A stretch of DNA of 54,934 bases from Acidobacteriota bacterium (GTDB taxonomy: Bacteria; Acidobacteriota; Vicinamibacteria; Vicinamibacterales; JAFNAJ01). Positions within the stretch are counted from its first letter, which is position 1. Every line of letters starts with the position of its first letter. Positions 1 through 54,934 of this stretch are shown here, piece by piece. The notes beneath the pieces are model-generated. The model did no database searches. It worked only from the letters and a program-made list of their open reading frames with translations, and had not been told where the DNA came from. Made by a program: the position numbers and the translations under genes. The DNA lies in contig JAHDVP010000037.1 in the NCBI GenBank assembly GCA_023384575.1, forward strand, positions 1-54,934, written 5' to 3'.

Positions 1-9
1 AATCGGGCG

Positions 10-15
10 TATACT
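10..15 (+). promoter_or_regulatory. -10 box for the secreted STN-like protein gene
   Basis: TATACT lies 22 bases before the ATG at 38. An AGGTG at about 29-33 could serve as ribosome binding site. The window starts too close to judge a -35 box. Confidence 0.45.
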
Positions 16-37
16 GAGGGTTGCCAGCAGGTGCACC

Positions 38-1018
38 ATGAAGAAGCTCATCCTCGGGCTCGGACTCGCGGTGGCCCTTGCCGCACCGGTCGCTCCCGCG
101 GCCGCTGACGGCGTCTCCATCACCCTGCGCGACGGCCTCGTCACGATCGTGGCCGACAACGCCACGCCCCGGCAGATTCTCGCCGAGTGGGCACGAGTCG
201 GCCAGGTGAAGGTGGTCAACGGCGACAAGCTGCCCGGGGGGCCGATTACGCTCCGCCTCGACGACGTGCCCGAGCGCCAGGCGCTCGACACGATCCTGCG
301 CAGCGCCGCCGGCTTCATGGTGGCCGACCGCGCGGCGTACGTCGCCGATGCCTCCCGCTTCGACCGCATCATGGTGCTGCCGACGAGCAACGCCCCGGCG
401 GCGGCGCCGGTGAGTGCCGCGGGGCGACGCGGCCCGGTGTTCCCGCAGCCCGCCATGCAGCCCACCGAAGACGTCGTCGCGAATCCCGACATGATGGTCG
501 GCGAAGACAACATGACCGTCGACGACCCGCAGTCGCAGGGGCAGCCCATGGCACCGGTCGTCTCGCCCTACCGCGGCATGAACATCACGACCGACGGCCA
601 GGGCCAGCCGCCCGAGACGAACTTCGACTACGCCAACCCGCAGCGGATGTTCGAGGAGCGCCGCCGGCAGATGCTCGAACAGCAGGGCCTCGACCCGACC
701 GACCCGACGATGATGCCGGCGCAGCCGGGACTGGTGCCGGCGCCAGCGCCGGGCGGCACCCAGGCATTTCCCGGGGCGCCCATCGGAGCCACGCGGCCGG
801 GCGAGATCGTCAACCCTCCCACGCCGCCGTCGACGCCCGGCGCGCCGACGACGCCGCCGGCCGGGTTCAACCCGTACAACCTCGGGCCCTATGGCCTGCC
901 CGTGGGGGCGGCCCCTGGCACGGGTACGACGCCGCAGATGGAGCCCGACCGCGCGAAGTACATCAACCCGTACGCTCCGCAGCCGACGCCGAAGCCGCCC
1001 GACAGGCAGGATGACTGA
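38..1018 (+). CDS. Secreted Pro-rich protein with STN/secretin-like N-terminal domain
   Basis: A clear Sec signal peptide (KK, hydrophobic stretch, AAA cleavage site near residue 23) marks a 326-residue exported protein. Residues 25-95 look like a secretin/TonB short N-terminal (STN) fold: an N-terminal strand pair, then 'DDVPERQALDTILRSAAGF', the usual helix after 'DVP..QAL'. From about residue 110 to the end it is low-complexity, rich in Pro, Gly, Ala and Thr, so probably extended and disordered in the periplasm. There is no secretin pore domain. The ATG of the next gene overlaps its stop by 8 bases, so the two are translationally coupled. Role unknown. A periplasmic interaction or scaffold protein for the glycan machinery is possible. 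Confidence 0.75.
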   Translation: MKKLILGLGLAVALAAPVAPAAADGVSITLRDGLVTIVADNATPRQILAEWARVGQVKVVNGDKLPGGPITLRLDDVPERQALDTILRSAAGFMVADRAAYVADASRFDRIMVLPTSNAPAAAPVSAAGRRGPVFPQPAMQPTEDVVANPDMMVGEDNMTVDDPQSQGQPMAPVVSPYRGMNITTDGQGQPPETNFDYANPQRMFEERRRQMLEQQGLDPTDPTMMPAQPGLVPAPAPGGTQAFPGAPIGATRPGEIVNPPTPPSTPGAPTTPPAGFNPYNLGPYGLPVGAAPGTGTTPQMEPDRAKYINPYAPQPTPKPPDRQDD

Positions 1019-1718
1019 CGCCGGCCCGTCGGTGCGCGAAGGCGAGTACGCGCGGCGCGGCGAGTACCATCGCGCGCCCGACCGTCACTGGGACTATCTC
1101 CCGACCTACCTCGCGAAGATCGCCTTCGTTCGCCAGTACCTCGATCGCCTGCCACCCGCGACGCGCGTGCTCGACGCGGGCTGCGGCGAGGGCGTGCTCG
1201 TCGAGGAGTACGCCGGTCGACTGGCCATCGAGGGCCTCGACGCGAACTACGAGTCGGCGCACGTTCGCCGCGGGTCGCTCCTGGCCTTGCCCTGGGACGC
1301 GTCGGCGTTCGACCGGGCGCTCTGTCTCGACGTGCTCGAGCACCTGGCCTACGAGGACCAGCCCCGCGCGCTGGCCGAACTGCACCGCGTCGTCAGGCCC
1401 GGCGGCGAGCTGCTCGTCACGGTCCCGAATCTCGCCCACCTGCAGTCGCGGGTCCACTTCCTGCTCACGGGTCGCCTCATCCGCACGGCGAGCGAGGTGA
1501 AGCATCCGGGCGACCGCCCGGCAGCCGAGTACATGCGCCTGTTCACCGCAGCCGGCTTTCGCGTGCTGCGACGCCGGGGGATCTTCCCGACGATCCCGGT
1601 GCTGACGGCGGCCATCCGCCGCCATCCCGTGGCCCTCGGCCCGGTCCACCGGTTCCTCACGGCGACGCTGCCGGTGCCCGGGTGGTGCTTCCTGAACCTG
1701 TTCGTGCTGGGACGGTAG
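1011..1718 (+). CDS. Class I SAM-dependent methyltransferase (type 11)
   Basis: A 235-residue soluble protein. The SAM-binding motif I 'VLDAGCGEG' is at residues 53-61, followed by the acidic motif 'EGLDANY', 'CLDVLEHL' (motif IV region) and 'LHRVVRPGGELLVTVPN', typical of Methyltransf_11. The substrate cannot be read from sequence; such enzymes in glycan clusters usually methylate sugars or lipid precursors. The ATG at 1011 overlaps the preceding stop. An upstream in-frame extension runs inside the previous gene and lacks homologous character, so I chose the short start. Confidence 0.85.
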   Translation: MTDAGPSVREGEYARRGEYHRAPDRHWDYLPTYLAKIAFVRQYLDRLPPATRVLDAGCGEGVLVEEYAGRLAIEGLDANYESAHVRRGSLLALPWDASAFDRALCLDVLEHLAYEDQPRALAELHRVVRPGGELLVTVPNLAHLQSRVHFLLTGRLIRTASEVKHPGDRPAAEYMRLFTAAGFRVLRRRGIFPTIPVLTAAIRRHPVALGPVHRFLTATLPVPGWCFLNLFVLGR

Positions 1719-1991
1719 CGAGGGTCGGGGGTACCCTTGATCCGACACTCGGCTGGCGGCCGGCGGCTGACGGCTACCGGCCACAACGCGGCAGATCACC
1801 GTCTGCTGCCTGAACGCTCGCCTTCACGGGAAGTGAGCCGAACGCCAGCGATTCACTCGTCGATTTCCCCAACCAGGCCGCCAGTTGCCGGCCGCGAGAT
1901 TGTCACACCGGTGCTGGACGGGGGACGGGCGCGAAGGCTGCCAGTTTCGGGCGGTATTCGAGGTAGTATTTCTCGTTTGGACCTCCGGCCG
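1719..1991. other. Intergenic region with degenerate heptamer repeats
   Basis: This 273-base gap holds five consecutive CGGCNNN heptamers (1750-1784) and partial copies of the same theme in inverted orientation near 1872-1893. A weak -10-like TAGTAT at 1964-1969 precedes the SGNH gene. The open frame that continues upstream of 1992 translates the repeat and is unlikely to be coding. Confidence 0.5.
1750..1784 (+). repeat. Degenerate heptanucleotide array (CGGCNNN x5)
   Basis: Five consecutive 7-mers, CGGCTGG, CGGCCGG, CGGCTGA, CGGCTAC and CGGCCAC, follow each other without a gap. The same phased pattern recurs at 4604-4631 and 54702-54736, always between genes. Confidence 0.65.
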
Positions 1992-3137
1992 ATGGCGCGC
2001 CGCGCCCTGCTCTTCACCGTCATCCTCGCCGCGCAGTTCGTGCTGTTCGAGGCGGGGCTGCGTCTGGCGGGCGGCTCGGAGGCGGCCCCGGAGTTCCAGG
2101 CGCTCTTCATGCGCGACCCGCGCGTCGGCCACCGGCTGCAGCCCGGGGCGACGGCGCACTTCCGGACGCGTGAATTCGCGACCGACATCGCGATCAACTC
2201 GGCTGGCGTGCGCGACGTCGAGTTCGGCCCCAAGGCGCCGGGCGAACGCCGCGTGGTGGTGCTCGGCGACTCGCTGGTGATGGCCGTGCAGGTCCCGCTC
2301 GAGCGGACCTTCGTCAAGCGGCTCGAGGCCCGGCTGAGTGCTTCCGACCCTGCTCGGACGTGGCGCGTGATCAACGCCGGCGTCCAGGGGTACGGCCCGG
2401 TCGAGACCTGGCTCTTCTACGATCACGTCGTTGCGGCGTTCGACCCCGATATCGTGCTGGTGGCGGTCTTCGTCGGCAACGACGCCATCGAGGCGTTCGA
2501 CTCGGCCGCCCGCGTCGAGCGCGACGGCCTCGTGGCCGAGGCGCTCGACGACACCGAGCGGTTCCTGCGCCGGGTCGTGCGGCAGAGCATGGTGCTCCAG
2601 ACGGTCAGGCTGCGCGTGCGGATGGTGCTCGACCGCGTGCGGGTGTCGCAGGCGGTCCCCGAGCGGCCGCTCGCGACGTACCTGGCGGATCCACCGAGCG
2701 ACGTGGCCGCCGGGCTCGACACCGCCGCTCGCTACCTTGGGAAGATCGCGGCGCGCGCCGAGGCCCAGGGGGCCCGCACGGGGCTGGTGCTGGTCCCGGC
2801 CCGCTTCCAGCTCGACGACGAAGACTACGGGCGCCTGCGCGACATCGTCGCCGCGACCGGCGCCTCGCTGGTGCGCGACGCCGCGACCGATCGGTTCGCG
2901 GCGGCCCTCGCGCCGCTCGGCCTGCCCGTGTTCGACCTGCTGCCGGCGCTGCGCGCGGACGCCGACCCCTCGAGTCTGTTCTTCAAGGAGAACGTGCACC
3001 TCACCGAACGCGGCCACGAGGTGGCGGCGGCGGCCCTCGAGGCCTTCATCCGCGGCGACGGCCTGCGCCCAACGGACGCGTACGCCGAGCGCGTCGCCGA
3101 CACGGCGCCCGACCGGAGGCCGGGCTCGCACCCCTAG
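1992..3137 (+). CDS. Membrane-anchored SGNH/GDSL-type hydrolase
   Basis: A 381-residue protein with an N-terminal signal anchor (MARRALLFTVILAAQFVLF), then a SGNH fold: block I 'VVVLGDSLVMA' with nucleophile Ser94, block II Gly in 'NAGVQGYGP', block III 'FVGNDAIE', and a C-terminal 'ENVHLTERGH' in place of the usual DxxH. Expected to act outside the membrane, adding or removing acyl groups on glycans. The gene ends 18 bases before an MBOAT acyltransferase gene, the classic pair for polysaccharide O-acetylation. I chose the ATG at 1992 because residues before it encode heptamer repeats and the hydrophobic anchor starts directly after it. Confidence 0.8.
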   Translation: MARRALLFTVILAAQFVLFEAGLRLAGGSEAAPEFQALFMRDPRVGHRLQPGATAHFRTREFATDIAINSAGVRDVEFGPKAPGERRVVVLGDSLVMAVQVPLERTFVKRLEARLSASDPARTWRVINAGVQGYGPVETWLFYDHVVAAFDPDIVLVAVFVGNDAIEAFDSAARVERDGLVAEALDDTERFLRRVVRQSMVLQTVRLRVRMVLDRVRVSQAVPERPLATYLADPPSDVAAGLDTAARYLGKIAARAEAQGARTGLVLVPARFQLDDEDYGRLRDIVAATGASLVRDAATDRFAAALAPLGLPVFDLLPALRADADPSSLFFKENVHLTERGHEVAAAALEAFIRGDGLRPTDAYAERVADTAPDRRPGSHP

Positions 3138-3155
3138 CGGGCGGGACCGACGCGG

Positions 3156-4580
3156 ATGGTCTTCAACTCCCTGCACTTCGCGGCGTTCTTCGTCGTGGTG
3201 TACGCGCTCTACCGCGCGCTGCCGCACCGCGCGCAGAACTGGCTGCTGCTCGTCTCGAGCTACTACTTCTACGCCGCGTGGGACTGGCGGTTCCTCGGTC
3301 TGCTCATCGGCTCGACGCTCGTCGACTACACCTGCGCCCGCGCCATTGCGCGCACGGCCGACCGGGGGCGGCGGAAGCGCTGGCTGCTCGTCAGCCTCGC
3401 CTTCAACCTGGGCGCACTCGGCTTCTTCAAGTACTTCAACTTCTTCGCCGACAGCTTCGCCGACCTCATCGGTCTGGTCGGCATGCGCGCGAGCGTCACG
3501 ACGCTCGACATCATCCTGCCGATCGGCATCTCGTTCTACACGTTCATGACGATCAGCTACGTCGTCGACGTGTACCGGCGCGACATCGCGCCGACCGACG
3601 ACCTGCTCGACTTCGCGGTGTTCGTGGCCTACTTCCCGCACCTCGTCGCGGGCCCGATCCTGCGCGCCGCGAAGCTCATCCCCCAGATCGCGGTGCCGCG
3701 GCGGATCACGGCCGAGCAGGTGACCGACGGCGCCTGGCTCGTCGCGTGGGGCCTCTTCCAGAAGATCTTCGTGGCCGACAACCTCGCGAAGGTCACCGAG
3801 GCGATCTTCGCGCCCGGCGCCTCCCCGACGGGCATCGACGTGCTGATTGGCGTCTACGCCTTCGCGTTCCAGATCTACGGCGATTTCGCCGGCTACTCGA
3901 ACATCGCCCGCGGCACCTCGAAGCTGATGGGGATCGAGCTCAACGTCAACTTCCTCTTTCCCTACTTCGTCCTGACGCCAAGCGCGTTCTGGCGGCACTG
4001 GCACATCAGCCTGTCGACGTGGCTGCGCGACTACCTGTACATTCCCCTCGGCGGCAACCGCGGAGGCAGCGAGTGGATCACGCGGCGCAACCTGATGATC
4101 ACGATGGGGCTCGGCGGCCTCTGGCACGGCGCCGCGTGGAACTTCGTGGTGTGGGGGCTCTACCAGGGCCTGGTGCTCGTGGTGTATCGGTGGGCGGAGG
4201 GCGTCGCGGCCCGCCTCGGCCGGCGGTTGCCCACGACGCTGACACCGGCGGCCCTGGCGCTCGGCGTGTTGATGTTCCACGTCACCTGCTACGGCTGGCT
4301 GATCTTCCGGGCCCGCTCGTTCGGGCAGATCGTGTCGATGACGGCGTCGCTCGTCGGCGATCCCACGTTCGGACCGGAGACGGCTCGTCACGCCTTGGCA
4401 CTCGCAGCCTATGCGGCGCCGCTGCTCGTCATCCACACGTTCGAGGCCTGGCGCGACGACCTGCTGGCGATCTTCCGTCTGCCGATGCCCTGGCGGTACG
4501 CCGTTTACGGGGCGATGTTGTACCTGATGGTGCTCTTCGGCGACTTCGGCGGCTCGGAGTTCATTTACTTCCAGTTCTGA
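3156..4580 (+). CDS. MBOAT family O-acyltransferase (AlgI-like)
   Basis: A 474-residue polytopic membrane protein with the hallmarks of the alginate O-acetyltransferase AlgI/DltB group: an N-terminal 'NWLLLVSSYYFYAAWDW' segment, the central 'FWRHWHISLSTWLRDYLYIP' block, and 'GLGGLWHGAAWNFVVWG' with the catalytic-type His. These proteins move an acyl group across the membrane to an extracytoplasmic partner. The preceding SGNH hydrolase gene is the obvious partner. The length matches the family. Acyl group and acceptor glycan are unknown. Confidence 0.93.
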   Translation: MVFNSLHFAAFFVVVYALYRALPHRAQNWLLLVSSYYFYAAWDWRFLGLLIGSTLVDYTCARAIARTADRGRRKRWLLVSLAFNLGALGFFKYFNFFADSFADLIGLVGMRASVTTLDIILPIGISFYTFMTISYVVDVYRRDIAPTDDLLDFAVFVAYFPHLVAGPILRAAKLIPQIAVPRRITAEQVTDGAWLVAWGLFQKIFVADNLAKVTEAIFAPGASPTGIDVLIGVYAFAFQIYGDFAGYSNIARGTSKLMGIELNVNFLFPYFVLTPSAFWRHWHISLSTWLRDYLYIPLGGNRGGSEWITRRNLMITMGLGGLWHGAAWNFVVWGLYQGLVLVVYRWAEGVAARLGRRLPTTLTPAALALGVLMFHVTCYGWLIFRARSFGQIVSMTASLVGDPTFGPETARHALALAAYAAPLLVIHTFEAWRDDLLAIFRLPMPWRYAVYGAMLYLMVLFGDFGGSEFIYFQF

Positions 4581-4603
4581 TGCGGAGAATCCGATCGGCC
4601 TGC

Positions 4604-4631
4604 GGCTGGCGACTGGCGGCTGGCGGCCCTG
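4604..4631 (+). repeat. Degenerate heptanucleotide array (CGGCNNN x4)
   Basis: The gap between the MBOAT and flippase genes contains CGGCTGG, CGACTGG, CGGCTGG and CGGCCCT in perfect 7-base phase, the same theme as at 1750-1784. Confidence 0.6.
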
Positions 4632-4695
4632 ACGGTCGTTCGGCGCGTCGGCCCGACGGGGAGTCCGCGCGACGGGCGGCGGAGGGTAGACCGAC

Positions 4696-6240
4696 GTGGC
4701 CCGCCTGACCGGCTTCGTCCGCAACCTGGCCGTCTACGGCCTTGGTGACGTCGCGACGAACCTCGTCAGCTTCCTGCTGCTGCCGGTCTACGTGCGGCAC
4801 CTCTCGACGACCGACTACGGCGTCATCGGCCTGCTGCTCGGCGTCGAGGTGATGGCGAAGATCCTCTTCCGCTTCGGCCTCGACGCGTCGTTCATGCGGC
4901 TGTTCTTCGACTGCCCCGACGAGCGCGCGCGGCAGCGCCTGGCGAGCACGATCTTCCTCTTCCTCGCCGCCACCGGAGGGCTGGTGCTGTTGCCGGCTCT
5001 TGGCTTCGCCCCGTGGCTGTCGGCCTGGCTCTTCGGAGTCGGTGGCTACACGCTGGTGTTCCAGTTGGCCCTCGTGAACATCTTCGTGATGGGATTCAGC
5101 TTCATTCCCTTTCACGTGATGCGCATCGAGGGCCGCTCGGGCGAGTTCACCAGCCTGACGTTCGCGCGCTCGCTCTCCACCCTTGTCGTCAGGCTGCTGC
5201 TCGTCGTCGGCGTGGGCATGGGCGTGCTGGGCGTCGTGCTGGCCGACATCCTCGTCTCGGTCGCGGTGACCGTGGTCCTCCTGCCCAGGTACACGGCGCT
5301 GCTGCGGCCGATGTTCTCCCGCACACTGCTCGGCGAGGCGCTCGCCTTCGGACTGCCCAGGCTGCCCCACGGGCTCGCGCACCAGGTCATCGCGGTCGCC
5401 GACCGCTACGTGCTCCGCCTGTTCGTGCCGCTCGCCGACCTCGGCGTCTACACCATCGGAATGACGTTCGGCCTCGCGATGAAGCTCTTCCTGAGCGCGT
5501 TCGAGTACGCCTGGGCGCCGTTCTACTTCGCGACGATGAAGGAGGATCACGCCAAGGCGACCTTCCGCCGCGTGACGACCTGGGGCGTGATGGTGCTCGT
5601 GTGGCTCGCCGTGGGCCTCTCGGCCGTGGGGGGCGACGTCGTGCGCCTGATGACCGTGCCCGAGTTCTACCGCGCGGCCGACGTCATCCCCTGGGTCGCG
5701 CTCGGCGTGCTGCTCCAGGGCGTCTACCTCCTGACCTCGATCGGGCTCAACATCACCAAGAACACGAAGTACTATCCGGTCTCGACGGGGCTCGCGGCCT
5801 CAGTCAGCGTCGCCGCCAACTTCCTGCTCGTTCCGAAGTTCGGCATCGTCGGCGCGGCCTGCTCGAACGCGCTGGCGTACGGCGTGCTGGCGGCCTCGGC
5901 GTTCTGGTTCGCGCAGCGGGTCTATCCGATGAAGTACGACCTGCGGCGGATCGGGATGACGCTCGTCGCAGGGCCCCTCGTGCTCGCGCTCGTCGTGTTC
6001 GCCGTGCCGGACGACCTGCCTGCGCTGTGGAGCGCCGTCGCGCGGGGCGGCACGGTGGTGGTCGCGTATCCGGTCCTGCTCTTCGTCATGGGCTTCGGCA
6101 CCTGGCACGACCTCGTGCGGCTCGCAGGGCTGCTGCCGCAGGTGGCCGGCGTGGGCCGCGTGCGTCGGTCGGCCGACACCTCGGAAAAGGTGAGTGTCCC
6201 CTTTTCGTCGGGCGAGCCGCCGCCACGGGCAGACGCATGA
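4696..6240 (+). CDS. Oligosaccharide flippase (Wzx/MOP superfamily)
   Basis: A 514-residue protein with about 12-14 hydrophobic segments and a typical start, 'VYGLGDVATNLVSFLLLPVY', in which the first helix leads into the 'YVRHLSTTDYGVIGLL' loop of polysaccharide biosynthesis exporters. It should flip undecaprenyl-linked glycan from the cytoplasmic to the periplasmic leaflet. It starts with GTG at 4696. Its stop overlaps the ATG of the next gene (ATGA), so the two are coupled. The cytoplasmic tail beyond about residue 480 is hydrophilic. Confidence 0.88.
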   Translation: MARLTGFVRNLAVYGLGDVATNLVSFLLLPVYVRHLSTTDYGVIGLLLGVEVMAKILFRFGLDASFMRLFFDCPDERARQRLASTIFLFLAATGGLVLLPALGFAPWLSAWLFGVGGYTLVFQLALVNIFVMGFSFIPFHVMRIEGRSGEFTSLTFARSLSTLVVRLLLVVGVGMGVLGVVLADILVSVAVTVVLLPRYTALLRPMFSRTLLGEALAFGLPRLPHGLAHQVIAVADRYVLRLFVPLADLGVYTIGMTFGLAMKLFLSAFEYAWAPFYFATMKEDHAKATFRRVTTWGVMVLVWLAVGLSAVGGDVVRLMTVPEFYRAADVIPWVALGVLLQGVYLLTSIGLNITKNTKYYPVSTGLAASVSVAANFLLVPKFGIVGAACSNALAYGVLAASAFWFAQRVYPMKYDLRRIGMTLVAGPLVLALVVFAVPDDLPALWSAVARGGTVVVAYPVLLFVMGFGTWHDLVRLAGLLPQVAGVGRVRRSADTSEKVSVPFSSGEPPPRADA

Positions 6241-8051
6241 TTCGCCCACCGGCGCCCACGTCTCGGCTCGAGTGGATCGCGTTGGCCGCCATCGCGCTGG
6301 TCGCGGCCGGCCTCCGGTCGCGCAGTCTCGACTTCGGCCTGCCCGCCGTCTACAACCCCGACGAGATCGCCATCCTGTCGCGGTCGCTGGCCTTCGCCAC
6401 CGGCGATCTCAACCCGCGCAACTTCCTCTACCCCACCTTCTTCTTCTACGCCCTCTTCGGCTGGATCGGCCTCTCGTTCGTCTGGCGATGGCTGACCGGC
6501 AGCGTGGCCTCGACGTCGGCCTTCCAGACGGAGTTCTTCACCGACCCCTCGGCCATCTATCTCGCAGGGCGCACGCTGGGGGTCGTCTGCGGCGTGGCCG
6601 GGGTCGTCGCGGTGTGGGCGCTCGGTCGCCGGCTGCTCGGCCCGCGCGGCGGCCTCGTCGCCGCGCTCTTCCTGGCCGTCATGCCGGTCGCCGTGATCGA
6701 CGCACACTACATCAAGCACGACGTGCCGGTCACGCTCGCCGTCGTCGTCGCGCACCTGGCGATGACGAGACTTTTCACCGCTCCTGCGCCCGGCCCTCGC
6801 CTGACGGCGTCGGGCTCGACCGCGGCACCGGGGCGCGGAGCGCTGCTTGCGGCCGGCGCGGCCTGCGGTGTGGCGTTCTCCACGCACTACTACACCATCT
6901 TCCTCGCCCTGCCGCTCGGCCTGGCGGCATGGTGGTCGGCGCAGGGACGACCCCGGGCCGATCTCGTGCGCGCGTTCATCGGGGCCGGCGTGTCGGCGGC
7001 CGTGGTCTTCTTCGCGCTCTCACCGTTCCTGCTCGTCGAACCCGCCACCGCCTGGCGCGACATCGTCGCCAACCGTCAGATCGTCGTCGATCGGTCGGGA
7101 GCCGGCAGCGGGCGGCTGTTCGCGAGCGCCGGCGAGTATGCGGTCATGCTGTGGCGCGACGGCGCCAGGCCGCCGATCGTGGCGCTGGCCGTGGTCGGAT
7201 GGCTCGCCTGGCGGCGCCGCCAGCCGGGCATCGCGCTGTGGACCCTGATCTTCCCGGTCGCGTTCCTGCTCTTCATCACGAACACCGTCGCGGCTGCGCG
7301 CTACCTGAACCCGGTGCTGCCGTTCGTTGCGCTGTGGGCGGCGGCCGGGGTGCTGGCCCTCGCCGAGCGGCTGCGCACCAGGGAAGCACTCGCGACGGCC
7401 CTCGTCGCGCTGCTCGCCTCGGCATCGGCCGCGCGCGCATCGTGGCACGTCGGCACGTTCTTCGGGCAGGACGACACGCGAACGCTCGCGCAGCGCTTCA
7501 TCGAAGCGCACGTCCCCGACGGCGCGAGCGTCCTGGTCCAGCCGTACTCGGTGCAGCTCGCGCAGTCACGTGCCAGCCTCGAGGAAGCCCTGCGATCCAC
7601 GATTGGCGACCCGAGCCGCGCGTCGACGAAGTTCGCCCTTCGGCTGGCCCTCGACCCGTGGCCATCGCCAGCCTACCGCACGATCTACCTGGGCGACGGC
7701 GGCCTCGACGTCGACAAGATCTACGTCAGCTACGAGGCCTTCAGCGAGGGCACCCTCGACGCCCTGCGACGACTCGACATCGACTACGTCGTCCTGAAGC
7801 GCTACGACGATCCGCTCACGAGGCGCGTCGCCGACGCACTCGAGCGCGAGGCCGACCGGTTCGCGATCTTCTCGCCGTTCAAGGACGACGCGGCGCGGGG
7901 TCACCTGCGGACGATCGAACCCTACCTGCACAACACGCACACGCCCATCCACCCGGCGCTCGAGCGGCCGGGACCGATGATGGAAATCTGGAAGGTCAGG
8001 CCACCTCAGGGCGAGGAGGCCGGCGCACCGGCGCCTTCTTCGGGGGGCTGA
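6237..8051 (+). CDS. GT39-like polytopic glycosyltransferase (ArnT/PMT type)
   Basis: 604 residues: an N-terminal multi-spanning domain with the 'NPDE' motif (Asp42/Glu43, the conserved acidic pair of the first extracytoplasmic loop of PMT/ArnT enzymes), 'PVAVIDAHYIKHDVPVTL', and a soluble C-terminal part from about residue 420. Such enzymes take sugar from a polyprenyl-phosphate donor on the periplasmic side. The start overlaps the flippase stop by four bases. The 3' end overlaps the convergent TPR gene by 46 bases. Donor and acceptor are not evident. Confidence 0.85.
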   Translation: MIRPPAPTSRLEWIALAAIALVAAGLRSRSLDFGLPAVYNPDEIAILSRSLAFATGDLNPRNFLYPTFFFYALFGWIGLSFVWRWLTGSVASTSAFQTEFFTDPSAIYLAGRTLGVVCGVAGVVAVWALGRRLLGPRGGLVAALFLAVMPVAVIDAHYIKHDVPVTLAVVVAHLAMTRLFTAPAPGPRLTASGSTAAPGRGALLAAGAACGVAFSTHYYTIFLALPLGLAAWWSAQGRPRADLVRAFIGAGVSAAVVFFALSPFLLVEPATAWRDIVANRQIVVDRSGAGSGRLFASAGEYAVMLWRDGARPPIVALAVVGWLAWRRRQPGIALWTLIFPVAFLLFITNTVAAARYLNPVLPFVALWAAAGVLALAERLRTREALATALVALLASASAARASWHVGTFFGQDDTRTLAQRFIEAHVPDGASVLVQPYSVQLAQSRASLEEALRSTIGDPSRASTKFALRLALDPWPSPAYRTIYLGDGGLDVDKIYVSYEAFSEGTLDALRRLDIDYVVLKRYDDPLTRRVADALEREADRFAIFSPFKDDAARGHLRTIEPYLHNTHTPIHPALERPGPMMEIWKVRPPQGEEAGAPAPSSGG

Positions 8052-9565
8052 CGCTCGCTCGTCCCCAGCCAGTCGTCGCCGTAGAGCTCGGGCCCGCACG
8101 CCGAGCAGATGCTGTGCGTGAACAAGGCGTCCGATCGGCCGGCGATGTAGGTTTCGACCGATTCCCAGAAGCCCTTTTCGTCGCGAATCTTCTTGCAGCG
8201 CGCGCAGATCGGGATGAGGCCCTTTAGCGTCCGCACCTCGGCGAGCGCCTGCTGAAGCTCCTGGTTGCGCTCCTCGAGACGACGGTTGGCCGACGCGAGC
8301 GCCTGAGACCGTGTCCGGCCGAGGCGATTGAAATGCACGAGCGTCGTCAGGAGGGCGACCGAGACCAGCAGCAGCCCGCCGCCCAGCACGACGCCGAGGC
8401 GCTGGCGGGAGATGACGAGCTCCTGACGCCGCTGCTCCGCACGCAGCGCGAGGTTCTCCTCGACTCGACGCTGCGCTTCGGCACGGAACTCGAGGGCGGC
8501 CACCTCCTGCGCGCCCGCCTGCCCGGCCAGCGCCTCGCGCAGCTCCGCCCGGCGCCGTTCCGTGGACAGGGCCTCCTCCAGTTCACCGCGCGCCTCGTGC
8601 ACCCGCGACAGCGCGGCGAGCACGTCGAGCGTCAGCGGCCGCTGTCCCGCGCCCTCGCTGAGCGCGAGCGCGTGCTTGAGCGTCGCCAGCGCGCGAGCCG
8701 GCGCACCGGTCTCGAGATACGCGAGCCCCAGGTCCGCGAGCGGCAGGGCTTGCCGGCCGCTGCGGGCGCTCAGGGGATCACCGCCGAAGAGATCCTCGAG
8801 GATCGCGATCGCCGACCGCGCGTCGCCTCGACGAAGGTGGAGGCGGGCCAGCCCATGCCGGTTCAGCCCGAGACCACTGCGGACTTGCGCCGGCGACAGC
8901 CCGTGAGACGGATCGAGGTAGATCCCCAGCGACTCCTCGAAGGCCTGCCCGGCCTCGGCGGGCTGCCCCATGTCCAGCCGGAGCCAGCCCAGCTGATGAC
9001 GGGCGTACGCCCGCTCCGCCGGTGCGCCTGCCTCGTCAGAGAGCCGGATGGCTTCGTCGATGGCCTCCTGCGCGCGATCGAACTGACCCCAGCTCCGGTG
9101 GACCGCCGCGACGTTGGTGAGCACCAGGGCGATCGTCCGCTTGTCCCCGAGCGCACGCCGGACAGCGAGCGACCGCTGATACGACTCGAGCGCCAGGCCC
9201 AGGTTGCCCCACTGGTAGTGGACGGCGCCGATGTTGTTGTGGACGCGCCCGAGCCCCACGGCATCGTCGAGCTCCGTCCAGAGGGCGCGGGCGGCCTGAT
9301 ACTCCAGCAGCGCGTCGGCGTACTCGGCGTTCGTCCAGAAATGGGTGCCGAGCGTGTTGTGAGCCAGGGCGAGGGCCGCCAGATCGCGCGACGCCCGGGC
9401 GTGTTCGACGGCTGCCCGCAGCGATTCGACCGGGGACTCCTGCGCCGACGCGGCGGGGGTCGCCGACACGATGATAGCGATCGCCGTCCCGACAGCCCCC
9501 GCGGCCAGCCAGAGCCGCCGCCAGCAGGACGCCGTCACCGTCCTCAGGTGTAATGCCAATGTCAT
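8006..9565 (-). CDS. TPR membrane protein with response-regulator-type Cys domain
   Basis: 519 residues. An N-terminal signal or anchor (WLAAGAVGTAIAIIVSA, then ASAQ) precedes about seven tetratricopeptide repeats (residues 50-330, e.g. 'VHNNIGAVHYQWGNLGLAL'). A Glu/Arg-rich coiled coil, one transmembrane helix ('VVLGGGLLLVSVALLTTLVHF' region) and a second coiled coil follow. The tail 'LKGLIPICARCKKIRD' with a later 'ICSACGPELYGDDW' is a CxxC...CxxC module better known from the C-termini of response regulators, here cytoplasmic. Probably a sensory or scaffold protein. It lies convergent to the glycosyltransferase gene and is unrelated to its operon. I preferred ATG 9565 over GTG 9568. Confidence 0.8.
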   Translation of the reverse strand: MTLALHLRTVTASCWRRLWLAAGAVGTAIAIIVSATPAASAQESPVESLRAAVEHARASRDLAALALAHNTLGTHFWTNAEYADALLEYQAARALWTELDDAVGLGRVHNNIGAVHYQWGNLGLALESYQRSLAVRRALGDKRTIALVLTNVAAVHRSWGQFDRAQEAIDEAIRLSDEAGAPAERAYARHQLGWLRLDMGQPAEAGQAFEESLGIYLDPSHGLSPAQVRSGLGLNRHGLARLHLRRGDARSAIAILEDLFGGDPLSARSGRQALPLADLGLAYLETGAPARALATLKHALALSEGAGQRPLTLDVLAALSRVHEARGELEEALSTERRRAELREALAGQAGAQEVAALEFRAEAQRRVEENLALRAEQRRQELVISRQRLGVVLGGGLLLVSVALLTTLVHFNRLGRTRSQALASANRRLEERNQELQQALAEVRTLKGLIPICARCKKIRDEKGFWESVETYIAGRSDALFTHSICSACGPELYGDDWLGTSERQPPEEGAGAPASSP

Positions 9566-9621
9566 CACTGTCGCGCCGCTCGGTGCGCTCGCGCCGTCGG
9601 CTCCGCCGAGGCACGTGGCCG

Positions 9622-10878
9622 TCAGCTCGAATGGGTGTCATGCAGGATCCAGGCCGACGCGGCCTTTCGCTCGCGGTCAAGCGAGAACGCGGGTTCCGGC
9701 GCCGACCTGTCCAGCACGCACGCAGCCATGTGTTCGCCGAGCGCGGGGCCCATCTTGAACCCGTGACCCGACCCGCCACCGACGAGCCACACGTTCGGCG
9801 CCCCGGGGTGACGGTCGACCAGCAGGTGGCTGTCGGGCGACATCTCGTACTGGCAAACCTCCCCGCCGAGGACAGGGGCGTCGGCGAGCGCCGGAAACCG
9901 GATCCGCAGGAAGTCGCGCACGCGGCGCAGACCCTCGGCCGTGTTCACCCGATCGCCATCGGTCGGGTCGAAGGCGGGCCCTGTGGTGTCGTCGGCGACC
10001 TTGAACCCGCGATGGGCGTTACCCGGCAGCCCGTAGACGACCCGCCGTCCGATGTCGATCCAGACGGGCAGGGCGTCTTCAAGGAATCGGGTGTCGCCGG
10101 CAGGCGACCCGAAGTAGAACGATTCCTGTCGCGTCGGCACGACGAGGTCGCCCACGACGTCCGGAAACATCTTCCCGAGCCACGGGCCGAGAGCGAACAC
10201 GAACACGTCCGCCTCGAGCAGCGTGCCATCGGTGAGGGCGAGGCGGCGAAGTGGCCCGCCCTCGACAACGACCTTGTCTACGGCCCCAGGCCGATAGCGC
10301 CCGCCTTCGGCCTCGATACACTCCACGACGTGCTCGCAGGCCCTTCGGGCGAGCAGGTACCCGGCTTGCGGCTCGTACAAGCCAGCGGCCACCCCCTCGA
10401 GGCCGACCTGTGGGAACCGCCGACCTAGCTCGTCGACGGTCAGCCACTCGACGGAGACCCTCTCGGCCCGCATGACCTCGAGCGACGCACGTCCGAACGG
10501 GTCGTCTGCCGACCCGAACAGGAACAGCGCACCGGTCTCGCGATAGAAGCGCCGGCCGAAGGTGCGGTCGTGCTCGCGCCAGAGCGTCAGGGCCCGGGCG
10601 GCCATCCTGGTATAGACGGCTCGTTCCCCATAACCCGAACGAATCACCCGCGTCTCGCCGCCGGAACTCGCGCGGGCGTTCCCGGGCCCCCAGGCGTCGA
10701 CCAGGGTGACCCGGGCTCCCTGCCGCAGCAGCGTCAGAGCCGTCCAGCCTCCGAAGGCGCCGGCGCCGACGACCACGACCCTCGGTGGCGAGGCGGCTCT
10801 TGTGACGGAGAACGACGCGGCGGTTGAAGCGGCCAGGGTCATGCGGATCAGCTCCCGGCGGGAGAGGGGCAGGGTCAT
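9622..10878 (-). CDS. Tat-exported FAD-dependent amine/amino-acid oxidase (DAO family)
   Basis: 418 residues. 'LSRRELIRMTLAAS' is a twin-arginine signal. The dinucleotide-binding 'VVVVGAGAFGGW' (Gly38, 40, 43) follows, then DAO-family blocks 'SSGGETRVIRSGYG' and 'VWLVGGGSGHGFKMGPALGEHMA' near the C-terminus, as in N-methyltryptophan and sarcosine oxidases. It should oxidise a secondary amine or amino acid in the periplasm with FAD and make peroxide; the substrate is unknown. The reading frame extends far upstream, but that part is antisense to the next gene; the ATG at 10878 is set directly before the Tat motif. Confidence 0.87.
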   Translation of the reverse strand: MTLPLSRRELIRMTLAASTAASFSVTRAASPPRVVVVGAGAFGGWTALTLLRQGARVTLVDAWGPGNARASSGGETRVIRSGYGERAVYTRMAARALTLWREHDRTFGRRFYRETGALFLFGSADDPFGRASLEVMRAERVSVEWLTVDELGRRFPQVGLEGVAAGLYEPQAGYLLARRACEHVVECIEAEGGRYRPGAVDKVVVEGGPLRRLALTDGTLLEADVFVFALGPWLGKMFPDVVGDLVVPTRQESFYFGSPAGDTRFLEDALPVWIDIGRRVVYGLPGNAHRGFKVADDTTGPAFDPTDGDRVNTAEGLRRVRDFLRIRFPALADAPVLGGEVCQYEMSPDSHLLVDRHPGAPNVWLVGGGSGHGFKMGPALGEHMAACVLDRSAPEPAFSLDRERKAASAWILHDTHSS

Positions 10879-10944
10879 TCGGCGAGGCCCCCGGGATCCT
10901 ACCCGAAAGTCAGCGCAAGCCGGCGTTGTGCGGCCCGTTCGGGG

Positions 10945-10950
10945 TACAAT
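10945..10950 (+). promoter_or_regulatory. -10 box just before the radical SAM/SPASM start
   Basis: TACAAT lies 9 bases before the ATG at 10960, so transcription would begin 1-3 bases from the start codon. No convincing -35 box is visible. Confidence 0.45.
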
Positions 10951-10959
10951 GCTGGGTTC

Positions 10960-12201
10960 ATGCGCCTCGTTCGCAAGTTCCGCCATTCGCTGATGGAGCG
11001 GGCCCGCGCGCTGCCGCTCGCCCGCCACGCCAGCGCCCGGATCCGCCGGCTCGGGTACGAGCAGCGCATCAGCCGGTTCCTGGCCGAGAAGACCGGGCGG
11101 GCCGACCGCCTGCCAATCGGCATGGTCTACGAGGCGACGATGCGGTGCAATCTGCACTGCGAGTTCTGTTACGTGGGCGACCTGCTGAACATCGAGGGCG
11201 AGTGGCGGCAGGAGCTCACGCTCGACGCGCTCGAGCGGGCGTTCCCCGCCCAGGACGGGTTCCAGGTCAGCCTCACCGGCGGCGAGATCTTCATGCGCAA
11301 GGACATCATGTCCGTGCTCGATCTCTTCCGGCAGAAGGGGTACGCCTGCGGGTATCTCACGACCAACGGCACCATCATCTCGCCCGAGCGCGCCGACGCG
11401 CTCGCCGAGCTGGCCCTCGAGGGGTTCCTGAAGCACATCTCGGTGTCGATCGACGGTCCGGGCGAACTGCACGACAAGGCTCGAGGGCAGGCGGGAACCT
11501 TCGAGCGCACGGCCGAGGGCCTGCGCCGCCTGCAGCAGGCGGCACGAGCGAAGGGCGCTCCGCTGCGCGTCAGCATCAACACCACCGTGGCGCACGAGAG
11601 CCTCGACGCCCTCGACCAGATGGTCGACGTCGCCGAGGAGCTCGGCGTCGACGCCATTGGGCTCAATCACCTCATGTTCAGCACGCCCGAGGAGGTGGAC
11701 GAGACGCTCAGGCTGCTCGGCGAGACCGATCCCAAGCTGATCTCGACCTTCGTCACCACCGCCCCGGGCATCACGCCCGACCAGGTCCGGCGCAAGGTGA
11801 CGGCCCTCGAGCGGAAGTGCCGCGAACGCAACGTCCTGTTCGACTTCCGGCCCAAGGTCCACGCGCCGCTCATCGACAGCTACTACACCCCGGGGGCGCG
11901 CCTCGATGGGCGCTGCCTGTACCCGTTCCTGCACGCCCGGGTGTCGTTCAGCGGCAAGATGTACTTCTGCCCGTTCATCCGGATCGAGGTCGGCGACCTC
12001 ACGCAACAGACCCTCGAGCAGGTGTGGAACAACGACCGCTACGTCGAGCTCAGGCAGCGCCTCGTGACGAACGGGCTGTTTCCGGTGTGCCGGCGATGCT
12101 GCAAGGTCGAGCTTGCGCCCGAGCCGGCGCTCCAGACGGTCGGGGTGCGGGCGGTCGAGCCCGCGCGCCGGTCGATTGCCCTGACGCTGGTTGCCGAATG
12201 A
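10960..12201 (+). CDS. Radical SAM/SPASM protein
   Basis: 413 residues. The radical SAM cluster motif 'CNLHCEFC' (Cys63, 67, 70) is followed by 'VSLTGGEIFMRKDI' and 'ISVSIDGPGELHDKARG', typical of the SPASM subgroup. The C-terminal part has 'DGRCLYPFLHARVSFSGKMYFC' and 'FPVCRRCC', able to hold an auxiliary Fe-S cluster. Relatives modify peptides, lipids or sugars. It sits next to a second, B12-binding radical SAM gene, so the two may act in sequence on one substrate. A -10 box lies immediately upstream. Confidence 0.88.
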   Translation: MRLVRKFRHSLMERARALPLARHASARIRRLGYEQRISRFLAEKTGRADRLPIGMVYEATMRCNLHCEFCYVGDLLNIEGEWRQELTLDALERAFPAQDGFQVSLTGGEIFMRKDIMSVLDLFRQKGYACGYLTTNGTIISPERADALAELALEGFLKHISVSIDGPGELHDKARGQAGTFERTAEGLRRLQQAARAKGAPLRVSINTTVAHESLDALDQMVDVAEELGVDAIGLNHLMFSTPEEVDETLRLLGETDPKLISTFVTTAPGITPDQVRRKVTALERKCRERNVLFDFRPKVHAPLIDSYYTPGARLDGRCLYPFLHARVSFSGKMYFCPFIRIEVGDLTQQTLEQVWNNDRYVELRQRLVTNGLFPVCRRCCKVELAPEPALQTVGVRAVEPARRSIALTLVAE

Positions 12202-12232
12202 CGACACGCCGCCGATCTGCTGGCCCTCGCTG

Positions 12233-13732
12233 ATGCCTCAACGGCTCCTCCTCGTCAACCCGCCCGCCATCAATGGCATCCGCTTCACCCGGCAGGGCCG
12301 CTGCCAGGAGCGGGAGGAAGTCCTCGGGACGACCAAGCCGCCCTACACGCTGGTCGTGGTCGCCGCACTGCTCCGAGCGCGCGGGCTGCCGTTCACGCTG
12401 GTCGACCAGACGGCCGACGGGTCGTCGACCGTCGACGTGATCGGCCGCCTGCGAGCGTCGGGCTTCGTGCCCGATGCCGTGATTTTTCCCAGCACGACGC
12501 CGACGCTCGAAGCCGACGAGGTCGAGATGGCCGCCTACAAGGCGGCGTTTGGCGCGCCGCTCTTCTGCTTCGGGCCGCACGCCTCGACCGTGCCCCGCCA
12601 GTCGATGGACAAGGCCCCGAACGTCGACGGCATGTTCGTGGGCGAACCGGAGGACGGCATCCTCGCGCTCGCGGCCCTCGACTCGCTCGACGGCCTCGGC
12701 GCGATCGACTGCCTCACGTACCGCCGCGGGGCGGAGGTCGTGCCGCACCGGGCGAAGGGCAGCTTCTCCGGGTTTGCCTCGATGCCGTTTCCGGCGTGGG
12801 ACCTGCTGCCGCTCGACGCCTACACGCTGCCGCTCGAAGGCAAGCCGTACGTGCTCGTCGAGACCAGCCGCGGGTGCCCCTACACGTGCGACTTCTGCGT
12901 CGCGCCCCTTCACCAGGGCCACAAGTTCCGCGAGCGCGACCCGAAAGCCCTCGTCGACGAGATCGCGCACGCGAAGCAGGCGCTCGGCGTCCGCCACTTC
13001 TACCTCTGGGGCGACACGGTCACGCTCAATGCGAAGTCGTTCTCGCGCTTCTGCGACGAGCTCGTCGCCCGCAATCTCGGCATTCGCTGGTTCGGCAATG
13101 CCCGGGCCGACAACCTGACCGACCCGGCCTTCGTGACCCGCCTCCGCGACTCGGGCTGCTGGATGCTCTCGATGGGCATCGAATCGGAATCGCCCGACGT
13201 CCGCAAGAGCATGGAGAAGCGGCTCGAGGAGCGGAAGGTCCGCACGGCCTTTGCGAACCTCCGCACGGCCGGCATCAAGTCGTTTGCCTTCTTCATTTAC
13301 GGGTATCCCGGTGAGACGCCCGAGTCGATGGAGCGCACCACCGACTACGCGCTCGAGCTCGACCCCGATTTCGCGAACTTCTACCCGGCCGTGCCCTACC
13401 CGGGTACCGACCTCCACGACAAGGTGGTGCGCGAGGGCCTCCTGCCGGAAGAGGACTGGACGAAGATGGAGTACTCCTACTACGTCCTCCGCGGCAACGG
13501 GCTCGACGAGGCGTCGGTGATGGGCGCCATCCAGCGGGCGCGGCGGCGTTTCTTCCTCCGCCCGAAGTACTTGCTGCGCCACGCCGGCGACATCCCGCGC
13601 ATGCTGATGACGAAGAAGGCGGTGGTGTGGGAGGTGTTCTCGCGGTTCCTTTTCGGCAGGGCCGCGCCGGACGCGCGTGGGGTCACCGCGCCGAAGAGCG
13701 TCGGCCGCATCGCGGGCGGGGCGCGGTCGTGA
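12233..13732 (+). CDS. B12-binding-domain radical SAM protein (BchE/HpnJ-like)
   Basis: 499 residues. The N-terminal 170 residues form a cobalamin-binding-like Rossmann domain ('LLLVNPPAINGIRF', 'PYTLVVVAALLRARG', 'FVGEPEDGIL'). The radical SAM motif 'CPYTCDFC' is at Cys215, 219 and 222, followed by 'HFYLWGDTVTLN' and 'FFIYGYPGETPESMERT'. Family members carry out methyl transfer or C-C chemistry on tetrapyrroles, hopanoids and glycolipids. The B12-ligand His is not obvious, so cobalamin binding is an inference from fold. An earlier TTG start at 12191 overlaps the preceding gene. ATG 12233 gives the expected N-terminus. Confidence 0.85.
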   Translation: MPQRLLLVNPPAINGIRFTRQGRCQEREEVLGTTKPPYTLVVVAALLRARGLPFTLVDQTADGSSTVDVIGRLRASGFVPDAVIFPSTTPTLEADEVEMAAYKAAFGAPLFCFGPHASTVPRQSMDKAPNVDGMFVGEPEDGILALAALDSLDGLGAIDCLTYRRGAEVVPHRAKGSFSGFASMPFPAWDLLPLDAYTLPLEGKPYVLVETSRGCPYTCDFCVAPLHQGHKFRERDPKALVDEIAHAKQALGVRHFYLWGDTVTLNAKSFSRFCDELVARNLGIRWFGNARADNLTDPAFVTRLRDSGCWMLSMGIESESPDVRKSMEKRLEERKVRTAFANLRTAGIKSFAFFIYGYPGETPESMERTTDYALELDPDFANFYPAVPYPGTDLHDKVVREGLLPEEDWTKMEYSYYVLRGNGLDEASVMGAIQRARRRFFLRPKYLLRHAGDIPRMLMTKKAVVWEVFSRFLFGRAAPDARGVTAPKSVGRIAGGARS

Positions 13733-13749
13733 CGCGCTAGCGCCGGGCG

Positions 13750-14532
13750 TCAACCTGGCGGCAGTCGCCGGTAGGTCCGCCGCAACGCCCGGCCATCGCG
13801 ACTGTAGCGGACCCTGGCCAGCGCCCGAAGCTGGTGCACGTACCCCAGCGCCTCGCGCAGGTTCATCTTGCTCTCGCCGAGCGTGCGGCCGGCGAAGACG
13901 TACGGCACCTCGACGATGGCCGTGGCCCGCCCGCGCACGAGCAGTTCGAGGCAGATCTTGAAGCCGCCCGCCTCGATCCGGACGCCCTCGGCCAGCTCGC
14001 GCCGAAGGAAGAAGAAGCCCGACGTGGGATCGCGCACCGGGGTCACCGGCCGGGCCAGCAGGCAGGCGACACGCGACATCAGCAGGCGCGAGGCGGGCCA
14101 GTTCTTCGTCCCCCCACCGGGCAGGTACCGGCTCCCGATCACGAAGTCGGCGCCGTGGCGATCGAACGCCTCGAGCATGCGCGGCAGCAGGTCGGGCGGG
14201 TGACTGAGGTCGGCATCCATCACGCCGACGATGGGGGCCGCCGCGGCGGCGAAGCCCTCGATCACCGCCGTCCCGAGGCCGAGCTTGCCCGCCCGGTGCA
14301 CCACGCGCATCGGGTGGCGGGTCGCGAGCTCGTCGGCGAGCGCGCCGGTGCCGTCGGGCGAGTGGTCGTCGACGACGACGAGCTCACCGTCGATGGCGTG
14401 GCGGGCGAGCACGGCGAAGACCGCGGCCACGAGTTCGGCGAGCGGCCCGCGCTCGTTGTAGGTGGGAACGACGATCGACAGGGACGGCGACACGATCTGC
14501 CGATTCTGGCCCATTCGTCGCCGGGGCTCCAC
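13750..14532 (-). CDS. Polyprenyl/dolichol-phosphate sugar synthase-like GT2
   Basis: 260 residues of a GT-A family 2 enzyme: 'LSIVVPTYNERGPL', 'VVVDDHSPDGTG', the metal-binding DxD 'MDADLSHPPDLLPRM' (106-108), and 'YVFAGRTLGESKMNLREALGY', characteristic of dolichol-phosphate mannose synthases. There is no C-terminal membrane domain. It probably makes the polyprenyl-phosphate sugar donor used by the GT39-like enzymes nearby. It is transcribed divergently from the next GT39 gene, with only a few dozen bases between the likely starts, so control may be shared. An alternative start is Met7. Confidence 0.88.
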   Translation of the reverse strand: MEPRRRMGQNRQIVSPSLSIVVPTYNERGPLAELVAAVFAVLARHAIDGELVVVDDHSPDGTGALADELATRHPMRVVHRAGKLGLGTAVIEGFAAAAAPIVGVMDADLSHPPDLLPRMLEAFDRHGADFVIGSRYLPGGGTKNWPASRLLMSRVACLLARPVTPVRDPTSGFFFLRRELAEGVRIEAGGFKICLELLVRGRATAIVEVPYVFAGRTLGESKMNLREALGYVHQLRALARVRYSRDGRALRRTYRRLPPG

Positions 14533-14576
14533 TGGTTTCTGTGATAGCGTCCGAGCCGGCCCGCGCCGTGTCCGCG

Positions 14577-16172
14577 ATGATGCGACTCTTCGTGCTCCTG
14601 TTCGTGCTGCTCGCGGGGCTGCGCCTGCCGGCGCTGGTGCAACCGGCGGGTGCCGACCAGGGGCTCTACGCCTACGTCGGCCAGCGCATTCTCGAGGGCG
14701 GGCTGCCCTATCGCGATGCCTGGGACCAGAAGCCCCCAGGCGTCCACTACGCCTACGCGGCGATGTACGGGCTCTGGCCCGACGCCGCCGTCATCGGCGC
14801 GACCGACCTCCTGGTCGCGGTCCTCACCGCGCTGGCGCTCGTCGCGCTCGGCCGTCGGCTGGCGGGCGGACGAGGCGCCGGCGAGGTGGCGGCGCTGATC
14901 TTCCTGCTGCTCTCCAACCCGGCGTTCACACGGCTGGGCGGCGTGCGGGTTCGGGGTCAGTCGGAGATCTTCATCGGCCTCGCCATCACGCTGGCGTGCC
15001 TGGCGCTCTGGGCGGGTTGCCAGACCCGTCGTGACGGGCACCCCGCCCGGCGAGGCTGGGTCGCCCTGGCTGGCGCGCTCGTCGGCATCGCGTTCCTCTT
15101 CAAGTACAACGCCGCGGCGTACGGTCTGGCCATGCTCGTCGGCGCGCTCGTGCTGGGCGGCGACGTACGTACGTCGACCGGAGAGCGGTTCCTGGCGCGC
15201 GCCTGGCCGCTCGCGGCGGGCTTCCTCGTGCCGGTTGCGGTCCTCGTCGCGGGCTTCGCGGCTGGTGGTGCGCTCGACGACCTGTATCACGCCACGATCA
15301 CCTACAACCTGTTCTACTCGGGCGAGACCTACGGCGGCTGGCTGGCCTTCGTCACCTACCTGTTCACCTTCCCGGTCCGCCACGCGTGGCTCGACTCGTT
15401 CTGGTGGCTCGGTGGGCTCGGCGCCGCCGCGCTCGCGCTCGGCAGCGTCCGCGACCCGGCCCGGCTGGTCGTGCCGGCGTGGGTGGCCGCGGCGTGTCTC
15501 TCGATTGCGATCAACGGCGGACGGGGCCTGCCCCAGTACTTCGTGCAAGCGGGCCCGGCCCTCGCGCTGGCGGCCGGCCTCCTCCTCGCCGGCGCATGGC
15601 GGCACGCGGGCCCGCTCGGCCGCGCCATCCTCTGCGCGCTCGTCGCCGTCGGCCTGTGGCGCGTGACGCCGTTCGACAAGGCATTCGAGACGACCCGCCA
15701 CGACCTCCGGATGACGCTCGGGCAGGTCTCCCGCGACGACTACCTCGCCCGGTTCGGCGACCTCGACGCCGGCGACAAGTACTCGGCGCTCGCCATGAAG
15801 CAGCTCGCCGACCACCTCCGGTCGGCGACGCGCCCGGACGACCACGTGCTGCTCTTCGGGTTCTCACCCGATGCGCTCGTGCAGGCGCGGCGACTGAGTG
15901 CCACGCGGTTCTTCTGGAGCCGTCCGGTCATCGTCGGGTTCGAGGCGGGACGAGCCGGCTACGGCGTGGAGGGCTTGCTCGCGGAGCTCGAGGCCACGCG
16001 TCCGCCGGTCGTCGTGCTGCAGGCGCGCGATTGGGACCCCGACGGCCCCGACTCGCTGACGTATTTCCTGGGCGAGCCGCGGCTCGCCGGGTGGCTCGGC
16101 GAGCACTACGCCCCTGCGCCGGCTCTCGGCCAGTTCAAGCTGTGGACGCGGCGGGTGGAGGCGGGGCCGTGA
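14577..16172 (+). CDS. GT39-like polytopic glycosyltransferase
   Basis: 531 residues with an N-terminal hydrophobic helix, 'GADQGLYAYVGQRIL' where other members have Asp-Glu, 'GGLPYRDAWDQKPPG' as in bacterial GT39/GT83 enzymes, and about 10 further membrane spans. The last 150 residues are soluble. It should transfer a sugar from a polyprenyl-phosphate carrier in the periplasm. I chose ATG 14577; a GTG at 14541 would add 12 residues but leave almost no room for divergent promoters. The stop overlaps the next GTG. Confidence 0.82.
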   Translation: MMRLFVLLFVLLAGLRLPALVQPAGADQGLYAYVGQRILEGGLPYRDAWDQKPPGVHYAYAAMYGLWPDAAVIGATDLLVAVLTALALVALGRRLAGGRGAGEVAALIFLLLSNPAFTRLGGVRVRGQSEIFIGLAITLACLALWAGCQTRRDGHPARRGWVALAGALVGIAFLFKYNAAAYGLAMLVGALVLGGDVRTSTGERFLARAWPLAAGFLVPVAVLVAGFAAGGALDDLYHATITYNLFYSGETYGGWLAFVTYLFTFPVRHAWLDSFWWLGGLGAAALALGSVRDPARLVVPAWVAAACLSIAINGGRGLPQYFVQAGPALALAAGLLLAGAWRHAGPLGRAILCALVAVGLWRVTPFDKAFETTRHDLRMTLGQVSRDDYLARFGDLDAGDKYSALAMKQLADHLRSATRPDDHVLLFGFSPDALVQARRLSATRFFWSRPVIVGFEAGRAGYGVEGLLAELEATRPPVVVLQARDWDPDGPDSLTYFLGEPRLAGWLGEHYAPAPALGQFKLWTRRVEAGP

Positions 16173-17911
16173 CGACCCGAGGCTTCGTGACGCTGCTCGT
16201 CGCGGCCGCCGCGCTCGCCGCCGCCCTTCGCCTGGCGTTTCCGCTCGCCGATCCACCGTGGGGCCCGACGGTGGGCATCGTCTGGCACGACGAAGGGGCC
16301 TGGGTGCACAACGCGCGCAACCGGGCGCTGTTTGGCGAGTGGCGGCTCGACGACTGGAACCCGATGTACATCGCGCCGGTCTTCTCCGGCCTCGAGTACC
16401 TGTCGTTCTCACTCTTCGGCGTGGGCCTCGCCCAGGCGCGCCTGGTGTCGATGCTGGCCGGCATCCTGTCGGTGGTGCTGCTCGCGCTGGCGGTGACACG
16501 CCTGGCCGGGCGCCGGGCGGGGCTCGTCGCGGCGGCCCTGCTCGCAACCAACCACCTCGCGGTCATGTACAGCCGCGCCGCGCTGATGGAAGCCACCATG
16601 GTCGCGTTCCTGGTGGCCGCCTGGTACTGCGCGGTGCGGGCCGAGCGCCAGGCGTGGTGGGCCCTCGGCGCCAGCCTGTGTGCACTGCTGGCGTACTTCA
16701 CGAAAGCCTCGGCCGTCTTCTTCGGTCTCGGCCTCGGCCTGCTGGCCGTGCTGGCGCTCGTCGAGTGCTGGCGGCGCGACCGCCGGATCGTCGGGTGGGG
16801 CCGGACCCACGAGGGCCGCGTGGCGCTGTGGACCCTGGCTGGTCTCGCTGCCGGCGCGGCGATCGCCCTCCTGGCGTTCGTCGTCCCGAACTGGAGCGAG
16901 TACTGGTTCTACAACTGGCAGATGTCGGTGACACGCAAGCCCTCGTACACGTTGAGGGCGCTGGCCGACCGGGTGTCGTGGTTCCCCATCGTGCACGACA
17001 TCTTCACCCGGATGTGGCTCATCACGACGGTGGGCATCGTCTGGGCGGCGGGCGCGGCCTGGCGGTGGCGCGAGCGGACCTTCGGCGAGCGTGTGCTGAT
17101 TGCCTGGCTGGCGCTCGGCACGTTGGAGCTCGTCGCGCGCGACACCGGGAACGAGCGGTACTTCGTGTACCTGGTCCCCGCGCTCGTGGCCGCGGCCGCC
17201 CTCGCCCTCGGCCGCGACGGCCGGCTGCTGCCGGTCGCCGCCCGCGACGTCCCGCGGTCGCGCGCGCTGCTCGCGCTGCCTGTCGTCCTGGCGATGGCCT
17301 ACCTCGTCACGGGGTCGGTGGTGCGGCTGGCCTTTCTCTACGAGGTGCGTCCAGGTGTGCGATGGGCGGCCGGGGCGGCCGTCCTGCTGACCGTGCTCGT
17401 CTACACCCGCTGGCAGACGGTGGTGCGGTGGCTGTCGGACGACCCGGTGGGGCCCCGGGCAGCGACACTGCTCGTGGCGCTCGTGCTCGCGGGCGACCTC
17501 GCCCAGTACGGGCAGTGGGCCGCCTCGCGGACGTACTGGAACTACGGCGCGATGCGCCTCGTCGCGGACCGGCTGCCCCCGGACACCCTCGTGCACGGCA
17601 AGCTCGCCAACGGCCTCTCGCTCGAGAGCCGGATTCGTCCGGTGTTCGTCGGCCAGGAGTTCGGCAACTACGACGACCGGCTTCACCGTGACGACATCCG
17701 CTACGTGTTGACCTATGTGCGGCCACGCGTGGGGTACGAGGGCCGGGTCATCACCGAGGTGCTCGACGCCTACCCCCGGCACAGGGTACTCTGGACCGTT
17801 CCCGTGGCCGAATCGGCCTGGGGACGCGACCTCGCGGCCCTCATCGAGAAGACCCCCGCGGACACGACGGGCCGAGCAGCCACGGACGGACGGGATCGTG
17901 CGGACCATTGA
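16169..17911 (+). CDS. GT39-like polytopic glycosyltransferase
   Basis: 580 residues. The N-terminal membrane segment 'GFVTLLVAAAALAAALRLAF' is followed by 'GIVWHDEGAWVHNARN', whose Asp-Glu pair matches the catalytic acidic motif of PMT-like enzymes. Roughly 11 more spans and a soluble tail follow. It starts with GTG and overlaps the upstream stop by four bases (GTGA), so it is translated with the preceding paralogue. Two such genes in tandem suggest addition of two different sugars or to two acceptors. Confidence 0.82.
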   Translation: MTTRGFVTLLVAAAALAAALRLAFPLADPPWGPTVGIVWHDEGAWVHNARNRALFGEWRLDDWNPMYIAPVFSGLEYLSFSLFGVGLAQARLVSMLAGILSVVLLALAVTRLAGRRAGLVAAALLATNHLAVMYSRAALMEATMVAFLVAAWYCAVRAERQAWWALGASLCALLAYFTKASAVFFGLGLGLLAVLALVECWRRDRRIVGWGRTHEGRVALWTLAGLAAGAAIALLAFVVPNWSEYWFYNWQMSVTRKPSYTLRALADRVSWFPIVHDIFTRMWLITTVGIVWAAGAAWRWRERTFGERVLIAWLALGTLELVARDTGNERYFVYLVPALVAAAALALGRDGRLLPVAARDVPRSRALLALPVVLAMAYLVTGSVVRLAFLYEVRPGVRWAAGAAVLLTVLVYTRWQTVVRWLSDDPVGPRAATLLVALVLAGDLAQYGQWAASRTYWNYGAMRLVADRLPPDTLVHGKLANGLSLESRIRPVFVGQEFGNYDDRLHRDDIRYVLTYVRPRVGYEGRVITEVLDAYPRHRVLWTVPVAESAWGRDLAALIEKTPADTTGRAATDGRDRADH

Positions 17912-18731
17912 CGAACAGGCCATCAAGGCGCACGCCGATCGACGATTCCGTTCGGAGTACGACTACGCGCTCTTCGAGTACTACCGCAGCGCCAAGGTGT
18001 TCGCGTTCCTCGACCGGGCCGGTGTGCGGGTCGAGGGACGGGTGCTCGACGCGGGCTGCGGTGGCGGCGGGATGCCGCTCTCGCTCGCCGACGAAGCGAC
18101 GCTCGTCGTCGGCATCGATCTCGTCGACCGGTTCGCCGACGCCGGGACGCGCCTCGCGGACGAACTCGGCCGGCCGAATCTGACGTTTGCGCAAGCCGAC
18201 GGCCAGGCACTGCCGTTTGTCGACGAGTCGTTCGACGCCGTGCTCTCGCACGCGGTGATCGAGCACGTCGCCGACGCGCCGCGGTACCTGCGAGAGTGCC
18301 GGCGGGTGCTGAAGCCTGGGGGCTGGATGTACCTGTCGACGGCCCCCTATCTCTCGTTCGCGGGCGCGCACCTTCCCCGCCTGAAGGTGCCGGTGCCGCT
18401 GCACCTGCTGCTCGGCCGGCGCGTGGCCTTCCCGACGTTCGTGTGGCTGGCCCGGCACGCGCCGTGGGCGTTGCGCGAGCCCGCCGACGAGAATTCGTTC
18501 ATCAAGCTGGCGAGACAGGATCGGGTGAAGCACGACGACCTGCTCGAGCTCGTGCGCGTCGGCCGGCTCCGGCGCCAGATCGCCGAGGCGGGCTTCGGCG
18601 TCGCGCTCGAGCACCTGCACGTCACGAGCACGTTCCGGCGTCTGCCCGGTCCGCTGCCGCGGTGGCTGCGCGAGAGCCCGCTGACGCAGGACATCGTCAT
18701 CGGTAACATGGAGTACGTCCTCACGCGGTGA
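17898..18731 (+). CDS. Class I SAM-dependent methyltransferase
   Basis: 277 residues. Motif I 'VLDAGCGGGGMPL' (49-61), 'VVGIDLVDRF', 'AQADGQALPFVDESFDAVLS' and 'CRRVLKPGGWMYLSTAP' are those of Methyltransf_11. The C-terminal half has 'LLLGRRVAFPTFVWL', common in methyltransferases of exopolysaccharide and O-antigen clusters. Start GTG 17898 is inside the end of the glycosyltransferase gene (14-base overlap). The frame stays open upstream, but that part only shadows the previous gene. Likely decorates a sugar; the position is unknown. Confidence 0.85.
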   Translation: MRTIDEQAIKAHADRRFRSEYDYALFEYYRSAKVFAFLDRAGVRVEGRVLDAGCGGGGMPLSLADEATLVVGIDLVDRFADAGTRLADELGRPNLTFAQADGQALPFVDESFDAVLSHAVIEHVADAPRYLRECRRVLKPGGWMYLSTAPYLSFAGAHLPRLKVPVPLHLLLGRRVAFPTFVWLARHAPWALREPADENSFIKLARQDRVKHDDLLELVRVGRLRRQIAEAGFGVALEHLHVTSTFRRLPGPLPRWLRESPLTQDIVIGNMEYVLTR

Positions 18732-18741
18732 TCCAGTCGCC

Positions 18742-19785
18742 ATGCCCGTCATCGATCGACTCCTGCCCGGCGATCGCGCAGCCGTCATCACGCTGTACCG
18801 GCGCGTGTTCGGCGGCGACCTGGCCGACGCCAACGACCTGCGCTGGGACTGGCAGTACGCCCGCAACCCCAACAACCCTTCGCAGGGGCCGCAGATCTGG
18901 GTGGCCCGCGAGGGCCCGGCCATCGTCGGCCAGTACGCGACGATGCCCGTGCGGCTGTGGGTGCGCAACCAGGAGGTGGACGCGTCGTGGGGCATGGACG
19001 TGATGGTGGCACCGGAGCGGCAGCGGCAGGGTCTCGGCGAGCTGCTGTTCCACACGTGGGACGCGCACGTGGGAGCCTCGCTCGGCCTCGGGCTGTCCGA
19101 CTCGTCCTCGCGTCTGTTTCGGAAGCTCCGCTGGCCAACACCCGGGCCCGTGCCGTGCCTGGTGAAGCCGTTGTCGCGCCGGGCCTTCCGCCGGGCGAAC
19201 TGGCCGACGGCGGTCAACCGCCTCGTGTCGGCCGCCACACTGCCCGTCGTGAAGTTCGTCTCGCGCGTCCGCCCGCTCCGCGTCGAGGTCGCCGTGACGC
19301 GGGAGTTCGGCGACGGCTTCACGCGCCTGTGGGACCGCGTGGCCCCGAAGTTCGACTTCGCCGTGAAGCGCGATGCGCCCTACCTGCACTGGAAGTACCT
19401 GTTGCCCCCGCACGTCCGGTATCTCGTGGCCGTGGCAGGCGGGCCGGACGACCCGCGCGGCTACGTCGTCTACCGGCACGTCGTCGAACCGCGCGGGCGC
19501 GTCACGCTGCTCGTCGACTTCCTGTGCGACCCCGACGACGAAGCCACGTTCGTGACGCTGCTCGGCTGGGTCGACCGCGAGGCGCGGTCGAACGACTCCG
19601 ACAAGATCCGTGGCTTCGCCATGCACGCCGGGTTCCGCCACCTGCTGAAGCGCTCCGGGTATTTCGAGGTGAAGTCGACGATGGAGTTCGTCGCGAAGAT
19701 CAACGCCGCGACCGTGCCCGAGGCGTTCTATCGCAAGACCGACCGTTGGCACGTGACGCTCGGCGACTCCGACCAGGACCGTTGA
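18742..19785 (+). CDS. GNAT-family N-acyltransferase
   Basis: 347 residues. The acetyl-CoA binding region 'WGMDVMVAPERQRQGLGELL' carries the R/Q-x-x-G-x-G/A pyrophosphate loop of GNAT proteins. The N-terminal part starts 'IDRLLPGDRAAVITLYRRVFGG', and a second half (residues 170-340) resembles a degenerate GNAT fold with 'FDFAVKRDAPYLHWKYL'. Such two-lobed GNAT proteins are frequent in exopolysaccharide loci. It probably acetylates an amino sugar or an aminoacyl group, but the substrate cannot be seen. The gene is tightly packed with the genes before and after it. Confidence 0.78.
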   Translation: MPVIDRLLPGDRAAVITLYRRVFGGDLADANDLRWDWQYARNPNNPSQGPQIWVAREGPAIVGQYATMPVRLWVRNQEVDASWGMDVMVAPERQRQGLGELLFHTWDAHVGASLGLGLSDSSSRLFRKLRWPTPGPVPCLVKPLSRRAFRRANWPTAVNRLVSAATLPVVKFVSRVRPLRVEVAVTREFGDGFTRLWDRVAPKFDFAVKRDAPYLHWKYLLPPHVRYLVAVAGGPDDPRGYVVYRHVVEPRGRVTLLVDFLCDPDDEATFVTLLGWVDREARSNDSDKIRGFAMHAGFRHLLKRSGYFEVKSTMEFVAKINAATVPEAFYRKTDRWHVTLGDSDQDR

Positions 19786-19787
19786 CG

Positions 19788-20786
19788 GTGACCTCGCTGC
19801 TCGTCGGCATCGACACCGAGAGCGACAACCAGTGGGACGCGGCGGCGCGAGCCCGCCCGACGTTCGAGAACCTGTACGCGCTGCCGTCGTTGCACGCCCT
19901 GTTCCGCCGGCACGGCGTGCGGCCGACCTACGTCATCACCTATCCGGTGGCCCGCGACCCGCGGTCGGCAGACGTCCTGCGTGCGCTCGGCGAGAGCGGG
20001 ACCTGCGAGATCGGCGCGCACCACCATGCGTGGGAAACGCCGCCGTTCACGCCGGAGGACGTGGCGCGGCACACCTATGCGAGCTGGCTGCCCGTCGACC
20101 GTTTCGAGGCGCAGCTCGCCTCGCTCACCGACGCCATCGAGCAGGCGGTGGGCGAGCGTCCGGTCTCGTACCGCTCGGGCCGCTTCGGGTTCGCGACAGC
20201 ACACACGCCCGGCCTCGAGCGGCTGGGGTACGTGGTCGATTCGAGCGTGCAGCCACTCTTCTACGAAGCGCACAAGGGCGGACCCGACTTCGCCGACGCC
20301 CCCCTGCGCCCCTACTTTCTGTCGTACGAGAGCGCCACGACACCCGGGACGAGCCAGGTGCTCGAGCTGCCCGTCTCGTCGACGCTCGACCGCCGCTGGC
20401 CGCGCGCGCTGCAGGTCGCGTGGGCCCGGGCTCCGAAGCCCTACACGACCAAACGCGTGCTGCGCAAGCTCGGCATCGTCCGGCCACTCTGGCTGAGGCC
20501 GTCGTACTCGTCGCTCGACGACATGATGCGGCTCGCCCGCCGACTGGTCGAGCAGGGCGAACCGCTGCTCAACCTGTTGTTCCACTCGAGCGAAGCAATC
20601 GTCGGCGGCAGTCCCTACAACCGCACCGCGGCCGAGCTCGACGCCTTTCTCGACCGGCTCGACCGGTTCCTCGCGTGTGCCGTCGGCGAGCTCGGCGCGA
20701 CGCCCCTGACGTTTCGTGAGTTCCGCCACCGGTTCTGCGGCCTCTCCGGCGTCGCGCCCCCGGCGACGGCGGGGACGTCGGCCTGA
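19788..20786 (+). CDS. Polysaccharide deacetylase-like protein (NodB-fold)
   Basis: 332 residues. 'LLVGIDTESDNQW' supplies the first acidic metal or base motif, 'CEIGAHHHAWETPPF' supplies the His pair of motif 2, 'SYRSGRFGF' matches the R-x-P/G motif 3 region, and 'LLNLLFHSSEAI' near the end gives a late His. It is the WalW-like branch found in glycan clusters, and lacks a signal peptide, so it probably acts in the cytoplasm. GTG 19788 starts two bases after the GNAT stop. A TTG at 19782 would overlap that stop and is the alternative. Confidence 0.8.
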   Translation: MTSLLVGIDTESDNQWDAAARARPTFENLYALPSLHALFRRHGVRPTYVITYPVARDPRSADVLRALGESGTCEIGAHHHAWETPPFTPEDVARHTYASWLPVDRFEAQLASLTDAIEQAVGERPVSYRSGRFGFATAHTPGLERLGYVVDSSVQPLFYEAHKGGPDFADAPLRPYFLSYESATTPGTSQVLELPVSSTLDRRWPRALQVAWARAPKPYTTKRVLRKLGIVRPLWLRPSYSSLDDMMRLARRLVEQGEPLLNLLFHSSEAIVGGSPYNRTAAELDAFLDRLDRFLACAVGELGATPLTFREFRHRFCGLSGVAPPATAGTSA

Positions 20787-20797
20787 CGCGGACGCAC

Positions 20798-21946
20798 ATG
20801 CGCGTCTGCCACATCACCCCGCACCTGCCGCCCGACCAGGCCGCCAACGCCCTGCTGCCCGCACACCTCGGCGGCTGGGCGCGCGAGGCCGGCGACCTCG
20901 CCACCTACGTCGCGCACCCGCCCCGTGCCGGGCGGGCCGACCCGCTGCCCGGCGAGGTCGTGTGGGTGGCCGGCCGCGCCCCCTCCGGCCGGCCCGGTTG
21001 GTTCCGGACGCTCGCCTCGCTCGTCGAGGCCGCACGGATGGCCCGCCTGGCCCGACCGCTCGTTGGAAGTGCCGACATCGTACACGTCCACAGCAACGGG
21101 CTGCTGGCCGAGGTGGGCGGCCTGCTGGCCCGACGGCTCGGCAAGCCCACGGTGCTGACCCTGTACGGGACCGAGATCTGGCACTATCGCCGGCGCCGAG
21201 GCCTCGACCTGTTCACGCGGCTGTACCGCCGGGCGAGCCACGTGACCTTCTACAGCCAGGGCCTGCTCGATCGCGCGCGGGAGATTGGGCTCGATCGCGC
21301 CGGGCTCTCGGTCGTGTACCCGCCGGTCGCGGACGCCTTCCGGCCGCGCGGCGCGGAGGCCCGACGGGTCCTGCGCGTCGAACGAGGGCTGCCGGCAGGC
21401 CCGCTGCTCGTCAACGTCAAGCGGGTGCATCCCCTGGCGGGGCAGCGCACGCTCATCGAGGCCATGCCGCAGGTGATGGCGCGGCATCCCGACGTCCACT
21501 TGCGCATCTGCGGCACGGGGCCGCTCGTCGACGACCTGCGCGGGCTGGCGGCGCAGCTGGGAGCTGGCTCGCACGTGACGTTCGCGGGGCTCGTCGACAA
21601 CCTCGACGTCGCGCGAGACGTCGCGGCGGCCGACGTGTTCGTGCTGCCGTCGTTGCTCGAAGCGATGCCCACCGTCGCGGTCGAGGCCCTCGCGGCCGGC
21701 ACGCCCGTCGTCAGCGCGGACCACCCCGGCGGCCTCGAACTGCACGGACTCTTCGGCGCCGACGTGACGCTCGTGCCACGGGAACGTCCCGATCGGCTGG
21801 CCGACGCGCTCATCATGGCGCTCGATGCGCCACGCCGCACCTCGGAGGCGACCCGCGATACCGTGGAACGGCTGTTCCGCCCGGCGGTCGTCTGGTCGCG
21901 ATTCCGCGCCATCTACGAAGAGGTCCTGAACCGCAGGACGCCGTGA
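20798..21946 (+). CDS. Glycosyltransferase family 4 (GT-B)
   Basis: 382 residues with the two Rossmann lobes of GT4. The N-lobe starts 'MRVCHITPHLPPDQAANAL' and has 'DIVHVHSNGLLAEVGGLLA' and 'PTVLTLYGTEIWHY'. The C-lobe has 'LLVNVKRVHPLAGQRTLIEA', 'HLRICGTGPLVDDL' and the E-x7-E donor site 'VLPSLLEAMPTVAVEALAAGTPVV'. It should add a sugar from a nucleotide donor to a lipid-linked acceptor on the cytoplasmic face. It closes the glycan operon: yqeY follows 14 bases later but is a housekeeping gene. Confidence 0.9.
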   Translation: MRVCHITPHLPPDQAANALLPAHLGGWAREAGDLATYVAHPPRAGRADPLPGEVVWVAGRAPSGRPGWFRTLASLVEAARMARLARPLVGSADIVHVHSNGLLAEVGGLLARRLGKPTVLTLYGTEIWHYRRRRGLDLFTRLYRRASHVTFYSQGLLDRAREIGLDRAGLSVVYPPVADAFRPRGAEARRVLRVERGLPAGPLLVNVKRVHPLAGQRTLIEAMPQVMARHPDVHLRICGTGPLVDDLRGLAAQLGAGSHVTFAGLVDNLDVARDVAAADVFVLPSLLEAMPTVAVEALAAGTPVVSADHPGGLELHGLFGADVTLVPRERPDRLADALIMALDAPRRTSEATRDTVERLFRPAVVWSRFRAIYEEVLNRRTP

Positions 21947-21960
21947 ACCAAGGAGCCACC

Positions 21961-22410
21961 ATGTCCCTGCTCGACACCGTGACCCGTGACATCACCGACG
22001 CCATGCGGGCGAAGGACCCGATCCGTCTCGGTGCGCTGCGATTGCTCAAGGCCGCGCTCGTCAACCGGGAGGTCGAGCGGGGCCGGCCGCTCGACGAGGC
22101 CGAGTCGCTGAAGGTCGTGGCGAGCCTCGTCAAGCAACGCCGCGACTCCATCGAGCAGTTCGACGCCGCCGGGCGCACCGATCTCGTCGAGAAGGAACGC
22201 GCGGAGCTGCGGGTCATCGAGCGGTACCAACCGCCGTCGGCGACCCCCGACGAGATCGCCCGCCTCGTGGACGAGGCGGCGGTCGAGCTCGGCGCGGCTT
22301 CGCCGAAGGACATGGGGCGCGTGATGAAGGCCGTGATGGAGCGTCTGGCCGGACAGACGGCCGACGGCCGTCTCGTGAGTGAGCTCGTGAAGAAGCGACT
22401 CAGCGGATGA
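21961..22410 (+). CDS. yqeY: GatB/YqeY domain protein
   Basis: 149 residues matching YqeY end to end: 'ITDAMRAKDPIRLGALRLLKAALVNREVERGR', 'KQRRDSIEQFDAAGRTDLVEKERAELRVIERY', 'MGRVMKAVMERLAGQTADGRLVSELVKKRL' (cited in part). The domain equals the tRNA-binding tail of the amidotransferase GatB; the exact role of the free protein is unsettled. The ATG at 21961 is preceded by an AAGGAG-like site. A strong hairpin terminator follows at 22491. Confidence 0.93.
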   Translation: MSLLDTVTRDITDAMRAKDPIRLGALRLLKAALVNREVERGRPLDEAESLKVVASLVKQRRDSIEQFDAAGRTDLVEKERAELRVIERYQPPSATPDEIARLVDEAAVELGAASPKDMGRVMKAVMERLAGQTADGRLVSELVKKRLSG

Positions 22411-22490
22411 GCTGCAGCAAACCTTTTGCGGAGCCGATACGTCTATAGAGAAAGCAGGCTAGACAAAGAGCCTCTCATCCATCCTCCTTC

Positions 22491-22523
22491 GAGGCCGCGT
22501 TGCCAGACGCGGCCTCCCTTTTG
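22491..22523 (+). terminator. Rho-independent terminator after yqeY
   Basis: A perfect 10-base-pair stem (GAGGCCGCGT / ACGCGGCCTC) with a six-base loop TGCCAG is followed by CC and four T. It separates the glycan/yqeY transcript from murJ. Confidence 0.85.
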
Positions 22524-22604
22524 TACGCCTCGAAAGCACGGGCGTTTCGTCGCGGCAACGCCGCCCAGGCTCTGCCGCCGCCGGGCGGCCGTCGCCCCGT
22601 GTGC

Positions 22605-22610
22605 TACGCT
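22605..22610 (+). promoter_or_regulatory. -10 box immediately before murJ
   Basis: TACGCT sits 8 bases before the ATG at 22619, just after a terminator, so transcription of murJ would begin at or within a base or two of its start codon. Confidence 0.45.
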
Positions 22611-22618
22611 GACTTCCC

Positions 22619-24280
22619 ATGACCGTGCCGTCGGAGCCGCTGGCCGGGGGCGCTCGCGAGGCCCCGGGCGGAGACGTCGACCGGCCCGCCGCAGGGTCGG
22701 GCCGACTCGCACGGTCGGCCGGGCTCATCGGCATCGCCACCATGGCGAGTCGCGTCCTCGGCCTGGCACGCGACGCCCTCTTCGCCACGCTCTTCGGCGC
22801 CGGCGACCACATGGACGCGTTCAAGGTCGCCTTCCGAATCCCCAACCTGGTGCGCGACCTCTTCGCCGAAGGCGCGATGAGCGCCGCGTTCGTGCCCACG
22901 TTCACGCGACGGCTGACCCAGCAGGGCCGGGCCGAGGCCTGGCGCCTCGGCAACCTCGTCGTCAGCATGCTCGTCGTGGTCACGGCCATTGTCGGACTGC
23001 TCGGCGTGGTGTTCGCCGAGCCGCTCACGCGCCTCTTCGCGTCGAGTTATGCCGACGTTCCCGGCAAGCTCGAGCTGACCGTGGCCCTGACCCGCGTCAT
23101 GTTCCCCTTCCTCACGCTGGTCGCCATCGCGGTCGCCTTCATGGGGATGCTGAACTCGCTCCGCCACTTCTTCGTCCCGGCGTTGTCGCCCGCGATGTTC
23201 AACGTGGGCGCCATCTTCTCCGCCCTCGCCGTCGTGCCGCTCATGCCGCTCGTCGGATGGCCCCCGATGATGGGCCTGGCCATCGGCACGCTGCTCGGCG
23301 GCCTCCTGCAGATCGTCGTCCAGTGGCCGACACTGCGGGGCGAGGGCTTCCGGTTTCGCTTCGCGTTCGCGCCCCGGGATCCCGGGCTGCGCGAAGTGCT
23401 CGTGCTGATGGTGCCCGGCACGGTCGGGCTCGCGGCCGTGCAGGTGAACGTCTTCGTCAACACCGTGCTGGCCACCGGCGAGGGCACCGGGGCGGTGTCG
23501 TGGCTCGACTTCGCGTTCCGGCTGATGTACCTCCCGATCGGCCTCTTCGGCGTCTCGATCGCGACGGCGGCCGTGCCGACGATCTCGTCGTACGCGGCCC
23601 GGGCCGACCTGGCAGGCATGCGCGCGACGGTGTCGAGCGGTCTGCGCATGATGCTCATGCTGAACGTGCCGGCCACCGTCGGCCTGATCGCGCTCGCCAC
23701 GCCGATTGTCGCGTTGATCTACGAACGCGGGCGGTTCACCCCAGAGGACACCGCCGCGACGGCCGCCGCGCTGATGTTCTACGCGCCCGGCCTGGTCGGC
23801 TACTCCGCGGTGAAGATCGCCTCGCCGACCTTCTACGCGCTGCGCGACAGCCGGACGCCGGTGGCCGTCAGCGTGCTCTCGATGGTGGCCAATATCGTGC
23901 TGAACCTCGCGCTCGTCCGCGTGCTCGGCTACCGAGGCCTCGCGCTCGGCACGGCGCTCTCGGCCATCCTGAACGCCGGCGTGCTGCTGTGGCTGCTCGG
24001 CCGGCGGATCGACGGGCTCGACGGGCGTCGCGTGCTCGTCGCGCTGGTCAAGATCTCGTTTGCGTCCGCGGTGATGGCGGCGGCCGCGGTGGCCGCCTTG
24101 CACGGCGTGCGCCACGTCGCCGGCGACGCCGGGTTCGTGGCCCGCGCGCTGCAGGTCGGCGGGGCCATCGGCACCGGCCTCGTCGTGCTCGCGTCAATGG
24201 CGCGCCTGCTCAGGATCGCCGAGTTCGAAGAGGCCGTCGGCCGCGTGGCGGGGCGATTCGCCCACTTGCGACGCCCGTGA
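22619..24280 (+). CDS. murJ: Lipid II flippase MurJ
   Basis: 553 residues with 14 predicted spans. After a 30-residue hydrophilic extension comes the MurJ signature 'LIGIATMASRVLGLARDALFATLFGAG' region (residues 37-63) and 'DAFKVAFRIPNLVRDLFAEGAMSAAFVPTF', the N-terminal lobe with the essential Arg residues that contact lipid II. It flips undecaprenyl-PP-MurNAc-pentapeptide-GlcNAc for peptidoglycan synthesis. A -10 box lies right before the ATG. The stop overlaps the next ATG by one base. Confidence 0.94.
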   Translation: MTVPSEPLAGGAREAPGGDVDRPAAGSGRLARSAGLIGIATMASRVLGLARDALFATLFGAGDHMDAFKVAFRIPNLVRDLFAEGAMSAAFVPTFTRRLTQQGRAEAWRLGNLVVSMLVVVTAIVGLLGVVFAEPLTRLFASSYADVPGKLELTVALTRVMFPFLTLVAIAVAFMGMLNSLRHFFVPALSPAMFNVGAIFSALAVVPLMPLVGWPPMMGLAIGTLLGGLLQIVVQWPTLRGEGFRFRFAFAPRDPGLREVLVLMVPGTVGLAAVQVNVFVNTVLATGEGTGAVSWLDFAFRLMYLPIGLFGVSIATAAVPTISSYAARADLAGMRATVSSGLRMMLMLNVPATVGLIALATPIVALIYERGRFTPEDTAATAAALMFYAPGLVGYSAVKIASPTFYALRDSRTPVAVSVLSMVANIVLNLALVRVLGYRGLALGTALSAILNAGVLLWLLGRRIDGLDGRRVLVALVKISFASAVMAAAAVAALHGVRHVAGDAGFVARALQVGGAIGTGLVVLASMARLLRIAEFEEAVGRVAGRFAHLRRP

Positions 24281-25494
24281 TGCACACGCCCGCCGATCCG
24301 ACGACCGGCGCCGCCGAGGCGCCACACGTGGCGACGCCCTCGAAGCCCGTCCTCGGGCTCCATCCGGTCATCCCGCTCGTGACGACCGCGCACTTCGCGG
24401 TCGACAGCTACACCAACATCTACGCACCGCTGCTGCCCGTCCTCATCCCGCACCTCGGGATGACGCTTGCGACCGCCGGCGTGCTGGCCATGGTCTTCCA
24501 GCTCGCGTCGTCGGTCGCGCAGCTCGGCTTCGGCGCCATGGCCGATCGCTCGAGCCCGCGGCTGCTCGTGCTCGGCGGCCCGGCCGTCGCCGCGGCGTTT
24601 CTCAGCCTGATCGGACTCGCGCCGTCGGTGTGGGCGCTCGCGGCGATGCTGGTGCTCGGAGGGCTGGGGTCGGCGGCGTTCCACCCGCCGGCGGCGATGC
24701 TCGCGCACCGGTTCGGCGGGCGCCGGCGGGGCCTGGCCATGTCGGTCTACATCACCGGCGGGACGCTCGGGTTCGCCGGTGGCCCGCTCGTCGCCACGCA
24801 GGTCGTCGAGCGATTCGGCCTCGACGCGACACCGTGGATGGCCGTGCCCGGTCTCGTGCTCGTCGCGCTGCTCGTGCGGCGCGTGCCCGCGATTCCTCCA
24901 CCGCCGAGAGGCGCGACATCGGGCTGGCGGCCGCTCAGGCCGTATGCCCGGCCGCTCGGTCTGCTGTGGGCCATCGTCGTGCTGCGCACGATCACGTCGA
25001 GCGCGTTCGTCCTCTTCGCGCCGGTGCTGCTGACAGGACGAGGGATGTCGGTCGCCCAGGCGGGCATCGCCGTGGCCTGCTACCTGTTCGCCAGCGGGGT
25101 TGGAGGGTTCCTTGGCGGTCCGGCGGCCGATCGGTTCGGTGCCCGCCGGGTGATCCTGTGGTCGCTGCTGGTGTCGGCGCCGCTGCTCGTCGCGGCGCCG
25201 CTGGCCGAGGGGGGGTGGTTTCTCGTGCTGGCGACGGCCGGCGGTTTCTGCCTGCAGTCGACCCTGCCCGTGAACGTCACCTTCGGGCAGGCCATTGCCC
25301 CGGTGAGCGCGGGCATGGTCTCGTCGCTGATGATGGGCGTCGCCTGGGGTACCGGCAGCATGGCCGTTCCGCTCGTCGGGGCCGCCGGCGACGCCTTTGG
25401 CGTCGCGCCGGTGCTGTCGGCAGTCGGCCTCCTCCCGCTCGTCGGCGCGCTGCTCGCCCGGCCACTGCCAACGAGCGGGCTGGCCGACAGCTGA
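24280..25494 (+). CDS. MFS transporter (fosmidomycin-resistance-like)
   Basis: 404 residues with 12 spans. 'HPVIPLVTTAHFAVDSYTNIYAPLLPVL' and 'GMTLATAGVLAMVFQLASS' match the Fsr group of the major facilitator superfamily, with the loop motif 'GAMADRSSPRLL' between spans 2 and 3 and 'HPPAAMLAHRFGGRRRGLAMS'. Family members export small drugs or metabolites with proton exchange; the substrate here is unknown. It starts one base inside the murJ stop, so translation is coupled. Confidence 0.85.
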   Translation: MHTPADPTTGAAEAPHVATPSKPVLGLHPVIPLVTTAHFAVDSYTNIYAPLLPVLIPHLGMTLATAGVLAMVFQLASSVAQLGFGAMADRSSPRLLVLGGPAVAAAFLSLIGLAPSVWALAAMLVLGGLGSAAFHPPAAMLAHRFGGRRRGLAMSVYITGGTLGFAGGPLVATQVVERFGLDATPWMAVPGLVLVALLVRRVPAIPPPPRGATSGWRPLRPYARPLGLLWAIVVLRTITSSAFVLFAPVLLTGRGMSVAQAGIAVACYLFASGVGGFLGGPAADRFGARRVILWSLLVSAPLLVAAPLAEGGWFLVLATAGGFCLQSTLPVNVTFGQAIAPVSAGMVSSLMMGVAWGTGSMAVPLVGAAGDAFGVAPVLSAVGLLPLVGALLARPLPTSGLADS

Positions 25495-25559
25495 ACGGGG
25501 AGGGGCCCTGGGGTTCGGGCACCGACGAGGGCCGTGCGGCCGGCCAGATCGCGCTGTGG

Positions 25560-25565
25560 TACGAT
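25560..25565 (+). promoter_or_regulatory. -10 box before the rhomboid gene
   Basis: TACGAT ends 6 bases before the GTG at 25572. This spacing puts the transcript start on the GTG and supports choosing it over ATG 25602. Confidence 0.4.
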
Positions 25566-25571
25566 CCCCGC

Positions 25572-26333
25572 GTGGCTCGCTATCCCTACTCGACGGGCTC
25601 GATGCGGTACACCTTCGGCCCCGGGGGCATCACTCCGGCCATCAAGGCGCTCATCCTCGTGAACGTGGCGGCGTTCCTCGTCACGGCGCTGTTTCCACGC
25701 ATCACGATCTATCTCGGCCTGACACCGCTCGCCGTCTTCGAACGTCTCTGGCTCTGGCAGCCCGTCAGCTACCTGTTCCTCCACAGCGGCTTGTTCCACA
25801 TCCTCTTCAACATGCTCGCGCTCTGGATGTTCGGCACGGAGCTCGAACGGCTCTGGGGCACGATCTTCTTCACGCGGTACTACTTCATCACCGGCATCGG
25901 TGCGGCCGCGACGACGCTGCTCGTGTCGCTGCTGCCGTTTGACTTCGCCCGCCCGACCTACTACGCGATCACCATCGGCGCCTCCGGAGCGGTCTACGGC
26001 ATCCTGCTCGCCTATGGGATGTACTACCCCGACCGGCCGATCTACATGTACCTGCTCTTCCCGATCCCGGCGAAGTACTTCGTGATCATCATCGGTGCCA
26101 TTGCCTTCTACTCGTCGCTGAGCGCGGCGAGCGGCGGTGTGGCGCACGCCGCGCACCTCGGCGGGCTGGTGGTCGGCTATCTCTACCTGTCGCGCGGGCG
26201 CGGCGGGCCGCTGGCCGAGGTGAAGTACCGCTACATGAAGTGGAAGATGGCGCGCGCGCGTCGGCGCTTCGATGTCGTGTCGGGTGGCCGAGGCCAGGGT
26301 GGCGGCTGGGGCGGAAGCGGCCGGGTCCACTGA
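25572..26333 (+). CDS. Rhomboid family intramembrane serine protease
   Basis: 253 residues, six predicted spans. 'YLFLHSGLFHILFNMLALWMFG' has the His and Asn of the HxxxN motif in span 2, 'ITIGASGAVYGILLAYG' has the catalytic Ser in GxSG, and 'GVAHAAHLGGLVVGYLYL' has the catalytic His. So all active-site residues are present and it should cleave membrane proteins inside the bilayer. The C-terminal 45 residues are Arg/Gly-rich and cytoplasmic. GTG start chosen from the promoter position. Confidence 0.9.
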   Translation: MARYPYSTGSMRYTFGPGGITPAIKALILVNVAAFLVTALFPRITIYLGLTPLAVFERLWLWQPVSYLFLHSGLFHILFNMLALWMFGTELERLWGTIFFTRYYFITGIGAAATTLLVSLLPFDFARPTYYAITIGASGAVYGILLAYGMYYPDRPIYMYLLFPIPAKYFVIIIGAIAFYSSLSAASGGVAHAAHLGGLVVGYLYLSRGRGGPLAEVKYRYMKWKMARARRRFDVVSGGRGQGGGWGGSGRVH

Positions 26334-26408
26334 CCTGCTGTCCTGTCTCGCGTAAGACCCACCACTCCCCGGGGCGGGGCCCTGACAGACCTTCCGCGGG
26401 ACACGACA

Positions 26409-26780
26409 CTACCCCGCCCAGTCGTCCCGGATGGGGCTGAACACGTCGAGCTCCAGCGTGTCCTCGAGCGCCTCGGCCTGGTGCGTCGCGTCGGCCGGTA
26501 CCCACAACACCTCGCCCGAGCGCACCACGGTCTCCTCGCCCTCGACCATCACCCGCAACGCCCCTTCGAGGACGTAGATCAGCTGTTCGCTGGCGTGGCG
26601 GTGCTGCGGCACGAGCGCGCCGCGCTTCAGGTACGCCTGCGAGACCATCACCCGCTCGCCCGAGACGACCTTCCGCGACACCATCTCGGTGATCCGCTCG
26701 GGCGCAATCTCGTCCCATCGGTGCAGCCGCACGGGAGGAAGGGCGACCGGTTGGTCGGCCGAAAGATCCGTCGTGTCCAC
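26409..26780 (-). CDS. Small cupin-domain protein
   Basis: 123 residues, single cupin barrel. Motif 1 'PQHRHASEQLIYVLEGALRV' gives His, His and Glu, and motif 2 'GEVLWVPADATHQAEAL' gives the third His, so a metal site is likely. Such short cupins bind small ligands or act as isomerase or dioxygenase; no substrate can be assigned. It starts with GTG 26780 behind AGGAG with five bases spacing. It is divergent from the E1 dehydrogenase gene, with a palindromic repeat between them. Confidence 0.8.
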   Translation of the reverse strand: MDTTDLSADQPVALPPVRLHRWDEIAPERITEMVSRKVVSGERVMVSQAYLKRGALVPQHRHASEQLIYVLEGALRVMVEGEETVVRSGEVLWVPADATHQAEALEDTLELDVFSPIRDDWAG

Positions 26781-26800
26781 GGCAGCTCCTGTGTTCAGTT

Positions 26801-26899
26801 CTTCGACTCACAAGTACGACGATGTCCGGTTCGCTCAGGGCCCAGTGCCGAGTGAGCGCGACGACGACAGGATACGTCGCGTGGGCTTGCGAATCGAAG
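26801..26899 (-). repeat. About 100-base palindromic repeat element, copy 1
   Basis: The outer ends CTTCGA and TCGAAG form an imperfect inverted repeat (CTTCGACTC... / ...GAATCGAAG) around a GC-rich centre. Read on the minus strand it shares long blocks (GCTCACTC, GCACTG, CCTGAGCGA, GAGTCGAAG) with the element at 53426-53533, so it is a dispersed family. It lies between the cupin and E1 genes. Confidence 0.65.
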
Positions 26900-26966
26900 C
26901 GCTAAGATGGTGTCGCTCAAGGGAATAGCTGATTATAGCGTGTGAGGAGACCTCGCGGCGGAATGG

Positions 26967-26972
26967 TATAAT
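26967..26972 (+). promoter_or_regulatory. Consensus -10 box for the E1 dehydrogenase gene
   Basis: A perfect TATAAT, 69 bases before the ATG at 27042, implies a leader of about 60 bases. No good -35 box is seen 16-19 bases upstream. Confidence 0.6.
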
Positions 26973-27041
26973 CCAGCCCTTCCGCTGGTACCAGGCCGGG
27001 CGGTGCCGAGACGGGCCACCTCGGCTCGGGAGATCTGCCGA

Positions 27042-29177
27042 ATGAAGACTGCCGTGACGAACGGAGCCGCAACGACTCCCGCCAAGCAGGCGGCAGGGGA
27101 CCTCTCGCGTGAGATGCTTCTCCGCGCCTACCGCACGATGGTCCTGTCGCGGAAGATCGACGACAAGGAGGTTCAGCTCAAGAACCAGAGCAAGATCTTC
27201 TTCCAGATCAGCGGCGCCGGGCACGAGGCGATTCTCACGGCTGTCGGCTTGCACCTGCGGCCCGGCCAGGACTGGCTCTACCCGTACTACCGCGACCGCG
27301 CCCTCTGCCTCACCGTCGGCGTCACGCCCTACGAGATGCTGCTTCAGGCCGTCGGCGCCAAGGACGACCCCGCCTCCGGTGGCCGGCAGATGCCCTCGCA
27401 CTGGGGCCACCGACAGCTCAACATCGTCTCGCAGTCGAGCCCGACCGGCACGCAGTGCCTGCAGGCGGTCGGATGCGCGGAAGCCGGCGACCTCTACTCT
27501 CGTTTCCATGCCATCGAGGGGCGCGAGCGGCTGTTCCACCCGGAAGAGATCGTCTACGTGTCGCTCGGGGACGGAACGACCAGCGAGGGCGAGTTCTGGG
27601 AGTCGCTGAACACGGCGTGTACGAAGCAACTGCCGGTCCTGTACCTCGTCGAGGACAACGGATACGCGATCTCGGTGCCGGTCGAGGTCCAGACCGCGGG
27701 CGGCGACATCAGCCGCCTGGTATCGGGGTTTCCCGGCCTCGAAGTCATCCGGTGCGACGGCACCGACTTCGCGGCCAGCTTCGCCGCGGCGGCCGAAGCC
27801 GTTGCCTACGTTCGCGCGCGGCGGGGTCCGGCACTCCTGCACGCGAAGGTCGTGCGGCCCTACTCGCATTCGCTCTCCGACGACGAGCGATTGTACAAGA
27901 CGCCGGCAGAGCGCGAGACCGAGGCCAGGCGCGATCCCATCCGGCGGCTGGCCGAGTCGCTCGAGCATCGAGGCCTCGCTACCGCCGACATGCTGGCCGA
28001 CATCACGGCGCTCGTCGAGCGGGAGGTGGCCGAAGCCGCGGACCGGGCGCTCGCCGCGCCCAAGCCCAGGCCCGAAACCGCGACGTTCTTCGTGTACTCG
28101 CCGACGGTCGACCCATCGGGCGACGCGTTTCTCGCAGACGCGGTTCCCGAGGGCAAGCCCGATACGATGGTGGCCGCCATCAACCGCACCTTGAAGGACG
28201 AGATGGCGGGCAATCCGCGCATCGTGGTCTTCGGCGAGGACGTGGCCGACGCGAGCCGGGAAGACGCCCTGGCCCACGTGCCGGGCAAGGGCGGCGTCTT
28301 CAAGGTCACGCACGGACTGCAGCGGACCTTTGGCTCCGATCGGGTGTTCAACTCTCCGCTGGCCGAGGCCAACATCATCGGACGCGCCGTCGGCATGGCG
28401 ACGCGCGGGCTCAAGCCGGTCGTCGAGATCCAGTTCTTCGACTACATCTGGCCGGCCATGATGCAGCTGCGCGACGAGATGTCGATGCTGCGCTACCGGT
28501 CGAACAACCACTGGTCGTGCCCGATGGTCGTCCGTGTGCCCATCGGCGGCTACCTGCGGGGCGGCGCGCCGTACCACAGCCAGTCGGGCGAGAGCATCTT
28601 CGCGCACTGTCCCGGCATCCGCATCGCCTTCCCCTCGAACGCGGTCGACGCCGCGGGACTGCTGCGGACGGCCATCCGGTGCGACGACCCGGTGCTCTTC
28701 CTCGAGCACAAGCATCTCTACCGGCAGACGTACAACAAGGGCCAGTACCCTGGACCCGACTACACCATCCCGTTCGGCAGGGCCGCCGTGCGCCGCGAGG
28801 GGACGGATGTCGTCGTGCTCACGTACGGCGCGCTCGTGCAGCGCTCGCTGCTCGCCGCCCAGCAGGCCGAGAAGCTCGGCGTCAGCACGATGGTCGTCGA
28901 CCTCCGGACCCTCGTCCCCCTCGACTGGGCGACGATCGCGGCGGCCGTCGCGCGCACGAACCGCGTGGTCGTGGCGCACGAGGACCAGCTGACGTGCGGC
29001 TTTGGAGCGGAGATCGCGGCGCGGATCGGCAGCGAGCTGTTCGAACACCTCGACGCCCCGGTGCGGCGGGTCGCGGCGCTCGATACGCCGGTGGCCTACT
29101 GCCCGGAGGTCGAAGAAGTCATCCTGCCCCAGTCAGCCGACGTGTTGAGAGCGATCGAGGAGGTCGCGTCGTACTGA
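27042..29177 (+). CDS. 2-oxoacid (branched-chain type) dehydrogenase E1, fused alpha-beta
   Basis: 711 residues. The alpha half (1-345) carries '[21 protein letters not shown]', '[12 protein letters not shown]' and the thiamine-diphosphate motif '[18 protein letters not shown]' ending 'EDNGYAIS'. The beta half (375-711) has '[14 protein letters not shown]', '[18 protein letters not shown]' and '[19 protein letters not shown]'. It decarboxylates a 2-oxoacid and passes the acyl group to a lipoyl E2. The gene for neither E2 nor E3 is next to it. Start ATG 27042 has GGGAGA eight bases before it; an upstream GTG at 27003 is less likely. Confidence 0.9.
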
Positions 29178-29281
29178 CCGCCCACAACGGTGCCGCGGCC
29201 GACAGGCCGCACGCGCCTCGTCCCCGGTGCCGCCACCGGCCCGCTCGCGGCGTCTCGTGGCGCGCGGCCCCCGCGGCGGCG

Positions 29282-30268
29282 GTGATCGCCGCATGTTGGC
29301 TCGTGCAGCTCGACGCCCGCGCCGTCGAGGTCCTGACCTCCGTCGGGGGCCTGCCGGTTCACGTCGCGGGCATGTTCGAGGAGCCCCTCCAGTTCCAGCA
29401 GTCGCCGTCCGGACGGTACTTCGTCTTCGACCGCCGGGCGCACGCCGTGTACCTCGTCGATCGCGAGCGGGGCGAGGCCACGCGTATCGTCGACGTCGGC
29501 CCGGAACAGGGTCGCCTGCTCGGGCCGACGGCGTTCGACACCGGGCCCCACGGCATCTTCGCCATCGCGGACGCGCCAAACCGCGTCGAGCGGATTCAGT
29601 TCTTCAACGAGCAGGGCCAGCGTGTCGGGAGCTTTCGGCTTCCTGGCCGCGCGTCGGCGCGTGTCACGCTCGGCACGCTGGTGCTGAGCGGGGTCGGGTC
29701 GCTGCAGTACACTGGGCGGTCCGTGCTCATCAACCAGCCGGAGACCGGGGGCCTCGTCACCGAGTACGGGCTTGCCGGGACCCCCGTGAGAACGTTCGGC
29801 CAGCTCAGACCCACCGGGCACGAGCGCGACCGCGATCTGCACCTGGCGTTCAACGTCGGCCTCCCGCTCGTCGACCCAACCGGCGGGTACTACTTCGTGT
29901 TCCTCACCGGTGAGCCGCGCTTCAGGAAGTACGACCCCGAGGGCCGGCTGGTCTTCGAACGCCTCATGCAGGGACGGGAGCTCGACGAACTGCTGCGGGC
30001 GATGCCGACGAGCTGGCCGCGCCGCGAGGTCAACGACGAGAGCCTGCCGATCGTCCCGCCCATCGTCCGCGCGGCCGCGGTCGATCGCGATGGGCGGCTC
30101 TGGGTCTCACTCGTCACGCCCTTCACGTACGTCTTCAACGGCGACGGCGACAAGGTGCGGACGGTGCAGTTCCGGGCCGCCGGCCTGCTTGCGCCGACGA
30201 GCCTGTCGTTTGCCCTCTCCGGGCGCCTGCTCGTGACGCCGGGTCTGTACGAGTTCGACGTCCGCTGA
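29282..30268 (+). CDS. Predicted exported beta-propeller-like protein, function unknown
   Basis: About 328 residues with repeated strands typical of a six-bladed propeller ('GRYFVFDRRAHAVYLVDRERG', 'GPTAFDTGPHGIFAIADAPNRV' in part, 'RAAAVDRDGRLWVSLVTPF'). The open frame continues upstream and encodes an Arg-rich then hydrophobic stretch (AAPAAAVIAACWLV) like a signal peptide, but it has no ATG, GTG or TTG before GTG 29282. The only candidate is CTG 29174, which would overlap the E1 stop. So the true N-terminus is uncertain and the signal peptide may be longer than shown. No catalytic motif is visible. Confidence 0.65.
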   Translation: MIAACWLVQLDARAVEVLTSVGGLPVHVAGMFEEPLQFQQSPSGRYFVFDRRAHAVYLVDRERGEATRIVDVGPEQGRLLGPTAFDTGPHGIFAIADAPNRVERIQFFNEQGQRVGSFRLPGRASARVTLGTLVLSGVGSLQYTGRSVLINQPETGGLVTEYGLAGTPVRTFGQLRPTGHERDRDLHLAFNVGLPLVDPTGGYYFVFLTGEPRFRKYDPEGRLVFERLMQGRELDELLRAMPTSWPRREVNDESLPIVPPIVRAAAVDRDGRLWVSLVTPFTYVFNGDGDKVRTVQFRAAGLLAPTSLSFALSGRLLVTPGLYEFDVR

Positions 30269-30272
30269 GCGA

Positions 30273-31028
30273 CTACTTCCTCATCGCCGCCACGACGGCC
30301 GCCCGACGGCTCCTCGACTCCTCGCCGTCCCACGACGCGGCGAACTCCTCAGCCACCGCCCGCCGGTCGGCCGGGGTCATCGGCGGCGACGCCAGGCTGG
30401 CCTTGAGGGCGGCGAAGGCGGATGGCGGCTTCTCCGAGAGATCCTGCGCCAGCGCGATCGCCCGGGCTCGAACCTCCTCCACGGGGGCGAGCTCGAGGGC
30501 GAGCCCCGATGCGAGCGCCCGCGCCGCCGGCAGCTGCTGACCGGTGAGCAGGAGGTAGCGGAGCGTCGGGTCGCCACACACGTGCAGCATCGGCTGCACC
30601 GTGCGCCTCGGCAGGACGATCCCGAGGTTCACCTCGTTGAGGGCGAAGCCGAATTCCCCGTCGGCCATGACGCGGAAGTCGCACGCGAGCGCCAGAATCG
30701 CCCCGCCTGCGTACGCGTGCCCGGACACGGCCGCCACCGTCGGCTTGGGCAGGCCGCGCAGGGCCTCGAACAACCCGACGAAGCGGTCGAAGAAGGCGGC
30801 CATGGCTGCCCGCTCGAGAGGAAACACCTCGGCCACGTCGAAGCCCCCCGAGAACAGCCTGGTGCTGGCGCTGGCGAGGACCACCGCGCGGGCCGAAGCG
30901 TCGGCCGACGCCTCGGCCACGGCGGCGTGCAGCTCGTCGAGCATCGCGGCGTCGATGGCGTTGGCCTTCCCGCGGGCCATGGTGATGATCGACACACCGC
31001 CCGCGCGTTCCACCTGCAGGTGCTGCAT
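30273..31028 (-). CDS. Enoyl-CoA hydratase/isomerase (crotonase) family protein
   Basis: 251 residues. 'ASTRLFSGGFDVAEVF' supplies the first oxyanion-hole segment, and 'AAVSGHAYAGGAILALACDFRVMA' the second with the GG pair. 'FALNEVNLGIVLP' replaces the common 'PE.GLG..PG.GGT' block, closer to enoyl-CoA isomerases than hydratases. Handles acyl-CoA in the cytosol, exact reaction unproven. ATG 31028 has AAAGGAG four bases away. It lies 42 bases downstream of the XRE regulator gene on the same strand, so the two are likely co-transcribed. Confidence 0.85.
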   Translation of the reverse strand: MQHLQVERAGGVSIITMARGKANAIDAAMLDELHAAVAEASADASARAVVLASASTRLFSGGFDVAEVFPLERAAMAAFFDRFVGLFEALRGLPKPTVAAVSGHAYAGGAILALACDFRVMADGEFGFALNEVNLGIVLPRRTVQPMLHVCGDPTLRYLLLTGQQLPAARALASGLALELAPVEEVRARAIALAQDLSEKPPSAFAALKASLASPPMTPADRRAVAEEFAASWDGEESRSRRAAVVAAMRK

Positions 31029-31070
31029 GCGCTCCTTTCGCCGGCCGCGTGCGGCCGGGCTGGCGGGATC

Positions 31071-32666
31071 TTATCGCGGAAGGCCGAGCGAGCGACGCCT
31101 CGGGCTGCCGCCTTTCGAACGCCGCTGGTCCCTGGGGACTGCCGGCGAGGGCCGTTCGCTGTCGGACGGACCGCTCACCCCGAGTGCCGCGAGCTCGCGC
31201 CGGCGCGCGTCGCGCGCGGCAGTGCGGTCCTGACGTCGGGCCGGGGCGACCCGTTCGCCGCACTGGTCGGGGCCGAGGGCGCAGCGTTCGCAGGTCGCGC
31301 CCACCACGATGCGTGGCAGCGCGCGGGGCGTCGCGAACCGGATGGTCTTCGCCAGGGCATCGTCGGCCCAGGCGCCAACCGCCAGGCCAATCGGGCCGCC
31401 CGTGACGAGCGATCGCGGCACGCCCATGCCCAGGCTGAAGAAGTCGCCGCTGGCCTCCGGCCACGTCGACAGCTGCGCGCCCACCGCGGGCGACGACGTG
31501 GGCGCCATCGGTCGATCGGAGGCCTCGAGCGACGTCAGGAGGCGCGTCGCGAGAGAGCGTCGGCAGAGGTGTTCGTGTCGGCTGACGGAGAGGGGCCGGC
31601 GTCCGCTCGAGGGCTCGACGGAGAAGGTCACTCGGAGGTCGCGATCGACCAGGCTCACCTCGGTCCAGTACGCCGGCACGCCGAACTGCCCTGCGATCAC
31701 GTGCGCGATCCGTCGCATCAGCACCTCCGGGACGACGCGGTACTGATCGGCGAGGGCGAGCAGCGCTTCGGGCTGCCAGGTCGACCCGCGGAAGACTGGC
31801 TTCAGGTCGCGCGCCAGCCGCTGGCGGGGCACGAGCAACGCACCGGCGAAGTACGATGCCCGGAAGTCGTTGAGGGCCACGCTGAAGGAGACCGGGGCCT
31901 CGGCCGGCAGCGTGAGCGAACGCGTGACCGGGCCCAGCAGCCCATAGCCGGCCTCGCGGGCGAGGACGAACGCCTGCTCGGCCTCGGTGAGTCCGGAGGC
32001 CAGCAGGAGGCGCGATCTCGGCCCGCCGGTGCGCGCGGAGAGCAGCGACATCAACGCGGGTCGCGTGTTGAGCGCTCCGCCATCGATCGCGGCGACGAAG
32101 TTGCCCTCGACGAACGCGCGGAGCGCCTCGCGAGTGGGCCCTCGCCCCGGCCCGCCGCTTCCGAGACGCCGACCCACCTGCTCGGCCAGCTGCTCGAGCT
32201 CGTCGTCGTGGAACCCGGACAGCTCGCAGTGCGCGCGCAGGATGGCGCCGACGATGCTCGCCGCGTCGATGTCGTGCTGCCGGGCCAGGTCCTGGAACAC
32301 GCCGATCAGGGCGACGATCTCGTGGGGGCGCCGTGTCAGCAGCTTCGACAGGTCGGCGGCAGGCAGGCCGAAGCGGTCGAACGGGAAGCCGAGGAGGGCG
32401 GGCGAGGCCAGCCACCGGCGCAGGTCGTCGAGGTCGGGGTCGAGCGTGGTCGAGATCAGCTCGTCGTAGGTGCACTCGAGCCCGTCGGCGAGGTGGGCGA
32501 TCTTCTCGACCTTCGGGTACTTCTGGCCCGCTTCGATCTCCGCGAGGTAGGAGGTCGACAACCCGGCGCGTTCGGCGAGGGCCGACAGCGTGAGGTGGCG
32601 GCTCTCGCGCAGGCGCCGCAGTTTGAGGCCGAACACGGCCCGCGGGTCGAGCTGGGGTCCGGTCAC
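31071..32666 (-). CDS. XRE-family regulator with ImmA/IrrE-like and ScfR-type C-terminal domain
   Basis: 531 residues. An N-terminal helix-turn-helix ('KLRRLRESRHLTLSALAERAGLSTSYLAEIEAG', in part, residues 14-50) is followed by a long domain resembling the regulators of propionate/short-chain acyl-CoA metabolism. The ImmA-like block 'NDFRASYFAGALLVP' is kept, but I see no HExxH upstream of it, so protease activity is unlikely. A Cys cluster 'CERCALGPDQC' is near residue 460. It probably controls the downstream crotonase gene. GTG 32666 is preferred because GGAGG precedes it; GTG 32696 is the alternative. Confidence 0.78.
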   Translation of the reverse strand: MTGPQLDPRAVFGLKLRRLRESRHLTLSALAERAGLSTSYLAEIEAGQKYPKVEKIAHLADGLECTYDELISTTLDPDLDDLRRWLASPALLGFPFDRFGLPAADLSKLLTRRPHEIVALIGVFQDLARQHDIDAASIVGAILRAHCELSGFHDDELEQLAEQVGRRLGSGGPGRGPTREALRAFVEGNFVAAIDGGALNTRPALMSLLSARTGGPRSRLLLASGLTEAEQAFVLAREAGYGLLGPVTRSLTLPAEAPVSFSVALNDFRASYFAGALLVPRQRLARDLKPVFRGSTWQPEALLALADQYRVVPEVLMRRIAHVIAGQFGVPAYWTEVSLVDRDLRVTFSVEPSSGRRPLSVSRHEHLCRRSLATRLLTSLEASDRPMAPTSSPAVGAQLSTWPEASGDFFSLGMGVPRSLVTGGPIGLAVGAWADDALAKTIRFATPRALPRIVVGATCERCALGPDQCGERVAPARRQDRTAARDARRRELAALGVSGPSDSERPSPAVPRDQRRSKGGSPRRRSLGLPR

Positions 32667-32842
32667 CGAGCCTCCAGAGGGGAGACGCTTCGGCACGACT
32701 GTACCACCATTCTGTTCGCTGCCAGCGAATTTTCGCCAAGCTGCCCCCTCGTCGGCGGCGGGCGCGACGGCAGGCCTCGACCCGCCCCTCCCACCGGCTC
32801 ACCCCCTCGTGCACCATGCACCCTCCGGCCGCGCCAGCGTCG

Positions 32843-32848
32843 TATTAG
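32843..32848 (+). promoter_or_regulatory. -10-like box before the ECF sigma gene
   Basis: TATTAG lies 7 bases before ATG 32856. The match to consensus is partial, but spacing is the same as for other genes in this window. Confidence 0.3.
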
Positions 32849-32855
32849 CTCACAG

Positions 32856-33419
32856 ATGGTCACCGCCCAGGCTGCCACCGTCGCCGATGCCGCTCCGGAT
32901 CCCGTGCTCGACCGGGCACGCGCGGGCGACGAGGACGCGTTCGGCGAGCTGGTGCGGACCAACCAGCGGCTGGTGTACAGCCTGGCGTGGCACATGCTGC
33001 GCGACCGGGCGCTGGCCGAGGACGTGGCGCAGGAAGTCTTTCTGCAGCTGTCGGATCGGCTCGACGACATCGGGTCGCGGGCCCATCTCCTGCACTGGCT
33101 GCGCCGCGTCACCGCCCACCGGGCCATCGACCAGGCCCGGAGGCAACGGGCGCGGCCGGCGGTGCCGCTCGACGAGACCCCCACGCCGCACCTGGCGACC
33201 CCCGATGTCGACCCGTGGGTGACGCGCACGCTGCGACGCCTCGTGGCCTCGCTGCCCCCACGGGCCCGGTTGGTCGTCGTGCTGCGCTACCAGGAAGACC
33301 TCGACCCGCTGGAGATCGCCCGTCTGCTCGACGTGCCGATCAACACGGTCAAGAGCCTGCTGCGACGGAGCCTCGCGGTGCTGCGCCGCCGTGCCACGGC
33401 GCTCCAGGAGGTTCGGTGA
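32856..33419 (+). CDS. ECF-type RNA polymerase sigma factor
   Basis: 187 residues: sigma region 2 'FGELVRTNQRLVYSLAWHMLRDRALAEDVAQEVFLQL' (quoted in part) and region 4 'LPPRARLVVVLRYQEDLDPLEIARLLDVPINTVKS', a typical ECF layout without regions 1 and 3. Should direct polymerase to a small regulon, often including its own operon. The stop overlaps the ATG of the next gene by one base. That gene encodes a small membrane protein, which is a candidate anti-sigma factor. Confidence 0.9.
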   Translation: MVTAQAATVADAAPDPVLDRARAGDEDAFGELVRTNQRLVYSLAWHMLRDRALAEDVAQEVFLQLSDRLDDIGSRAHLLHWLRRVTAHRAIDQARRQRARPAVPLDETPTPHLATPDVDPWVTRTLRRLVASLPPRARLVVVLRYQEDLDPLEIARLLDVPINTVKSLLRRSLAVLRRRATALQEVR

Positions 33420-33766
33420 TGTGGTTGGATGCTGGGCTGCGACGTACGCTCGAGCGGGTGGACCCGCCGGCAGGGTTCGTCGAGCGAACGCTGGCGCGCC
33501 GGCGGCTCACCCGGGGTGCGCCGCACGGACGTCCGGCGCCGACGCGGTCGTCGTGGAGACTCGTCCTCGGCCTTGCCGCGTCGCTCGTCGCCACGACGGC
33601 TCTCGGCCTGGGCTACCTCCACCGCGCGCAGCAGGCCGAGGCGTCGAGGGCGCGCGACGAAATCCGCGCCGCCCTGCACATCACCAGTGTCGAGTTGAAC
33701 CGGGTGCATCGGCACGTCGTGCGCACGGACGAAGCCGTCACTCCCGACGTCGGTGGACGACGATAG
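33419..33766 (+). CDS. Small single-span membrane protein, putative anti-sigma partner
   Basis: 115 residues. Residues 1-45 are cytoplasmic and charged, then 'WRLVLGLAASLVATTALGLGY' spans the membrane, then a short extracytoplasmic tail follows. There is no zinc-binding HxxxCxxC as in ZAS anti-sigma factors. The role is inferred from position: it overlaps the sigma gene stop and precedes a secreted DUF4252 protein. Family not recognised from sequence alone. Confidence 0.6.
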   Translation: MWLDAGLRRTLERVDPPAGFVERTLARRRLTRGAPHGRPAPTRSSWRLVLGLAASLVATTALGLGYLHRAQQAEASRARDEIRAALHITSVELNRVHRHVVRTDEAVTPDVGGRR

Positions 33767-33789
33767 CCCTTCGCGAGGAGGATCAGACC

Positions 33790-34359
33790 ATGTCACGCAC
33801 GTTCACGAGTCGCATCGCGCTCATCGCCATGATGGCCGCGGTCGCCGTGGTCATCCCGGTCCGCGCCTCGGGTCAGGAGGCTCGGCTGTCGCTGCCGGCC
33901 TTCGACGACCTGGCCAGGAGAGCGAGCGAGTCGGTCGACATCACGCTCGATCTCTCGCTCCTGCGGCTGGCCGCGGGGTTCCTCAGCGACGCGGGCGAAG
34001 ACGCGGCCATCAAGGAGCTCGTAGGCGGCCTGCAGGGCGTCTACGTGAAGAGCTTCGAGTTCGACGCCGACGGCGCGTACAACCCCTCCGACGTCGACCG
34101 CGTCCGCGCCCAGCTTGCCAAGGGACCGTGGGCACGCCTCGTCGACGTGCGCAGCGCGCGCGACCGGAGCCAGACCGAGGTCTACGTGTGGCGGGACCAG
34201 GGCGTGTCGAAGGGGCTCGCCGTCGTCTCCACCGAGCCGCGCCGCCTGACCATCGTCAACATCGTCGGGACCATCGACATCGACAAGCTGAGGCGGCTCG
34301 AGGGGCAGTTCGGCATTCCCAAACTCGACCTCGAGGCGCAGGCGCCTCCCAGGAAGTAG
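33790..34359 (+). CDS. Secreted DUF4252-like protein
   Basis: 189 residues with a Sec signal ('SRIALIAMMAAVAVVIPVRASGQ', cleavage near 28). The mature part has 'FDDLARRASESVDITLDLSLLRLAAGFL', 'ELVGGLQGVYVKSFEF' and 'LTIVNIVGTIDIDKLRRLEGQFGIP' (in part), the pattern of DUF4252. Proteins of this family often follow an ECF sigma/anti-sigma pair, as here. Biochemical role unknown. An AGGAGG-like sequence precedes the ATG. Confidence 0.75.
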   Translation: MSRTFTSRIALIAMMAAVAVVIPVRASGQEARLSLPAFDDLARRASESVDITLDLSLLRLAAGFLSDAGEDAAIKELVGGLQGVYVKSFEFDADGAYNPSDVDRVRAQLAKGPWARLVDVRSARDRSQTEVYVWRDQGVSKGLAVVSTEPRRLTIVNIVGTIDIDKLRRLEGQFGIPKLDLEAQAPPRK

Positions 34360-34442
34360 GCGGCCGGGGCGTGGACGGCAGCGGCGCGTGACCGTTGAAC
34401 GGTCGATCTCGAAGGGCGTCGGCACGGTGATAGGCTGGAGGG

Positions 34443-35072
34443 ATGGTGGACTTCGCGCACACGGCCCTGATCGTCGTCGACGTCCAGAACGACTTCTGCC
34501 CTGGTGGCGCGCTCGCCGTGCCCGAGGGCGACCGTGTCGTGCCGGTGATGTCACGGCTCGCCGAACGGATGGCGGCCGCCGGGGCGCCGATCGTCGCGAC
34601 GCGCGACTGGCATCCGGCCGAATCCCGCCACTTCGTCACGGCCGGTGGTCCCTGGCCGGTCCACTGCGTGGCCGGCACTCCGGGCGCGGCATTCCACGGC
34701 GGCCTTCGTCTGCCCGATGGCGTCATCGTCGTCAGCAAGGGGCAGGCGCCCGATGAGGACGGGTATTCGCCCTTCGACGGCCAGACCGACGCCGGCGATC
34801 GCCTCGCCGACGCGCTGCACGCGCGCCAGGTCACGCGCCTCGTCGTGGGAGGCCTCGCCACCGACTACTGCGTGAAGGCGACGGTGCTCGACGCGCGACG
34901 TCTGGGATTCGAGGTGGACGTCGTCAGGGATGGCATCCGCGCGGTTGACCTGCGGCCGGGGGATGAGGCGCAGGCGCTCGGGCAGATGCGCGATGCGGGG
35001 GCTCGCCTCGTCGACTCGGCCGAGATCGCGCCGCCGGTCAGTGCCCGGCGACCCTCGCCAGCACCCGGTTGA
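34443..35072 (+). CDS. pncA: Nicotinamidase
   Basis: 209 residues of the isochorismatase fold: 'LIVVDVQNDFCPGGAL' gives the catalytic Asp, 'ATRDWHPAESRHF' the metal-binding Asp/His, 'VVSKGQAPDEDGYS' the catalytic Lys, and 'GLATDYCVKATVLDAR' the nucleophilic Cys. It turns nicotinamide into nicotinate for NAD salvage, and the next enzyme, pncB, is encoded 4 kb downstream. GGAGGG lies two bases before ATG, close for a ribosome site, and a -10-like TAGGCT is six bases before the ATG. The 3' end overlaps a convergent gene by 35 bases. Confidence 0.92.
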   Translation: MVDFAHTALIVVDVQNDFCPGGALAVPEGDRVVPVMSRLAERMAAAGAPIVATRDWHPAESRHFVTAGGPWPVHCVAGTPGAAFHGGLRLPDGVIVVSKGQAPDEDGYSPFDGQTDAGDRLADALHARQVTRLVVGGLATDYCVKATVLDARRLGFEVDVVRDGIRAVDLRPGDEAQALGQMRDAGARLVDSAEIAPPVSARRPSPAPG

Positions 35073-35433
35073 TCTGGTCGACCAGCGCATCGGGCAGACA
35101 GGGCTTGGTGACGAACGCATCGCACCCAGCCGCCCTCGCGCCATCGGCGTGGCCGGCGAGCGCATGGCCCGTGAGGGCGACGATAGGCACTCCGGCCGTG
35201 CGGGGATCCTGTTTCAGCCGGCGCGTCGCCTCCCAGCCGTCCATCTGTGGCAGCGCCAGGTCCATGAGGATCACGTCGGGCAGGGCCGCGAACGCCTGCT
35301 CGAGCGCCTCGACGCCGTTGCGGGCCTCGGTGACGCGGAACCCGCAGAACCTGAGGTACTCGACGTACATCGCGCGGGCGTCCTCGTAGTCTTCGACCAC
35401 CATGACGAGGGGCGTCGCTCGACGATCGGTCAT
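35038..35433 (-). CDS. Single-domain response regulator receiver protein
   Basis: 131 residues: 'VMVVEDYEDARAMYVEYL' has the acidic pair, 'VILMDLALPQMDGWEATRRL' the phosphorylatable Asp, 'IVALTGHALAGH' the switch Thr, and 'CDAFVTKPCLPDAL' the Lys. There is no output domain, so it works through protein contacts, like CheY-type or phosphorelay proteins. No cognate kinase is next to it. It converges with and overlaps pncA at the 3' end. A hairpin lies in the 40-70 bases upstream of its start. Confidence 0.9.
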   Translation of the reverse strand: MTDRRATPLVMVVEDYEDARAMYVEYLRFCGFRVTEARNGVEALEQAFAALPDVILMDLALPQMDGWEATRRLKQDPRTAGVPIVALTGHALAGHADGARAAGCDAFVTKPCLPDALVDQINRVLARVAGH

Positions 35434-35726
35434 GGACGGGCACCTCGGAGCGCCTGGGTCGGCCGCGATGAGTCTACCGCGAACCGGCGGCCGTTTCGCC
35501 GGTAGCGGGAGCGAGTCGGTGGCACCGGTGTTGTGATTCCGGACGTCTCAAGTCGTGAAAGACGACGCCCGATGCCCCGGTGCGGGGTCGTGACCCTCTT
35601 GTGCGACAGGATGAGCAACCTGCGTGCCGGCTCGGGATCTCTCTCGAGGGGCCTGGTGCGGGCATCGCGGGGCGCGGCGCGAGACGAAGGGTTGGTCGGC
35701 TCCGTCGGTTCATCGTAAGCTCGACT
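35434..35726. other. Intergenic region with several hairpins
   Basis: This gap separates the divergent receiver and cytochrome-like genes. It contains short inverted repeats at 35477-35508 (CCGC..ACCGGCG / CGCCGGT..GCGG), 35552-35566 (GTCGT / ACGAC) and 35575-35587 (CCCCG / CGGGG). The promoter at 35692-35721 is at its right end. The open frame crossing it (from 35580) lacks coding character. I see no known riboswitch core. Confidence 0.5.
35692..35721 (+). promoter_or_regulatory. -35/-10 promoter of the di-heme lipoprotein gene
   Basis: TTGGTC (35692-35697), 18 bases, then TAAGCT (35716-35721). The box ends 5 bases before GTG 35727 and 11 before ATG 35733, so the leader is extremely short or absent. 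Confidence 0.5.
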
Positions 35727-36818
35727 GTGAAGATGCTGGTCGTTCCACGTCGCCTCGCGGCACTCGCCGTGCTCGGGTCGTTGGTTCTCCTCGTCACGGC
35801 GTGCAGCTGGCGGGCGTCCGGCACTCGACCCACGTGGGAGCACGACAATCCCATCGAGCCGCTGCCCGCTCTCCCAGCCGGTTTCGAAGGGCGCTGGGAC
35901 CGGCTCTCATCCCCACCGACACCCGAACGCGTTCGACTGGGCCGCTGGCTCTTCTACGATTTCCGCCTCTCGGCCGACGGCACCGTCTCGTGCGGCACCT
36001 GTCATCGGCCCGATCAGGCGTTCTCGCAGACCGAGCCGGTGTCCACCGGCGTCTTCGGCCGACGCGGCACGCGCAAGTCGCAGGGATTCGCCAATCAGGC
36101 GTGGGCCTCGACGCCGCATCTGTTCTGGGATGGCCGAGTCGCCTCTTTCGAAGCGCAGGCGATCCTGCCGCTCACCACGGCGCACGAGATGGGCCTCACG
36201 GCCGACGAGCTCGTCGCCATTGTCGATGGCATCGCGGGGTACCGGCCGTATTTCCGGGAGGCCTTCGGCGACGAAGACGTCACCGTGGACCGCATCGTGC
36301 AGGCGATCGCCGACTACGAGAAGACTCGGCTCTCTGGCAACTCGCCGTGGGACCGGTGGCAACACCGCGGTGAGCAGCGGGCCGTCGACGAGCGGGTCAG
36401 GCGCGGCCACGAGCTGTTCTTCGGCCAGGCTGCGTGCCAGCCGTGTCACATGGGGCCGAACTTCACCGACGGTGGCTTCCACAACATCGGCGTCGGATGG
36501 GATGCCGAGACCGGCCGCTTCTCGGACGAAGGCCGGTTTGTGGTCACGGGCGAGGACGTCGATCGCGGGGCGTTCAAGACGCCGTCGCTTCGCGACGTGA
36601 GCAAGCGCGCGCCGTACATGCACGACGGCTCGGTGGCGACGCTGCGCGAGGTCGTCGAGCTGTACAACCGCGGAGGCGTGCCGAACCCGCACCTGTCCGG
36701 CAAGATCTTCCCGCTGGGGCTGACCGACGCCGACATCGAGGCGCTCGTCGCGTTCATGCGGGCCCTCGACAGCGGCCTGCCGCCGGAGGCTCCCCCCGTC
36801 TCGTTTCCGCCCTCCTGA
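35727..36818 (+). CDS. Di-heme cytochrome c peroxidase/MauG-like lipoprotein
   Basis: 363 residues. A lipoprotein signal ends in 'LVTACSW' (lipidated Cys26). Two heme sites, CGTCH (89-93) and CQPCH (237-241), are spaced as in bacterial cytochrome c peroxidases and MauG proteins. 'PHLFWDGRVASFEAQAILPL' and 'GAFKTPSLRDVSKRAPYMHDGS' with a Met/His-type distal ligand region are conserved blocks. Acts in the periplasm, probably reducing peroxide or oxidising a partner. GTG 35727 is chosen because the promoter lies 6 bases upstream; ATG 35733 is equally possible. Confidence 0.88.
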   Translation: MKMLVVPRRLAALAVLGSLVLLVTACSWRASGTRPTWEHDNPIEPLPALPAGFEGRWDRLSSPPTPERVRLGRWLFYDFRLSADGTVSCGTCHRPDQAFSQTEPVSTGVFGRRGTRKSQGFANQAWASTPHLFWDGRVASFEAQAILPLTTAHEMGLTADELVAIVDGIAGYRPYFREAFGDEDVTVDRIVQAIADYEKTRLSGNSPWDRWQHRGEQRAVDERVRRGHELFFGQAACQPCHMGPNFTDGGFHNIGVGWDAETGRFSDEGRFVVTGEDVDRGAFKTPSLRDVSKRAPYMHDGSVATLREVVELYNRGGVPNPHLSGKIFPLGLTDADIEALVAFMRALDSGLPPEAPPVSFPPS

Positions 36819-36833
36819 TCGTCACGCGTCGCA

Positions 36834-38951
36834 TCACGCCCGCTTCAGGCGCATCCGTGCGTCGACGGCCATCGAGCTCGCCCGATCGGGACCGGCGATG
36901 AAGGGGTTGAGGTCGAACTCCTCGATCTCGGGGAAGACCGTGAGCAGCTGGTTGAACCGCAGCAGGATCTCGCGCAGCACACCGGCGTCGACCGGGGCGT
37001 GGCCGCGCGCGCCCTTGAGGATCGGGGCGCTCTTGATGCCCTCGAGCATCTCGTGCGCGTCGAGATCCGAGATGGGGTGCACGCGGAAGGCGACGTCCTT
37101 GAGGATCTCGACGAAGATGCCGCCGAGGCCGAACATCATCAGGTGGCCGAACTTCGGGTCGGCGGACGATCCGACGATGACCTCCGTTCCGCGGGGGGCC
37201 ATGCGCTGCACGACCAGTGTCGCATCGGCGTCGTGGGGCGCCGCGGCGGCCATCATCTCGGCGGCGGCAGCGGCGACGGCCTCCGCGTCTGCCAGCTTCA
37301 GTCGCACGCCGCCGACATCCGACTTGTGCGTGAGGCGCGACGAGTTCACCTTGACCGCGACGGGGAATCCGACCGCCTCTGCCGCCTGCGCGGCCTCGGC
37401 GGCGTTCGAGGCCTCGCGCCAGGGGGCAACGGGCACGCCGCACGCCTCGACCACGCGCTGCGCCTCGGCGAGCGTCAGGTTCTCGCGCCCGTCGCTCCTG
37501 ACCCCGTCGAGGGTGGTCCTGATCGTCGCGCGGTCGAAGTCGTCGAAGCTCGGAATCGTACCGGCCGGCCTTGCCAGCCACTGGCGGTAGCGGACGAGCG
37601 CGTGGAGCGCCTGCGCGGCCTCCTCCGGGAACGTGAACACCGGCAGCCGCGCGGCCTTCAGCTTCCCGATGGCCGGCTTGGAGCTGACCTTGCCCATGAA
37701 GCAGACCAGCACGGGCTTGTCGGTGCCCTCGACGCCTCGCATGATGCCCTCGGCGATCTTGAGGCTGTCGAACATCTCGAGCGACGTGAAGATGACGATG
37801 ATGGCGTCGACGTTGGGGTCGGCGGTCACGGCGCCGAGACAGACCTCGTACTGTTCTTCGCGAGCCGACGCGATCATGTCGACCGGGTTGACGACACTCG
37901 CCTCGGCGGCGACCACCTGGCGCATGCGCTGCTGAGTCGCCTCGGCGAGCGGCGGGACCTCGAGGCCGAGTTGCACGCACGTGTCGGTCGCGAGGATCGC
38001 GGGCCCGCCCGAGTTCGTGACGATGGCCACGCGGTTGCCGCGAGGCAGCGGCTGGGTCGCGAGCACGGAGGCCTGCACGAACATCTCCTCGATGGAGTTG
38101 GCCCTGAGCACGCCGCACTGCGCGAGCAGCGATTCGACCGCGACGTCCGCGCCGGCGAGCGAGCCCGTGTGCGACACCGCGGCGCGCGCCCCGGCGGCCG
38201 TGCGCCCGGACTTCATCGCGATGATGGGCTTCTTCTGCGTCACGCGCCGCGCGATCTGCACGAACCGTTGCGGGTTGCCGAAGCTCTCGAGGTACATCAG
38301 GATGACGCGCGTGTTCGGGTCGTCCTCCCAGTACTCGAGCAGGTCGTTGCCCGAGACGTCGGCCTTGTTCCCGAGCGAGACGAACATCGACAGCCCGAGT
38401 CCGAGCTGGGTCATGAGGGCGAGAATCGCCTCGCCGAGCGCGCCGGACTGCGACGAGAACGCGATGGTGCCCGAGAGCGGTTCCGTGGTCGCCGAGAAGG
38501 TGGCCTGCAGCCGCACGTCGGACGCGGTGTTGATGACGCCCATGCAGTTGGGGCCGACCATGCGCATCCCGTAGCGGTGCACGACGTCCACCAGCTCCTG
38601 CTCGAGCTCCAGGCCGCCCTCACCCACCTCCTTGAACCCGGCGGTGATCACCACGAGGCCCTTCACCCCCTTGCGTCCGCACGCTTCGACCTGCTCGGCG
38701 ACGAACCGTTTGGGGACGGCGATCACGGCAAGGTCCACGGGATCGGGAATCGCGTCGACCGTCGGGTAGCACTTGAGGGAATGGACGACGTCGGCGCGCG
38801 GATTGACCGGGAAGATCTGGCCCTGGAACTCGTACTGCAGCAGGTTGTGCAGGAGTTCCCAGCCAATGGAGTGACGTTCGCGGGAAGCGCCGATCAGGGC
38901 CACCGATCGCGGCCTGAAGATGGCATCGAGCGGAACACGCGGTCCGGTCAT
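36834..38951 (-). CDS. ADP-forming acetate/acyl-CoA ligase, fused alpha-beta
   Basis: 705 residues: CoA-binding Rossmann domain (1-135, 'SVALIGASRERHSIGWELL'), succinyl-CoA ligase-like domains ('FSSQSGALGEAILALM', 'AVSHTGSLAGADVAVES' with the phosphorylated-type His), then an ATP-grasp subunit (about 480-700, 'PVAVKVNSSRLTHKSDVGGVRL'). It makes acetate or another acid plus ATP from acyl-CoA, ADP and phosphate, or the reverse. It is a monocistronic gene converging with the di-heme lipoprotein gene, 15 bases apart. Confidence 0.9.
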   Translation of the reverse strand: MTGPRVPLDAIFRPRSVALIGASRERHSIGWELLHNLLQYEFQGQIFPVNPRADVVHSLKCYPTVDAIPDPVDLAVIAVPKRFVAEQVEACGRKGVKGLVVITAGFKEVGEGGLELEQELVDVVHRYGMRMVGPNCMGVINTASDVRLQATFSATTEPLSGTIAFSSQSGALGEAILALMTQLGLGLSMFVSLGNKADVSGNDLLEYWEDDPNTRVILMYLESFGNPQRFVQIARRVTQKKPIIAMKSGRTAAGARAAVSHTGSLAGADVAVESLLAQCGVLRANSIEEMFVQASVLATQPLPRGNRVAIVTNSGGPAILATDTCVQLGLEVPPLAEATQQRMRQVVAAEASVVNPVDMIASAREEQYEVCLGAVTADPNVDAIIVIFTSLEMFDSLKIAEGIMRGVEGTDKPVLVCFMGKVSSKPAIGKLKAARLPVFTFPEEAAQALHALVRYRQWLARPAGTIPSFDDFDRATIRTTLDGVRSDGRENLTLAEAQRVVEACGVPVAPWREASNAAEAAQAAEAVGFPVAVKVNSSRLTHKSDVGGVRLKLADAEAVAAAAAEMMAAAAPHDADATLVVQRMAPRGTEVIVGSSADPKFGHLMMFGLGGIFVEILKDVAFRVHPISDLDAHEMLEGIKSAPILKGARGHAPVDAGVLREILLRFNQLLTVFPEIEEFDLNPFIAGPDRASSMAVDARMRLKRA

Positions 38952-39026
38952 GGCCGAGATTATACGTGCGCCGGCGGTGGCGCCGGTGGCCGGACGGCCC
39001 AGCCGGCCGACGGTGATGAATCGGGG

Positions 39027-39032
39027 TAAACT
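39027..39032 (+). promoter_or_regulatory. -10-like box upstream of pncB
   Basis: TAAACT, 54 bases before the pncB ATG, in the divergent gap with the acyl-CoA ligase gene. No clear -35 box. Confidence 0.35.
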
Positions 39033-39086
39033 ATCGGCCGGCCGGCCGTCGCGTCGTTCGCGCCTGGCGGCTCACCGTGCCAGCTC

Positions 39087-40436
39087 ATGGACCTGAGTGC
39101 GCTCGCCACCGACCTCTACCAGCTCACCATGGCGGCGGGATACGATGCCGCCGGCCTTCGCCAGCGCGTCACCTTCGAGCTGTTCGTCCGCGCGCTGCCG
39201 CAGAACCGCGCGTTTCTCGTCGTGGCCGGTCTCGAGCAGGCGCTCGACTATCTCGAGGCGCTCAGGTTCGAACCCGAAGAGCTCGCCTGGCTGCGCGAGA
39301 CGCCGAACCTCCGTGGGCTGCCGCCGGCGTTCTTCGACCGCACGCTCGCGAACCTGCGCTTCACGGGCGACGTGTGGGCCGTGCCCGAGGGAACACCCGT
39401 CTTCGGTCACGAGCCGCTGCTCAGGGTGACGGCGCCCCACATCGAAGCGCAGCTCGTCGAAACGGCCCTGCTCACGGTCGTCACCTTCCAGACGTCGATT
39501 GCCAGCAAGGCCGCGCGCGTGGTCCACGCGGCGGCCGGCCGGGACGTCATGGAGTTCGGCAGCCGTCGCGCGCACGGCCCGGAAGCGGCGATGCTCGCCG
39601 CGCGCGCCGCGTACATCAGCGGGTGCACGTCCACGTCGAACGTCGAAGCCGGGTACCGCTTCGGCGTCCCGCTCGCCGGCACGATGGCACATTCGTGGGT
39701 GACGTCGTTCGAGGACGAGATCGAGGCCTTCCGCCGGTACGCGGAGGTGTTCGGGCCACGGGCCATCTTCCTCATCGACACCTACGACCCGATCGACGCG
39801 GCGCGGCGCATCGTCTCGAGTGGCTTGCGGCCGAGGGCGGTCCGTCTCGACAGCGGCGATCTCGTGGCCCTGTCCTGCGAGGTTCGACGGATTCTCGACG
39901 CGGGCGGCCTCACGGCCACGCGCATCCTCGCGAGCGGCGACCTCGACGAGTGGTCGATTGAGGCCATCCTCGCCGCCGGCGCTCCCGTCGACGGGTTCGG
40001 CGTGGGCACGGCGCTCGCGACCTCCCGCGATGCGCCCGCGCTCGGCGGAGTCTACAAGCAGGTCGAGGTCGAGCGCGACGGGCGGCTCGTGCCGGTCATG
40101 AAGCTCGGCGGGGGCAAGACGACCGCGCCGGGTCGCAAGCAGGTGTGGCGACAGCTCGCCGACGGCACCGCCGCGGGCGACGTGGTCGGGCTCGCCGACG
40201 AGCCGCCGCCGCCGGGTGCCCTGCCGCTGCTCGAGCCCGCGATGGCCGGAGGCCGGCGCGTCGCGCCCTCGCCCGGACTCGACGCCGTCCGCGCGCGTCA
40301 CCGCCAAGGCATCGCCGCGCTGCCCGACTGCCTGAAGCCGCTCGACGCGCCGTGTACCTACCAGGTGACCCGGTCGGCGGCGCTCGAGACCTTGACCGCG
40401 CGCACGCACGGACATCTCCTTCGCGAGCAGCCATGA
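39087..40436 (+). CDS. pncB: Nicotinate phosphoribosyltransferase
   Basis: 449 residues: 'LATDLYQLTMAAGYDAAGL' at the N-terminus, 'VTFELFVRALPQNRAFLV', 'EFGSRRAHGPEAAMLAARAAYISGC', 'GTMAHSWVTSFEDE' (with the His region phosphorylated in the family) and 'AVRLDSGDL' are diagnostic. It joins nicotinate to PRPP, using ATP, in NAD salvage. Nicotinamidase is 4 kb upstream. Its stop overlaps the start of the following kinase gene (ATGA), so both products are made together. Confidence 0.93.
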   Translation: MDLSALATDLYQLTMAAGYDAAGLRQRVTFELFVRALPQNRAFLVVAGLEQALDYLEALRFEPEELAWLRETPNLRGLPPAFFDRTLANLRFTGDVWAVPEGTPVFGHEPLLRVTAPHIEAQLVETALLTVVTFQTSIASKAARVVHAAAGRDVMEFGSRRAHGPEAAMLAARAAYISGCTSTSNVEAGYRFGVPLAGTMAHSWVTSFEDEIEAFRRYAEVFGPRAIFLIDTYDPIDAARRIVSSGLRPRAVRLDSGDLVALSCEVRRILDAGGLTATRILASGDLDEWSIEAILAAGAPVDGFGVGTALATSRDAPALGGVYKQVEVERDGRLVPVMKLGGGKTTAPGRKQVWRQLADGTAAGDVVGLADEPPPPGALPLLEPAMAGGRRVAPSPGLDAVRARHRQGIAALPDCLKPLDAPCTYQVTRSAALETLTARTHGHLLREQP

Positions 40437-42148
40437 GCGTGGCGCACCCCGCCGTCGTCCCCGCCGCCCCACGCGACACCGCCCAGGCCCGCCTGCCAGA
40501 CGGCCGCCGCTTCGAGGCGCCTCCCGGCACGCCGCTGGGCGAGGTGCTCATCACGGCCTCGCCGGGCGGTCCGCCGCCCGTCGCTGCCATCGTGAACGGC
40601 CGGCTGGCCGAACTGTCCGACACGCTCGACGTCGACGTCGACCTCGTGCCGGTGACGACGGCGGACGCCGACGGCATGCGCATCTATCGGCGCTCGCTCG
40701 TCGCGCTGCTCGTCACGGCATCGGCCGAGCTCTTTCCCGAAGCCTACCTGACGATCGACCACGCGGCCACGACCGCCGGCGGCTACTACTGCGAGTTGCA
40801 GGGGCGCGCGCCGTTCACGCAGGCCGAGCTCGATCGGATCTGCCACCGCATGCGAGCCATCGCCGAGGCCGACGCGCCGTTCGTGCGGCGGGAGCTGACG
40901 CTGACCGACGCGACGGCGCTCTTTCGCGACCGGGGCGAGGACGACAAGGCGCGGCTGCTCGCGCACCGGCACAAGGACACGCTGCGCGTGCACGAGTTCC
41001 TCGGACGCGTCGATTTCTTCCACGGCCTCATGGTCGCCTCGGCCGGGTGCCTGCGGCACTTCGCGCTGCATGCGTTCCCGCCGGGGTTCGTCCTCCAGTT
41101 TCCTCACCAGAGCCACCCTTCCGAGCTCGAGCCCCTGACGCCGTACCCCAAGCTCTTCGCGGTCTTCGAGGAATACGGGCGTTGGCTCGACCGGCTCGGC
41201 ATCCGCAGCGTCGGCGCGCTCGACGACGCAATCGTGGCGGGCAGACTGCCGGAGATCTCCCTGATTGGCGAGGCGCTGCACGAAGCCCGCATCGCGCGCA
41301 TTGCCGCCGACATCGCGAGCCGCCGCGACTCGGTGCGCCTCGTGCTGGTCGCCGGGCCGTCCTCGTCGGGCAAGACGACGTTCTCGAAGCGGCTGGCCAT
41401 CCAGCTCGCAGCCAACGGCCTGCGGCCGTTTCCCGTGGCGCTCGACGACTACTTCCTCGATCGCCATCTGACGCCACGCGACGAGCGCGGGGAGCTCGAC
41501 TTCGAGCACATCCAGGCGCTCGACCTGCCGTTGTTCGACGGGCACGTCCGCGCGCTCACCAACGGCGATGCCGTGCAGCTGCCGAAGTACGACTTCCGGA
41601 CCGGCCGTCGCGACCGCGGACCGACGTTCGCGCTCGAGCCCGACCACATCGTGATCGTCGAGGGCATCCATGGCCTCAATCCCGAGCTCGTCCCCCGCGT
41701 CCCGGCCGATCGCGTCTATCGGGTGTATGCGTCGGCGCTGACGCAGCTCAACCTCGACCGCCACAACCGGGTGTCGACCACCGACTGCCGCCTGATCCGG
41801 CGCATCGTCCGCGACGCGGCGACGCGCGGCTATTCGGCCGCGGACACCCTGCGACGCTGGCCCTCGGTGGTGCGCGGCGAGAAGAAGTGGATCTTTCCCT
41901 TCCAGGAGAACAGCGACGCCGTGTTCAACTCGGCGCTCGCGCACGAGCTGGCCGTGCTGCGGCCCGCCGCCGACCCCCTGCTGCTGCAGGTGCGCCACGG
42001 CAGCCCGGAATACCTGGAAGCCAACCGCCTGCTCTCGTTCCTCCAGTGGTTCCGGCCAGCCGGCCACGATGCGGTGCCGACGAACTCGATTCTCCGGGAG
42101 TTCATCGGCGGCTCGGTGTTCGAGGCGCTGTCGTTCGCGCCGCGGTAG
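40433..42148 (+). CDS. Uridine-kinase-like nucleoside kinase with TGS/ThrRS-type N-terminal domains
   Basis: 571 residues. Residues 18-75 look like a TGS domain ('ARLPDGRRFEAPPGTPLGEVL'), and residues 105-200 resemble the second domain of threonyl-tRNA synthetases ('LTIDHAATTAGGYYCEL'). The kinase core starts at 302 with P-loop 'AGPSSSGKTTF', then 'VALDDYFLD', 'FEHIQALDLPLF' and 'IVIVEGIHGLNP'. Similar fused 'nucleoside kinases' phosphorylate uridine or related nucleosides. The four-base overlap with pncB hints at pyridine nucleoside or PRPP-linked salvage, which is only inference. Confidence 0.83.
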   Translation: MSVAHPAVVPAAPRDTAQARLPDGRRFEAPPGTPLGEVLITASPGGPPPVAAIVNGRLAELSDTLDVDVDLVPVTTADADGMRIYRRSLVALLVTASAELFPEAYLTIDHAATTAGGYYCELQGRAPFTQAELDRICHRMRAIAEADAPFVRRELTLTDATALFRDRGEDDKARLLAHRHKDTLRVHEFLGRVDFFHGLMVASAGCLRHFALHAFPPGFVLQFPHQSHPSELEPLTPYPKLFAVFEEYGRWLDRLGIRSVGALDDAIVAGRLPEISLIGEALHEARIARIAADIASRRDSVRLVLVAGPSSSGKTTFSKRLAIQLAANGLRPFPVALDDYFLDRHLTPRDERGELDFEHIQALDLPLFDGHVRALTNGDAVQLPKYDFRTGRRDRGPTFALEPDHIVIVEGIHGLNPELVPRVPADRVYRVYASALTQLNLDRHNRVSTTDCRLIRRIVRDAATRGYSAADTLRRWPSVVRGEKKWIFPFQENSDAVFNSALAHELAVLRPAADPLLLQVRHGSPEYLEANRLLSFLQWFRPAGHDAVPTNSILREFIGGSVFEALSFAPR

Positions 42149-42194
42149 CCCCGCTCACGGGTCGGGCCCCACGAGCCAGCCCAACCGCACCGCC

Positions 42195-42210
42195 TGCCGG
42201 GATCCCGGCA
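42195..42210. repeat. Perfect 16-base palindrome upstream of the kinase operon
   Basis: TGCCGGGATCCCGGCA, 71 bases before the -24/-12 promoter. It could be a transcript hairpin after the nucleoside kinase gene (no T-run follows) or an operator. Confidence 0.4.
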
Positions 42211-42280
42211 TCCGCTGGGGTGAGTCGCCCGGACCCCGTGAGAATCCCCGGGAGCGCTGAGCTTTTCCACACTCCTGGCG

Positions 42281-42296
42281 TGGCAGTGGCCTTGCT
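42281..42296 (+). promoter_or_regulatory. Sigma-54 (-24/-12) promoter of the two-component operon
   Basis: TGGCAGTGGCCTTGCT has the invariant GG and GC separated by exactly ten bases, and shares TGGC..., TTGCT with the promoter at 46158. The start point would be near 42308, 88 bases before the kinase ATG. A GTGAGAAT half-site at 42238-42245 resembles the operator sites at 45937-46062, so the regulator may control its own operon. Confidence 0.7.
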
Positions 42297-42395
42297 ACGA
42301 TCCCCGCCAGAGGGCCTGGCGACCGAGTGCCGCGGCCCGGGGACGGGGATGGGCCCCGCCCCACCGGCCCCGCCCCCGGTGCCACGCCCACGGAC

Positions 42396-44012
42396 ATGCC
42401 CGGACAGTCGCTCGCCTGGTGGAATCGGATTGGCGTCCGTCTGACGGCCGGCATCGTCGTCGTCACGTCGGTGACGATGGGACTGTTCGTGTTCCTGATG
42501 CTGCGGTCGCAGCGCGGGCACCTGGTGTCCGAGGTCATCGATACGTCCCACCTCGTTTCGGAGACCATCCGCAGCAGCACGTACCTCGACATGCTCGCGG
42601 ACCGGCGCGAGAACGTGTACCAGAACATGGCCGTGGTCGCCCGCCAGCCCCAGATCGACCGGGTGCGGATTCTGAACAAGGAGGGGCGGATCACGTTCTC
42701 GACCCAGGGCAACGAGACCGGCAGCCTCGTCGACACGCAGGCCGAGGCCTGCGTGCTGTGCCACGCGGCCGACGAACCCATCGTCCGGCCGGCGGCGAGC
42801 GAGCGCAGCCGGATCTTCGCGCGGAACGGGTCGCGGTTCATCGGCACGGTGACCCCCGTGTACAACGAGCCGAGCTGCTCGACGGCGGCGTGCCACGCGC
42901 ATCCCCCCTCGCAGCAGGTCATCGGCGTGGTCGACATCACGATGTCGCTCGACGAGGCCGAGCGCAACATCGCGCAGCTCGAGCGCGCCACGCTGGCGCT
43001 CTCGGGCATCGCCGTGCTCGGCGTCGCGGGTCTCGTGACGCTCTTCGCGCAGCGGCGTGTCGTGCGGCCGGTCCGGCACCTCTTCGAGGCCACGCACCGT
43101 ATCGCGGCGGGCAACTTCGCCGCGGCGGTGCCGGTCGACACGGGCGACGAGCTGGGCGTGCTCGAACACGCGTTCAACGACATGGCCTCGTCGTTGTCGG
43201 AAGCGCGTGCGGCCCGCCAGGAGCTGCTCGACTCGCTCGAACGCAAGGTCGAAGAGCGGACGGCGGCCCTGCGCCAGGCGCAGGAGCGCATGCTGCAGGC
43301 CGAGAAGCTCTCGTCGCTCGGCCGTCTGGCAGCGTCGGTCGCCCACGAGATCAACAACCCGCTGGCCGGCATCCTGACCTACGCGAAGCTGCTCGTGCGG
43401 ACGCTCGAGGACGGCGCCGAGTCGGACAAGGCGAAGGCCAGCGCCGTGAAGCAGCTGAAGCTCGTCCAGCGCGAGACCGAACGCTGCTCGGCCATCGTGC
43501 GCAACCTGCTCGACTTCGCGCGCGAGCGCGAGCTGACCCTGAAGCCCACCAGCGTCAACAAGGTCATCGACGAGGGCCTCGTCCTCATCTCGAACCAGGC
43601 GCGCCTGCAGAGCGTCACGGTCGACAAGCGGCTCGGCGACGTGCCCGACGTCCCGGCCGATTTCGGTCAGATCCGGCAGGCCGTGATCAACATCATCGTC
43701 AACGCGTGCGACGCGATGCCCGACGGCGGCACACTCACGATTGAAACGGACGTCGACCGCGACGGGATGGTGCGGGTTCGGATCAGCGACACGGGCACGG
43801 GCATCGACGAGGCGCACCTGACGAAGATCCTCGACCCGTTCTTCACGACCAAGCCGATGGGAACGGGACTGGGCCTGTCGGTCGTCTACGGCATCGTCGA
43901 GCGGCACGGCGGCCGGCTCGACATCGAGAGCGAGGTGGGCCGGGGCACGAGCGTGACGATCCGGCTGCCGACGGCGGCTGCGGCTCGCCCGGCGCCCGAG
44001 AGTGCGGCCTGA
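42396..44012 (+). CDS. Membrane histidine kinase with periplasmic heme-type motifs
   Basis: 538 residues. TM1 14-36. A periplasmic region 40-200 with CVLCH (119-123) and a C-x4-CH site (161-167, CSTAACH), which suggests one or two bound hemes. TM2 about 200-218, a HAMP linker, a coiled coil, then HisKA with 'SVAHEINNPLAG' (phospho-acceptor His317) and an HATPase with N, G1 'ISDTGTGIDE' and G2 'MGTGLGLSVVYG' boxes. It probably senses redox potential, oxygen, NO or a similar ligand and phosphorylates the response regulator two genes on. ATG 42396 is used; in-frame GTG at 42327 would add a low-complexity leader. Confidence 0.9.
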   Translation: MPGQSLAWWNRIGVRLTAGIVVVTSVTMGLFVFLMLRSQRGHLVSEVIDTSHLVSETIRSSTYLDMLADRRENVYQNMAVVARQPQIDRVRILNKEGRITFSTQGNETGSLVDTQAEACVLCHAADEPIVRPAASERSRIFARNGSRFIGTVTPVYNEPSCSTAACHAHPPSQQVIGVVDITMSLDEAERNIAQLERATLALSGIAVLGVAGLVTLFAQRRVVRPVRHLFEATHRIAAGNFAAAVPVDTGDELGVLEHAFNDMASSLSEARAARQELLDSLERKVEERTAALRQAQERMLQAEKLSSLGRLAASVAHEINNPLAGILTYAKLLVRTLEDGAESDKAKASAVKQLKLVQRETERCSAIVRNLLDFARERELTLKPTSVNKVIDEGLVLISNQARLQSVTVDKRLGDVPDVPADFGQIRQAVINIIVNACDAMPDGGTLTIETDVDRDGMVRVRISDTGTGIDEAHLTKILDPFFTTKPMGTGLGLSVVYGIVERHGGRLDIESEVGRGTSVTIRLPTAAAARPAPESAA

Positions 44013-44018
44013 CGGGGC

Positions 44019-44563
44019 ATGGCGGCGATCTACCTCTGGTGGATCGGGGCGGACGCGGCCGATCGCGACCTGCTCGAGCAGGTCAGGCAACAGGTGGGCC
44101 GGACGTTCGAGGCGCCGGCGGTGCTGTGGGACGATCCGTCCCGACCGACCGGGACGTACGACACGCGGCGCGGGCAGCATTCGTCGACCCAGATTCTGCG
44201 ATGGCTCGCCGCGCACCAGCCACCGGGAGCGATGAAGACGCTGGCCATCACCGATGTCGACCTGTTCATCCCCGTGCTCACCTTCGTCTACGGCGAGGCG
44301 CAGCTCGGCGGACGGGCGGCAGTGGTCTCGATGGCCAGACTCGGCGACGGAACGGCGCGGGTCTCGCCCGCCATGGTGAGCGCGCGCCTGGTCAAGGAGG
44401 CCGTGCACGAACTCGGGCACACCTTCGGCCTGACGCACTGCGGCAGCGAGCGCTGCGTGATGACGCGGTCGGTCAACATGGCCGGCGTCGACAGGAAGGC
44501 TGCCGTGCTCTGTGCCGATTGCCGCACGGTCTACAGGGATCGACTGCTGGAAGGATACGACCA

Positions 44564-44567
<4 letters not shown>
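44019..44567 (+). CDS. amzA: Archaemetzincin zinc metalloprotease
   Basis: 182 residues. 'HELGHTFGLTHC' (His130, Glu131, His134, His140, Cys141) then 'GSERCVM' and a later CADC fit the archaemetzincin pattern HExxHxxGx3Cx4CxM...CxxC, with 16 residues instead of 17 before the last CxxC pair. The Cys residues hold a structural zinc. 'FVYGEAQLGGRAAVVSMARLG' is also typical. No signal peptide, so cytoplasmic. It starts 7 bases after the kinase stop and its stop overlaps the regulator ATG, which places a protease in the middle of a signalling operon. Substrate unknown. Confidence 0.88.
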
Positions 44568-45922
<1,355 letters not shown>

Positions 45923-45936
45923 GGCCGAGCAGGACT

Positions 45937-46062
45937 GTTGAATCCTTCAACGGCCCGTTGAGAATCACCACACCCCGCCGGGTTGTGAGAATTCTCAACG
46001 TTTGTGGACTAATTCTGCGCCTCGCCTAGGCGGGCATTTCCGAGCCGTTGAGTTCTTCAACG
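45937..46062 (+). promoter_or_regulatory. Cluster of inverted-repeat operator sites (activator sites)
   Basis: Site 1: GTTGAATCCTTCAAC (45937-45951). Site 2: GTTGAGAATCACCAC (45957-45971), one good half only. Site 3: TGTGAGAATTCTCAAC (45984-45999), with a 12-base perfect core. Site 4: CGTTGAGTTCTTCAACG (46046-46062), a 17-base inverted repeat. The common theme GTTGA-N5/6-TCAAC lies 100-220 bases upstream of the -24 element, where NtrC-type activators bind. The regulator gene ends just upstream. Confidence 0.7.
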
Positions 46063-46157
46063 ATCTGGTGAGGCCGGTTTGTGGGCCTCTCTCAGCGAAT
46101 CAAGTTAACGTCAATTCCTGCAACTAGTTACACGTTTCAGGCTGCATGACGTCAGTC

Positions 46158-46173
46158 TGGCCCCGGTCTTGCT
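46158..46173 (+). promoter_or_regulatory. Sigma-54 (-24/-12) promoter of the redox operon
   Basis: TGGCCCCGGTCTTGCT has GG and GC at ten-base spacing, and nearly repeats the promoter at 42281. The transcript would start near 46184. This rules out translation of the first gene from the in-frame ATG at 46146 and leaves ATG 46221 or 46230. Confidence 0.75.
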
Positions 46174-46229
46174 GTCTGGAGGGGCAGGTGGCGCGGAGCC
46201 CTCGCGCAGCCTTCGATGGGATGGGAACC

Positions 46230-46508
46230 ATGAGCTGCCCGCACCTCAAGGAAGTCGTGATGCTCTTCTGTGACGCGTACCCCGTCAAGAAGATGCTGCC
46301 ACTCGACCGCATCGCAACCGCGCACCCCTGCCTGGGGCAGGACTACGAGAAGTGCCCGCTCTTCTGCGAGTTGATGGCTCGCCTCAATGGTGAGGACGTC
46401 GAGCCCGTAGAGTCCGGGTCGGAGAAAACTGGAAGGGAGAGCTGCCATGTTGCTCGCATTCTCGCTCACACCCGTGACGCTGGTGCTCCTCGCGCTCCTC
46501 GGCATTGA
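46230..46508 (+). CDS. Small Cys-rich protein, first gene of the redox operon
   Basis: 92 residues from ATG 46230 (ATG 46221 adds three). Cys residues at 3, 14, 34, 42, 46 and 72. The conserved-looking core is 'CPHLKEVVMLFCDAYPVKKM' followed by 'PCLGQDYEKCPLFCELM', which could bind a metal or Fe-S cluster. No signal peptide or membrane span. I do not recognise the family. The last 20 residues overlap a second, out-of-frame small gene and look non-conserved in style, so the functional part may end near residue 60. Its position directly after the promoter suggests a maturation or regulatory role for the complex. Confidence 0.65.
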   Translation: MSCPHLKEVVMLFCDAYPVKKMLPLDRIATAHPCLGQDYEKCPLFCELMARLNGEDVEPVESGSEKTGRESCHVARILAHTRDAGAPRAPRH

Positions 46509-46548
46509 GGCGCGGCGCCACCGCGCGCTCGCTGGCCGCACGCACTAG
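46447..46548 (+). CDS. 33-residue single-span membrane peptide
   Basis: ATG 46447 to TAG 46548, overlapping the end of the preceding gene in another frame. It reads MLLAFSLTPVTLVLLALL, then a positively charged tail rich in Arg and His. A strong purine ribosome site, GGAAGGGAG, sits 7 bases upstream, better than those of its larger neighbours. One membrane helix with a cytoplasmic cationic end fits a small accessory subunit, like those of bd oxidases, but the family is not recognised. Confidence 0.5.
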   Translation: MLLAFSLTPVTLVLLALLGIEARRHRALAGRTH

Positions 46549-46597
46549 GCACTCGCGGATTGGACCCACGCCCTCGACTGATTCCGGAGAATCGGCG

Positions 46598-47509
46598 ATG
46601 AACCTGTCAAGACGGACCTTCTTCAAGACCTGTGGCGCAGCGGGCGCCGCGACGCTGGCCGCCAGGCCGGCCGACGCGGCGCCGTCGGCCACGCCCGGCG
46701 CCGAGATGAGCGCCGTGCTCGTCGACACGACCCGCTGCATCGGCTGCCGCGCGTGCGAGGCGGCGTGCGGTGAAGTCAACCATCTGCCCGCCCCCGACCT
46801 CGCTGGCGAGGCGCAGGTGTTCGAGAAGAGGCGTACGACGGCTCCGGCCGTCTACACGGTGGTCAACCGCCGTGAGGTGGCCGGGGGCGAGCGTTTCGTG
46901 AAGACGCAGTGCATGCACTGCGTCGAGCCGGCCTGCGCGTCGGCCTGTCCCGCGCGCGCGATCGAGAAGACGGCCGCCGGACCCATCATCTACCACGTCA
47001 ACCGATGCCTCGGCTGCCGCTACTGCATGCTGGCCTGCCCGTTCGACATCCCGAGGTTCGAGTACGAGAGCGCGGCGCCGTATATTCGAAAGTGCACCTT
47101 CTGCGCCGACCGCCAGGCCGAAGGCCTCGAGCCGGCGTGCACCTCGGTCTGCCCGACGGGCGCGCTCACCTTCGGCAAGCGCGCCGCCCTCATCGAGGAG
47201 GCGCGGGAGCGCATCTACCACAACCCCGGCGAGTACGAGCGCCACGTCTACGGCGAGCGCGAAGTCGGTGGCACCTCGTGGATGTACATCTCCGATCGGC
47301 CGCTCGCGCAACTGGGGCTTCCGTCGCACCTCGGGACGACCCCGCACACCGCGCTGGCTCAGGGCGCCTTGTCGGTCGTGCCGCTCATCATCACCCTCTG
47401 GCCACCTCTCCTGATGGGGATCTACACCTTCAGCAAGCGTCGCGAGGCGCTCGCGCACGAACATGCCGAGTCCATCCGCGGCTCGCACGAGGAGGACCGT
47501 CATGCGTGA
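46598..47509 (+). CDS. Tat-exported HybA-like ferredoxin, four [4Fe-4S] clusters
   Basis: 303 residues. The Tat signal 'LSRRTFFKTCGAAGA' is followed by four Cys groups: 'CIGCRACEAAC', 'CMHCVEPACASACP', 'CLGCRYCMLACP' and 'CTFCADRQAEGLEPACTSVCP' (in part), as in HybA, DmsB and PsrB-type subunits. A C-terminal helix ('ALSVVPLIITLWPPLLMGIY') anchors it at the periplasmic face. It should pass electrons between the NrfD-like quinone subunit and a periplasmic partner. GGAGA is eight bases before ATG 46598. The next ATG overlaps its end by 8 bases. Confidence 0.93.
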   Translation: MNLSRRTFFKTCGAAGAATLAARPADAAPSATPGAEMSAVLVDTTRCIGCRACEAACGEVNHLPAPDLAGEAQVFEKRRTTAPAVYTVVNRREVAGGERFVKTQCMHCVEPACASACPARAIEKTAAGPIIYHVNRCLGCRYCMLACPFDIPRFEYESAAPYIRKCTFCADRQAEGLEPACTSVCPTGALTFGKRAALIEEARERIYHNPGEYERHVYGEREVGGTSWMYISDRPLAQLGLPSHLGTTPHTALAQGALSVVPLIITLWPPLLMGIYTFSKRREALAHEHAESIRGSHEEDRHA

Positions 47510-48719
47510 CCAGAGCATCACCGCACGGCCCTGGGTCACCGAGAAGATCTTCCTCGGTCTGTCGCTGCGCGACTACGTGCGCAGCCTGATGACGCCAGGA
47601 ACGCTCGTCGCTGGTCTCATTCTGACCATCGGCATCCCAATCATCGTCTACCGCTTCATCTTCGGCCTCGGCGCGGTGACGAACCTGACCCAGACGACGC
47701 CCTGGGGCATCTGGATCGGCATCGACGTGCTGAGCGGCGTCGCGCTCGCCGCCGGCGGCTACACGCTCGCGAGCGCCGTTTACATCTTCGGCCTCAAGGA
47801 CTACCACGCGGTCGTCCGGCCGGCCGTGCTCACGGGCTTTCTCGGCTACCTCTTCGTCGTCATCGGGCTGATCGTCGACCTCGGGCGCCCGTGGAACCTG
47901 CCCGTGCCGATGGTCTACTCGTTCGGCACGACGTCGGTGATGTTCGAAGTCGCCTGGTGCGTCGCGCTCTACGCCACCGTGCTCTTCCTCGAGTTCCTGC
48001 CGGCCATCTTCGAGTGGCTCGGCTGGAGCAAGGCGCGGCTCTGGGCCGTCAAGCTGACGATCGGCGTGACGGTGCTCGGCGTGCTGCTGTCGACGCTGCA
48101 CCAGTCGTCGCTCGGCGCCCTGTTCCTGATGGCGCCGACGAAGATGCACCCGCTGTGGTACTCGCCGTACATCCCGGTCTTCTTCTTCATCTCGAGCATC
48201 GCGGCCGGCCTCAGCATGGTCATCTTCGAGAGCACGCTGTCGCACAAGTACTTCTCGAACCGGGTGCCGCAGCACTCGCACGAGAAGATGGACCGCATCG
48301 CGCTCGGCCTCGCGAAGGCCGCGTCGGTGGTCCTCTTCAGCTACTTCTTCCTGAAGCTGCAGGGCCTCGCCGTGGGCGAACACTGGGGGCTGCTCGGCAC
48401 GTCGTGGGGCGCCTGGTACCTCGTCGAGTTGCTCGGCTTCATCGTCGCCCCGTGCCTCATGTTCGCCCATGCCGTCCGGACGTCGAACGTGCGGCTCGTC
48501 CGGTGGACCGCCGCGTGGACGGTGCTCGGCATCGTGGTGAACCGCCTGAACGTCTCGGTCATCTCGATGAACTACAACGTCGAAGAAATCTACGTCCCGA
48601 GCTGGATGGAGGTCTGGACCACCATGACCATCATCACCATCGGGATCCTGACCTATCGGTGGATCGTGAACCGGATGCCCGTGCTCGATGAGCACCCCGA
48701 GTATCGCGAGTCGCACTGA
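47502..48719 (+). CDS. NrfD/HybB-like quinone-interacting membrane subunit
   Basis: 405 residues with about ten spans. 'TPWGIWIGIDVLSGVALAAGGYTLAS', 'VIGLIVDLGRPWNLPVPMVY' and 'LSTLHQSSLGALFLMAPTKMHPLWYSP' (in part) are the HybB blocks, with Glu/Asp/His residues that surround the quinone site. No heme motif. It moves electrons between the quinone pool and the HybA-like ferredoxin and may couple this to proton movement. GGAGG lies seven bases before the ATG inside the previous gene. No NiFe hydrogenase or molybdopterin subunit gene accompanies it. Confidence 0.93.
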   Translation: MRDQSITARPWVTEKIFLGLSLRDYVRSLMTPGTLVAGLILTIGIPIIVYRFIFGLGAVTNLTQTTPWGIWIGIDVLSGVALAAGGYTLASAVYIFGLKDYHAVVRPAVLTGFLGYLFVVIGLIVDLGRPWNLPVPMVYSFGTTSVMFEVAWCVALYATVLFLEFLPAIFEWLGWSKARLWAVKLTIGVTVLGVLLSTLHQSSLGALFLMAPTKMHPLWYSPYIPVFFFISSIAAGLSMVIFESTLSHKYFSNRVPQHSHEKMDRIALGLAKAASVVLFSYFFLKLQGLAVGEHWGLLGTSWGAWYLVELLGFIVAPCLMFAHAVRTSNVRLVRWTAAWTVLGIVVNRLNVSVISMNYNVEEIYVPSWMEVWTTMTIITIGILTYRWIVNRMPVLDEHPEYRESH

Positions 48720-48734
48720 CACCCGGAGGCTGAC

Positions 48735-49430
48735 ATGGGTTCGCACGACATCCTGACGCTCTACTCGACCAAGGCCATCGAATACGGCATCGCCGTCGCC
48801 TTCCTGCTCCTGTTCGTCCCCTTCTGGCGCTTCGTGAGCGCCGAGGCCCAGCCGGCGCTCGCCGCCGCGAGAGTGAGGCCGGTCTTGACCGACCTCGTGG
48901 AGTGGTTCCGCATGGCGCGTGACGTCGCGTTCCACCCGGGCCACGCCTGGGCCCGTGCCGAAACGCCCGGCCTCGTTGCCGTCGGCATGGACGACTTCGC
49001 CCAGAAGCTGGTCGGTCCGGTGCACGCCATCTCGCTGCCGACGGTGGGCACGCGCGTCGCCCAGGGCGACCGGGCCTGGCGGCTGCACGTCGACGGCAGG
49101 GCGGTCGACATGGTCTCGCCGGTCGACGGCATCGTCTCGGCGGTCAACCACCGCGTGCTCGAGTCGCCGGAGACGGTCGGCCAGGATCCGTACGGCGCCG
49201 GCTGGCTGTTCAAAGTCCAGGCGCCGCGGTTCGAGGCGAACCAGAAGAGCCTGCTCTCGGGCACGCTGGCGCGCCGCTGGCTCGAGGACGCGACCGACGC
49301 CCTGCGGCTGCGTCTCAGCCCCGACCTCGGCCTGGCCCTCCAGGACGGCGGCCTGCCGGTCGACGGGCTGGCGCACGCCATCGACGACGGGCGCTGGGAT
49401 GAGATCGCCAGGGAGTTCCTGCTGACCTAG
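48735..49430 (+). CDS. Membrane-anchored GcvH-like protein lacking the lipoyl lysine (first copy)
   Basis: 231 residues. One span (17-35), then a GcvH-like domain: 'FHPGHAWARAETPGLVAVG' corresponds to the 'HEW.R...VGIT' start, 'VSPVDGIVSAVNHRVLESPE' to the barrel core, and 'DPYGAGWLFKVQ' to the end. In GcvH the lipoylated Lys is eight residues before this Pro; here that residue is Gly121, within VDGRAVD. So no lipoyl arm can be attached there. A C-terminal helical part (170-231) is not in GcvH. A structural or docking subunit of the redox complex is the likely role. Confidence 0.85.
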   Translation: MGSHDILTLYSTKAIEYGIAVAFLLLFVPFWRFVSAEAQPALAAARVRPVLTDLVEWFRMARDVAFHPGHAWARAETPGLVAVGMDDFAQKLVGPVHAISLPTVGTRVAQGDRAWRLHVDGRAVDMVSPVDGIVSAVNHRVLESPETVGQDPYGAGWLFKVQAPRFEANQKSLLSGTLARRWLEDATDALRLRLSPDLGLALQDGGLPVDGLAHAIDDGRWDEIAREFLLT

Positions 49431-49468
49431 CCCCGGACCCCGCGATGGTCCGGTCACGGAGATCGACG

Positions 49469-49825
49469 ATGCGACACGCACACCGGTGGACGGCCCGATT
49501 CGTGGTGACCGCAGCCGCGGCCGCCTTCGTCGTGGCACTCGGCGCCCAGACGATGCCGAAGCTGCCCGAGGCGATCGAGCTGCCGCTCGACGAGAACAGT
49601 CCCGGCGTGGTGACCTTCAACCACGACACGCACATCGACGCGAAGCAGCCCGACTGCACGACGTGCCACCCGTCGATGTTCCGAATCGTGCCGAAGGGCT
49701 CGCCCGTGGCCCGCACGGTGATCACGCACGAACGGATGGACAAGGGCGAGCTGTGCGGGAGCTGCCACGACGGCGAGAAGGCGTTCGCAATGGACGACGA
49801 CTGCACCTACTGCCATCGGGAGTAA
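49469..49825 (+). CDS. Periplasmic triheme c-type cytochrome (c7/c3-like)
   Basis: 118 residues. Sec signal ('RFVVTAAAAAFVVALGAQ'). Three heme sites CTTCH, CGSCH and CTYCH, plus 'FNHDTHID' and 'VITHERM' as further axial His, matching class III/c7 cytochromes, where each heme is bis-His. It should carry electrons from the membrane complex into the periplasm. GGAGA lies six bases before ATG 49469; an in-frame ATG at 49445 is the alternative. It sits between the two GcvH-like genes. Confidence 0.9.
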   Translation: MRHAHRWTARFVVTAAAAAFVVALGAQTMPKLPEAIELPLDENSPGVVTFNHDTHIDAKQPDCTTCHPSMFRIVPKGSPVARTVITHERMDKGELCGSCHDGEKAFAMDDDCTYCHRE

Positions 49826-49885
49826 CGAGACCGGTCGGTCGGAGTCACACGCGCAGTTCGCACTCGAGAGAACAGGGAGATCGTC

Positions 49886-50587
49886 ATGGAACCGCTCATC
49901 ACCTTCGCTCAGACGGCGGCCATCGTCGTTGCGGGGATCGCCCTGCGGTTCCTGGTCGCGGTGGCTGGCTTCGCGCTCATCCTCGTTCCGATCGTGCTCG
50001 TCGTCGCCGCGATCGTCGGCGTGGGACGCGTGCGCGACTACGCGACGGGCATCGCGCGCCTCGGCAACCTGTTCTGGCGCGACGGGCTGTTCTACGCGCC
50101 GGGCCACACGTGGGTGCGGCCGGAAGCGAGCGGCACCGTGCGCGTCGGCCTCGACGACCTGGCGCAGCGGCTGCTGCCTGGCGTGCACGCCGTACGCCTG
50201 GTCGAGCCCGGCACCGATCTTCGGGCGGGTGATGTGCTCGCCGAAGTGCAGGTGAACGGTCGGTCGGCCCGCATCACCGCACCGGTCGACGGGCGTGTCG
50301 TCGCGATCAACCGTGGGGTCGACCGCGACCCGACGGTGCTGCATCACGACCCGTACCGCCGCGGCTGGCTCGCGAAGTTCGCTCCGCAGAACGACGACTA
50401 TCGCAAGCTGCCTACTGGAGAGGCCTCGCGCCAGTGGCTGTGGAACGAGGATACGCGGCTCATCCAGTACCTGGAGCAGGAGCTCGGCGTGGCCGCGGCC
50501 GATGGTGGCGAGTACATCCTGCCGGCCCCGGCGCTGCTGAGTGACGAGCAGTGGACGGCGGTGACGAAGGAGTTCTTCAAGGCGTGA
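49886..50587 (+). CDS. Membrane-anchored GcvH-like protein lacking the lipoyl lysine (second copy)
   Basis: 233 residues, same layout as the gene at 48735 but with a longer hydrophobic start (6-46, one long or two short spans). GcvH-like part: 'YAPGHTWVRPEASGTVRVG', 'ARITAPVDGRVVAIN', 'DPYRRGWLAKFAP'. The Lys position is Gly125, in VNGRSAR, the same Gly-Arg as in the first copy. The two proteins are clearly diverged, so loss of the Lys is old and conserved. GGGAG precedes the ATG. Last gene of the operon. Confidence 0.85.
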   Translation: MEPLITFAQTAAIVVAGIALRFLVAVAGFALILVPIVLVVAAIVGVGRVRDYATGIARLGNLFWRDGLFYAPGHTWVRPEASGTVRVGLDDLAQRLLPGVHAVRLVEPGTDLRAGDVLAEVQVNGRSARITAPVDGRVVAINRGVDRDPTVLHHDPYRRGWLAKFAPQNDDYRKLPTGEASRQWLWNEDTRLIQYLEQELGVAAADGGEYILPAPALLSDEQWTAVTKEFFKA

Positions 50588-50611
50588 AACGCCCGAGGGT
50601 CTGGCCAGCCC

Positions 50612-50665
50612 CGGGGCCGTGGGGTGGCGCACGCGTCGGATGACGCGGCGGCGTCCCCGGCCCCG
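50612..50665. terminator. Possible GC-rich bidirectional hairpin between convergent genes
   Basis: CGGGGCCGTGGGG (50612-50624) can pair with CCCCGGCCCCG (50655-50665). There is no T-run. It lies between the redox operon and the convergent coiled-coil gene. Confidence 0.3.
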
Positions 50666-50707
50666 AGGCGTGTACCTGGGCGCGAGGCGAGGGCCGACCG
50701 TTGACCG

Positions 50708-51418
50708 TTACCGACCCGCCAGCGCGAGCGACAGCACACCGACCGTCGCCAGCACCTGACCGACCCAGAAGACGAACGCCCACTTGATCAGGTCGGCCCG
50801 CAGCGACGCCATCTCCGTGCGCAGGTCGGCTCCCTGCTTGGCCAGTTCTTGCCGAACATCCGACCTGAGGTCGCCCACCTGCTCTCGTACCTCCGACCTG
50901 AGCTCGCCCATCTCCTGTCGCAGTTCCGACCTGAGCTCGCCCATCTCCTGTCGCACATCCGACCTGAGGTCGGCCATCTCCTGTCGCAGGGCCGAGCCGA
51001 GCGCGGCCGTCTCCTGGCGCAATTCTGCGCCCTGGGCCGCCAGCTCCTGCCGCAGGGCCGAGCCGAGCGCAGCCATCTCCTGACGCAACTCTGCGCCCTG
51101 GGCCGCCAGCTCCTGCCGCAGCTGCGAACCGAGGTGGAACATCTCGGCGTGAAGGGTCAGGTCGAGGGCCCTCACGGCCTGGTGGGTCTCGCCGCGGTGC
51201 ACGGCGAACTCGGCCCGAACCGTGGAGCGCAAGTCGGCGATCTCGACCTGCAGACGGCCGAGCTCGTCGACGAGCGTCCGTCGTACCTCGAGCGTCGCCG
51301 CGCCAATCACCTCACCGCTCCACTCCTCGTAGGTCTCGTCGAGCAGGTTCGAGAGGTCGCGCGACGCCTCGGCTCCGAGCCGCGCAGCCAGCGCCGCGGG
51401 CAGCGATGCTCCGTGCAT
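50708..51418 (-). CDS. Hendecad-repeat coiled-coil protein with C-terminal membrane anchor
   Basis: 236 residues. Residues 1-95 are helical. Residues 100-210 are about ten 11-residue repeats of the type [11 protein letters not shown], i.e. a long right-handed coiled coil, and '[21 protein letters not shown]' anchors it (211-234). It resembles DUF1640/CCDC90-like proteins, coiled-coil tail-anchored membrane proteins. Probably oligomeric; role unknown. The repeats are also 33-base DNA repeats. It is convergent to the redox operon and divergent from typA. Confidence 0.75.
50789..51121 (-). repeat. 33-base tandem repeats inside the coiled-coil gene
   Basis: About ten imperfect 33-base units, each encoding one hendecad, with two sub-types (…ELRSE and …AAQGAE). 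Neighbouring units are nearly identical in DNA, which points to recent unit gain or loss. Confidence 0.75.
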
Positions 51419-51572
51419 GGATCACCAACGCGTTTCTTCGACCTTCCCGACGACGACGATGCCATCGTCGGACAGGGGGATCAAGCGCGAAGAACGTGCC
51501 AGGCGAGTCGCCGGATCGAGTTCCACACGATCCACCACTAGCACCGCGCGCGTGGTCACGGCCTCCCGCTGT

Positions 51573-51578
51573 TATACT
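51573..51578 (+). promoter_or_regulatory. -10 box directly before typA
   Basis: TATACT ends 6 bases before ATG 51585, so the predicted start point is the A of the ATG. No clear -35 box. Confidence 0.5.
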
Positions 51579-51584
51579 GGCGGG

Positions 51585-53423
<1,839 letters not shown>

Positions 53424-53712
53424 GGCCTTCGATTTCGCAGGTGCGGCGACGTCATCTGAGAGCGCCGAGTGGCTCACTCAGCACTGACTGAGTCCTGAGC
53501 GAGCGACACGTCACCGAACCTGCGAGTCGAAGGACTGAGCCTGAGGGAGCCGGGGCTTCAGCGGCACCGGCCGCTCGCGGCCTGCGTCTTGCCGCGTCGC
53601 AGAAACTGACGCGCATCGCGACTCCGGGTGTTGCCGTTCCTGCACGGCGGACGGCACGTGGCGCACCAATCCGGCTCCAGCCCATGGCACAGGTCTTCCG
53701 TGGGCGACTGCC
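53424..53712. other. Intergenic region between typA and the integrase
   Basis: Dominated by the palindromic repeat at 53426-53533. The remaining 180 bases are GC-rich. I find no GTTRRRY or RYYYAAC box as expected of attI or attC sites, and no clear LexA box. Confidence 0.5.
53426..53533 (+). repeat. About 100-base palindromic repeat element, copy 2
   Basis: The arms CCTTCGATTTCGCAGGT (53426-53442) and ACCTGCGAGTCGAAGG (53518-53533) pair imperfectly, and pairing continues inwards (GCGACGT / ACGTCAC) to a centre CTCACTCAG-CA-CTGACTGAG. The element shares blocks with the minus strand of 26801-26899. It could fold into one long hairpin as single-stranded DNA or RNA, and may also end the typA transcript. 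Confidence 0.7.
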
Positions 53713-54699
53713 ATGAGTGGTGCAGATCGGCCGAAGCCTCGCCTGCTGGATCAGGTACGGCACACCCTCCGCCTGGGGCACTACAGTCTCCGGACCGAGG
53801 AGGCGTACGTGACCTGGATCCGGCGCTTCATCTTGTTCCATGACAAGCGGCATCCCTCGGAGATGGGCGAACGCGAGGTCGTGGCGTTCCTGACTCACCT
53901 GGCGGTCGAGCGACATGTGAGCGTCTCGACGCAGAACCAGGCGCTTGGGGCGGTGCTCTTCCTGTACCGGAAGGTGTTGCGCCGGGAGTTGGCAGACCTG
54001 ACCGCCGTTGTCCGGGCTCGTCGACCCATGCGCCTTCCCGTGGTGCTGAGCCGTGGTGAAGTGCAGGCCGTGCTCAACCAGTTGGGCGGCGTGCCCTGGA
54101 TGGTGGGTGCGTTGCTGTACGGCTCAGGGCTGCGTCTCAACGAGTGTCTGGCGCTGCGGGTGAAGGACGTGGACTTCGAGCGGCGGCAGATCGTCGTCCG
54201 GCAGGGCAAGGGCGCCAAGGACCGCGTCGTGCCGCTGCCGGGACTCGTCGTGCCGCGCCTCGAAGGGCACCTGGGCCGCGTTCGTGCGTTGTTCGACGCC
54301 GATCGGAAGGCGGGCGTGGGAGGCGTCGTGATTCCCGACGGGCTGTCGCGGAAGTATCCCACGGCGCCGCTGGAGTGGCCGTGGCAGTTCGTGTTTCCGG
54401 CGGGACGGGTGTGTCGGGACGCGCGCTGGGGCGGGCCGACGCGATATCACCTCCACGAGACGGCGATCCAGCGAGAGGTGGCGGCGGCGGTACGTCGAGC
54501 TGCACTTGGAAAGCGCATCAGTTGTCACACGTTTCGGCACTCGTTTGCGACTCACCTCTTGGAGGATGGCTACGACATTCGCACCGTACAGGAACTGCTG
54601 GGGCACCGGGATGTGAGCACGACGATGATCTACACGCATGTCCTGCAACGGGGTGCGCTGGGCGTTCGAAGCTCTGCGGACCGTCTCTCGCCGCCGTGA
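53713..54699 (+). CDS. intI: Integron integrase (IntI-type tyrosine recombinase)
   Basis: 328 residues. SAM-like N-domain ('LLDQVRHTLRLGHYSLRTEEAYVTWIRRF' in part) and catalytic domain with Arg141, His272, Arg275, His298 and Tyr307, all present. Residues 207-232 ('IPDGLSRKYPTAPLEWPWQF' and 'VFPAG') are the extra segment unique to integron integrases, needed for binding folded attC sites. The C-terminus 'DVSTTMIYTHVLQRGALGVRS' is also IntI-like. Appears intact. No attC array or cassette gene lies in the 235 bases downstream, and typA lies upstream. Confidence 0.92.
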   Translation: MSGADRPKPRLLDQVRHTLRLGHYSLRTEEAYVTWIRRFILFHDKRHPSEMGEREVVAFLTHLAVERHVSVSTQNQALGAVLFLYRKVLRRELADLTAVVRARRPMRLPVVLSRGEVQAVLNQLGGVPWMVGALLYGSGLRLNECLALRVKDVDFERRQIVVRQGKGAKDRVVPLPGLVVPRLEGHLGRVRALFDADRKAGVGGVVIPDGLSRKYPTAPLEWPWQFVFPAGRVCRDARWGGPTRYHLHETAIQREVAAAVRRAALGKRISCHTFRHSFATHLLEDGYDIRTVQELLGHRDVSTTMIYTHVLQRGALGVRSSADRLSPP

Positions 54700-54934
54700 T
54701 GCGGCATTCGGCTTTCGGCCACTGGCCACGGCGACCGGTCGACGACGACAGTCCGTCGTCTTGTCCCTGTTTGGTGACCTCACGGAACGTGAACCGACGG
54801 CCAGTGGTCCTATCGCCGACTCCAGGTGGCCGGCCGCCAGCCGGATCGTCCGATTGGGATTGGACTGACGGGCGCCTCCTGGCGCTATGCTGACCACGCT
54901 CGCTGGGTTCTCCAGTGGCTATCCAGGGGAGTCG
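54700..54934. other. Region after the integrase, no gene seen
   Basis: Begins with heptamer repeats (54702-54736). Related sequence returns in inverted form near 54796-54843, so the two could pair. A -10-like TATGCT at 54886-54891 may serve a gene starting beyond the window. An open frame antisense to the integrase end is not convincing. Confidence 0.4.
54702..54736 (+). repeat. Degenerate heptanucleotide array (CGGCNNN-like x5)
   Basis: CGGCATT, CGGCTTT, CGGCCAC, TGGCCAC, GGCGACC follow in 7-base phase directly after the integrase stop, the same theme as at 1750 and 4604. Confidence 0.6.

Follow-up and report, generated by a model that had tools for sequence, protein, structure and literature searches.

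Gene content of the locus

The window, i.e., the whole stretch of 54,934 nucleotides that was analysed, carries between positions 46230 and 50587 seven ORFs, all on the + strand, whose positions and order we confirm from a preliminary description of this DNA. That description covered these seven genes only; the genes are real, but the conserved unit starts at about 42327 and adds genes for a histidine kinase (HK), an M54 archaemetzincin and a response regulator (RR), an upstream half that had been missed. The full conserved locus (42327–50587) falls into two halves, HK-M54-RR and then the genes from cysR to gcvH2. Pfam and NCBIfam searches support it with matches to Fer4_11, NrfD, GCV_H (twice) and Cytochrome_C7 / nanowire_3heme; cysR and a 33-aa peptide match no family in either collection, and an Rfam search gave no match.

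The sensor HK (42327–44012, +) has a periplasmic domain carrying the haem-c motifs CxxCH and CX4CH, i.e., a diheme sensor, together with HAMP, HisKA and HATPase domains. A Cache sensor domain with haem c, joined to signalling modules, has been reported to bind NO (PMC12889525). The M54 gene (44019–44567, +) encodes an archaemetzincin-like zinc protease with an intact HELGHTFGLTHC-X4-CVM...CADC motif, matching the pattern HEXXHXXGXXHCX4CXM...CXXC (HELGHTFGLTHCGSERCVM...CADC); it keeps the catalytic residues and is a predicted protease. Its stop codon overlaps the start codon of the RR gene (ATGA). The RR (44564–45922, +) is a sigma-54-dependent activator of the NtrC/AtoC type, with a receiver, an AAA+ sigma-54 interaction domain and a Fis HTH, and RpoN is encoded in the genome.

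The downstream half opens with cysR (46230–46508, +), encoding a small cytoplasmic protein with four invariant cysteines (C3, C14, C34 and C42), and with a single-TM micropeptide of 33 aa (46447–46548, +). These are followed by an HmcB/HybA-like four-cluster ferredoxin (hybA, 46598–47509, +), an NrfD-family membrane subunit (47502–48719, +) nearest to HmcC, gcvH1 (48735–49430, +), an exported triheme cytochrome c7 (49469–49825, +) and gcvH2 (49886–50587, +).

Further along, the window holds a coiled-coil ORF on the - strand (50708–51418), rich in LRQEMxxLRS-like repeats and with a membrane segment at its C-terminus, and, near the contig end, an integron-integrase-like tyrosine recombinase (53713–54699, +).

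A palindrome and a sigma-54-type promoter upstream of cysR

Two copies of the palindrome GTTGA-N5-TCAAC lie between RR and cysR (GTTGAATCCTTCAAC at 45937–45951 and GTTGAGTTCTTCAAC at 46047–46061), along with a sigma-54-type element TGGC-N7-TTGCT on the + strand (TGGCCCCGGTCTTGCT, 46158–46173). The two palindromes compare with 0.02 expected from shuffled windows, and the 5.9-Mb genome holds five matches in all, 2/5 of them at this locus, and none to the reversed control pattern. Across 46 loci (671 kb), exact palindromes are all found directly upstream of the cysR/gcvH operon, with one exception, in several families of Acidobacteriota, in Rokubacteria and in Nitrospinota, and several further loci have single-mismatch versions at the same position. 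In Deltaproteobacteria the palindrome is absent from many loci and is a poor predictor.

From the motif counts, the position of the palindrome across loci and the presence of RpoN, there is a strong inference that both copies are candidate binding sites of the RR of the locus, which indirectly supports regulation of the operon by this protein. In two loci (L118 and L124), the palindrome precedes gcvH genes in a same-strand run that also holds HK, RR and M54, which suggests autoregulation of the run.

The motif combination also occurs elsewhere. In the same genome (L108, G000:C29, 2283–2343), GTTGA-N5-TCAAC and a near-perfect sigma-54 element (TGGCACCGTCGTTGCT) precede a small ORF that matches nothing in Pfam; 2–5 kb beyond the palindrome follow a gene resembling NosL and a multihaem cytochrome (4314–7135). 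In another genome (L097, G013:C161, at about 16.5 kb), the palindrome and a sigma-54 element precede a nine-haem TM-anchored cytochrome and then a cytochrome b-like ORF; this nine-haem cytochrome, encoded on the operon's contig, is a possible second regulon member.

The electron-transfer genes are nearest to Hmc

The NrfD protein matches PF03916 above the gathering score (65.7 bits, model positions 2–303 of 313) and, among NCBIfam models, reaches 536.7 bits with HmcC, just below the curated cut-off of 550, and only 85.6 bits with QrcD, far below the cut-off of 570; all seven NrfD orthologues aligned from the same order also match the HmcC model. The ferredoxin-like protein begins with a Tat-type signal, contains four 4-Cys cluster motifs and carries a membrane segment at its C-terminus; its best family is HmcB, again below the cut-off (351.6 bits vs 420). 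No HmcA (16-haem) above the cut-off is encoded in the whole genome (best score 19.9 bits vs 400), and no QrcB-like gene lies within the locus. By these tests the locus is not an Hmc complex.

The preliminary description held that HybA/HybB-type pairs normally serve a catalytic subunit, a rule to which the pairs of Hmc, Nhc and Cbc4, which serve cytochromes, are counterexamples. The triheme c7 is a natural electron partner of the NrfD/ferredoxin pair, which probably works like the HmcB/HmcC part of Hmc, the electron step that links NrfD, the HmcB-like protein and c7 being read from knowledge of the family (NrfD review, PMC8076601).

Membrane-anchored GcvH-like proteins without the lipoyl lysine

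That both gcvH genes encode GcvH-like folds with membrane anchors, as first described, is borne out. The GCV_H match covers the middle part of each protein, and the structure model of gcvH1 (pLDDT 87) opens with a TM helix, continues with a GcvH fold and closes with an extra C-terminal helical domain, with H-proteins of the PDB matching at E 1e-12 and a TM-score of 0.85–0.9 by target; gcvH2 has a hydrophobic N-terminus (probably two TM segments) before its GcvH fold. In both, the column of the lipoyl lysine holds Gly, as opposed to Lys in two true GcvH in the alignment; the lysine is kept in only four of about 80 GcvH-like proteins from the loci, and the same genome also encodes a normal GcvH at a different place. 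No match to gcvH1 was obtained among viral contigs.

The GcvH domain is most likely cytoplasmic, an orientation supported indirectly by the charge bias across the TM segment: Lys/Arg are richer after it than before in 35/38 membrane-anchored GcvH-like proteins, and the reverse is seen in 0/38. Such an orientation makes a role as periplasmic subunit unlikely. Soluble GcvH-like proteins also exist, with N-terminal four-Cys domains and no signal peptide, and Bryobacterales have GcvH fused to a four-Cys domain that follows the CysR pattern. Gene fusion and neighbourhood link CysR to the GcvH-like proteins; its own structure model is poor (pLDDT 59).

A single-TM peptide of 24–33 codons directly follows cysR in 13/13 Acidobacteriota loci examined, and this conserved slot makes the 33-aa peptide more than a chance ORF. 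In Nitrospinota and Rokubacteria the same slot is occupied by the membrane segment of gcvH2, which suggests that the micropeptide may be a membrane anchor that became separated from a gcvH2-type gene after cysR.

Conservation and changing contexts of the GcvH-like genes

Conservation of the gene order in relatives, a point on which the preliminary description had let its reading depend, holds both within the order and in other phyla: eight further genomes from this order carry HK-M54-RR-cysR-hybA-nrfD-gcvH1-c7-gcvH2, as far as their contigs extend. Among named genomes, a scan turned up all or part of the set in Acidobacteriota, Rokubacteria, Nitrospinota, Gemmatimonadota, Deltaproteobacteria (including Desulfarculales, Syntrophobacteraceae and Desulfobulbaceae) and Myxococcota. 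On contigs of Rokubacteria, Nitrospinota and Deltaproteobacteria the order is conserved, with gcvH2 shifted beside cysR.

The GcvH-like genes occur in three contexts, i.e., alongside an Hmc-like pair, alongside a QrcABCD operon of Qrc-like type, or beside HK-RR-M54 alone. In the second (L048–L052, from Bryobacterales and one Myxococcota contig), the Qrc-like operon is flanked by two GcvH-like genes, one of them fused to four-Cys domains; by NCBIfam, the operon of L050 scores 216 bits with QrcA, above the cut-off of 180, and near the cut-offs of QrcC and QrcD. Alternative complex III was rejected for these loci, the operon of L050 being Qrc-like by NCBIfam. In the third, membrane GcvH-like proteins stand beside HK-RR-M54 with no NrfD (L118 and L120), or a soluble GcvH-like protein that carries two four-Cys domains of the CxWMxAGV type is encoded divergently from M54-RR-HK in Deltaproteobacteria, with no NrfD/HybA nearby (L039–L047). 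In several M54 proteins of the latter loci the canonical zinc motif is missing.

These contexts bear on what the GcvH-like proteins do. They could belong to NrfD-type quinone complexes, as subunits for structure or assembly on the cytoplasmic side, with HK, RR and M54 providing local expression control, as suggested by their membrane anchors and by the interleaving of their genes with hybA-nrfD-c7. The pairs flanking the Qrc-like operon, in two cases with HK, RR and M54 absent from the examined flanks (L049 and L050), fit a structural as well as a regulatory role. However, the soluble four-Cys fusions beside M54-RR-HK and the membrane-anchored forms of L118 and L120, both apart from NrfD, argue against a structural role, which we consider unlikely, if well short of negligible. 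The preliminary proposal of a quinone–periplasm complex with GcvH-like structural subunits thus survives in part: a quinone-linked, periplasm-facing electron-transfer unit agrees with the HmcC/HmcB-like pair plus c7, but GcvH-like subunits on the path from quinone to periplasm are not supported, given the cytoplasmic charge pattern, the soluble versions and the HK-RR-M54 loci with no NrfD/HybA nearby.

M54 also co-occurs with the GcvH-like genes. In statistics that ignore the relatedness of genomes, 38/78 strong M54 matches in 396 Acidobacteriota genomes have a listed GcvH-like gene at most 16 kb away, and 73/139 in 297 Desulfobacterota genomes have one at most 10 kb away; M54 is present in 34/37 Acidobacteriota genomes with strong GcvH-like matches (vs 97/396 overall) and in 70/74 such Desulfobacterota genomes (vs 108/297 overall). 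Pairwise distances of HK, RR, M54, hybA, nrfD and gcvH1 are correlated (r 0.62–0.88, 20–22 loci, no housekeeping control), a correlation that may reflect species phylogeny alone.

It is very improbable that the GcvH-like, four-Cys and M54 genes are unrelated bystanders of an ordinary transmembrane complex of the Hmc/Nhc type, even though the NrfD and HmcB-like proteins score near the HmcC/HmcB cut-offs: several phyla retain the set despite changed order, M54 and GcvH-like genes are found together far above chance, and the genome lacks an HmcA above the cut-off. A role of the GcvH-like proteins as lipoyl carriers, passing reducing equivalents to the complex as GcvH or the LbpA of the sHdr pathway might, has the GcvH fold and its clear PDB matches in its favour but is rejected as extremely unlikely, since the lipoyl lysine, strictly kept in LbpA (PMC6067878), has given way to other residues in the two window proteins and in nearly every relative, and the genome encodes a normal GcvH at another place.

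Proposed mechanism and significance

We regard the chances as about even that the locus combines a haem-sensor-controlled respiratory unit with a module that is portable, faces the cytoplasm and serves in regulation or as an adaptor. NrfD would exchange electrons with the quinone pool, and the four-cluster HmcB-like protein would carry them, in either direction, between it and the periplasmic triheme c7, which could link to other periplasmic cytochromes, forming a quinone:cytochrome c oxidoreductase similar to Hmc, Nhc or Cbc4. The diheme HK would sense a periplasmic redox or ligand state and phosphorylate the NtrC-type RR, which would bind the GTTGA-N5-TCAAC palindromes and start the operon via sigma-54. 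Together with CysR and the TM peptide, the two GcvH-fold proteins would make up a cytoplasm-facing membrane module devoid of lipoyl chemistry, and we infer that this module, as adaptor or sensor, most probably relays the state of the quinone complex to HK/RR and to the archaemetzincin.

More specifically, and with less than even confidence, we tentatively propose that GcvH folds without lipoate and their four-Cys partner act as a membrane adaptor or sensor at the cytoplasmic side of NrfD-type complexes, talking to a diheme HK, an NtrC-type RR and an archaemetzincin, in a portable cassette that occurs in several phyla with an Hmc-like, a Qrc-like or no quinone complex and would represent a new redox signalling system.

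For non-lipoylated GcvH-like proteins and bacterial archaemetzincins, neither of which has a known role in most bacteria, this provides a shared genomic address and a hypothesis that can be tested, the control of quinone-linked respiration. The DNA motif and neighbour set also offer a handle for finding the system in Acidobacteriota, Desulfobacterota, Gemmatimonadota, Rokubacteria and Nitrospinota, where electron-transfer chains are poorly understood.

Comparison with known systems

No published description of the set was found in a search, not exhaustive and with most subscription papers outside it, that covered GcvH with NrfD, Hmc, Cbc, ACIII, archaemetzincin and sigma-54 regulons. The locus resembles Hmc (HmcABCDEF of Desulfovibrio) in its best matches to HmcC/HmcB, a cytochrome c partner and a tiny single-TM protein; it differs in falling below both curated cut-offs, in having no HmcA and no HmcE/HmcF seen adjoining, and in having GcvH-like, four-Cys, M54 and HK-RR proteins as additional partners. 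Among named systems of three parts the nearest analogue, compared by description only, is Cbc4 (CbcSTU), the Geobacter menaquinol:cytochrome c complex composed of an NrfD-type CbcU, an Fe-S CbcT and a small multihaem CbcS (PMC11434368); however, CbcS has four haems (PMC10989804) as opposed to three in the window cytochrome, and GcvH-like partners are not mentioned there. With Qrc (QrcABCD) the locus shares relatives of its GcvH-like pair, which flank the Qrc-like operon in L048–L052, but it has no QrcB-like subunit and its NrfD is far under the QrcD cut-off.

On the side of the accessory genes, gcvH1 and gcvH2 share the H-protein fold with LbpA and GcvH and differ from them by their membrane anchoring, the missing lipoyl lysine and, in gcvH1, an extra C-terminal helical domain. 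CarG of Myxococcus xanthus, an M54-fold protein in transcription control that has lost the catalytic Glu (PMC3427221), is a precedent for an M54-fold regulator, although the window M54 retains HELGH and the partners are not the same. The quinone oxidoreductase part of the locus is probably of a known kind, and its accessory module may be new in kind.
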